From NCBI GenBank assembly GCA_026394565.1, contig JAPKYA010000119.1, forward strand, positions 1 through 40,516: DNA of 40,516 nt, given 5' to 3'. The translations under genes and the position numbers were made by a program. The notes below the pieces were generated by a model. That model was not told the origin of the DNA. It worked only from the letters and a program-made list of their open reading frames with translations, and did not search any database. Shown one piece after another: positions 1 to 40,516 of this stretch (the stretch's first letter is position 1; each line of letters starts with the position of its first letter). This DNA is from Methanothrix sp. Its GTDB lineage: Archaea > Halobacteriota > Methanosarcinia > Methanotrichales > Methanotrichaceae.

Positions 1-236
1 TCTGTTGATGGGATGATTGGCGAGCTAAGGAGAATATTCATTTTTTATGATATACTTTTAGGAATATAAATCTGAAGAAAAGTCTAATGTAATAATATGA
101 CAACTATAAATAGATTAAGTTAATTTAAGCAACACAGCACGAATATAATGAATCCGTCGATGCGTATAACAAGGCAATCGAGATAAATCAATCGTTCGCG
201 GCTGCATGGAAACAAAAAGGCAATGCTCTTCTCAAT

Positions 237-923
237 TTGACCAAATATATTGAAGCATTGGAGTGCAACAATAAAGCCATCGAGCTTGATCCAAAATATG
301 CCTCTGCCTGGAACAACAAAGGCGTTGCTCTCCTTGAGCTGGGTGAGTACGATGAGGCCATAAAGGCTTGGGATGAAGCCATCAGGCTAGCTCCCAACGA
401 TGCCGTATCCTGGAACAACAAAGCCGTTGCTCTCGATGATCTAGGTAAGTACGACGAAGCGGCCACGGCGTTTGGAGAAGCTAATAGATTAGATCCCAAG
501 AATTACGACGCCTGGAATGCAACAAAGTATAGGCTGAGTCATAGCCCTGACTGGATGGAAGTTGTATCAAATGAACAAGGTCGTGGTTTGAATTGCTGCA
601 TCATCCTGCATAACGATGCTGGAACGATGATCAGATCAGACGGGACTCTGAGAATAGAAATATATGAAGACAACCCAGCCACCAAGTTGTGGTCTAAGTC
701 ATATTCAGTGAATGTGACTGACTTTGTTGATACTACAGCGGGATTAGGTTTATTTGCGCATCCTGTGACCATTTGGCATACAGGTAGAATCTCCTATGAC
801 ACGATCAAGCCAGGTTTAGGGGATTTATCATCTGAGAAGTCAGTAAGTCTGGAGATCCGGGCATATTTCGAAACCAATGACGGACGAACTCTAAAAGACA
901 AGACCTCAGAATATGTCAACTAG
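237..923 (+). CDS. TPR-repeat protein, 5' end apparently missing
   Basis: The first ~100 residues are tetratricopeptide repeats of the methanogen type (motifs such as ASAWNNKGVAL and YDEAIKAWDEAI), normally protein-protein interaction helices. Residues ~105-228 form a beta-rich domain I do not recognise. The nominal start is a TTG at 237. The frame stays open upstream to a stop at 126-128, and that stretch (129-236) also encodes good TPR sequence (EYNESVDAYNKAIEI) but has no ATG, GTG or TTG before 237. The real gene therefore probably began further left and lost its 5' part, or starts inside a repeat at 237. No TPR sequence is visible in positions 1-125. A hairpin follows the stop. The TPR call is firm; whether the gene is functional is uncertain. 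Confidence 0.7.
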   Translation: MTKYIEALECNNKAIELDPKYASAWNNKGVALLELGEYDEAIKAWDEAIRLAPNDAVSWNNKAVALDDLGKYDEAATAFGEANRLDPKNYDAWNATKYRLSHSPDWMEVVSNEQGRGLNCCIILHNDAGTMIRSDGTLRIEIYEDNPATKLWSKSYSVNVTDFVDTTAGLGLFAHPVTIWHTGRISYDTIKPGLGDLSSEKSVSLEIRAYFETNDGRTLKDKTSEYVN

Positions 924-926
924 ATA

Positions 927-949
927 GAGGTGGCTCACGTGGCCATCTC
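927..949 (+). terminator. Hairpin after the TPR gene
   Basis: An 8-bp stem (GAGGTGGC at 927-934 with GCCATCTC at 942-949, one G-T wobble) lies four bases after the stop codon and is followed by an A/T-rich stretch. It could end transcription of the TPR gene, but the T-tract is weak. Confidence 0.35.
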
Positions 950-971
950 TTAAATTATTAGCACATGTATT

Positions 972-1129
972 GAGGCTGTCGGTTTAGTCCCTTGATTTAA
1001 TATTTCGCAGAAAAAATCTGAAATATTTTCCATAATTGCTCAAATTTGCCATAATTCCCCCCAATATTATTGAAATTTTCTAGATTCTCAGCACCTCTTT
1101 CTGTCGTTATATACTTTCCCGACAGCCTC
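972..1129. mobile_element. MITE-like element, complete copy
   Basis: A 158-bp A/T-rich non-coding element is bounded by perfect 11-bp terminal inverted repeats: GAGGCTGTCGG at 972-982 and CCGACAGCCTC at 1119-1129. It is flanked by a 5-bp direct repeat GTATT (967-971 and 1130-1134), as expected of target-site duplication by a DDE-type transposase. No frame inside could encode a transposase. An inverted, almost identical partial copy (140 of 141 positions by eye) lies at 17850-17990 inside hsdS. The family of the driving transposase is not identifiable here. Confidence 0.85.
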
Positions 1130-1538
1130 GTATTATCTTCACTAATCTCCAGAAAATGTACTTGCCATTATAAAACTCAGCCAATACGGGCCGATATGGG
1201 AATGGTTCTGGATTTTGCGCCCTCTTCCATCATGGCAAGATCCTAGGATATCGTAAATTGATGGCCCGATTCACTGCACCCAATGTAATCTGTTCATAGC
1301 CTCGGAGATCTCAAACAAGTCGAGCTGCTTGGAGAAAGCTGCCTCCGCATTACTGCGAAGGTACCCGCCCGAGCGGCCACGCGCCCGCCCTGCCCGTGCA
1401 CACGGGAGCCTGAAAGAGGATGATCCCGAGCCACTTTGCCGCGACTCAGGTGGATTTTTATATTAATTCGAAGCGTATGATCGTTATATTAATCTGAAAC
1501 AAGATGAAATCTTACTTCACAGAAAGGATGTCATTTCC
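1130..1538. other. Intergenic stretch without a gene
   Basis: No convincing reading frame is seen in either strand. There is a short G/C-rich patch near 1355-1405. Two copies of the decamer TTATATTAAT occur at 1458-1467 and 1484-1493, 26 bp apart, just upstream of the DUF2281 gene. They could be TATA-like promoter or operator sequences for it. Confidence 0.4.
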
Positions 1539-1746
1539 ATGTCAGAGCTGGAAGAAGTAATCAAAGAGCCTTCCTCCTGATCTCCATCAAGAGGTTGCCG
1601 ATTTCGCAAAGTTTCTGATGGAGAAGCGAGGCCGAAAGCCGAAAGGCCGCTTGAAGCTGGATTGGAAGGGAGCTTTGCAGGACATGAAGGATCAGTACAC
1701 ATCGGTGGAGCTGCAACACAAGATCCAGGAGTGGAGAGGAGATTGA
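1539..1746 (+). pseudogene. DUF2281 small protein, frameshifted
   Basis: An ATG at 1539 opens MSELEEVIKE, then hits an early TGA. Removing one C in the run near 1569-1576 restores a 68-residue frame that continues LPPDLHQEVADFAKFLMEKR and ends with TGA at 1744-1746. The repaired product matches the DUF2281 pattern (a short helical 'LPPDLQQEVLDFVEFL' segment), a family often seen as the antitoxin-like partner in VapBC-type loci. No toxin gene is adjacent. A purine-rich AAAGG at 1523-1527 may be the ribosome site. Either the gene is inactivated by a +1 insertion or the base call is wrong. Confidence 0.7.
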
Positions 1747-1864
1747 AATAGCACCTCGACGCCAAAATGCTGTAAAGTTTTATTCGGCACTCGCTGTGCG
1801 TTCTCAGCGATCTCTGTGTACTCTGTGGTTGAAACCTCAGAGACACGAGAAGCGCACAGAGGAC

Positions 1865-3328
1865 TCAAGTCACTCCCTTGCACAGCTCTCCGCTCTGCAG
1901 ATCCTCCTGGAAGAAGTCCCGCGGCGTGCGCCTCCCCAGCGCCAGCTCCAGCTTCCGCCGGGCGTAAAAGGGCGCGAGCCGCAGCATCTCCCCTGCAAAC
2001 CATTTCGGGTACAGGCTCTTCACCTTGTTGTACCGCAGCCACTCATAATCATAGTACCGCGCGTTCATCTGCCAGGTGATGTACGCCACCTCTTCCTCTG
2101 AGAGATGCCGCGTCCTTAAGTTGGCATGCAGCCCGTCGTACCTGGTGAAATCATTGTTGGTGACCAGCCCCATCTCCTCCAGCTCGGCGCGCATCTCTGT
2201 CTTGGGGTAGGGCGTGGAGATGTAAAAGATGGGAAAGTCCACTTTCAGACGCCTGGCCAGTCGGAAGTTCTCCCACAGGTCTTCCTCATCGTCATCGGGA
2301 TTGCCGCCGATCAGGCCTGTGGAGACTATAATATTATTATCATGCAGGTACTGCACCGCTTTTTCCGCATCATTGGACATCTTGCCCTTGCCCAGGAACT
2401 CCAGGTTCCTCTTGTTGATGCTCTCCACCCCCAAAAAGACGCCATCAAAGCCCGCCTCGCCCATCTTGTCCACCAATTGCCTGCTCGATGCGATGCCCGA
2501 GGCGGAGGCCTGCGTCTTGTAGCGCAGATGGGTGAGATTGGCATCGATGATGGCCTGGCATAGTCGTTCCAGCCTCTTTGGGTCAAGGGTGATGTTGTCG
2601 TCCGGGAAAAATATGGAGCCTGCCCCGTGCGCCTCGGCATCCCGTATGTCCTCGATCACTCTCTCAATGGAAAAGCGCCGGAAACGGCGACCGTACATGA
2701 GATTGATGGAGCAGAACTTGCAGCCCTGCGTGCAGCCCCGGCTGGTCTCCACGCAGTCGATGGGTACATCAAAGCTGTAGAAGCCACTGGTGATGAGGCG
2801 CGCATCCCTTTTGGGCATGCGAATCTCCTCCACCTTGAGCAGGGGCCGAGGCGGGTTGTGGATCATTCCTTTCCCTTCTTTCTCGTGGTAGGAGAGACCC
2901 AGTATGCCCTTGGGGCTTTCTCCGGCCAGCCTTGCCTGCACGAGCTCCCGGAAGGTGGCTTCGCCCTCCCCGCGCACAATGTAGTCTATGAGTGCAGCCT
3001 CCGCGCTCTTGCCGATCTCCTCCGCCGCCAGCGTGGGATGGTAGCCGCCGAAAACCGTCTCCGTGCCTGACAGCTTCGCGATCTTTGCCAGGGCCAGGGC
3101 CTCTTGGTACTGAAAGCTCATAGCGGTCAGGCCCACCAGATCGTAGCCGTTTACGATCCGGCTCACATATTCCCGGTGGTTTTTCAGGCCGTGGATGTCC
3201 GCCACATGAACCGTGCACAGATCGTCCACATGCGCCGCCAGGGAAGCGAGGCCGAGATTGGGCACCCGGGCTATGCGGTCAAAGTCGAGCTGAACTACGG
3301 GAGATGATAATAGTAATACCTTCATCAT
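1865..3328 (-). CDS. Cobalamin-binding-domain radical SAM protein
   Basis: This 487-residue protein has an N-terminal Rossmann-like B12-binding-type domain (~1-150, with DLVGLTAMSFQY and VFGGYHPTL) followed by a radical SAM barrel. The 4Fe-4S cluster motif is C199-x3-C203-x2-C206 (CTQGCKFC). This is the BchE/P-methylase-like architecture used for methyl transfers or cyclisations on lipids, cofactors or natural products; the substrate cannot be told from sequence. The N-terminal domain lacks an obvious DxHxxG, so cobalamin binding is uncertain. Its ATG shares one base with the stop of the upstream radical SAM gene (TAATG at 3330-3326), so the two are co-translated. The last gene of a three-gene minus-strand operon. 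Confidence 0.85.
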   Translation of the reverse strand: MMKVLLLSSPVVQLDFDRIARVPNLGLASLAAHVDDLCTVHVADIHGLKNHREYVSRIVNGYDLVGLTAMSFQYQEALALAKIAKLSGTETVFGGYHPTLAAEEIGKSAEAALIDYIVRGEGEATFRELVQARLAGESPKGILGLSYHEKEGKGMIHNPPRPLLKVEEIRMPKRDARLITSGFYSFDVPIDCVETSRGCTQGCKFCSINLMYGRRFRRFSIERVIEDIRDAEAHGAGSIFFPDDNITLDPKRLERLCQAIIDANLTHLRYKTQASASGIASSRQLVDKMGEAGFDGVFLGVESINKRNLEFLGKGKMSNDAEKAVQYLHDNNIIVSTGLIGGNPDDDEEDLWENFRLARRLKVDFPIFYISTPYPKTEMRAELEEMGLVTNNDFTRYDGLHANLRTRHLSEEEVAYITWQMNARYYDYEWLRYNKVKSLYPKWFAGEMLRLAPFYARRKLELALGRRTPRDFFQEDLQSGELCKGVT

Positions 3329-4677
3329 TAGCTCTCATTCACATTTAGCAGCCGAAGTCCCGCATTCCAGTCGAACTTATTGGCCCGGCTGATATAGGCG
3401 GCAACCTCCTTCACACCGTTCCAGCCTCCGTAGCGATAGGCATTGGACCACACTCGGGCCGAGGTGCGAAAAGGCGCATACCAGGGATGAACCAGCTTGA
3501 AAGACCAGTCCAGGATTCCCGGAAACTCCGCAGGCTTGATGCGAGGATGATTCCAGACCATGTGCTTGCCGTCGTGGTGATGATAGTCGTGATCCCAGAT
3601 GCCGAACTTCTCCTCGATCTCCGTCCACATGGGCGTCTGGGGCAGAGGAGTTATGACGCAGATCTGAGTTATATCCAGCTTCAGTGCCGCCAGCTTCTTT
3701 ATGTCCTCACAGAGCGACTCCTTAGTGTCCTCCTCAAAGCCGATCATGTAATAGCCCACCGTACCCAGATTCCTGACTTGCAGCATGCGCAGCGTCTCTA
3801 AAATGTCCTCGGTGCCTTCCTTCTTCTTCATCTGGTCCAGGCGCTCTTGATGCAGATTCTCAATGCCGATGGCCGCTCCCCCAAAGCCGGACACCTTTCT
3901 GCCGTTCTTCTGCCTCATGTCCGCCCAATCGTCGATCTTCGTTCTCAGATAATCGGCCCTCGCCATGCATCCCCAGACCATCTGATACCTGTCCAAAAGC
4001 TCTACCACCGCATCGGCATGGCGACGGTTGCAGCCGAAGTTCTCATCCTCGATCAAAACCACATTGATGCCGTGCTCTTTGTAGTAGGCCAGAACTCGTT
4101 CGATGCTCTGCAAAGAGATGATATTGGGCTTACTGCAGAAGACCGGCGTCTGGCAGAATTTGCATCCCACCGGGCAGCCGCGCGTGGTGAACAGCACTCC
4201 GTAAATGTTCAGCTTGATATTGAAGGGCGTATTGAGATACTCGATAAGCGGCGGGTGAATTATGTCCTTGATCTGCCGTCCGAAATAAGGAGCCAGCTCG
4301 CGCTCCGAGTAGCCTACGAAGATCCTGTCGAACCTGTCCTGCACCGCAGTGGTCAAAGCTCCGTAGTTTCCCGCCCATACCTCGCCTGCGCCTGCGGCCC
4401 GCGCCGCATCCGCCATCTCCAGGGCTTCATGGGTCTCGCTTAAATAAAACGAGAGCCCCACCACATCCCAGCCCTCTTGCAGCTTCTTTTGGTATTCATC
4501 CCAGGTGGGAAACTCCAGGATCTCCAGCTCGGGAATGTTCTGCTTTAGAAATCTCAGGCCAAAGGATTGGATGCGCGGCCAGTAGAATCTGAACCATGAC
4601 CTGGTATTGGCTCCGATGTAGTCGTAAGGCTCGGAGCCTTTTCTATAAATGGTTGTGAACAGAACCCTGGGAGTCAT
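3328..4677 (-). CDS. Radical SAM protein, B12-binding-like N-terminus
   Basis: The 449-residue product has an N-terminal domain (~1-155) of the B12-binding-like fold (WDVVGLSFYLSETHEAL) and a radical SAM domain with C168-x3-C172-x2-C175 (CPVGCKFC) binding the 4Fe-4S cluster that cleaves S-adenosylmethionine. It differs clearly from its downstream neighbour in sequence, so the two are distinct enzymes rather than a fresh duplication. Direct translational coupling with that neighbour suggests consecutive steps in one pathway or a shared substrate. A short 34-bp gap separates it from the DUF2240 gene upstream. The reaction is unknown. Confidence 0.82.
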   Translation of the reverse strand: MTPRVLFTTIYRKGSEPYDYIGANTRSWFRFYWPRIQSFGLRFLKQNIPELEILEFPTWDEYQKKLQEGWDVVGLSFYLSETHEALEMADAARAAGAGEVWAGNYGALTTAVQDRFDRIFVGYSERELAPYFGRQIKDIIHPPLIEYLNTPFNIKLNIYGVLFTTRGCPVGCKFCQTPVFCSKPNIISLQSIERVLAYYKEHGINVVLIEDENFGCNRRHADAVVELLDRYQMVWGCMARADYLRTKIDDWADMRQKNGRKVSGFGGAAIGIENLHQERLDQMKKKEGTEDILETLRMLQVRNLGTVGYYMIGFEEDTKESLCEDIKKLAALKLDITQICVITPLPQTPMWTEIEEKFGIWDHDYHHHDGKHMVWNHPRIKPAEFPGILDWSFKLVHPWYAPFRTSARVWSNAYRYGGWNGVKEVAAYISRANKFDWNAGLRLLNVNES

Positions 4678-4711
4678 AAACCCCCTGTCCTTTCCCCATG
4701 GAAGATTAAGC

Positions 4712-5203
4712 TTACGATTCCGGATGGGCTGAAATGCTCTGGCCTTCCTTGCCGCGAGCCAACAGGTTCTCGTAGGCCCGGGCAGCCAGCTCGCTTACAT
4801 CGATGCCCATCTCTCTGGCGATCAGCAGCACCACGCCATCCAGCTCCACCAGCTTTTTCAGGGAATCCTGTTTCTCATTGGCAAGAGCAATGACCTCCTT
4901 TCGGCTCATGCCGGTATGGGAGGTGATGAGCCTTATTCCCTGATCCATTATGCCCTCCCCGGAGGACGGCTTGAATCCCAGGGGAACGTCCACTGCCGCG
5001 GCATCAAAGATCGCATTTACCATCTCACCTTCCATCTTAACCATGCCTTCGGCTTCCGCTTCCCGGAGGAGTGCGCGCACCTTCTCCGGCGGCCCCCATT
5101 TCAGGTCGAGGGAGAGAGCAAAGATAAAGTCGCTGATCTTCAGGCTCGTCTTGCCGCGCTTCTTAAAGGGCGTGGCCACTAGAAAGGCTTTCTCTCTATC
5201 CAA
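4712..5203 (-). CDS. DUF2240 family archaeal protein
   Basis: This 163-residue soluble protein begins MDREKAFLVATPFKKRGK and has helical, winged-helix-like spacing (KISDFIFALSLDLKWGPPEKVRALL). It resembles the archaea-specific DUF2240 family, whose members share this N-terminus and an alpha-helical C-terminal half with ISELAARAY-like ends. The molecular function is unknown; a nucleic-acid-binding role is only a guess. It is the promoter-proximal gene of the operon with two radical SAM genes and is divergent from the exported protein gene at 5300, with 96 bp between them holding both promoters. Confidence 0.7.
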   Translation of the reverse strand: MDREKAFLVATPFKKRGKTSLKISDFIFALSLDLKWGPPEKVRALLREAEAEGMVKMEGEMVNAIFDAAAVDVPLGFKPSSGEGIMDQGIRLITSHTGMSRKEVIALANEKQDSLKKLVELDGVVLLIAREMGIDVSELAARAYENLLARGKEGQSISAHPES

Positions 5204-5299
5204 GGAAACACCACCCTGTTGGTCTGATACATAACAGATATAAACTAGCCCGTCGAGAGGAGAAGCTTATTTATTCCTTTGAGAGAGAATTGGTGTTAG

Positions 5300-6886
5300 A
5301 TGAGGCTAATATATCCGATTGTTATTCTATTCCTGCTGATTGCCGCCAGCTCCGCCCAGCTGGAAGCAGACAAGGAAAGGTTTGATGTTGTGCTCCATCC
5401 CGGCGACCTGGAGGAGAGAACGCTTAAGGTAATCAATATTGGAGATGCGACAATCTTCAAGATCTCAAAAACTCAGATGAGCGGAACTGTCAGGGACTAC
5501 ATATTCCTGGACATGCCCGAAGAAAAGCCGCTCCTGCCTCAGGATAAAGCAGAGATTAAAATCTACTTTGCCCTGCCTCCTGAGACGCAACCGGGAACCT
5601 ACACAGGATTTATATATTTACTGGACAGCGCCCCTCCCTCGCTGCCCATGAGAATAGACTTCGCTCTCACTGTCATCGCACAGGAGAGCTATGGCATTGG
5701 CATGACCATTGATGATGCCAAGTCTGCTATGCTTTCTGCCAGTGCCGAAGATATCGCTCAGTTCGATCTGGCTGTCAAAAACCTGGGGGCATTTAGAGAT
5801 GTGGCCTCCATCGACGCCGGGCCGCTGCCGGATGGATGGAGCGTGAGCTTGATGGATGGAGAAAAAACGTTGGACCTTCCCTACGATGTGCCTTTAGACC
5901 CGGGCACAACCCATACCATGAAGCTGCAGGTGCAAACAGCCAAACCCGGCAAGAAGGGCAATCTTGCAATCGTTGCCACATCGTTGGGCAACCAGACTAA
6001 AAATTCATCTGTTGAGGCCGTGGTTGATTTTGCCGTGGCAGTTCGGGGCTACAACGTGGAAATCAAGGTCCCGGAAAAAATAGTGACCAACAAGACCTAC
6101 AAAGGCTCCTTCAACATCATGCTGGATGTCAGGGAGTTGGTAATGGTGGGAATAGCGACGCCTCCTGAACTCATGGTCATACCTTTGGCCCAGACGGTAG
6201 AAGTCAGCCCGAAAAGCCCTGGAATTGCCAATTTCACCCTGCTGGCATCGAAGGACGGCGACTATCCGCTTGTCTTCCAGCTCATGGACTCCCATGGCAT
6301 CCCCATGCCGGAAGAGATTGCATCCATCAAAGTGATCTTGCCGCAAGGTATGGTCATTCTGACGGGAGATGACTTCCTCTACAGCACTATCGCATCCGTA
6401 AGCCACCTTGGCAATGGAACTGCTGATTTCGACATAATTACCGTTCCCCCGGGAAAATTAAGTGAATTGGATCTGGAGAAGCTGCAGGACTATTCCAAGA
6501 TTGTGATTTTAGGCAATCAATCCATTGTCTCAGGAGACGCCGAAAAGGATCTGGAAGGAGTCGAAATCAAGCGTATTGACGCAAGTAGCCTTTACGAAGA
6601 GTGCTGGCTCTTTGCAGCAGAAATCTGGCGGAATGGAACGGCCGAGGCGGTCTTATCCGGCTCCAGGCCTGCTGATATCTTCAGGGCCTATCAAAAAGCC
6701 AAGATGGAAGGCACGCCAATAGTGGTATGCGAGGGCGATGCGACCGAGAACGCTAATGCCGCAATAGCGGAAATGACCAAAAGAAATGTTACCCTCTCCC
6801 GGGTGCTCCTCGTAGGCGAGATTGGAGCAGAATATACAAAGCCACTGCTGGATGCAGGCGTCAAAATAGAAGAGGTGAAAGTGTGA
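5300..6886 (+). CDS. Exported protein with Ig-like and cell-wall-binding-2-like regions
   Basis: The 528-residue product starts with a typical signal peptide (hydrophobic IVILFLLIAASSA, cleavage near A19). Residues ~20-130 and ~140-260 resemble beta-sandwich domains of the NEW3/alpha-galactosidase-associated kind (VINIGDATIFKISK, AEIKIYFALPPETQPGTYTG). Residues ~350-528 look like the CW_binding_2 fold: an alternating alpha/beta pattern with ECWLFAAEIWRNGTAEAVLS and a final VLLVGEIGAEYTKPLL. Such regions anchor proteins in cell walls or S-layers of bacteria and archaea. Several N-x-S/T sequons are present. GGTG at 5292-5295 precedes the ATG. The stop overlaps the GTG start of the next gene by 4 bp (GTGA), so both are one operon, probably for the sheath or S-layer. 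Confidence 0.75.
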   Translation: MRLIYPIVILFLLIAASSAQLEADKERFDVVLHPGDLEERTLKVINIGDATIFKISKTQMSGTVRDYIFLDMPEEKPLLPQDKAEIKIYFALPPETQPGTYTGFIYLLDSAPPSLPMRIDFALTVIAQESYGIGMTIDDAKSAMLSASAEDIAQFDLAVKNLGAFRDVASIDAGPLPDGWSVSLMDGEKTLDLPYDVPLDPGTTHTMKLQVQTAKPGKKGNLAIVATSLGNQTKNSSVEAVVDFAVAVRGYNVEIKVPEKIVTNKTYKGSFNIMLDVRELVMVGIATPPELMVIPLAQTVEVSPKSPGIANFTLLASKDGDYPLVFQLMDSHGIPMPEEIASIKVILPQGMVILTGDDFLYSTIASVSHLGNGTADFDIITVPPGKLSELDLEKLQDYSKIVILGNQSIVSGDAEKDLEGVEIKRIDASSLYEECWLFAAEIWRNGTAEAVLSGSRPADIFRAYQKAKMEGTPIVVCEGDATENANAAIAEMTKRNVTLSRVLLVGEIGAEYTKPLLDAGVKIEEVKV

Positions 6887-9800
6887 GGCTGCAATATCTG
6901 ATACTATTCATAGCAATCATGTCCAATTGCCTGGCAGAGGACTCACCCCTGGAAAGAGGTGTTAAGGGCGACCTCGCTGATGTAATTTTAGTCGGAGCAG
7001 ACGATTGGCATGCATCCATTGCAGCTACGCCCCTCGCCATCTGGTCTGAGGAAAATGAGACCCGAACATTACCTATGCTGATTCTTCCCAAAGCGGTCCA
7101 TGCCGGCGATAGAAACGGCTGGGTGGAAGAGAGCGATCTGCAAAGATATGGTGCCTCTGCCATCCTTGGCACATTTAAGGCGGCAAACATCAGCGCTATA
7201 ACCATTCACGGGGCGGGAGATCAGGTAAAAGCATTGGTAGAAGCCGCCCATAAAGACGGTCTGAAAGCTTACATTACAGCAACTCTTGAGGTTCCCGTTA
7301 TCTCCGAGCCGGGAGCGGCAGGAGACATCGAAGAATTGCCGCAGGCCAGGAGAGCCATGCTTGCGAAGGCAGGCCTCGATCAACCAGTAACTGACGATTC
7401 CAGCATCGATAAAAGCTTGCTGCAGGTGGCAAATCCCGATATAGGCGGTAATGCCACATTTTTTTGCCCTGCCAACCAAGAGGTTAGGGATAACCTCTAC
7501 AATCAGATAGAGACGCTGATAGACGACTACAAGGCAGATGGCGTTGTGCTTTATAATTTCGGCTTCCAGGATGAGAATTATTGCTACTGCAATGTCTGCA
7601 AGGAGAAATTCTATCAGGATACCGGCATAGATCTCAGCAAAGTCAATGCCAATAGCTACAACCAGGAGAGATGGACGCAGTGGAAGCAGGATCAGCTCAT
7701 GCAAATTGTGAATTATGCCCGGAATATAACCTCTGATTTGGGTCCTGTGAAGCTTGGCGTGGCTTTTGACAATCCCTTCGATCGCAGCCGGGGCTACAAC
7801 TTCGCCGAGATCTCAAAGGTGACGGACTTTTCCTTAATATCTCCACTTTCTGCTCAGGATGTGGGAGCGGCCTGCCAGCTCAGCGAAAAACCGGTTTATG
7901 TGCGTTTGAGCGACGATTACCTGGGATATGTTCTCTCCACCCAGAATGTAGAAGGCGCGATAAAGTATATCGAAGATCTCATAAAATCCGGAGTTTCTGG
8001 AGTTGCCTTCGAGTATAACGTCGTTCATACACCGGTTTGGTCGGAGCTGGAGCCACCAACATTAGCTGCCCACTGGCTACTGGGCCAGTTAGGCGGAAAG
8101 ACCCTCGCTATTGGAGAAGTCTCCTGGAACAGCAGCGCAAAAGTGCAGGCTAATAACAGCTTTGAGATGGCGGAAAAGATAAGCCTGTACTGGAAGAGCT
8201 CGCCGGGAGCTGTAATTGTAGGCGAAAATTACAGCGCGGCCCTCATTGCTGCACCAATTGCCTCTTATTTAAATTGGCCGCTTCTCTTTGTGGACGGTGT
8301 GATGCCCAATGAGACGACGGCCGCATTATCACGTCTGGATGTAAAAGAGGCTGTGATAGTAGGTCCAATCTCGCAGGTCGTGAGGCAGAACCTGAGCCGA
8401 ATGAATATCACCCTGCAAGAAGGAAGCTCTGAATTCCTCATCGAGCAGATGAGCAAAAGAGGAGATCGCCCTACCATGGTGGTCTTTACCAACTCTCATG
8501 ATCTCTCGCTTCTGCCGCCGGTGCCAAATCCCACCGTAGAGCGAACGCTTGTTGACGATCTGCTCATAAGAACCGAAGCTAGCCCCAGCCAGGTGCCGGC
8601 CGAGGAGTTGGGAGGGATTGTAAGGCTCAACATAACCCTGAGCAATACCGGCAAAAAAGTGCTAAAAGAATTACGATTGCTGGACATATTCCCCATGGGC
8701 AGGCTCATTAAATGGCCACGGCCACAAATGGGGGAGGCAAATATCACCGATCCCTATAGCGGTCAGCCCTCGGATGCCATAAATGCATTCCTCAACGGGT
8801 CCATGCTTCGCTGGAATATAAACAAGCTTGAGCCGGGCAAGTCTGCAAGTCTGAATGTAGAAGTGGAGCTGCTCTACCCTATGGACTCCGGCTGGGAAGA
8901 GCGGCTGGACACAGGGGCTACGGCCGCATACGAAGGATTTTCCTATAACCACACTCTGGAGAATGTGGACGATGGGCCGGTAATCAATCTGACCTACCCC
9001 AACTGGATCTACTCGGGCAGAACGAACATATCCTGGAACCTTAACCGGGACGCAAGTTATACCACCCTCAACCTCTTCAGCCCGGACAAACGAAGCGGCA
9101 GCATAAAAATCACAGATATAACGCCCGATAAGCTCTATGATGTGCGAGTGCAGATGCTGACGCCAGGCAAGTGGATTTTCAATATTGAGGCAGGCGACGG
9201 TTATGTCCACAGAACGTCGAACTACACCATTGATGTTCGCTCCAATATCGAGGCGGTGAATATTACGGCATTCAGCCACACTAAAGTACCCAGGCTGTCC
9301 CTGGTTGCAGCAGCTGCCGCCGCAGCTCGCAAGGCTATTTTGGTGGACGTGGCCAAAGACCCGCAGCAAATTGATCCCTTGAATGAGGAGCAAGCATTAG
9401 AGCAGAAGGTTCTGGATCTTAAGCTCACCCCGCGATATCTGATGGTCGTGGGCGATCCGGGTTCGCTGCCCTTCATCTCCACCGGCCAAATTCAGAAGCT
9501 ATCGGAGATCATGGAGTACGAGGTATACAGGGACTACCAACTGCCCATTGATGATGAGAATTACAGCAGCGTAGCCGTGGGCCGGATCATGGGGCTTTCC
9601 GTATATGATGCATCTCAGCTCCTGGCCCGCACCCTGGCCTATGACCGGCTGAGTGGGTCCTGGAAGAATAATGCCCTGGTCATATCTTCGCCGCCCCTCT
9701 CTTTCCCGCAGGCTCCCACTTCAATGAGCATCAGAGACTATTTGAGGGAGGCAGGGCTGCAAGTCAAGGACCTGCGTTACGAGGAGGCTACCTACCAGCA

Positions 9801-11229
9801 AGTCATCTCGCAGATGAATAACGGCCAGAACATTGTGAACTTCGATCATCACGGCAATGAAAACGCATGGGCGTTATCTGATTGGTCGATGATGGATTCC
9901 GCGCTCACCGGAGCGCATGTAAAAGAGCTGATTCTTTCACCCCAGACAACCACTGCAGGCGCCTGTGTTACTGTAAACCTCAAGGGATACTATCTCAATG
10001 TGACCGGCACCAGGATGTACATACCCATGAACCTGGAGGACTCCATTGCCCTGTCCTTCGTAAGAGCTGGAGCTGTGAACTACATAGGAGACTCGGCTCT
10101 GTCCTGGATCTTCATTTCGGAAGGATTCTTCAAGAAGTTTTACCAGTCCCTGGTATACGAAAATTCCACAGTGGGGGAGGCCGTTCTCGATGCAGAAAAC
10201 CTCTACCGGCTGAAGTTTCAGGGTGCACAGAACATCAAGGCAATCTCCGATTACGATGAGACCTTGCCAGATTGGGATACTTCTGTTTCCGAGATGATCA
10301 ATCAGACGGCCTACATGGATGTCATTCTGGGAGACCCCAGCTTCCGGCCGGCTCTGCCGAAAACACCAACTCGCCCCTACAGCACAGTGGTGGAAAAGGT
10401 CAATTCTACGAGCGAGAAGAAGAGCATTGTCAAGGCATCCATAACGCCCCAAAACGAGAGCGCAACAGACTGGATCTACTGGATAGAGACAGACAGCAGC
10501 AGCGGGAAACTAAATCTCAATGCACCGCCCTCCATCATCGGCGAGGTGTTGCTGCCCAAAGATGCAGACAAGATCGTGATTAAGGAAAACGGCCTTTCTG
10601 TCTGGCATGATGAATATACGCTAGGCGAAAAGAGAAAGGTGATGTGGCCCATCATCCGGCCGAAGCTTGGTGAGGAGAGGAGCTTTTTAATAGAGTATGT
10701 GCTCATCCCCGGCCAGGTTCAGCGCATCAATGTAACTGCCGGCTGGAATGCCGTAGCCGTATACCTCCAGCCGAAAGATGCGTCTGCAAGCAAGTACCTG
10801 CTGAATAAGCCCTACCGGAGCATATTCTCCATCGCCGGCGAGGGGTGGGACTATGGCATGAAGGATGGGGGCAGGATCAATGTAACCAGCCTTTCCCCGG
10901 GTGAGGGCTATCTTATCGACAGCGCCGACAACTTCACCATAGAGATCTCCGGCAAGCCGGTCGATCTGCCCTACCGCCTCGATCTGCATGCCGGATGGAA
11001 TATGATTGGCCTTCCGGTGAATAAGACGGTAGATTTAGGCAATATCACTGTGAATGCCGAGCACAAGAGGTACACGTATCCGGATGCGGTAAATAAAGGC
11101 CTGGTTTCGGCTTTCATCTGGAAGTATGAGGAGCAGGGCTGGACGCACCTGGGCAAGAATGAGACACTGGTGCCGGGAATGGCCTACTTATTCGAGGCTA
11201 TGAACGAGGCCAAGCTGGAGTTTCGCTGA
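6883..11229 (+). CDS. Giant exported multidomain protein with C25 (gingipain-like) protease domain
   Basis: The 1448-residue protein begins with a GTG and a signal peptide (LQYLILFIAIMSNCLA). In order I see: a CW_binding_2-like stretch (~25-75); a glycosidase-like barrel with a CYCNVCKEKFY motif (~80-390) as in the GHL families; a second CW_binding_2-like stretch (~400-520); a beta-rich CARDB/DUF11-like part (~560-760); and a peptidase C25-like domain (~815-1165). In the last, NFDHHGNENAW places the catalytic His at H990 and GACVTV places Cys at C1028. The C-terminus has two AGWN...PG.GY repeats (~1280-1448), common in archaeal surface proteins. There is no C-terminal membrane anchor. It may process surface proteins or itself. 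Domain calls come from motif reading; the protease dyad is the strongest. Confidence 0.75.
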   Translation: MRLQYLILFIAIMSNCLAEDSPLERGVKGDLADVILVGADDWHASIAATPLAIWSEENETRTLPMLILPKAVHAGDRNGWVEESDLQRYGASAILGTFKAANISAITIHGAGDQVKALVEAAHKDGLKAYITATLEVPVISEPGAAGDIEELPQARRAMLAKAGLDQPVTDDSSIDKSLLQVANPDIGGNATFFCPANQEVRDNLYNQIETLIDDYKADGVVLYNFGFQDENYCYCNVCKEKFYQDTGIDLSKVNANSYNQERWTQWKQDQLMQIVNYARNITSDLGPVKLGVAFDNPFDRSRGYNFAEISKVTDFSLISPLSAQDVGAACQLSEKPVYVRLSDDYLGYVLSTQNVEGAIKYIEDLIKSGVSGVAFEYNVVHTPVWSELEPPTLAAHWLLGQLGGKTLAIGEVSWNSSAKVQANNSFEMAEKISLYWKSSPGAVIVGENYSAALIAAPIASYLNWPLLFVDGVMPNETTAALSRLDVKEAVIVGPISQVVRQNLSRMNITLQEGSSEFLIEQMSKRGDRPTMVVFTNSHDLSLLPPVPNPTVERTLVDDLLIRTEASPSQVPAEELGGIVRLNITLSNTGKKVLKELRLLDIFPMGRLIKWPRPQMGEANITDPYSGQPSDAINAFLNGSMLRWNINKLEPGKSASLNVEVELLYPMDSGWEERLDTGATAAYEGFSYNHTLENVDDGPVINLTYPNWIYSGRTNISWNLNRDASYTTLNLFSPDKRSGSIKITDITPDKLYDVRVQMLTPGKWIFNIEAGDGYVHRTSNYTIDVRSNIEAVNITAFSHTKVPRLSLVAAAAAAARKAILVDVAKDPQQIDPLNEEQALEQKVLDLKLTPRYLMVVGDPGSLPFISTGQIQKLSEIMEYEVYRDYQLPIDDENYSSVAVGRIMGLSVYDASQLLARTLAYDRLSGSWKNNALVISSPPLSFPQAPTSMSIRDYLREAGLQVKDLRYEEATYQQVISQMNNGQNIVNFDHHGNENAWALSDWSMMDSALTGAHVKELILSPQTTTAGACVTVNLKGYYLNVTGTRMYIPMNLEDSIALSFVRAGAVNYIGDSALSWIFISEGFFKKFYQSLVYENSTVGEAVLDAENLYRLKFQGAQNIKAISDYDETLPDWDTSVSEMINQTAYMDVILGDPSFRPALPKTPTRPYSTVVEKVNSTSEKKSIVKASITPQNESATDWIYWIETDSSSGKLNLNAPPSIIGEVLLPKDADKIVIKENGLSVWHDEYTLGEKRKVMWPIIRPKLGEERSFLIEYVLIPGQVQRINVTAGWNAVAVYLQPKDASASKYLLNKPYRSIFSIAGEGWDYGMKDGGRINVTSLSPGEGYLIDSADNFTIEISGKPVDLPYRLDLHAGWNMIGLPVNKTVDLGNITVNAEHKRYTYPDAVNKGLVSAFIWKYEEQGWTHLGKNETLVPGMAYLFEAMNEAKLEFR

Positions 11230-11280
11230 AAAACCGAAAGGCGGAACTTTTTTTAATTTATTAAAAATTTTTCTGAAGGA
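11230..11280. terminator. Shared terminator between convergent genes
   Basis: The 51 bp between the two facing stop codons hold a run of seven Ts (11249-11255), then AATTTATT and an AAAAATTTTT run. This gives T-tracts on both strands, as used by archaeal polymerase for termination in each direction. Confidence 0.6.
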
Positions 11281-12213
11281 CTATTTCTTCTTTCGGTGCA
11301 TCTCTCGGATCATCTCCCGGTGCATAGATGCCATCATGTCCCCCTGCATGCCTATCATAAATAGCTGGAAGCCGACGATAATCAGGATGGCCGTGAGGAT
11401 GGTGAGGGGAATGTGCTCGATTCGCCAGTAAAGCCAGTCCCTGGCCACATAAAGGCCGACGAGAAAGCCGGCGACGCCGAAGAATGAGCCGATCAGGCCG
11501 AAGTAGAACATGGGATTTTCGGTCTTGGCCATGCGAAAGATGGTGAGAATGATCTTGAGGCCGTCCCGGAAAGGATGCAGCTTGGTCTTGGTGCCGGCCG
11601 GGCGGGGCATGTAGGTAATAGGCACCTCGATGATGCGCAGGCCCTTCTTCACGCTCTCAATGGTTATCTCCGACTCGATCTCAAAGCCAGGCGTAGAAAG
11701 GTCCAGCCGGCGTATGCCTTCTCTGGTGAACGCCCGGTAGCCGGACAAAATGTCGGTCAGTTGAACGCGATAGATGGTGGCGAAGAAGAGGCTGATCATC
11801 TTATTGCCGAACATGTTCAGCCGCTTTAGGGCCCCACCCCGCACATTGCCCAGCCTGTTTCCCACGACGTGGTCTGCCTTTCCCCTTAAGACCGGCTCCA
11901 GGATGCTTGCGGCGTCGGCAGGAAGATAAGTGCCGTCCCCGTCGATGAGAAGGATATACTCCTCTTCGATCTCTTCGAAGACCTCTTTTAGGGCCTTTCC
12001 CTTGCCGGAACCGGACTGGATAAAGATGCGCGCGCCTGCTGCTCTGGCTTTGGCAACGGTTGCGTCCGTGCTGTGGCCGTCCGCCACCAGGATGTTTTCG
12101 AAGCCCAGGGCTTTGAATTCCCGGATCACCGGCTCGATGGACTCCTCTTCATTGAGGGTGGGAATGAGAACGCAGACATCTTTGTAGCTCACGCGAATAT
12201 CAGCTCTGTACAA
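11281..12213 (-). CDS. aglJ: AglJ-like membrane glycosyltransferase family 2
   Basis: The 310-residue protein has a GT-A domain: VCVLIPTLNEEESI at the N-terminus, nucleotide/metal site DGD at 91-93, and an LTDILSGYRAFTRE acceptor-side motif. Two C-terminal membrane spans follow (~233-255 and ~263-287). This matches the archaeal DPM1-like family that includes AglJ, which loads the first sugar onto dolichol phosphate for N-glycosylation of surface proteins. The reading frame opens at TTG 12213, but a GTG at 12192 gives MSYKDVCVLIP and may be the real start. It follows a phosphohexomutase gene by 59 bp on the same strand. Family membership is firm; the exact sugar and position in the pathway are inferred. 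Confidence 0.75.
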   Translation of the reverse strand: MYRADIRVSYKDVCVLIPTLNEEESIEPVIREFKALGFENILVADGHSTDATVAKARAAGARIFIQSGSGKGKALKEVFEEIEEEYILLIDGDGTYLPADAASILEPVLRGKADHVVGNRLGNVRGGALKRLNMFGNKMISLFFATIYRVQLTDILSGYRAFTREGIRRLDLSTPGFEIESEITIESVKKGLRIIEVPITYMPRPAGTKTKLHPFRDGLKIILTIFRMAKTENPMFYFGLIGSFFGVAGFLVGLYVARDWLYWRIEHIPLTILTAILIIVGFQLFMIGMQGDMMASMHREMIREMHRKKK

Positions 12214-12272
12214 TGGATATCAGCCAATTGGATGAGGCGGATTAAATAGCTTGCTTTGCCAAAAAAATTGGT

Positions 12273-13586
12273 TCATGCCTTCATGGCCCGACGGATGATC
12301 CCAACGTAGCGCTCCTCCAGATCAGCCATGTCGCCTGCCTCAGTTTCGATGGAAAGCCGGAGAATGGGCTCAGTATTGCTGGGCCGGATGAGAACGCTAT
12401 AGGAATCGGTGGTGATCTTCAGACCGTCCAGGATGTCCGGTTCCATTCTGGCGAGCGCATCCTTCAGCCGCAGCATGACCCCAGACGGATCCTTGCTAAG
12501 GCGGATGCTGATCTGCTTGTAAGGATAGTCCTGGATCTTGTCCGCGAGAACGGAGAGCTTCTCACCCTTTGAGATGATCTCGGCAATGGCCAGGCTCATG
12601 GCGAAGGGATCGTCCGAATACTGGAACTCTGGAAGGAAGAAATGACCGCTGCGCTCCACACCCAATACAGCAGACTCATTCTTTACCCGGTTGGCCACGA
12701 AGACATCGCCCACCCTCTCCCGCAATACCCTGATGCCGTCTTTTTGCAGTTCGCGCTCCAGCATCATGGAGCAGTCAAAGCCGGAGATGACCAGATCGCC
12801 GCGTTTGTACCTTCTCCGGGCGATGATGATGGCCACCTTCTCCGGCGGCAGAACCCTCCCCTGGTCGTCGATTATGATCCCCCGGTCTGCATCTGGATCA
12901 AAGCCCACCCCAAAATCCGCCTGATTTTTCAGTACCTCTTGGCAAGCGGGCTGCAAGGACTCTTCATTGGGAGCCGGGCCCCGGCCGGAGAAGAGCCCGT
13001 CCATGATGCCGTTGATCACTGAGCAGTCAAGGCCCAGATTGCGATAAAAGGAAGCCATGGAACATGCCGAACCGTTGCCCATATCAAGGACTACTTTGAG
13101 TGGGCGATCTAAGTGCAGCTTCTCTGCCACATAACTGCGGTACTCGTCTATGGCAGCAGCTGGAGAACAATTCTCTACACTTCCCTTTCCGGAAAGAAAG
13201 CCGCCTTCACTGTAATATTTCATGATGGACGACTCCTGGTAGAGCAGGCCATAGCCGTCGCCGGTTCTAAACCGCACGCCATTGTACTCCGGCGGATTAT
13301 GGGAGGCTGAGATGTAGGCCGCGGCTTTGAGACCCATTTTGCGGGTGATGTAGCTTAATACGGCAATGGGAATGACGCCGTAGCTATACACCCGGCAGCC
13401 TGTTGTCAGAACGCCTTCCAGGAAAGCCTTCTCCAGAGAAGGGCCGCTGATTCGCGTATCCCTGCCCAAAGAGACACTGCCCCCTCCGGCAAAAGATCCG
13501 AAGGAAAGGCCCACGCGCCGGGCCAACTCCTCTGTGAGATCGGTGCCGTAGACACCTCGAACATCATAAGCTCTAAAGACGGTCAC
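12273..13586 (-). CDS. Phosphomannomutase/phosphoglucomutase family enzyme
   Basis: A 437-residue alpha-D-phosphohexomutase that interconverts sugar 1- and 6-phosphates for nucleotide-sugar synthesis in the cytoplasm. All four signatures are present: the phosphoserine loop SASHNP (Ser95), the Mg2+ loop DPDADR (230-235), the sugar-binding GVERSG (309-314) and the phosphate-binding RPSNTEP (401-407). Start is GTG at 13586, giving MTVFRAYDVRG, the usual N-terminus. It lies between a radical SAM gene (35-bp gap) and the AglJ-like gene, which suggests it feeds the glycosylation pathway. Specificity for mannose, glucose or glucosamine cannot be settled from these motifs. Confidence 0.9.
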   Translation of the reverse strand: MTVFRAYDVRGVYGTDLTEELARRVGLSFGSFAGGGSVSLGRDTRISGPSLEKAFLEGVLTTGCRVYSYGVIPIAVLSYITRKMGLKAAAYISASHNPPEYNGVRFRTGDGYGLLYQESSIMKYYSEGGFLSGKGSVENCSPAAAIDEYRSYVAEKLHLDRPLKVVLDMGNGSACSMASFYRNLGLDCSVINGIMDGLFSGRGPAPNEESLQPACQEVLKNQADFGVGFDPDADRGIIIDDQGRVLPPEKVAIIIARRRYKRGDLVISGFDCSMMLERELQKDGIRVLRERVGDVFVANRVKNESAVLGVERSGHFFLPEFQYSDDPFAMSLAIAEIISKGEKLSVLADKIQDYPYKQISIRLSKDPSGVMLRLKDALARMEPDILDGLKITTDSYSVLIRPSNTEPILRLSIETEAGDMADLEERYVGIIRRAMKA

Positions 13587-13621
13587 GAGACTTCAGTTGA
13601 CCCGATCATTTAAATTATTTT

Positions 13622-14593
13622 CTACATCCACTGATAGTGCCTCATAACCTCGGGAACAAACTCGTAGAGCAGGCTGTTCTCCACATACCCGAAGAACAGG
13701 CATTTCTGGCAGGACTTCGCCGTCTCCTTTCGCCTCTCAAGGGATGATTCCCACACCGCTGCCAGGCCCTCTGAGACATTGCCGAGCGCCTGCTGGTGCA
13801 CGCGGCAGTTCTCAATGGTGCCGTCCGCTGCCACATGCAAAATGATATCCCCGGCATGGCACTTGAATCTCGGCTCCAGGTCCTTTATCATCTTCAGGTA
13901 GGTCAGGGAGTTGATGATCGGCGCTCCGCTTCTTTTCAGCTCTATCAGACGATCCAACGCCGTCTCGTAAGCAGGAACATCGCGTATCCTCAGAGAGCCC
14001 CACACCATCTCCTCGATGGCGAAGGACTCATGCATGGGCTCAAAAGAGATCCAGCATCCCAGCGACTCTGCCAAGTGCACCAGATCCTCCAGCTCGCCCA
14101 CATTTTTGCCGGATATGACGCAGTTCATGAGAATCTCATGGCCCGCCTGCTGCGCCGCCCGGATGCCTGCTAAAACGTCCGCCAGATCGATGCCCCGCAG
14201 CTCTTGGTAGCTCTTGATGCCGTCCACGGAGACGGAGAGAAGGTCAAGATCTGCAAGCTCTGCGGCTCTCCTGCGCAGGAGCAGGCCGTTGGTGATGAGC
14301 GAGGTGACTAGCCCCAGGGACTTGGCATGCCGCAGAATTTCGGGCAGATCCTCTCGCAGCAGCGGCTCGACCGTCCAGGCATTGTAAACGCCTATGCCGA
14401 AGTCATGCGCCTCATCCAGCATTTGCAGGATCTCCGGCGTGCTCATCTCAATGCCCGGCCGCCTCCAGTACTCGCAAAAGCGGCAGCTCAGGTTGCAGCG
14501 GGCATTTATGCCGTGGGAGAGCACAAAGGGCCTTTTTCGAACCCTCATCTGCCAGAGCGCCCGGGCGGCCATGCGAGGCGAAAAGGATCTCAT
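13622..14593 (-). CDS. Radical SAM protein with SPASM-like C-terminus
   Basis: The 323-residue protein carries C33-x3-C37-x2-C40 (CNLSCRFC) for the SAM-cleaving cluster. A C-terminal group of cysteines (FKCHAGD, ENCRVH, SCQKCLFF, ~240-305) suggests an auxiliary iron-sulfur site as in SPASM/twitch proteins. Such enzymes modify peptides, lipids or cofactors; no substrate can be named. Its ATG at 14593 is followed on the same strand by phosphohexomutase and glycosyltransferase genes with gaps of 35 and 59 bp, so it probably heads a three-gene operon and may act in surface glycan or lipid-carrier modification. Confidence 0.82.
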   Translation of the reverse strand: MRSFSPRMAARALWQMRVRKRPFVLSHGINARCNLSCRFCEYWRRPGIEMSTPEILQMLDEAHDFGIGVYNAWTVEPLLREDLPEILRHAKSLGLVTSLITNGLLLRRRAAELADLDLLSVSVDGIKSYQELRGIDLADVLAGIRAAQQAGHEILMNCVISGKNVGELEDLVHLAESLGCWISFEPMHESFAIEEMVWGSLRIRDVPAYETALDRLIELKRSGAPIINSLTYLKMIKDLEPRFKCHAGDIILHVAADGTIENCRVHQQALGNVSEGLAAVWESSLERRKETAKSCQKCLFFGYVENSLLYEFVPEVMRHYQWM

Positions 14594-14680
14594 TATCTTA
14601 TGTTGCCTGCAACCTTGCCGGATTTAAATCTCTCTATTTGGCCATCAAAGAACCTGCTGTGTTGACCAAAAAGATCAAAC

Positions 14681-15261
14681 TGCGTGCGGCCACCCCACCC
14701 TAAAGGGATGGGGTATGCTTCGGGCCGCACGCACGCCCGGTTAGCTGGAGATCAGAAATCATCGAGCCTTCTTTGCCCAGATTCCCGTGATCTGCAAAAT
14801 TGCGACTCTGCTTTTGGTTTCCCCTGAGATTCCTTAATATAGTGCTTTATTGTGTCAGCAGTCACATTTTCAACGGATCGAAAGAATTTGCCACTTGACC
14901 ACAAGCTTCCGCCCCAATATCTTTTTTCAATTCGGGATGAAGCTTGAACATTCTATATGAACTGCCTCCTTTCAAAAATTGAACGACTTTTGATAGAGAA
15001 GAGCTCGGGCGGAATTCCAGGAACAGGTGAACATGATCGTCTACAATTTCCATTGCATGAATTTTGTAGCCTTGCTCCATGCAAATATTGTTGAGAATTA
15101 GCTCGCAATCCTTTTTAACTCGCTTATCATAGAATATCTTGTATCGATACTTTGGCACCAGTACGATGTGGTAGGTAATTTGACCATAGCCATGGCTAAA
15201 ACTGCGCAATTCCAACGCTTATCACATCCTAGCCATAGGCGGGTGGCACCACCTGGGGCTA
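14681..15261 (-). mobile_element. IS200/IS605-family element (approximate bounds)
   Basis: A tnpA relic lies between two hairpins. One is at 14681-14733, with perfect 11-bp arms (TGCGTGCGGCC / GGCCGCACGCA) and a nested stem ACCCCACCC...GGGATGGGGT. The other is at 15230-15261, TAGCC...GGCTA around the perfect palindrome GGTGGCACCACC (15242-15253). Subterminal hairpins are what Y1 transposases bind, so these are taken as the two ends. Exact cleavage sites cannot be read without an empty-site comparison. These elements leave no target duplication, and none is seen. Confidence 0.65.
14752..15215 (-). pseudogene. tnpA: IS200-type transposase TnpA, frameshifted
   Basis: The first ~100 residues match the Y1/HUH transposase family: YHIVLVPKYRYKIFY and the metal-binding HVH in IVDDHVHLFLEF. 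After HPELKK the frame is wrong. At about 14932-14937 the coding strand has six As where seven would keep the frame, and the shifted product stops at 14862. In the other frame the expected end is readable (WGGSLWSSGKFF, then KHYIKES with the catalytic Tyr) to a TGA at 14752-14754. The element therefore seems dead unless slippage on the A-run restores the frame. Start is TTG 15215. Confidence 0.8.
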
Positions 15262-15604
15262 AAGTGCCAAAAACAACCTCATTTTAGAAGAAGCAATGGT
15301 TTATCGATTTTAAGATGGCATAAAAAACGTGCGAGGGTTCACTTCATCCCCGACCTGAAGGTCGGGGTATTCGTGACCCTCCGCGCTCCCGATGTAATAA
15401 ATCTATGCCTGGATTTGATGATTGTCATGGGGATATCAGTCTTTGTTCTCCAGTCATCCCGGATGTTCCGACGGTCGCGCCATTCGCCGCCAACCCATCT
15501 CGCCTCGCATCCTCGTGCGATGCCTCCGGACACGGAGCCGTTCATCAAGGACCCGGACAACTGGTCGAATCAGGCTGCATTTCAAACCAGCTTCGCCTTA
15601 ATTT
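15216..15604. other. Gene-free stretch between tnpA and hsdM with a long hairpin
   Basis: After the IS end hairpin (to 15261) comes an A/T-rich part. A strong imperfect hairpin follows at 15333-15381: inner stem CCCCGACC (15348-15355), TGAA loop, GGTCGGGG (15360-15367), and outer arms GAGGGT (15333-15338) / ACCCTC (15376-15381). The form resembles right-end hairpins of tnpB-carrying IS605/IS1341 elements, but no tnpB is present. The next 220 bp up to hsdM are G/C-richer and hold no credible gene. Confidence 0.5.
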
Positions 15605-16706
15605 CTAGTCTTTCAGTTCGTCCTCGATGCCCCGGAACTGCTCCAGCGCGGTTTCCAGGCTTTCCACGATCTCCCGCGCCAGGATTGCCGGATCTGGCAG
15701 GTTGTCGAAGTCCTCCAGGCTCTCGTCCTTGAGCCAGAAGATGTCCAGGCCGGCTTTATCCCGTCTCACCAAGCACATTGGCCTTGACGCCCTGGGCGTA
15801 GAAGACCTCCGTAGGCAGGCGCAGCAGCGTGTGAAGGTCGCAGTCCTGCAGCAGCCTTCGCCGCACAGTCTCGCCTGCTCCCCCCTCAAAGAGGACGTTA
15901 TCCGGCACCACAACCGCCGCCCGGCCATTTATCTTGAGCAGATTGCGGACGTGCTGCAGGAAGTTGAGCTGCTTGTTGGAGGTTGTGGCCCAGAAATCCT
16001 GGCGGTTGTAGGAGAGAGACTCCCGGTCGGCTTTGCCCTTTCCGTTGACGATGGTAACGCTGCTCTTCTTGCCGAAAGGCGGATTGGTGAGCACCAGATC
16101 GTAGTGATCGGCAGGATACGAGATCAAAGAGTCGCCCACCTCGATGGGGCTCTCCTCGCCGCCGATGCCATGCAGATAGAGGTTCATGGCGCACAGCCTT
16201 ACCACGCCGTCCACCACATCCTTTCCTCGCAGGGTGCGAAGCCGGAGGGATTGCTTTTGCTCTATGTCCAGATCGAATCTCTTCCGGTCGGAAAGATAGT
16301 CGTAGGCAGCGAGCAGAAAGCCGCCTGTGCCGCAGGCCGGATCGTAGATGGTCTCGCCGTTGATCAGCTCCACCAGGCGGCGCAGCTTGGCCGGGTCCTG
16401 GATCTTGCTTTGCGACTTGCGAAAGATCACTCCCAGCATGCCAGGCCCTTTGCCGAGCGTTTCGAGAATGCGACGGTATTGCTCCTCCAGCTCGGCGTCG
16501 TCTTTGGAAAGGAGGCTCTGCCAGTCCAGGTCCGGAGGGATTTTCGAAGTCTTTTTGAAGGGCGGGCGGGTCTGCTCGTCTGCCATCTTCAGGAAGAGGA
16601 GGTAGGTGAGCTGCTCCACATAGTCGCCGTATCTCACGCCGTCATCACGCAGCACGTTGCAGTAGTTCCAGAGGCGCTGGACGATGGTAGTGGAATCAGT
16701 GGACAT
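15605..16706 (-). pseudogene. hsdM: Type I restriction-modification methylase HsdM, internal deletion and frameshift
   Basis: The N-terminal 311 residues are a good HsdM: helical N-domain (YGDYVEQLTYLLFLKMADE), SAM-binding motif DPACGTGGF (122-130) and catalytic NPPF (208-211). After AQGVKANVL the frame ends in GETG and a stop at 15756. The C-terminal end is readable in another frame (RRDKAGLDIFWLKDESLED... to a stop at 15605). The roughly 90 residues normally between these two motifs are missing, so there is an out-of-frame deletion at about 15768. The C-terminal part helps dock the specificity subunit, so adenine methylation by this locus is probably lost. It lies downstream of the broken hsdS on the same strand. 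Confidence 0.85.
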
Positions 16707-16764
16707 AATGTTCTCCAGGTGATATCTAATTCAATTTTGTGGAGGGAAAGCTCTTTGAAAAGGG

Positions 16765-16974
16765 TTATTTGGCTATGGAAACCATATCTCTATCCAGCTT
16801 TACGATCCCAACCTTTTGCAGATTTTTGAGGTGGCTCTGAACCTCTGGAGTGCTCCGGCCAACCTCATGTGCAAGGAATCCTACCGGAATTGCTTTCCTG
16901 TAATCCCGCAGAATGCACAAGATCGCTACATTTACGCCTGTTGCCCTTTTTCGATTTTCTGGACGCTGCGGCAC
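16765..16974 (-). CDS. Small winged-helix protein
   Basis: A GTG at 16974 opens a 69-residue product (GVNVAILCILRDYRKAIPVG...STPEVQSHLKNLQKVGIVKL) with the spacing of a winged-helix DNA-binding domain: helix, helix, recognition helix around PEVQSHLKNLQ, and a beta wing at the C-terminus. It sits between hsdS and hsdM on the same strand and could regulate the restriction locus. It has no close signature I can name. An upstream in-frame stop two codons before the GTG supports this start. The protein could be real or a fragment of a longer regulator. Confidence 0.55.
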   Translation of the reverse strand: MPQRPENRKRATGVNVAILCILRDYRKAIPVGFLAHEVGRSTPEVQSHLKNLQKVGIVKLDRDMVSIAK

Positions 16975-17136
16975 TCGTTATCCCTCTGTTTTATTAATCA
17001 TTCGCCCTATTTTAATGTCCAGAGCTAATGGATCAATAATTCTCTAAAAGACTGTCGGTAGGATGAGCATCTCTTCAAAATGCCCCTGGCTACAGATGCG
17101 CAAGCATATTGGACGGATGAAGGTTGAGTCTTTGGA

Positions 17137-18588
17137 TCATTGAATCAGTCTCATCTGCTTTGCACTACTATTATTCTTCCTGCTGCTCTTCGGAGCCGCT
17201 TTCGCCCTTTCCGCTCTGATGCGCTCCATGAGCACGGAGGCGGGCTCATCGCCGGGGTCCTGGGGGACGAGCCTGCCCTCGAAGGCGCGCTTGAGGATGG
17301 ACTGACGGAGGCGGTCTGCGCGTCCTTGGTTGATTTCAAGGATGGATTCAATTAAGTCAGACGCAGAGAATCTCCGTTCTATCTCAGAGACAATAATTTT
17401 TTGTTCGGTCAAAGGAGGAAAAGGGACCTTGAAGCTTCGGAGGCCTTGGAGAGATACCGTTAGCTGAGCCGTTCCAGTAGCTGCGTCTGTAGCTTGCCTA
17501 AAAGCAAAGTCTGATTTAAGAAAGTAAAATATATATTTGGTATCAACAACTTTTGAGGGTCTTATTAAACCAATATGTCTTTGAAAACAGAATTTATATT
17601 CTGTGTTGACTATCACAGGAATACCATAGGAACCTACCAGAGAATAAAGAATATCTCCCTTGATTGGTTTTCTTCTCATGGGAATTAAATCATAATACTC
17701 CTCGGGAACAAAACGCGTCTTAGCAAAATCCAACTTGCCTTCTTTTATGTTTGAGATTACGAGGAATGGTATGCCTGCCGAGGATTGAGGGGGTGCTTGA
17801 TGATCTCCATCAGTAATATCAATACAAATGTTCTTTAAAATGACAAGACGAGGCTGTCGGGAAAGTATATAACGACAGAAAGAGGTGCTGAAAATCTAGA
17901 AAATTTCAATAATATTGGGGGGAATTATGGCAAATTTGAGCAATTATGGAAAATATTTCAGATTTTTTCTGCGAAATATTAAATCAAGGGCCTGTCGATA
18001 GCGCCGGAGCTGGATCTTTGCCCTCTGCAGCGCCTCGACCCCGGCGTCCAGGCGGCTGAAAAGCTCCTCGATGCGGGCGACGATGCGACGCTGCTCGGGG
18101 AGAGGGGCGAGGAGAAGCATGATTTTTCCTAGTTTTTTTCCATTTACGTTAGGCTGGCCAATTCCCACGCTACTATTATTAATTTGATCCCAATAAAGCT
18201 GAGATTGAAAGAAATCATAGACAAATTTGGGATTAATTGATGTTGATAATTTGATCCTTATCAAATATGAAGCAAATATTGCATCAGAAGGGACATTATC
18301 TCGGATGAGATAGCTTTTGCCAACTGTGGCTCCAGTTCTGGCGAAGACTATGTCGCCTGATTGAAGTAGGTACTTTGTTTTGTCAATTTCATTTATCTCG
18401 CAGTAGGGTACGTTTTTCCATATTACGTTACTCTCTTGTATGTCCGTAATTCTAAGGAATTTCGGGCCAACTTTGGAATCACATGCTTTTGCAGTATGCC
18501 CATATTGTATCGAATTTGAAATAGCTTCTACCGGGATATGCGTCCATCCCTCAGGTAGTTCCTGCAAAATCTCTTCAGATTCCTTCAT
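17137..18588 (-). pseudogene. hsdS: Type I specificity subunit HsdS, split by a MITE and a deletion
   Basis: The first half (18588-17991) encodes target-recognition domain 1 and its helix: ELPEGWTHIPVEAIS, then LAPLPEQRRIVARIEELFSRLD and LRRYRQA. There the frame runs into a MITE copy (17850-17990) and stops at 17944. The second half reads from about 17849 to 17137 (ICIDITDGDHQAPP, FPPLTEQKIIVSEIERRFS, LRQSILKRAFEGRLVPQDP) without a start codon at the junction. The linker between central helix and second domain (EGRLT...LPEGW-type) is missing too. A single intact HsdS, with two recognition domains, would have been ~430-460 residues. Sequence specificity must be lost or changed. Confidence 0.88.
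17850..17990. mobile_element. MITE-like element, copy lacking one end, inside hsdS
   Basis: These 141 bp match the reverse complement of 989-1129 at all but one position by eye (the difference is GCTGAAAATC against GCTGAGAATC). The end at 17850 has the full GAGGCTGTCGG terminus. The opposite end stops at AAATCAAGGG, so the last 17 bp including the terminal repeat are gone, and hsdS sequence begins at once (CCTGTCGATAGCGCC). No target duplication is visible, consistent with a deletion at that junction. Confidence 0.88.
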
Positions 18589-18660
18589 TCTGCCAGCGCC
18601 TCGCTTCGTAAACCCAATACGTTTGACTATCTCTCGCCGAAAAAATGCCCGTATCTCATA

Positions 18661-18788
18661 GTTACTACGACGTTTACTATGCCATTTACTACGCCATTTG
18701 CCGGATGATTTAATTCTGAAATCAACATCAATCTCTCACTTTGGTAATGAAAACTTGAAGTAAATTTACTATGTCATTTACTGTGCAC
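18661..18788. repeat. 12-bp tandem repeats, consensus TTTACTAYGYCA
   Basis: Three adjacent 12-bp units at 18661-18696 (GTTACTACGACG, TTTACTATGCCA, TTTACTACGCCA) and two more at 18765-18788 (TTTACTATGTCA, TTTACTGTGCAC) lie between hsdS and the RecG-like pseudogene. On the minus strand they read as degenerate V-x-N-x tetrapeptides, a repeat sometimes seen near the ends of AlbA/RecG-like proteins. They may be a coding remnant rather than an operator. Confidence 0.6.
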
Positions 18789-18808
18789 TTTTCAAAGATT
18801 GCCCACTC

Positions 18809-19602
18809 TTACAAGCGCCTTTCATTCAACTCCGATATCAGCTTCATTCCTTTATCAGTAATCACATACCATCCTGTTTTCGGAGAGCCTGTAAACTCAA
18901 CGAGCCCATTATCCTTCAGGAATTTAATATCCCTTGTGATTGCTCGCTCCCCAACTTTGAAGCTCTCGGCAACTGGGTGACGATTAGCTGATCTCTGCCG
19001 CTCAGAATCTCAAGAATCCTCACCGCTCTTGCCTGCCGATCTCCTTTTAAACCGAACTTTATACCGAAATTTCTAGCGAAATTTTCGCTTGTCATTCTAC
19101 CGGTCTTTTTACTATTTGCAGCAGCCTTCCTGAACGTAACCGTGAAGAAGCTCGTGAATGTAAACTCCAGCGGCACCAGCCTGGCCTCGCTCATGAGCCG
19201 TTGCATCTTCCTTACACCCGTGTCCATCTTCTCGATGTAATCCGCCCGGTGAAGCATTCCTGCTATCTTCGGATTTCGCAGCACACTTTTTTTGCCGAAC
19301 TCCTCTGGCGAGAGGCCCTTGGGCAGCCCTCCCGGATTGGTGATCTCGATCCGGTCGTCGTAGACCTCAACCATGACATTGGCCCCCCGCTGGAAGTAAT
19401 CCCGGTGGGCCACAGCATTGATGATCGCCTCCCGCAGGGCATCGTAGGGAAGCTCCGGCACCTCTCGCCGCCTGGCCTCTCCCGTCATCTCGTAGCGCAC
19501 GGCGATGTACCTCTTGAGAAAGTTCATGGCCCCGTCGATGTTGAACTTGATCTTCTGGCCTTCGCCTTCTTCGAGAATATGCTGTAGCTCTTCTGCATCC
19601 AT
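18809..19602 (-). pseudogene. Schlafen/RecG-like (AlbA_2) ATPase-type regulator, deleted and frameshifted
   Basis: The N-terminus (MDAEELQHILEEGEGQKIKF) is the start of an AlbA_2 domain, but it jumps at once to NIDGAMNFLKRYIAVRYEMT. The rest of the AlbA domain (~100 residues in the family) is missing in frame. The following GHKL-like C-terminal domain is well kept (LREAIINAVAHRDYFQRGA, ITNPGGLPKGLSPEEFGKKS). Near 18990 one base is missing: the frame leaves ANRHPVAESFKVGERAITRD, which continues in another frame as a winged-helix tail to a TAA at 18809-18811. Family members are often linked to restriction or toxin loci. This copy is almost surely inactive. Confidence 0.82.
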
Positions 19603-19637
19603 ACTATCGCCGCCTCCCTCAGCCCTCAGGTATTAAT

Positions 19638-19669
19638 GCCATGAATTATTGCCATGAACTTTGTCATGG
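19638..19669. promoter_or_regulatory. Possible operator upstream of the ATPase gene
   Basis: GCCATGAA occurs at 19638-19645 and 19651-19658 (13-bp step). CCATGA at 19652-19657 pairs with TCATGG at 19664-19669 as an inverted repeat with a 6-bp spacer. It lies about 200 bp upstream of the ATPase start, in the gap from the divergent RecG-like pseudogene. Binding by a regulator is inferred only from symmetry. Confidence 0.35.
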
Positions 19670-19860
19670 TTATTTGTAATTGCCAGAGGATTCTAAAAGC
19701 GTTGCGGCTGCAGGGCGCATAAAAAAAGGGAATAATCAGTGCATCAATCCCAATGCCTGCAGATTCAGGGATTAAATTCAGATACTAAAAGCAGCGTAGT
19801 AGTAAATGATCCTGCAAAGATGAAAGATGCCAGGGAATAAGGAGAAATGGAGCACAGCAA

Positions 19861-21264
19861 ATGAAGGTAACAATCAAGAATCTCGGTGCTGTCCGCGAAG
19901 CAGAGATTGAGCTGAAGCCCTTGACGGTCTTCGTAGGGCCGAACAATACCGGCAAGACATGGACTGCAAATATCATTTCCGCCATCTTGGGTCCTTATGG
20001 TTGGGGGAAATACGCTAATGCTTATTCGGAAGGAAAAGTACCATTTTCTTATCCGCCCCTTGAAGATGCAGTGAAGCGAATTTTGGAAGAAGGTAATGCA
20101 AAAATAGATTTAGTAAAATTTTTCGAAGAATTTGGATCTGCTTATTTTAATAACGTAGCCCTTTTAGCTCCTCAATGGACACAGATGTTTCTCGGGACCC
20201 GCCTTGCATCTTTCAAAGAGACTGAGTTTAAAATAGCATTGCAGAATCAGGATATTGAAATCAAGGAAATTTTAGACTCCACAGTAAACTCTAAATTCTC
20301 AATTAGCAAAAAAGGCGAGGCCCTTTTAAGTGCTCTAAAAGAGTCCGGTGATACATCACTCTATTTTTTCACTGCAGGCAGTGGCATATTAGAAAAGTTT
20401 CCGGTCCGGGCAATAAAAGAATTTATTGTAAGACTGGTCTTTCAAGTGATTCACAGGGCTCTTTATAATTTCGTTTATATCTTTCCTGCGGAGCGTACAG
20501 CTTTTGCAATTCTTGCAATGTCCGCAAAGATAAATAGAAAAACCGATGCTGATGAAGTTATCAAGAATGATCCTCGTGCAGACAAAATATTCTTGGGCGA
20601 CCCGATTGTGATGCTGATGAACACGGTTACTCAAATGCGATTAATCGGAAGCCATGCAGCTCGGATAGAACAGGCAAAGAACGATAAGAGAATTGAAAAC
20701 TACCTTAAATTGGCGGAGATTTTGCAGAACGACATTCTTGAAGGCCATCTTGATTTCTCAACACCAGAACCTGACCCCTTGAGAGAAGTGGTTTTCCAGC
20801 CCAATCACGGAAAGGGGATCGATTTGGATATGCCTATTGTCTCCTCCATGGTAAAAGAGTTATCTATGTTCGTTCTCTATTTGCTGTATGAAGCTAAGCC
20901 TAACGATTTATTGGTGATTGATGAGCCAGAGATGCACCTCCACCCGGAGGCTCAGGCAAAGTTTACTGAGTTTCTTGCAATGCTCATTAATGCAGGACTT
21001 AATATTATTATCACTACACATAGTCCCTATTTGGTTGATCACCTTATCAATTTGGTGAAGGCAGCAGAACATAATGACCTGGAGACATTGAAGGAAAAGT
21101 TCTTTCTTAAAAGATCAGACGCTTTCATCCCTAAGAATAAGGTCTCAGCCTACCTTTTTGAGAAGAACACGGCCAAGAACATCATGGACGAATCCGGATT
21201 CATCGATTGGGAGACCTTTGGCGAGGTATCCGATCGGATAATGCAGCTTCGGCTGGAGCTTTAG
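19861..21264 (+). CDS. OLD/RecF-like AAA ATPase, putative defence component
   Basis: A 467-residue ABC/SMC-type ATPase starts MKVTIKNLGAVREAEIEL. It has Walker A GPNNTGKT (26-33), Walker B LLVIDEPEMHLHPEAQ (Asp354/Glu355) and the switch His387 in ITTHSPYLVDHL. The middle (~60-340) is a long helical insertion I cannot assign, and no TOPRIM domain follows, unlike OLD nucleases. Such ATPases serve as sensors in defence systems (PARIS, Septu and OLD-like families) with a separate effector. Here the only partner is the gene starting 13 bp downstream. GGAG at 19849-19852 may be the ribosome site. The sequence is more A/T-rich than the flanking cdc48 region. The ATPase class is firm; the defence role is inferred from the island. 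Confidence 0.82.
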   Translation: MKVTIKNLGAVREAEIELKPLTVFVGPNNTGKTWTANIISAILGPYGWGKYANAYSEGKVPFSYPPLEDAVKRILEEGNAKIDLVKFFEEFGSAYFNNVALLAPQWTQMFLGTRLASFKETEFKIALQNQDIEIKEILDSTVNSKFSISKKGEALLSALKESGDTSLYFFTAGSGILEKFPVRAIKEFIVRLVFQVIHRALYNFVYIFPAERTAFAILAMSAKINRKTDADEVIKNDPRADKIFLGDPIVMLMNTVTQMRLIGSHAARIEQAKNDKRIENYLKLAEILQNDILEGHLDFSTPEPDPLREVVFQPNHGKGIDLDMPIVSSMVKELSMFVLYLLYEAKPNDLLVIDEPEMHLHPEAQAKFTEFLAMLINAGLNIIITTHSPYLVDHLINLVKAAEHNDLETLKEKFFLKRSDAFIPKNKVSAYLFEKNTAKNIMDESGFIDWETFGEVSDRIMQLRLEL

Positions 21265-21277
21265 AGGGCGCCCTAAA

Positions 21278-21766
21278 ATGCTGCTCGATATCCTGAGTCC
21301 TTGCTTGATCCCTAGAACTACCTTCACCGATAATGGTATCACAGTTAACGTCAGGCCGCAAAAAGGAGAATCTGTAAAGTTCTTCGTGATAGATGAAAAA
21401 TCCAATCCAAGAAGCACTTTGCGCGAGGCACTGGGCATGCATGGACGAATCTGCGATCTAGTAGTCTACTATCTCAAAGAGGGAAATCGTGAAGATGCAC
21501 TCTGCTTCGTAGAACTAAAGGGCAAGAAAATAGATGATGCCTTAGAGCAGATACTCGAAACATTTGAAGCTCTAGAAGGATGCACTGAAAGCTCTGGGCA
21601 CACAAAGTGGAAGGCTTATATCCTGATCGGAATCGCTTCCCCTATAAAGCTGGATCCAGGAAGCATAAAAATCTTAAAAGCAAAATTCGGAGATAAGGAT
21701 ATCGGCTGGAGAATAACAAAGAAGAATGATAAAGACGACCTGGGTAGTTTTTTGCGCGGCACTTAG
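21278..21766 (+). CDS. Small protein with PD-(D/E)XK-like motif, partner of the ATPase
   Basis: The 162-residue protein has a compact alpha/beta pattern with CDLVVYYL (Asp60) followed by CFVELKG (Glu79, Lys81). This gives D-x18-E-x-K with a helix DDALEQILETFEAL after it, as in PD-(D/E)XK nuclease folds. An upstream Glu (E50 in LREALG) could complete the active site. No membrane segment is present. It starts 13 bp after the ATPase stop, so the two are co-transcribed, and it ends 25 bp from the convergent hsdR stop. A DNA- or RNA-cutting effector licensed by the ATPase is a reasonable inference; I recognise no named family. Confidence 0.7.
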   Translation: MLLDILSPCLIPRTTFTDNGITVNVRPQKGESVKFFVIDEKSNPRSTLREALGMHGRICDLVVYYLKEGNREDALCFVELKGKKIDDALEQILETFEALEGCTESSGHTKWKAYILIGIASPIKLDPGSIKILKAKFGDKDIGWRITKKNDKDDLGSFLRGT

Positions 21767-21791
21767 GAATCAGGAAATATTACGATTATCC

Positions 21792-24539
21792 TTACCCCGC
21801 CAGCGCCTCATTCAGCTCCTCCAGCATCCCGTTAAGGCCCGGCCCGAAGAGCCTGTAAGCCTTCACCGGCCCGCCCCGCTCGTAGAAGGGTGCCAGCTCC
21901 AGGTCGTTCACCTCAACTTTCAGACTGGTGGCGATGTGCTCTTTGAGCATCTCCAGCCACTCCACCGGCTCAGGCGTGAACTTCTGCCCCGTCCGCTCCT
22001 GCACTGCCATCCAGGCTGCGAAGCGCTCGTCTACTGTCTGCGTGAACGGCTCAAGGATCTGGCTCTCTCCCAGAGCAAAGTGCACCAGAGAGATGATATT
22101 GGTGAGCAGCTTTTGCGGTCCTGCACCCTTGACCTTCGACTTCTCCAAATATTCGTATGCCCGCCAGACCAGGTCGGGCGTGAGGTGGTAGGGCGGCTTT
22201 TCAATGGCCTCTGCCAGTTGTTTGATCTCCTGGTAAGTCAGGTGCCGCTTTCCATAAGGCTTAGCGTAGATGATCTGCAGCGCCGTCAGCTCGTCTTTGT
22301 TCTCCTCGATGAAATTTTTGAAGCTATCCGTGATCCTGTGGGCCCTTTCCGTCGCCCCGGCGTCGCCGCCTGCAAAAAGCACCACGTCTTTGCTCAGCTC
22401 GTCGATGATCTGCTCATTTCTCTTCTTGATATCGATCAGCGCATTCCTGAATTTGGGATTGTCAAAAGGTAGACACGCTGCCTTGGCCAGCTCCTTGGCA
22501 GCCAACTTGAGCTGCTGCGCACTTGGCTTCTCAGTCTGGAAGATCTCCTTGGCCTTTGCCTGATGCTTGTCGGGATCGACGGCGTCAAGAAGGTCGTTCA
22601 TGATCTGCTTCATTGGCCGATCCCCTGCCGCTTTCTTGAGATCCGAGCGATCTTTCTCTCCTAGCTCTCGATCCAGCCTGGCCAGCCTCCCTGCCAGCGT
22701 TGTGAGGGTCTTCTCGCTCCGGACGCCCAGAGCCACCGACTTCACCAGCTTCTCGAAGGAAACGCTCTTCTTTTGCTCCAGCGGTCTGGTGTCGGTCTTG
22801 TCCCTCTCGCACACACCCACAGCATCCACAATCACAAAATGGGTCTTGTAGCGAGCACCCGGCGTTACGGATTCCAAATCAGTGGGTGAAATTGTCCTCG
22901 TTCCCCGTCCCTTCATCTGCTCGAAGTAGACCTGGGACTTGACATCCCTCATGAAGATCAGGCACTCCAGAGGCTTGATGTCCGTGCCCGTGGAGATCAT
23001 GTCCACAGTTACCGCAATCCTTGGATTAGGAGAGTTGCGAAAATTTGAGATGAGCGTGCTCGACTTCTCTTGAGTTCTGTAGGTTATCTTCTTGCAGAAA
23101 TCGTTCCCTTTGTTGAATTCCTCTCGCACGATCCTGACGATATCCTCGGCATGAGAATCGTCCTTGGCAAAGATGAGCGTCTTGGGAACAACGACTCTTT
23201 CCGGAAAGATCTCAGGCAGCTTCTCTTTGAAGGTCCTGATGACCGTTCTTATCTGGTCGGTGGCCACCACATTCCTGTCAAGCTGGCGGGGCGAGTACTC
23301 AAGATCCTCATCGAGCATCTCCCAGCGTTTCTCTCTGGTCAGCTTATCCCGGATATCTATGTAGTAGCCCGCCTCAACCCTGCTGCCCCGCTCGGAGATT
23401 TCTGTCATGATCCTGTAAACCTCGTACCCCACGTTAACCCCGTCGGCCACTGCTCTTTCGTGGTTGAACTCCATGACAAGATTCTGATTGAAGAAGCCGA
23501 GAGTCTGTTTGGATGGCGTGGCAGTCATTCCTACCAGGAAGGCGTCAAAGTACTCCAGCACCTGCCGCCAGAGATTGTAGATGGATCTATGACACTCATC
23601 GGTGATCACAAAATCGAAGGTCTCCACAGGAATCTCTGGATTATAGGCGATCTCCAGCGGCTGCCCTTCTATGGGCGTTACATCGAAAAGCGACTGCTCC
23701 TCGATCTCAGTGTCAAGATCCGCGTCGCCCCGGAGCATGGAGTAAAGCCTCTGGATAGTAGTAATGCAAACCCGGCACACCGGGTCCAGGGTGTTGGAGG
23801 TAAGATGCTGCACATTGTAAAGCTCGGTGAACTTTCGTCCGTCATCCGGAGTGACGTACTGCTTGAACTCAGTCAGTGCTTGCTCTCCAAGTGTTCTCCT
23901 GTCCACCAGGAAAAGCACCCGCCTGGCATTGCCGAATTTGATCAGCCGATAGATGAAGCTCACTGCAGCGAAGGTCTTACCGCTTCCGGTTGCCATCTGG
24001 ATGAGGGCTCTTGGCTTGGCCTCGGCAAAAGAATGCTCCAGGTTGGTTATGGCCTCCGATTGGCAATCTCTCAGGCTTCCTCTCGCCAGAGCGGGCAGCT
24101 CCTTGAGCCTTGCTCTCAGTGTCTCTCCCTGATTCAGCCAGTCTTTCAGGGTCTGTGGTTTGTGAAAGGCAAACACCCGGCGTGAGCGTGGTTTTGGATC
24201 TCTCAGATCCAAAAAAAAGGTCTCAGTGCCTGTGCTCTCATATCCGAAAGGAAGTGGATTATCTATGTGCGGAATTTCTTCCGAAAGGCCGGACAGGTAG
24301 CCTCCAGTCTGCTCCTCCACCCCACTCAAAGTGGTGCCTTCGGGCTTTGCTTCAATGGCTCCCACTGCCTCACGATCGATGAATAGAAGATAATCCGCAA
24401 AGCCTGATTGGAGTGGAAATTCACGAACAACGACGCCGAGAGCAGCCCCGAGGTTCAGATCATTGAAGTCCTGAATCTTCCATCCTGCCTGCGTCAGAAG
24501 TTCGTCTATCTTCTGCCGTGCAGCCTCTTCAGGCGTCAT
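21792..24539 (-). CDS. hsdR: Type I restriction endonuclease subunit HsdR
   Basis: The 915-residue protein is complete for the shorter HsdR type. The N-terminal nuclease site has Asp49 and E63-A-K65 (in AIEAKPEG). The translocase has Walker A ATGSGKT (183-189), DECH (314-317), GMTATP (~338-343) and the motif VI region MKGRGTR. The C-terminal helical region (~700-915) normally contacts the methylase. In a complete complex it pulls DNA and cuts away from the recognition site. Here its partners hsdM and hsdS are broken, so it has no visible specificity unless supplied in trans. The ATG at 24539 gives MTPEEAARQK. It shares its promoter region with the cdc48 end. Confidence 0.92.
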   Translation of the reverse strand: MTPEEAARQKIDELLTQAGWKIQDFNDLNLGAALGVVVREFPLQSGFADYLLFIDREAVGAIEAKPEGTTLSGVEEQTGGYLSGLSEEIPHIDNPLPFGYESTGTETFFLDLRDPKPRSRRVFAFHKPQTLKDWLNQGETLRARLKELPALARGSLRDCQSEAITNLEHSFAEAKPRALIQMATGSGKTFAAVSFIYRLIKFGNARRVLFLVDRRTLGEQALTEFKQYVTPDDGRKFTELYNVQHLTSNTLDPVCRVCITTIQRLYSMLRGDADLDTEIEEQSLFDVTPIEGQPLEIAYNPEIPVETFDFVITDECHRSIYNLWRQVLEYFDAFLVGMTATPSKQTLGFFNQNLVMEFNHERAVADGVNVGYEVYRIMTEISERGSRVEAGYYIDIRDKLTREKRWEMLDEDLEYSPRQLDRNVVATDQIRTVIRTFKEKLPEIFPERVVVPKTLIFAKDDSHAEDIVRIVREEFNKGNDFCKKITYRTQEKSSTLISNFRNSPNPRIAVTVDMISTGTDIKPLECLIFMRDVKSQVYFEQMKGRGTRTISPTDLESVTPGARYKTHFVIVDAVGVCERDKTDTRPLEQKKSVSFEKLVKSVALGVRSEKTLTTLAGRLARLDRELGEKDRSDLKKAAGDRPMKQIMNDLLDAVDPDKHQAKAKEIFQTEKPSAQQLKLAAKELAKAACLPFDNPKFRNALIDIKKRNEQIIDELSKDVVLFAGGDAGATERAHRITDSFKNFIEENKDELTALQIIYAKPYGKRHLTYQEIKQLAEAIEKPPYHLTPDLVWRAYEYLEKSKVKGAGPQKLLTNIISLVHFALGESQILEPFTQTVDERFAAWMAVQERTGQKFTPEPVEWLEMLKEHIATSLKVEVNDLELAPFYERGGPVKAYRLFGPGLNGMLEELNEALAG

Positions 24540-24574
24540 GGATTAGCAATATACAAAGCTCATCAAAATGTATC

Positions 24575-24617
24575 TCAAAAAAATAAATTAATGGCCTGAG
24601 AGTCGGCGCCCTCAGGC
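24575..24617 (-). terminator. Hairpin plus T-tract ending cdc48
   Basis: On the minus strand the stop codon of cdc48 lies within a 7-bp stem (GCCTGAG at 24617-24611 with CTCAGGC at 24600-24594). A run ATTAATTTATTTTTTTGAG follows (24593-24575). It looks like an intrinsic terminator with the stop codon in the stem. The same tract lies in the hsdR promoter region. Confidence 0.6.
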
Positions 24618-26888
24618 GTACATCTCCCCGCGCTCCACCTCTCGGGAGGCCTTCTTGCGTAGCTCCGTTCCTAATTTGGAATAGTACTTCATGGTATCCG
24701 GAGTGACCGAAGGCCCAATCTCCTGCAGTGCCGCCAGGAAATGCTTCTGGCCGATCTTCTCCGCTGCCATATCTTCACGCAGAGCCAGCCGTCCGGCCTT
24801 GCGCACCACGGCGGCGATATCGGCTCCCGTGTACTGGTCGGTGAGATCGATCAGCTCGTCGATGTTGATATCATCCGCCAGAGGCGCTTTTTTCAGATGC
24901 ACCAGGAAGATCTTCCTGCGTGACTCCTTGTCCGGCACAGGTGCCAGTATCAGCTCGTCAAAGCGTCCCGGCCGCAGGAGCGCGGGGTCGATGATATCCG
25001 GCCGGTTGGTGGCTCCTATTACTACTACTCCGTGCAGCTCCTCCAGGCCGTCCATCTCGCTCAAGAGCTGGTTTACAATGCGCTCTGTGACATGCGGCTC
25101 GCCTGCCCCGCCGCCGCGTACAGGCACCAGCGCGTCCAGTTCGTCCAGGAAGATGATGGCCGGCGCCACTTGCCTTGCTTTTTTGAAGATCTCTTCCACT
25201 CTCTTCTCGCTCTCTCCATACCACTTGGAGAGAAGTGCAGATCCTTTGACGGTGATGAAGTTGGCCTCGCTCTCATTGGCCACCGCCTTGGCCAGCATGG
25301 TCTTGCCCGTACCCGGCGGCCCGTAGAGCAGAATTCCCTTGGGTGCCTCAATGCCCAGGCGGCGGAAGCTCTCCGCGTTTCTAAGCGGCCACTCCACTGC
25401 CTCCACAAGAAGCTGCTTGACATCTTCCAGGCCGCCGATGTCCTCCCAGTTCACATTCGGAACCTCAACCAAAATCTCCCTCATAGCGGAAGGGGAAACC
25501 TCTCGCATGGCAGCCTCAAAGTCGTCCTTTTGCACAATGAGCCGGTCCAGGATCTCCTTGGGAATGGTCGGCTCCTCCAGATCTATCTCTGGGAGGATGC
25601 GGCGCAGGGCATTCATGGCCGCCTCCCGGCCCACGGCTGAGATATCTGCGCCCACAAAGCCATAGGTTCTCTTGGCAAAGTCCTCCAGGACCACATCCTC
25701 GTGCAGCGGCATGCCGCGCGTGTGGATCTGGAAGATCTCCATGCGCCCTTCCATATCGGGAACGCCGAGTTCAATCTCCCTGTCGAATCGGCCCGGCCGG
25801 CGTAGAGCCATATCCAAGGCCTCAGGCCGGTTGGTGGAGCCGATTACTATTACGTTCTTCCTCTCTTTCAGGCCGTCCATGAGGGATAAGAGCTGAGCCA
25901 CGACGCGCCTTTCCACCTCGCCTGTGACCTCGCCGCGCTTGGGGGCAATGGAGTCCAGTTCATCCAGGAAGATGATGGCCGGGGTGTTCTTCTCCGCCTC
26001 CTCGAACAGATCCCGCAGCGCTTTCTCGCTCTCGCCATAATACTTGGACATGATCTCCGGGCCGTTGATGCTTATGAAGTAGGCGTCGCTCTCATTGGCC
26101 ACGGCTTTGGCGAGCATGGTCTTTCCAGTGCCGGGCGGCCCGTGCAAGAGAACGCCCTTGGGCGGATCAATGCCCAGGCGATCAAAGAGCTCCGGATGCT
26201 TGAGGGGAAGCTCAATCATCTCCCTGACCTTGGTTATAACCGGCTTCAATCCGCCGACGTCTTCGTAAACTACAGAAGGCACGGAGCGCTCAGGAGTCTC
26301 TACGGCCTGAGGCAACAGCTCAATATCGGTTCCTTCCGTGATCTTGACAATTCCACCCGGACTGGTGGAGATCACTCGTAGCTTGATCTCGCCCAGGCCA
26401 AAGGCCTGAGCCCCCAAAAAGCCCCGGAATATCTCCTCGAACATGGTCTCCCGGCCCATGGAGTCGGTGGGCGGCTTTCTGACGCTGGTGGTGGAGATGA
26501 TATCCCCTCTTATCAGCGGCCGGCCGTTGAAGACCTTGGTGAGGACGTCTCCGGGGGCAAAGATCTGCATGCCTTGCGTAACTGGAGCCAGCGTTACGTG
26601 CTTTGCCTCGTTCCAGACCGCCTTTTTGACCTCCACATACTGACCTATGCTCGTTCCGGCATTGGATCTGATCAGGCCGTCCATCCTGATCATGTCGATG
26701 CCCTGATCCTGGGAATAGGCACTGACAGCCAAAGCTGCCGTTGGCCTTGAACCTAGCAGCTCCACCACATCCAAGGGACGTGCGCCTATTTTCTCCAGGA
26801 AATCCTCGCCAATCCTGACTATGCCCTTTCCCACATCGCCCTGATTGGCCTCGGAGACCTTCAGCCTTACGGGTTCGCCTTCAGTCAT
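24612..26888 (-). CDS. cdc48: Cdc48/VAT AAA+ ATPase
   Basis: A two-ring AAA+ unfoldase acting on proteins in the cytoplasm, often upstream of the proteasome. The N-domain ([20 protein letters not shown]) is followed by two ATPase modules, each with GPPGTGKT and a LDELD Walker B, plus SRH motifs STNRPEALD and [19 protein letters not shown]. The C-terminus ([17 protein letters not shown]) is of the archaeal kind. A TTG at 26918 would add ten residues, but ATG 26888 has AGGTG at a usual distance and gives the family's N-terminus [11 protein letters not shown] (758 aa), so I prefer it. A likely TATA-like element is at about 26960-26967 on the minus strand. Monocistronic, with a terminator hairpin at its end. 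Confidence 0.95.
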
Positions 26889-27165
26889 GTATTTCTTGCA
26901 CCTGCTTTCTATTATCAAACTCTAAGCGTCTGCTTTGCTACAAGACATGGGCATCTATTTTTAAGTACTTTGCTATTGATTTGCCGTTGAAAGGAGTATT
27001 CATTCCGAAAAATCAATATTAGCTGAAATACCCAATTTTTAAATAGGATCAACATAGATAATATTGTGTAACGGTACTCTTGGAATAGAGATGCCTGATT
27101 GAGCAATTGAGATCATAAATGATTTGGCGGCACCGGTTTGGGAAGAGCACGATCGTCTGCACCAC

Positions 27166-27208
27166 GTTTTAATACCATAACGATCATTACTTAGTTAGTA
27201 ATGGTGAG
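27166..27208 (+). promoter_or_regulatory. Promoter and ribosome site of the phosphatase fusion gene
   Basis: A TATA-like GTTTTAATA (27166-27174) lies about 40 bp upstream of the ATG at 27212, and GGTGAG (27203-27208) is a ribosome-binding site at close range. A palindrome ACGATCGT at about 27149-27156 lies just upstream. The rest of the 26889-27165 gap holds the cdc48 promoter and nothing else I can name. Confidence 0.4.
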
Positions 27209-27211
27209 CTT

Positions 27212-28261
27212 ATGAAACTTTTTTTAATGAGGCATGCTGATAAAAAGTATAGCGAAAATTTGGATGAAAAGACGCCATTAAGTGAGGACGGCAAGAAAAA
27301 GACAATATGTATGGCAGGAATTATAAAAAGAGAACTCAAAGAAGAAAAAATCGATCGTATTCTATCCAGTCCCTATAGTCATGCCAAGGAAACGGCAGAA
27401 TTGATTAAGCATTCATTAGGTTTGCCTGAGGAGGTAAAAGTGGAAGAGGAAAAATCCCTCTTAGATCCGTCTTCGAGTCAATTAAAGAATATATTGAAAA
27501 AATGTAATAAAAAAGTAATTCTCCTCATTGGCCACAATCCTCAAATTACTGAATTTATTCGTGTGTTATCGGGCAAAAAAGTCACCTTACATCGTGCAGG
27601 GGTATGCTGCATAAATGTTAATAATCTTAGCCAAGGAGATAATCCGGTTCAATGGACACGGAATTATTCGGAAAACGATATTCGAACCTGCTCAATAGAG
27701 CTACTTCAGTTAGACTATAAAACAACTAATGATTATTTTAGACAATTATCAGAAATTCGATTTAAGCTTCTTGCATTCGTTCCCCTTGTATCAGGATCTG
27801 CAGTCGGTCTATTGACTTTGAATGATAAGGACCAAAGTGCACATCCTGAAGGAGCTTTTTTATTAGGTCTCTTCGGGCTCTTCGTAACATTAGGAGTAGT
27901 ATTCTATGAATTACGCAATAGTCAATTTTATGACTTAGCAGTATGCAGAGCAAAGAAGCTTGAAAGGCAATTAAAAATGCCACTAGGTGGATTATTCAAT
28001 GGAAGACCTAAACATACAAATGGTCCCAAGATATTTGGACTTACGGTGTGGCATGATCGAGGGCTAGCTTTGATATACGGGACTACACTTGCTGGATGGA
28101 GTTACTTGATTATTCATTCATTTTTACAAATACTTAAAAATAACACTCCCTTCTTAGTAGTACCCATTATTGTGGCCCTATTTATGCTAATTATATCCGT
28201 GATTGAATTTGCACGGCTCGAAAAAGATCGCGAACAAAATGGTGGAGGTGAGGATAGTTGA
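27212..28261 (+). CDS. SixA-like histidine phosphatase fused to a membrane domain
   Basis: Residues 1-~160 are a histidine-phosphatase fold: MRHAD with catalytic H8 beside R7, LSSPYSHAKETAE (S52-S53-P54, H57) and second catalytic His in LIGHNPQ (H108). SixA-type proteins dephosphorylate phosphohistidine in signalling. Residues ~175-349 form a separate domain with four probable membrane spans (~183-203, 214-232, 283-304, 313-333), containing IRFKLLAFVPLVSGSAV and FYELRNSQFYDLAV. The protein ends in a charged tail. I do not know this membrane module's function. The fusion suggests membrane-tethered phosphohistidine turnover or an effector. The gene is A/T-rich and stands alone. Confidence 0.78.
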   Translation: MKLFLMRHADKKYSENLDEKTPLSEDGKKKTICMAGIIKRELKEEKIDRILSSPYSHAKETAELIKHSLGLPEEVKVEEEKSLLDPSSSQLKNILKKCNKKVILLIGHNPQITEFIRVLSGKKVTLHRAGVCCINVNNLSQGDNPVQWTRNYSENDIRTCSIELLQLDYKTTNDYFRQLSEIRFKLLAFVPLVSGSAVGLLTLNDKDQSAHPEGAFLLGLFGLFVTLGVVFYELRNSQFYDLAVCRAKKLERQLKMPLGGLFNGRPKHTNGPKIFGLTVWHDRGLALIYGTTLAGWSYLIIHSFLQILKNNTPFLVVPIIVALFMLIISVIEFARLEKDREQNGGGEDS

Positions 28262-28567
28262 ATGCTGGACACAAGTAGCTGCCGAGTTTCGCATCCCTCG
28301 CCGGTCCCCTCGGAGAGCGGCTTTCGGCTTGCGGTATCATTTTCGGGACCGGTCCCGGCCCAGCAGCATTTTCGTATATGATTCCCTCGCTCCGCGAGGC
28401 TTGCCCAAGCGCTCGTATTTCGTCTTCCCGCCTGTGCCCCATCAGGATTACTGGCGGGCATCAATCTCCCGCTGCCTGATGTCATGCCCGTGCGGAACTC
28501 TCGCCCATGTTTTTGAGAGCGTTTGCCTGAAAATTTTATTCGAATACCACGCATGCAGCAGGGTGCG
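28262..28567. other. G/C-rich gene-free stretch with palindromes
   Basis: About 306 bp between the phosphatase fusion and the convergent hydrolase gene carry no credible gene. A perfect 14-bp palindrome CGGGACCGGTCCCG is at 28344-28357, and a 6-bp stem CCTCGC-TCC-GCGAGG at 28385-28399. Base composition is clearly higher in G/C than the upstream gene. Confidence 0.5.
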
Positions 28568-29497
28568 CTATTTGACAATCATGCTCTTCAGCTCCTCCTT
28601 CAGAGCACCATCCATCTGTGCGCAGTAGCCATGCATAGCGCACTCCACAGTGTGCATTCTCTTCGGCTGCATTCCTCGGGCATAGGTCTGCTCTGCCAGA
28701 TGGTAAGGTATGACTGTATCATTGCGGGAATGGATCATTACCAGCGGCCGGGGTGCGATCCTGCTCAGATAGCTCTCGGGGTCGATGGACCGGTAGAAGC
28801 GGATCATATCTTTATCGGCTACCCCAGCCGAGGCGATGGCTGCATCGGTTCCATAGCCGCAGGTGCTGATGGCCAGGACGCCCCTCGCCCTGTCGTCCAG
28901 GGCACAGGCCATGATGGCAAAGCGGCCTCCGTTGCTCTCTCCTGCATAGATGAAGCGTTTTGGGTCGATTTCGGGCTGGGCGCGCAGTATCTCGGCTGCG
29001 GCCAGAGCATCATAAACCATCTTGTGCTCTGTGGGCTCAATGCCATCTAAAAACATCTGCAGATCGCCTTTTGCATCGACTCCCCCCAGATTTCTCTGAT
29101 CAAGGGTGATGCTGGCGTAACCCAGGTCTGCCAGATGTTTGGCCAGCCCCTGCTCCCGCTCTTTGCTGACAGTGGCGCCGGGCAAGAGCACAATGCCGGG
29201 AATGCTTCCATCTTTTGCATCTGCATCCGGCCTGGGGATTCTCAGAAGCGCTGCGATTTTCGCATCACGGCTCTGGAAGCGGACTTCTGAAAGTGTGCTG
29301 TTGCCGTCACCTTTGGGCAGGCTCAGGTTGTACTGGGGCATGGCGACCTTGTACTCTATAATTCCTTCCTCGGAAACAGCCCACTGCCCGGCGGATGTGC
29401 TATCCGAATAAAAATGCCATCCCAAGAGCAGAGCGATGACGCCAACCAGAGCCATCACTCCTGTGCCCTTCCAGCGCTTTGGCATCAGCTCACGCAC
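28568..29497 (-). CDS. Membrane-anchored alpha/beta hydrolase (dienelactone-hydrolase-like)
   Basis: The 309-residue protein has one N-terminal membrane span (~13-30, VMALVGVIALLLGWHFY), so the catalytic part is outside the cell. The hydrolase triad is visible: Ser188 in GESNGG, Asp260 in HSRND and His289 in AMHGYC. The oxyanion region is likely around PGIVLLPGATV. Substrate is unknown; an ester or peptide on the surface is plausible. It reads toward the G/C-rich gap and follows a small exported-protein gene on the same strand by only 4 bp, which suggests co-transcription. Confidence 0.85.
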   Translation of the reverse strand: MRELMPKRWKGTGVMALVGVIALLLGWHFYSDSTSAGQWAVSEEGIIEYKVAMPQYNLSLPKGDGNSTLSEVRFQSRDAKIAALLRIPRPDADAKDGSIPGIVLLPGATVSKEREQGLAKHLADLGYASITLDQRNLGGVDAKGDLQMFLDGIEPTEHKMVYDALAAAEILRAQPEIDPKRFIYAGESNGGRFAIMACALDDRARGVLAISTCGYGTDAAIASAGVADKDMIRFYRSIDPESYLSRIAPRPLVMIHSRNDTVIPYHLAEQTYARGMQPKRMHTVECAMHGYCAQMDGALKEELKSMIVK

Positions 29498-29501
29498 CTA
29501 T

Positions 29502-29804
29502 TCAGATGCTTGGTTTCCATTGTTCATCTGCCAATTTGGTCAGGCTGCCGTTTTTATTCAATTCATAGCCTATGGGAATTTTTCCCCAGCTCCAAAGGCC
29601 CGTAGCAGCATCATTGTTTGAGCCATTTTCCTTGGTTTGATTTTGGGTTGTGGCGTTCTCGGATTGATTGGCTGGAATGGGGGTTATGTTGGCCAGGATT
29701 GTCATGCCGCTTTCCTGGTTGATCTTAATGGCGTCCAGTGACTGGCAGCTGCATGCCAGCGCAAAAAGGATTAAAGCTGAAATTATCAAATTTCTCATTT
29801 CCAT
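29502..29804 (-). CDS. Small exported, sequon-rich protein
   Basis: A 100-residue product with a signal peptide (MEMRNLIISALILFALACSC; the second Met may be the real start). The LACSC may be a lipobox-like site, and cleavage before C18 or near S19-Q is possible. The mature part is short, polar and carries many N-x-S/T sites (NITP, NQSENAT, NQTKENGS). No known domain is seen. It lies directly upstream of the hydrolase gene on the minus strand (four-base gap) and may be its partner at the cell surface. Confidence 0.62.
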   Translation of the reverse strand: MEMRNLIISALILFALACSCQSLDAIKINQESGMTILANITPIPANQSENATTQNQTKENGSNNDAATGLWSWGKIPIGYELNKNGSLTKLADEQWKPSI

Positions 29805-29984
29805 ATTCTCCGTTAGCTCTTTTCAAACCCGATTCCATTCATTTTCCGAACCGGGCATTTTCTGTTTTCAATTGATCATAATCGTTTCCTATTTCTATAC
29901 TTTTCCTTTCGAGCTAAGTCAAGGGCGTTTCTCTGTGTCTCTATCGCCTCTGTGATTTTGTTGGAGATTGCAAGCGATAATTAA

Positions 29985-30323
29985 ACTTGCAGCCGCGGAA
30001 TAAGTGCATTAGAATTTCTAAGTTTAAATCCTATTGAAAATATAAGCAATGAAATTAAATATAAAGAGAAAGAAATCGAAGCGTTAATCAAGGTAAAAGA
30101 AATCTCAACAAAGTTCCCTCTAAAGCGGATTGATCTACCGGAAATTTTCAAAAAGCAGCTAGATAAACTTTTGCTCAAGAATCTCGAAGGCATCTCAAAG
30201 GACGCAGAAAGGATTACGCAAGATCACATTGTTTCTGCTAGAAGGATTTGCCAATCAGAAAAATCTTCAGCACGATTAACAATGTACATTCCGAAAGCAT
30301 TATATTCCCGGAGAGTATTGTAA
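29985..30323 (+). pseudogene. Orphan C-terminal coding fragment without a start
   Basis: An open frame of 112 codons runs from just after a stop (29982-29984) to TAA 30321-30323. It has no usable start except a late ATG near the end. The encoded sequence looks like real protein (ISALEFLSLNPIENISNEIK, later KFPLKRIDLPEIFKKQLDKL) with strong amphipathic helices, but I cannot name a family. It ends 16 bp before the HEAT-repeat gene. It is probably a 5'-deleted gene remnant. Confidence 0.45.
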
Positions 30324-30339
30324 AGCAGGTGGGATCTAT

Positions 30340-33300
30340 GTGAAGCTTGAATGGATACCTATATTCTTGCTGATAGTGGCTATCCTAACTCCTGGAGCTA
30401 TGGGTGCTGTATATGATCCCATTAAGGCTCTGAAAGATCCTAGTAGCGTTATTCGAGCCACTGCAGCAGAAGCGCTTGGAAAGTCCAAGGACGCCAGAGG
30501 GGTAGAACCATTGATCCAGGCTTTGGGTGATAAGAACAGTGATGTTCGAAAAAGTGCCGCTAAAGCCCTCGGCAAACTCAATGATACCAGAGCAGTAGAA
30601 CCGCTGATCCAGGCACTAAGTGATAACGAAAGTAAAGTCCGAAGATATGCTGCGATGGCTCTGGGTGTGCTCAATGATACCAGAGCAGTTGATCCATTGA
30701 TTCAGTCTTTAAAGGATGATTATATCGGAGAAGATGCTGAAGCGGCTCTTTTAAAATTTGGAAAACCGGCTGTAAGATCCTTGATTCAGGCTTCACAGGA
30801 CAATGACAGTCACATCCGATGGAGGGCAATTGAGGCTCTGGCAATAAATAATACGCTTTATAATCCATTCGACTTCTTTCAGCAATTGAGTGTGATTCTG
30901 GATATTATGAGCATCAAAGATCCTCAGCAATTGATAACTCAATTGCAGGCATTTAACAATACTGTGACGATTATCAAGGGTGGCTGTGTCAAAAGGATGA
31001 TCCAGGCTTTGCAGGACGAGGATGGCTATGTTCGAAGAAATGCGGTGGAAGCATTAGCAACCCTCAATGACACAAGGGCAGTAGAATCATTGATCCAGGC
31101 CATGGATGATAACGAGAGTCTCGTCCGAGGATATGCTGTACAGGCTCTTGGAAAGCTCAAAGATAGAAGAGCAATTGAACCACTGATACAAGCTCTGAAG
31201 GATGATGATGATGATGTGCGAATGAAGGCTGTAGAAGCTTTAGAGGAATTCAACGATACCAGAGCAGTAGATCCATTGATCCAGGCATTGGATGATAACG
31301 AAAGTGACGTCCGAGAACATGCTGTACAGGCTCTTGGAAAGCTCAAAGATAAAAGAGCAATTGAACCACTGATACAAGCTCTGGAGGATGATGACAGTTA
31401 TGTGCGAATGGAGGCTGTAGTAGCTTTAGAGGAATTCAACGATACCAGAGCAGTAGATCCATTGATCCAGGCTTTTTCCGATTACTACATACAGGATGAA
31501 GCCTTGGTTGCTCTTGAAAAAATTGGACGGCCTGCCATTGAACCTCTGATCCAGGCTCTGAAGGATAACGATAGTGCTGTGCGAAGTGGTGCTGTTGAAG
31601 CCCTGGGAAAACTCAATGACACCAGAGCAGTGGATCCATTAATCCAGGCTTTTTCCGATTACTACATACGAGATGAAGCTGTTGAAGCTCTAGGAAAAAT
31701 TGGAAGGCCTGCCATTGAACCTCTGATTCAAGCATTAAAGGATGATGATTTTCCTTCAAGGTGGAAAGTTGCGGAGGCTCTGGGAAAGCTGAGAGATGCT
31801 AGAGCTGTGGAGCCGTTGATCCTGGCTCTTAATGATGATGATTATGGAGTCCGAACGACAGCCATAGGTGCACTTGCGATTCTCAATGATACAAGAGCCG
31901 AGGATCACTTGATCTCGGCTCTCAATGACGAATACGGCACTATCCGGAAAGGTGCTGCATACGCTCTGGGAATACTTGGTGATACTAAAGCGGTAGTGCC
32001 GTTGATTCTGGCTTTGAATGACAGTGACAGCGATGTTCGGGAAAGTGCCGCAGAGGCTCTTGGACAGATTGGCGATACAAGAGCGGTTGAGCCATTGATC
32101 CTGGCCCTGAGTGATGAGTATTATGAAGTCAGAGGGAAAACTGCAGAGGCTCTTGGAAAACTCAACGATTCCAGGGCGGTCGAACCATTGGTCTTTGCCT
32201 TGAAAAATACAAGAGTAGAGGATATTATAAAGACATTTGGAGATATGGCAATAGAACCTTTTATCCGGGCCTTAAAGGACAATGATAGCGAATTTAGATG
32301 GAAAGCTGCGAAATTTCTGGTGACTACAAACGACATCAGAACGGTTGAACCGTGGATCCAGGCCTTAAATGATGAAAACTACGGGATCAAAATGAATGCT
32401 GCAGTAGCTCTAGGAAAGCTCAACGATACTAGAGCGGTAGAACCTTTGATCCATGCTTTGCAGGATAAAGAAAGCGGAGTCCGATGGGACGCCGCAGAAG
32501 CTCTAGGAAAACTCAACGATACTAGAGCTGTAGAACCCTTAATTCAAACCCTAAAGGATGAAGATGTCGGTACAAGAAGTACCGCTGCAGAAGCCTTAGG
32601 AAAGCTCAATGATTCCAGAGCGGTAGAACCATTGATCCAGGCTCTAAATGATACAGATAGTAATGTCCGAGAAGATGCAGCGTATGCTCTCGGAGAGATC
32701 GGAGATCCACAGGCAGTAGGACCATTGATCTTTACTTTAAAGCATGATGAATCCGATAATATCGAGATTATTGCCAAGCAGTCCATTGAGAAGATCAAAG
32801 ATCCTAGTGCAGTAGAACCATTGATATCGGCTCTTAATGATAAAGATAGTAATATCCGGCGGAATGCTGCGGAGGCTCTGGGAATTCTTGGTGATACGAG
32901 AGCATTAAAGCCATTGATCTTTGCTCTGGACGATAGTGATGGCGATGTTAGAGAAAATGCTGTGGAGGCTCTAGGAAGGCTCAACGATACTAAAGCAGTA
33001 CAACCATTGATCCTTGTTCTAAAGGATAATAGCAGCGTCATCAGAGGGAAAGCTATTGATGCGCTTGGCATGCTCAACGATGCGAGTGCGGTAGATGCAG
33101 TTATTCAAGCATTAAAGGATAATAGTAGCGCTGTCAGGTGGGAAGCAACAAAGGTTCTAGGCAAGCTCAGTAATATAAAGTCTCTAGAGCCATTGATAAA
33201 GACTCTAGAGGATAGCGATTACAATGTCAGAGGAGAGGTTATAGAAGCTCTAGGCCGGCTCAATGATACAAAAGCAGTACAACCGTTGATCCGGGCCCTT

Positions 33301-33867
33301 AATGATACAGAATATCATGTCCGATGGAGAGCTGCAAAGGCTTTGGGAAAAATATCCGAATCTAGAGCAGTAGAACCATTGATCAAGGCCCTTAACGATA
33401 CCGATTACCGTGTCCGATGGAATGCTGCGTCGTCTTTGGGAAAGATTAACGACTCTAGAGCAGTGGAACCATTGATCAGGTCTCTTAATGACACTGATTA
33501 TTATGTCCGATATAACGCTGCATGGGCTCTGGGTGAGATTAAAGATATGAGGGCTGTTGGTCCCCTTGTCCAAGCTCTCAATGATACAGGCAGCAGTTTC
33601 AAAGAAAGACGCGTTAGAGCTGGAGCAATATGGGCTCTAGGTGAGATCAGAGATCCCCTATCAGTTGAAGCGTTGATATCGGCTCTCAAGAATAATGAAA
33701 GCGGTATCCGAATGCTTGCCGCTGGAGCTCTTGGAGAACTTGGAGATAGGCGTGCAATAGATCCCTTGGTCCAAGTTCTTGATGATAAAGATATAAGTGT
33801 TCGGGCTAATGCTGCATGGGCTCTCAGAGAAATCAATGATACAAGAGTTAAGGATGGAGCGAAATGA
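30340..33867 (+). CDS. Exported HEAT-repeat (PBS-lyase-type) solenoid
   Basis: The GTG start at 30340 gives a signal peptide ([19 protein letters not shown]) and then roughly 35 tandem ~31-residue HEAT repeats of the kind [14 protein letters not shown]...VRxxAAEALGK. The whole 1175-residue chain is a curved helical solenoid, a protein-interaction surface probably outside the cell. Most loops carry a sequon (NDT, NDS, NES, NNT, NSS): about thirty. At DNA level a 186-bp block is duplicated (copies starting 31135 and 31321), and a second near-repeat pair starts at 31471 and 31648. Its stop overlaps the ATG of the next gene (ATGA, 33864-33867). Catalytic function is unlikely. Confidence 0.88.
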
Positions 33868-36593
33868 TCAAGTTCCCGATGGGCAGGATGCAGTTTATAT
33901 GTGTTCTGTTTTTTTCATTTTCTCTGTGTCTGACAGGTTTAGATGTAGCACATGCGAAAAACTCTATTATCATTAACGAAATATTATTTAATCCGAATGG
34001 TCCGGACTCTGGCAAGGAATGGATAGAACTCGTAAACCCCTGCAATGAGACGAAAAATGTCTCTGGATGGACGATATCAAATGAAACTGGCATAGCGATC
34101 ACTTCGCTTCCAAACTGGGATGTGCCAGGCAAAGCCTATCTTGTTGTATGCTTTGGAAATGGCACAAATGACGACAATTTTGCAGATGGATCAGGCTATT
34201 ATTATACTAACTTTTCTGAAGAAATATTCAATAATTCAGAGGACGCATGTGGATTATTCAATAACACACCGAGCAACTCATCGATGGTTGATTTCATTTT
34301 ATGGAGCTGTTGCGGACCAAGACTTAAAGTTGAAGCATACAGTTATGCGCTAAATGCAGGAGTTTGGAACGCCAGCGATTATTTCGATATAAACTGGACC
34401 AAGAATGTTGTACTTGACGGTGAATCGATAGGAAGGGATAAAAATTCGACTGATAATGATAGTGTGGCCGATTGGAGCAGTCACGGTGGCAAAGATGCTT
34501 ATTTCGCGACTCCAGGATGGCCAAATGGAGGACCTCTCTTTTCGGTGAATGACAGCATCTTTTTCACCCAAGCTCAGGCAAACTCTATTTTAATTCACTA
34601 TGGATTTAATATTACCTATTCAAATCACAGCATCATTCAAAAATATGAAACAGATAATGATCTATTCGTGAATGCAAGCCACCATTTTGTCACTTCATAT
34701 GACAATAATACTGTTCTTTTTAGCGGATTTGGTGTTTTCCACTGGGATAGAATAAATTTGAGTTACTCAATGACTAAAATAAGCTTAAATCTATTCTCAA
34801 ATTATGGAGAGCTAGTCGCCATGAATTATAGCTCAGAAGAGAAAAGATCGGATAATAATTCAAAAAATATTACTCAAAAGGTTGTTGCTGTCTACTCAGT
34901 TCAGAAGAACAATAATAGCTATCAATCTAAGACCTATACTCACATTGGATTATTAAATGCAAGCTGTAATCAAAAATATATAGTCCAACTAATAAAGGAT
35001 AATTCAATAATTAAAACAAAGAATCTTACTGAGATTGATATGATACATTCATTCAATCACACGGAAAGTTGGGTGGACGGTTCAGAATCTCAAAATATTG
35101 GAAATAATACTTCTTTTTCTATGCATTCCAACACCTATATTAATCCTGATGACATCAACGAATTTGAGTCGATTTTTGATAAGTATCTTCTCAAGGAAGA
35201 GATAGGCACAGATTATAGCTTAGCAGAAAATGGATACTTCAGAAGCAATAGGATTGCTAGTAATTTATATTGCTCCTCTTGGAGATTCTCATTAGGGAAT
35301 AACTCTGGATATCTTATTAATATTTCTGGTTTTGGCTATCATGAATATACCAATTCTAGCAAAGGATTGGATATGCTTGGAAATGTCACATATGATCTAG
35401 ATGGTGTAGAGCGTAAGACAAAACAGTATTATATTGACGGAGAATTGTGGAAATCCTATGACCGACCTACTTTTATGTCTAAGGCTACTGCAGTATCTCT
35501 TGGCCTCGAGGCCGCTGGAGAGACGCTCTCTGCGACATTTATGCTTGCAGCGGGAGAATCGGCATCCTTAGCTACAATAGGGGGCGTGGCTGCTGGAGTG
35601 GTGCTACCTGTTCTGGTTGTTGACCAAGGCTATCAACTTTTTTTTACTTTAAAAGATCATATCCCGCCTACCATTTTAGTTGAACGCACTGTAGATAAAT
35701 GGGGGGAGTTATGTTTCAGATTACACGCATATACCGGTGTGTCATACGCAGGCATAGTTAATGAAGAAGAATTATTAAAAGGAGATTGCATTGAAAATGG
35801 AAAATGCACTGATGAACCTTTTAGTAGAGCATACACAGCAACCGATGTCTTAGGCAACTCCCGCACAATATATGTTACGGGGAGAGTTGATGGAATATCT
35901 TGTGACGATAAAAATCCATGTACAACTGACTATTGTGTTCAGGGGAGCGGAGAATGCCACCATGAGGCAAAATGCAAAGAAACTTGTTATCAATCACGCG
36001 AAAGTATGAGCGATTGTATTTGTGAGGTTCCCATTAATTGTGATGCTGGCGAGTGCAGCTACGAAAAAAAGGTTAAAAGCTGTAATGATGAAGATATCTG
36101 CACAGCGGACGTGTGCAATGATGGTCAATGCAGTCACATAAGAAATGATGACTGTCCAGAGGAAGAAAAGGAATGGTGCAAGGCAAAAGAGATCTGCGGA
36201 GACGGTATCGACAACAACGGGGATCTCATGGTCGATGAAGGCTGCAATTTCGGACTATACGTGGAGGATAATTCATGCAAAGATGATATCGTTGGAGTTG
36301 AGGTCGATGGAAAAAAGCTAGGAGAGACTCCTATTGGCGGAGGACAGTACTTTGACATCAGTGATCTCAAATCAGGAGATCATACTTTGTCAATTATTGG
36401 ATATTATTCTGGAGATGAAGATTATTATTGTGGTGAAAATAACATCGTAACATATGGTGTAGAGCTAACTGGTGGACTAAAGTTTCTGATTAAGAACAGC
36501 ATGGACTTTGCCGGTGTCAGAGATAGCGGAGGGGTTCCTCCATCCGGAATAGTAAGCTACATGATTCGCGTGCCTTATGGCAAAAAACCGTAA
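33864..36593 (+). CDS. Exported lamin-tail-domain, Cys-rich surface protein
   Basis: The 909-residue protein has a signal peptide (~1-31, ending DVAHA). It then has a lamin-tail domain (LTD) at ~33-215 ([38 protein letters not shown]), a domain found in extracellular proteins of bacteria and archaea. The middle (~216-540) is asparagine-rich, beta-like and unassigned. A hydrophobic Ala/Gly-rich part (~548-590) may be a membrane segment. The C-terminus is cysteine-rich: [12 protein letters not shown] from C680, and [10 protein letters not shown] from C778, a MopE-like calcium-binding motif. There is no sortase or archaeosortase signal at the end. Sequons abound, and it is coupled by a 4-bp overlap to the HEAT-repeat gene, implying one surface complex. 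Confidence 0.8.
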
Positions 36594-36605
36594 ATAACTG
36601 TTATC

Positions 36606-37397
36606 TCAGATAGACATCCGGCTTCTCTTTTCCAGGTAAGCCTGCAAGAAGTCTCTCACCAGGATAATTTCCGGCTCTATTGGCAGGCCGGCCAGCAGCC
36701 TTTTCAGGTAGCCTTTCTCTTTTATGCAGGCAATTGTGGCAGGAAAGTTGATGTCAAAAATCCAGCTCGAGTACATCAAACGCATGTCGCCCAAAGTTTT
36801 AAGTGCGGCAATCCTCACCATCTTTCCCTGCAGAATATCCGAGACGACTTCCGGAGAGATCTCCAGCTCATCGGTCAGACCGAAGTCGAGTGCCTGATTA
36901 GGATGCCGATCTCTCGTCTCAAAATGCAGAGCGACAATTCCCAGTATGTCCAGCTTGTCGGCATCCCGGATCAATCTCGAAAAGAGTGTAACGTCGGCCT
37001 TTTCAGTAATAGGGATCTGATACTTGTTGTGATGCCAGATGCTCTTTCTAATTATGTTCCGCTCTCTTTTCGGCAGGCAGGAAAGGACCCCTGATCTGTT
37101 GATAACCTTGAGGCCGAGCTTTGCATGATCCACAGTCTCGCCGTCATTGAAGGAGCCGAAATCCCTTAGCTGCTCGAATCGGCCCACATCGTGAAAGATG
37201 GCCAGCGCCTGGGCAAGGGCCAGATCATCTTCCTTCATGCCGAGGGATCTGGCGATTTTGGTGATGTTCTCGCAGACCCGGTAGGTATGCATAAGCTTGA
37301 GAATTATGTTCTTTTCATTCTCCGCATCCGGGCAATGGACGCGGCCGGCATAATCTTCAAACCATTTGTGGCAGAAAGAAAGGTGTTTTCCATCCAT
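36606..37397 (-). CDS. HD-domain metal-dependent hydrolase
   Basis: A 263-residue HD-superfamily protein with the metal ligands in order: H37 (LMHTYRVCENI), H69-D70 (AIFHDVGRFEQ) and D145 in LIRDADKLDILG, plus conserved H122/H123. Such enzymes cleave phosphate esters of nucleotides or cyclic nucleotides; the substrate is not determinable. The gene ends 12 bp from the convergent LTD gene and follows a 108-residue unknown gene by 9 bp on the same strand. It is the last member of the series beginning with ubiX. Confidence 0.88.
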   Translation of the reverse strand: MDGKHLSFCHKWFEDYAGRVHCPDAENEKNIILKLMHTYRVCENITKIARSLGMKEDDLALAQALAIFHDVGRFEQLRDFGSFNDGETVDHAKLGLKVINRSGVLSCLPKRERNIIRKSIWHHNKYQIPITEKADVTLFSRLIRDADKLDILGIVALHFETRDRHPNQALDFGLTDELEISPEVVSDILQGKMVRIAALKTLGDMRLMYSSWIFDINFPATIACIKEKGYLKRLLAGLPIEPEIILVRDFLQAYLEKRSRMSI

Positions 37398-37406
37398 GTT
37401 CTTTTT

Positions 37407-37733
37407 TCAGGCGCGATCTTTCTTAAAAGCAAATTTCATTTCCGAGCTGTCCACTTGCCATGCCCCCAGGCTCTCGTCCTTTACAAAGCCCATGGAAAGC
37501 CATAGCCCTCCAGGAAATGTGCTCTCTCCCGGGTGCTCTTCATTAAATCGGCAGAAGAGATCATAGACGGCATGCCATCCCTCTGCTCCCATGTGCGGCC
37601 TGCCCTCCAGAACATATTCTACCTCATCCCAGTTTGAGATGGCGATCTCTAAGAGAGCGATGAGTACATCGCATTCTTTATCGCAGAAGGAGAAGATGGC
37701 TCTTACCTTTTCTTCCCTTAAGATCGATTCCAT
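37407..37733 (-). CDS. Hypothetical protein, 108 aa
   Basis: This soluble, acidic protein (MESILREEKVRAIFSFCDKE, later PGGLWLSMGFVKDESLGAWQ) has no signal peptide or membrane segment. I do not recognise the family. An N-terminal helical region is followed by a beta-rich C-terminal half around residues 70-105. It sits between the Cys/His-rich small protein (21-bp gap) and the HD hydrolase (9-bp gap), all on the minus strand, so it is probably expressed with them. Confidence 0.6.
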   Translation of the reverse strand: MESILREEKVRAIFSFCDKECDVLIALLEIAISNWDEVEYVLEGRPHMGAEGWHAVYDLFCRFNEEHPGESTFPGGLWLSMGFVKDESLGAWQVDSSEMKFAFKKDRA

Positions 37734-37754
37734 AAGAAAATTGAATTCGGGATT

Positions 37755-37973
37755 TCAGTGATGCGCTCCATGCGCATCCCCGTGCGCGCCGTGGGGCGCA
37801 GCATCGGATCCTGCCTTGACGGCCAGGAAATCCTTATCGATATAGGCCTGATGTGCCAGATCCAGACACTCCTTGCAGATATTGAACATTTCATCCTTGG
37901 GGCCGTGAATAGTAGCCAAATTGAGCTTGATAGGTACCGTCTCCTTCTCAACAAGACACAGCGCGCACTTCAT
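37755..37973 (-). CDS. Small zinc-finger-like protein with His-rich tail
   Basis: The 72-residue product starts MKCALCLVEKE (C3-x2-C6), has a second pair CKEC (C33-x2-C36), and ends in a histidine-rich tail (HGAHGDAHGAHH). Two CxxC pairs suggest a zinc or other metal site in a ribbon fold. The histidine tail could bind nickel or zinc. I cannot name the family. It lies 51 bp after ubiX and 21 bp before a 108-residue unknown gene on the same strand. Confidence 0.68.
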   Translation of the reverse strand: MKCALCLVEKETVPIKLNLATIHGPKDEMFNICKECLDLAHQAYIDKDFLAVKAGSDAAPHGAHGDAHGAHH

Positions 37974-38024
37974 TTAATTCACCTTGTCACTCGCTCTGAT
38001 TCAAACGGTTATAAGCATTTCCTT

Positions 38025-38585
38025 TCAAGCGTCTCCTTTCCACCGGCGGTAAAGATCGTTCTCTACTCCGAGAAGATCGAGCACCCGGCCCACCAGCACA
38101 TCCACCAGATCATTTAGGCTTTGCGGCTTTCCGTAGAAGGCAGGGCAGGCCGGCAGGACAACTGCTCCCGCCTCGGCAACGGCGACCATGTTGCGCAGCT
38201 CTACCAGGCTTAAGGGAGTTTCTCTGGGAACTACTACCAGCCTCCTTTTCTCTTTGAGGCAGACGTCCGCTGCCCGGGTGATGAGAGTGTCCGAGGAGCC
38301 GCAGGCGATCGCGGAGAGCGTTCCCATGCTGCACGGGATTACGACCATGGCATCAAAGAGATGCGAGCCGCTGGCTATGGGCGCGGCAAAGTCGCGAGGC
38401 GAGTAAACGTGGTCTGCCAGATTTTCCACATCCTTTAGCAGAAAATCGGTCTCAATCTCGATGATCTTTGCAGCCGATTCGGTTATTACCAGATGGGTGA
38501 TGCAGCCCTTCTCCCGCAGGACCTGCAGGAGCCGAAAGGCGTACTGCACTCCCGATGCCCCGCTTATGCCCACAACGATTTCCAC
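38025..38585 (-). CDS. ubiX: UbiX/Pad1-type flavin prenyltransferase
   Basis: The 186-residue product matches UbiX: MEIVVGISGASGVQYAFRLL (FMN-binding N-terminus), IPCSMGTLSAIACGSSDTLI and VVVPRETPLSLVELRNM. UbiX prenylates FMN to prenylated FMN, the cofactor of UbiD-family decarboxylases. Its length and motifs are typical. Start is GTG at 38585. No ubiD gene is in the window. It heads the minus-strand series with the Cys/His-rich protein, an unknown protein and the HD hydrolase, though coupling across the 51-bp gap is not certain. Confidence 0.93.
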   Translation of the reverse strand: MEIVVGISGASGVQYAFRLLQVLREKGCITHLVITESAAKIIEIETDFLLKDVENLADHVYSPRDFAAPIASGSHLFDAMVVIPCSMGTLSAIACGSSDTLITRAADVCLKEKRRLVVVPRETPLSLVELRNMVAVAEAGAVVLPACPAFYGKPQSLNDLVDVLVGRVLDLLGVENDLYRRWKGDA

Positions 38586-38688
38586 ATAGATCCCCTCATT
38601 TACATTTTATGGTTTTCCAGTTGTTAGTTAGTCGCTCTGTGCGTACTCTGTGAATTATTATTCTATTCTCTCTCGCGCAGGGCTCTCT

Positions 38689-39363
38689 TCATCTTGCCAT
38701 CTCCTCCATCCTCAGTCGCAGAAGAAACTCACGAAAAGCATCCTCGTCTGGCCCGTCCGGCAAGCGGCTGGCCTCATATGCTTCTTCCAGCCGCCCCATC
38801 TTTTCCATGACCTCCTCGGCTCCAGGGGCATGCATGACGGGCGCGAAGCAAATCCTGCCCTCAGTGAGTAGCGCTATCCCGAAATCCATGGTTCGAAGGG
38901 CCGTCCTGTAGCCTTTGCCCGCAATCCCGGGCTTTTCCTCGGATTTGATCTGGCTTTCCGCCATCCCTTTAATGGAGTGGTAGGTCTGCCGGCAGAGGTT
39001 GGCCTGAACCAGGGCCGACAGCTCCTCCTGGATAATAGAAGGCTTAATGACGAGGGGGCTTGTGGCATACCAGATGGCATTGACGTTTCCCTTGATTAGC
39101 TGATTTATGAGGTGGCCGATCTCCCAGCCTAAGGTATCATAAATCTCCCCTCCCCGGGCTGTTATCAGCTGGCGTAGCGTGGGCGAAATCCTCTCGCCCC
39201 GCAAAATGGCTCTGGTGGGTGCGATATAAATCATCACCAGGTCTATATCGCTCTCTGGGCTCTGCATGCCCCACATGTGCGAGCCGACGCAACTGATAAA
39301 CAGGGTTTTCATCCTGTTGTTGGCGATTTCCGCCAGCTCCCGCAGATCGACGCATAGTTTCAT
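38689..39363 (-). CDS. Pol-beta superfamily nucleotidyltransferase (RlaP/YcgL-like)
   Basis: The 224-residue protein has the nucleotidyltransferase signature GSHMWGMQSPESDIDL (G27-S28, metal ligands D39 and D41), with a long helical C-terminal half (~100-224) resembling the DUF2204/RlaP group. Members transfer nucleotides to RNA, protein or small molecules; the partner is unknown. It lies 27 bp downstream of deoxyhypusine synthase on the same strand and may be co-transcribed with it. Separate from the ubiX series by 103 bp that contains a CTCTGTG-type motif. Confidence 0.82.
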   Translation of the reverse strand: MKLCVDLRELAEIANNRMKTLFISCVGSHMWGMQSPESDIDLVMIYIAPTRAILRGERISPTLRQLITARGGEIYDTLGWEIGHLINQLIKGNVNAIWYATSPLVIKPSIIQEELSALVQANLCRQTYHSIKGMAESQIKSEEKPGIAGKGYRTALRTMDFGIALLTEGRICFAPVMHAPGAEEVMEKMGRLEEAYEASRLPDGPDEDAFREFLLRLRMEEMAR

Positions 39364-39390
39364 CTTCTTCCACCGAAGCAGAATTATCTG

Positions 39391-40311
39391 CTACTTCTTT
39401 ATACGCTCCATCGTCGCCGCCACCATCATGGGCAGGGTAATGGTTGCGTCCCCGTAAACAGTGACAAATCTTGCTTTTTCCGATATCTTGCCCCAGGAGA
39501 CCGCCTCGGAGAGGGTGGCACCGGATAGGCCGCCGTTCTCGGGCGTGTCCGTGGTGAGCTGTATCGCGAGGTCGAAGCTATTAGGGGTGACGAGCATGGA
39601 CTGCAGGGCGAAGTTCTTGGGAGCGCCCCCGCCAACTATTACTATCCCCGATCTCTTGCATCCATAGCAGATGTCCACGATCTCCTTGATATCGGCAAAA
39701 GCATCTACCGTAAGCCTTTTTGTCTGGCTGTGCATCCAGGCCTGCAGGCCGATCATGGAGTCGGGCAATGCCGGGCAGAAGACGGGCACCGACATCTCGT
39801 AGGCTGAACGCAGGATGGATCTACCGTCATTGATTTGACTGCCTAAAATGCTCATCAGCTCTCTTCCTGAGAGTGTCTCCTCTCTATCAGGCAGGATTCT
39901 TTGCATCAGCTCCTCGAATGCGGCAAAGTCCTCGTCTCTCAGGAATACATCATAAATGCGGCTTTTTCCTTCCGCTCGCAGCGCGGCATCATCCGACTCG
40001 GCCTTCCCCAGGCAATGGCCGCCGAAGGACTCGATTATGTCATGGACAAGGTTGGCTCCCGTGATCACCAGCACATCTACATGGCCTTTTCTAATCAGAT
40101 CGGAGACGACATTTCTCATGCCCGCCGGAACCATCGCGCCGGAGAGCGTCAAGAATTTGGTGAAATCTCCAGAAAGCATTTTTTCGTAAATAGCCACAGC
40201 TTCCGCCAGTCTTCGAGCTCCAAAGCCGCACTGGCTCATTCTCTCCACCAGGGCATTTACACTCATCCCCGGCTCGATCTCCAGTTGATCTACCATCTGC
40301 ATTTTGTTCAC
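39391..40311 (-). CDS. dys: Deoxyhypusine synthase
   Basis: The 306-residue enzyme transfers the aminobutyl group of spermidine (or a relative) to a lysine of translation factor aIF5A, an NAD-dependent step. Family marks include DFTKFLTLSGAMVPAGMRN (NAD site), VIVGGGAPKNF and the catalytic-lysine motif EAVSWGKI (K275). The frame opens at GTG 40311; ATGs at 40302 and 40296 are alternative starts. Length is slightly short for the family. It is transcribed away from fpoA across a 125-bp divergent promoter region. Confidence 0.93.
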   Translation of the reverse strand: MNKMQMVDQLEIEPGMSVNALVERMSQCGFGARRLAEAVAIYEKMLSGDFTKFLTLSGAMVPAGMRNVVSDLIRKGHVDVLVITGANLVHDIIESFGGHCLGKAESDDAALRAEGKSRIYDVFLRDEDFAAFEELMQRILPDREETLSGRELMSILGSQINDGRSILRSAYEMSVPVFCPALPDSMIGLQAWMHSQTKRLTVDAFADIKEIVDICYGCKRSGIVIVGGGAPKNFALQSMLVTPNSFDLAIQLTTDTPENGGLSGATLSEAVSWGKISEKARFVTVYGDATITLPMMVAATMERIKK

Positions 40312-40393
40312 CTTAATAATGATAATATATCTTAAGATAGTCCCTGAAAATTGTGATTGAACTTATGCAACGCGTTATTTTTTCTCATAAACC

Positions 40394-40429
40394 TTTTATA
40401 CCAGGCCTTATGTTTAGCTTTTACGGAGG
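40394..40429 (+). promoter_or_regulatory. Promoter and ribosome site of fpoA
   Basis: A TATA-like TTTTATA (40394-40400) is about 40 bp upstream of the ATG, implying a transcript start near 40420. GGAGG (40425-40429) is a strong ribosome-binding site 7 bp before the start. Confidence 0.55.
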
Positions 40430-40436
40430 GTAAACA

Positions 40437-40516
40437 ATGGCCGGCGAACCGATGGCAGTGGTTAATTATATACCACTTATTATATTTTTGATAATGGGAG
40501 CTATAGTGCCCATTGC
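40437..40516 (+). CDS. fpoA: F420H2 dehydrogenase subunit A (FpoA/NuoA-like), cut by window edge
   Basis: The ATG at 40437 gives MAGEPMAVVNYIPLIIFLIM and then GAIVPI before the window ends. A short polar start followed by a membrane span with YIP at its head is the N-terminus of NuoA/FpoA subunits of the proton-pumping F420H2 dehydrogenase (complex I-like) of Methanosarcinales membranes. Only 26 codons are visible. In these organisms fpoA leads the fpoABCD... operon, which would continue to the right. The strong promoter supports a first gene. The identity rests on this short N-terminus. Confidence 0.6.
   Translation, partial: MAGEPMAVVNYIPLIIFLIMGAIVPI

Follow-up and report, generated by a model that had tools for sequence, protein, structure and literature searches.

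An ATPase and probable nuclease gene pair at the 3' end of hsdR

The 40,516-nt stretch of DNA analyzed here (hereafter, the window) is one contig of a draft Methanothrix genome of 2.29 Mb (124 contigs, 79% complete). Near its center lie two adjacent genes, A and B (Table 1). They fit best as a divergent branch, archaeal members included, within a class of ATPase-nuclease defense pairs that is already known, and are not a new kind of system. The ORF list of the window shows both frames to be open and the start codon of B to follow the stop codon of A after 13 bp, which confirms the coordinates, spacing, and clean frames given in an earlier reading made from the sequence alone. B and the hsdR gene of the window are arranged tail-to-tail, with 25 nt between their stop codons.

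Table 1. Features of the window discussed in the text
Feature	Position	Strand	Description	Evidence
Gene A	19861-21264	+	OLD-type ABC ATPase, 467 aa	ORF, Pfam, PADLOC, conservation, AlphaFold2, Foldseek
Gene B	21278-21766	+	Probable PD-(D/E)XK nuclease, 162 aa	ORF, 26-row alignment, model, profile link
hsdR	21792-24539	-	Type I restriction subunit, 915 aa, full-length	Pfam ResIII, EcoEI_R_C
HATPase_c_4 ("RecG-like") gene	18916-19602	-	ATP-binding protein remnant	HATPase_c_4 (E 1.1e-21) as the single Pfam family listed
hsdS	17137-17733, 17944-18588	-	Two ORFs, one specificity domain each	Pfam Methylase_S in each
hsdM	15756-16706	-	C-terminal part missing	Pfam HsdM_N, N6_Mtase 40-228 of 311
HEAT-repeat gene	30340-33867	+	AT-rich, 1,175 aa, overlaps the start of the next gene	Matches designed alphaRep repeats
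Following gene	33864-36593	+	AT-rich, 909 aa	No match among PDB sequences

The sequence-only reading had described every left-hand neighbor of the pair (tnpA, hsdM, hsdS, and the RecG-like gene) as broken, and Pfam agrees that these genes are partial; the match of the Y1 transposase, for example, covers profile positions 4-90 of 121. The wider picture of a decaying defense island appears to apply to this left side only, because the full-length hsdR on the right looks intact, and the breaks are apparent ones in a draft assembly. The product of the HATPase_c_4 remnant begins in a way that we take to be the N terminus of an AlbA_2/Schlafen protein and then passes straight into the ATPase part; it is probably a Schlafen/AlbA_2-type protein that has lost most of its N-terminal domain, and it resembles a backup effector of the Schlafen type whose nuclease domain is largely deleted. 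With a GC content of 42-44%, the pair is AT-richer than hsdR (54%) and cdc48 (58%), as for an acquired unit. This composition is not specific to the pair, since hsdS and the two genes spanning 30340-36593 likewise favor A and T at third codon positions.

Similar placements were found in relatives. At both other Methanotrichaceae loci where B was found (L118 in genome G409 and L012 in genome G181), B ends 27 and 26 nt, respectively, from the 3' end of brxC, which is encoded on the opposite strand. On the other side of the pair in L118 is a frame of 1,281 codons with an NPPY motif, which we read as a putative pglX. In an Archaeoglobus locus (L015), matches to hsdS and hsdM lie close by. That such pairs always lie in defense islands is unsupported: among the matches listed (25 of 148 PADLOC and 25 of 131 Pfam families), gyrB was matched by 4 of the 79 neighbor proteins scanned in relatives, and with housekeeping neighbors of this sort, the pair is not confined to defense islands.

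Gene A is an OLD-type ABC ATPase

The motifs that the earlier reading had picked out in A are present, namely Walker A (GPNNTGKT, residues 26-33), the Walker B/catalytic residues D354-E355, and the H-loop histidine H387, together with a signature-like SSMVKEL (328-334) and a short C-terminal extension after the motifs. Pfam assigned AAA_15 (E 2.4e-23) and AAA_21 to the protein and, as that reading had also held, no TOPRIM domain. The AlphaFold2 model (pLDDT 84.3, pTM 0.86) leaves approximately 70 residues beyond the H-loop region, which are too few for a TOPRIM domain. A therefore differs, by both Pfam and the model, from Gabija and single-gene OLD systems, which carry this domain in the ATPase protein. 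The Foldseek neighbors of the model included retron Eco8, PtuA, AriA, and Rad50 (best E 5.4e-7, with low TM-scores). Its Pfam families, ABC motifs, and fold identify A as an ABC ATPase of the OLD type that lacks TOPRIM.

The best PADLOC model for A was PD-T4-4_A (E 6e-59, 198 bits, residues 1-439), followed by that of the candidate system PDC-M47 (PDC-M47A, E 8e-52), whereas NsnB (4.8e-26), AriA (1e-24), PtuA (5.6e-13), Old, and GajA matched far more weakly. Every row of the 30-row A alignment, to which the window belongs, was matched at E ≤ 1e-20 by both PD-T4-4_A and PDC-M47A. The invariant residues of this alignment include K32, E211-R212, D354-E355-P356-E357, T385-T386, S388, and Y390, while position 387 holds a histidine in 29 rows. 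At least five bacterial rows (L043, L046, L073, L075, and L084) have another residue in place of G31, the Walker A glycine; four of these have a B in the B alignments.

Gene B is a probable PD-(D/E)XK nuclease

The spacing D60-x18-E79-x-K81 noted in B from the letters alone is present. Because a D-x14..25-[DE]xK pattern arose by chance in 77% of 20,000 shuffles of B (4.4% for the stricter D...ExK...Q), the motif alone was not used as evidence, and its weight comes from invariance and not from mere presence: E31, D39, D60, E79, K81, and Q91 are identical in 26/26 rows of the B alignment, window included. In the structural model (pLDDT 85.8, pTM 0.84), D60 lies just before a strand (61-67), E79 and K81 are at the end of a second strand (71-80), and Q91 is in a helix (85-102), an order of elements expected of PD-(D/E)XK enzymes. 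The Foldseek matches were weak, with a best E of 0.0095 (none below 0.001) and TM-scores ≤0.37 among the 50 matches listed. The first eight PDB matches comprised Mus81-Eme1, BsmI, an fdxN-excision controlling factor, and N.BspD6I, all of which we take to be of the PD-(D/E)XK type; ranks 9-12 were SLFN12 and Rtt109, which we do not assign to it.

Searches with B alone returned little. In PADLOC, the window B gave only a weak match to PDC-M29B (1.2e-5), a model that matched 12/26 rows of the B alignment at E ≤ 0.01. It matched no PD-T4-4_B model, and each of these models matched at most 2/26 rows at the same threshold. As a single sequence, B gave nothing below E 0.027 in Pfam, no match in NCBIfam or PHROGs, nothing below E 0.46 against PDB sequences, no tblastn match on plasmids, and no relative in the collection of genome contigs. 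Profile searches of solved structures with the B alignments gave nothing below E 0.4, and in BFVD the search by fold found nothing with an E under 0.001.

The link to known nucleases came from comparing alignments. When the 26-row B alignment was compared by hhalign with a distant set of 43 Bs taken from A-bearing loci, the two aligned with a probability of 96.3 and an E of 1.9e-9, with D60 and E79xK81 in register. The best single models for this distant set were a PDC-M47B model (33/43) and a PD-T4-4_B model (31/43), which matched overlapping sets of sequences. The B family thus appears, through this profile link, to be remotely homologous to PD-T4-4_B/PDC-M47B-type nucleases, and B is a probable PD-(D/E)XK nuclease.

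The two genes are conserved as a pair

When genome contigs were scanned with the A alignment and the best 80 of 320 confirmed loci were retained, a B-like frame was found just downstream of A in 72 of the 76 loci with room for one (E ≤ 0.001, with profiles partly built from these loci). In three of the 72 (L025, L031, and L033), it is split over two frames. No B-like match followed A in L021, L052, L053, or L100, and four loci with less than 100 nt after A (L029, L039, L059, and L082) were left out of the count. A six-row seed B profile matched ORFs in 37 of the 80 loci at E ≤ 0.01, one of them (L057) being a seed contig, and all of these ORFs overlap or follow the end of A. The titles of the close set, within the best 80 of 320 loci, include Methanothrix, Methanomicrobiales, ANME-2c, Archaeoglobus, a Micrarchaeota bin, Thiotrichaceae, cyanobacteria, Chloroflexota, Desulfobacterales, and Myxococcota. 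Carriers of the pair thus range from methanogens and ANME archaea to cyanobacteria, Chloroflexota, and sulfur bacteria. Several of the hosts are metagenome bins, and contigs may be misplaced, above all in the Micrarchaeota bin, whose assignment is the most doubtful because its A groups with Ktedonobacteraceae.

Within the phylum, the converse search with B alone matched 10 of 392 genomes, window included. Of the nine other matches, five have A directly upstream, one is cut by a contig end, and three weak ones (L017, L019, and L020), with no A nearby, were judged spurious. Some of these cases are incomplete: in L012, only the end of A is upstream of B; in L015 (the same contig as L057), where the contig start is nearby, the first 117 residues of A are missing; and in L018, B lies at the end of its contig and is broken into two frames. 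The 26-row B profile also matched 10/392 genomes; it added G154, again with A upstream, and matched G059 and G081 at E 7e-4 and 9e-4. Within Methanotrichaceae, A was found at E ≤ 1e-20 in 3/50 genomes, namely that of the window, G409 (with B downstream), and G406 (L021, without B; L105 and L120 are the same place); G181, with B and the cut A of L012, is outside these three. On mobile elements, A matched in 45 plasmid records, with a B-type gene beside A in all four that were fetched, and in 4 records of the phage collection, none of which covered 80% of A.

In three pairs of relatives, the dN of both genes was well below dS, which points to purifying selection on both genes in these relatives. 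Since the pair is conserved far outside this locus and beside different kinds of genes, the earlier view of an intact ATPase with a probable nuclease as a self-standing module holds.

Phylogenetic position of the window pair

A quick maximum-likelihood tree was built from 84 As, leaving out L033, L053, L057, L059, L082, L100, and the incomplete L012 and L015. The window A fell within an 11-row group, of which 10 rows are archaeal (SH-aLRT 89), and this group is nested in a larger one of 30 rows in which archaea and bacteria are mixed (SH-aLRT 98). The plasmid pairs belong to a 43-row group separate from the 30-row group of the window (SH-aLRT 99). Among them, two E. coli plasmid pairs (L101 and L103) strongly matched both PD-T4-4_A and PD-T4-4_B. 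The pair of Annamia (L102) matched PDC-M47. Given this split from the plasmid pairs, and an ATPase that passes the PD-T4-4 model with a nuclease that fails it, the window pair is a sister branch outside strict PD-T4-4.

Relation to known defense systems

The sequence-only reading had left the module as a type that it could not name. That no longer stands for the ATPase, which matches PD-T4-4_A strongly, and the B family is linked by profiles to the corresponding nucleases within an architecture already in print; the window nuclease itself, by contrast, matches no named system and had only the weak PDC-M29B match. The pair can be placed with PD-T4-4, WonAB, and the dyads of an OLD-ABC ATPase plus REase, a class reportedly described by Krishnan et al. 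in 2020. For the adjacent PD-(D/E)XK nuclease of this class, the motif invariant in every B row and the profile link are strong evidence in the case of the window pair, and the structural match is nonsignificant.

PD-T4-4 is described as a two-gene operon (Vassallo et al. 2022, PMC9519451), and its PD-T4-4_B is assigned to PD-(D/E)XK in a table of PMC10952713 and a figure legend of PMC12137116. The window pair resembles it in being a two-gene operon of an ATPase and a small, probable PD-(D/E)XK nuclease, with an ATPase match of nearly full length, but differs in the tree position of A, apart from L101 and L103, and in the failure of B to match any PD-T4-4_B model. WonAB likewise combines an OLD-type ABC ATPase with a PD-(D/E)xK nuclease (PMC12137116; also PMC12409358). 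According to the available text of PMC12137116, both genes are needed, and mutants of the ATPase or nuclease lose defense; upon activation, translation stops while genomic DNA stays intact, and rRNA or tRNA is put forward there as the target. The essential residues reported there (K34, R182, E300, and H333 of WonA and K71 of WonB) plausibly correspond to K32, R212, E355, H387, and K81 of the window pair, and WonA seems to be shorter between the motifs, both comparisons being by residue numbers and not by sequences.

In a 2026 survey (PMC12839542), as far as its available text goes, OLD-ABC ATPases paired with PD-(D/E)XK and other nucleases are reported as backup effectors embedded in BREX loci, the same architecture and placement as in L012 and L118. 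The survey includes archaeal BREX taxa, and the window branch may already be in its supplements, although no word beginning with "Methano" occurs in its main text; the word "archaea" is absent from the main text of PMC12137116. In the available text of the literature on PD-T4-4, WonAB, and OLD-ABC plus REase dyads, supplements aside, no archaeal member of the pair is described, which we do not take as a claim of absence from print.

Two PADLOC candidates, PDC-M47 and PDC-M29, also resemble the pair, the former through A and the latter through B. PDC-M29A was not among the best 25 of 142 PADLOC families for the window A, and for the A of L118 it scored 9e-15, far below PD-T4-4_A (3.3e-53). Neither candidate is named in the literature searched, which was mostly outside subscription journals. 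PARIS (AriAB) and Septu (PtuAB) are similar in combining an ABC ATPase of similar fold with a separate nuclease subunit, but A matches their ATPases far more weakly. The Septu nuclease PtuB is an HNH enzyme, whereas B has no HNH match in Pfam. The PARIS nuclease AriB is a TOPRIM protein according to the available text of PMC12839542, whereas B has no Toprim match in Pfam.

Proposed function and alternatives

With both frames open and the conserved residues kept, the pair is intact and probably functional. The reading that we favor with reasonable confidence is that the two genes make up an entire sensor-effector module against viruses, of the type combining an OLD-ABC ATPase with a PD-(D/E)XK nuclease (the PD-T4-4/WonAB superfamily), with a divergent nuclease branch common to archaea and several bacterial phyla, in which A licenses B and the infection aborts. 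A, as an ABC ATPase, is expected to dimerize and would bind B; it would sense an infection cue as its trigger and spend ATP on licensing the small nuclease. Once licensed, B would attack something that the infected cell cannot lose without coming to a halt; in line with the proposal made for WonB, the likeliest candidate is RNA that serves translation. This abortive division into sensor and executor is drawn by analogy with WonAB. The sequences themselves establish the family of the two genes, their conservation and pairing, their intact motifs, and their place in the genome, whereas dimerization, the binding of B by A, the antiviral role, the target, and the trigger are inferred. Since the PD-T4-4_B models match so few of the B rows, and the window B not at all, target and mechanism may differ from those of PD-T4-4 or WonAB.

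With this pair, a bacterial anti-phage architecture with experimental support extends to methanogens and ANME archaea. Furthermore, because the PD-T4-4_B models of PADLOC mostly miss this branch of B, such pairs may be under-counted.

The main competitor keeps the same two-gene family but supposes that B cuts invader DNA directly, in the manner of restriction, instead of aborting infection through RNA; we regard it as unlikely. Septu-type ATPase-nuclease pairs are restriction-like in this sense, PD-(D/E)XK enzymes mostly cut DNA, the first fold neighbors of B include the DNA nucleases Mus81-Eme1, BsmI, and N.BspD6I, and those of A include PtuA and Rad50. Against this stands WonAB, the relative known in most detail: under its action phage DNA still replicates, though with a 2.7-fold defect, and translation is halted while genomic DNA remains whole (PMC12137116).

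A toxin-antitoxin module, with B as the toxin and A as its neutralizer, kept by post-segregational killing and not for defense, would suit a compact two-gene unit with homologous pairs on plasmids. We consider it improbable, since WonB is non-toxic without WonA in the available account of that system (PMC12137116), which rules out simple neutralization for WonAB. Slightly less probable still is a remnant now without function, its intact appearance in a single draft genome being deceptive. The broken left-hand neighbors, the small share of family genomes with A, and the orphan, degenerate A in another Methanothrix genome (see below) are in its favor, but both window frames are open with conserved motifs and invariant residues kept, and the relatives have a dN well below dS. 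The least probable is an accessory DNA-repair pair of a Rad50-like ATPase and a nuclease, or an extra type I restriction subunit: Rad50 is among the fold neighbors of A and the pair lies tail-to-tail with hsdR, yet its occurrence in the family is patchy, it is on the strand opposite to the hsd genes, and its relatives adjoin brxC instead.

Returning to the sensor-effector module, its placement at the 3' ends of hsdR in the window and brxC in two relatives, at distances of 25-27 nt in three Methanotrichaceae loci, suggests a second line of defense when restriction is evaded. PrrC and RloC follow a logic in which restriction is guarded. A more specific and speculative version, which we hold to be rather doubtful, is that the pair is a guard cassette at the 3' end of an archaeal restriction or BREX gene, in which A would register evasion or inhibition of the neighboring restriction system and would unleash B on the cell's own RNA, as an archaeal counterpart of PrrC/RloC and of PARIS logic. 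If true, it would offer an archaeal example, open to testing, of immunity that is tied to restriction and sacrifices the cell, carried out by a distinct PD-(D/E)XK effector that current defense models mostly miss.

Variant and incomplete pairs

The other Methanothrix locus (L021:1672-3081) holds an orphan A with no B. Its Walker A motif reads GPNDTGKK, with the threonine lost, and its H-loop histidine is replaced by glutamine, the only such loss among the 30 rows. It is an apparent decaying half-system, and degeneration of A where B is missing fits the idea that A is useless without B, in this one instance. In Desulfobacterales, a single contig carries two copies of A (L052 and L053), and 218 nt beyond each copy begins a 147-aa ORF that contains a VELK motif; these ORFs had no profile match to B and possibly encode a different nuclease partner. 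In the distant set, the Bs of L050, L056, and L073 are approximately 290-310 aa in length, with an extra C-terminal part of approximately 110 residues past the nuclease part.
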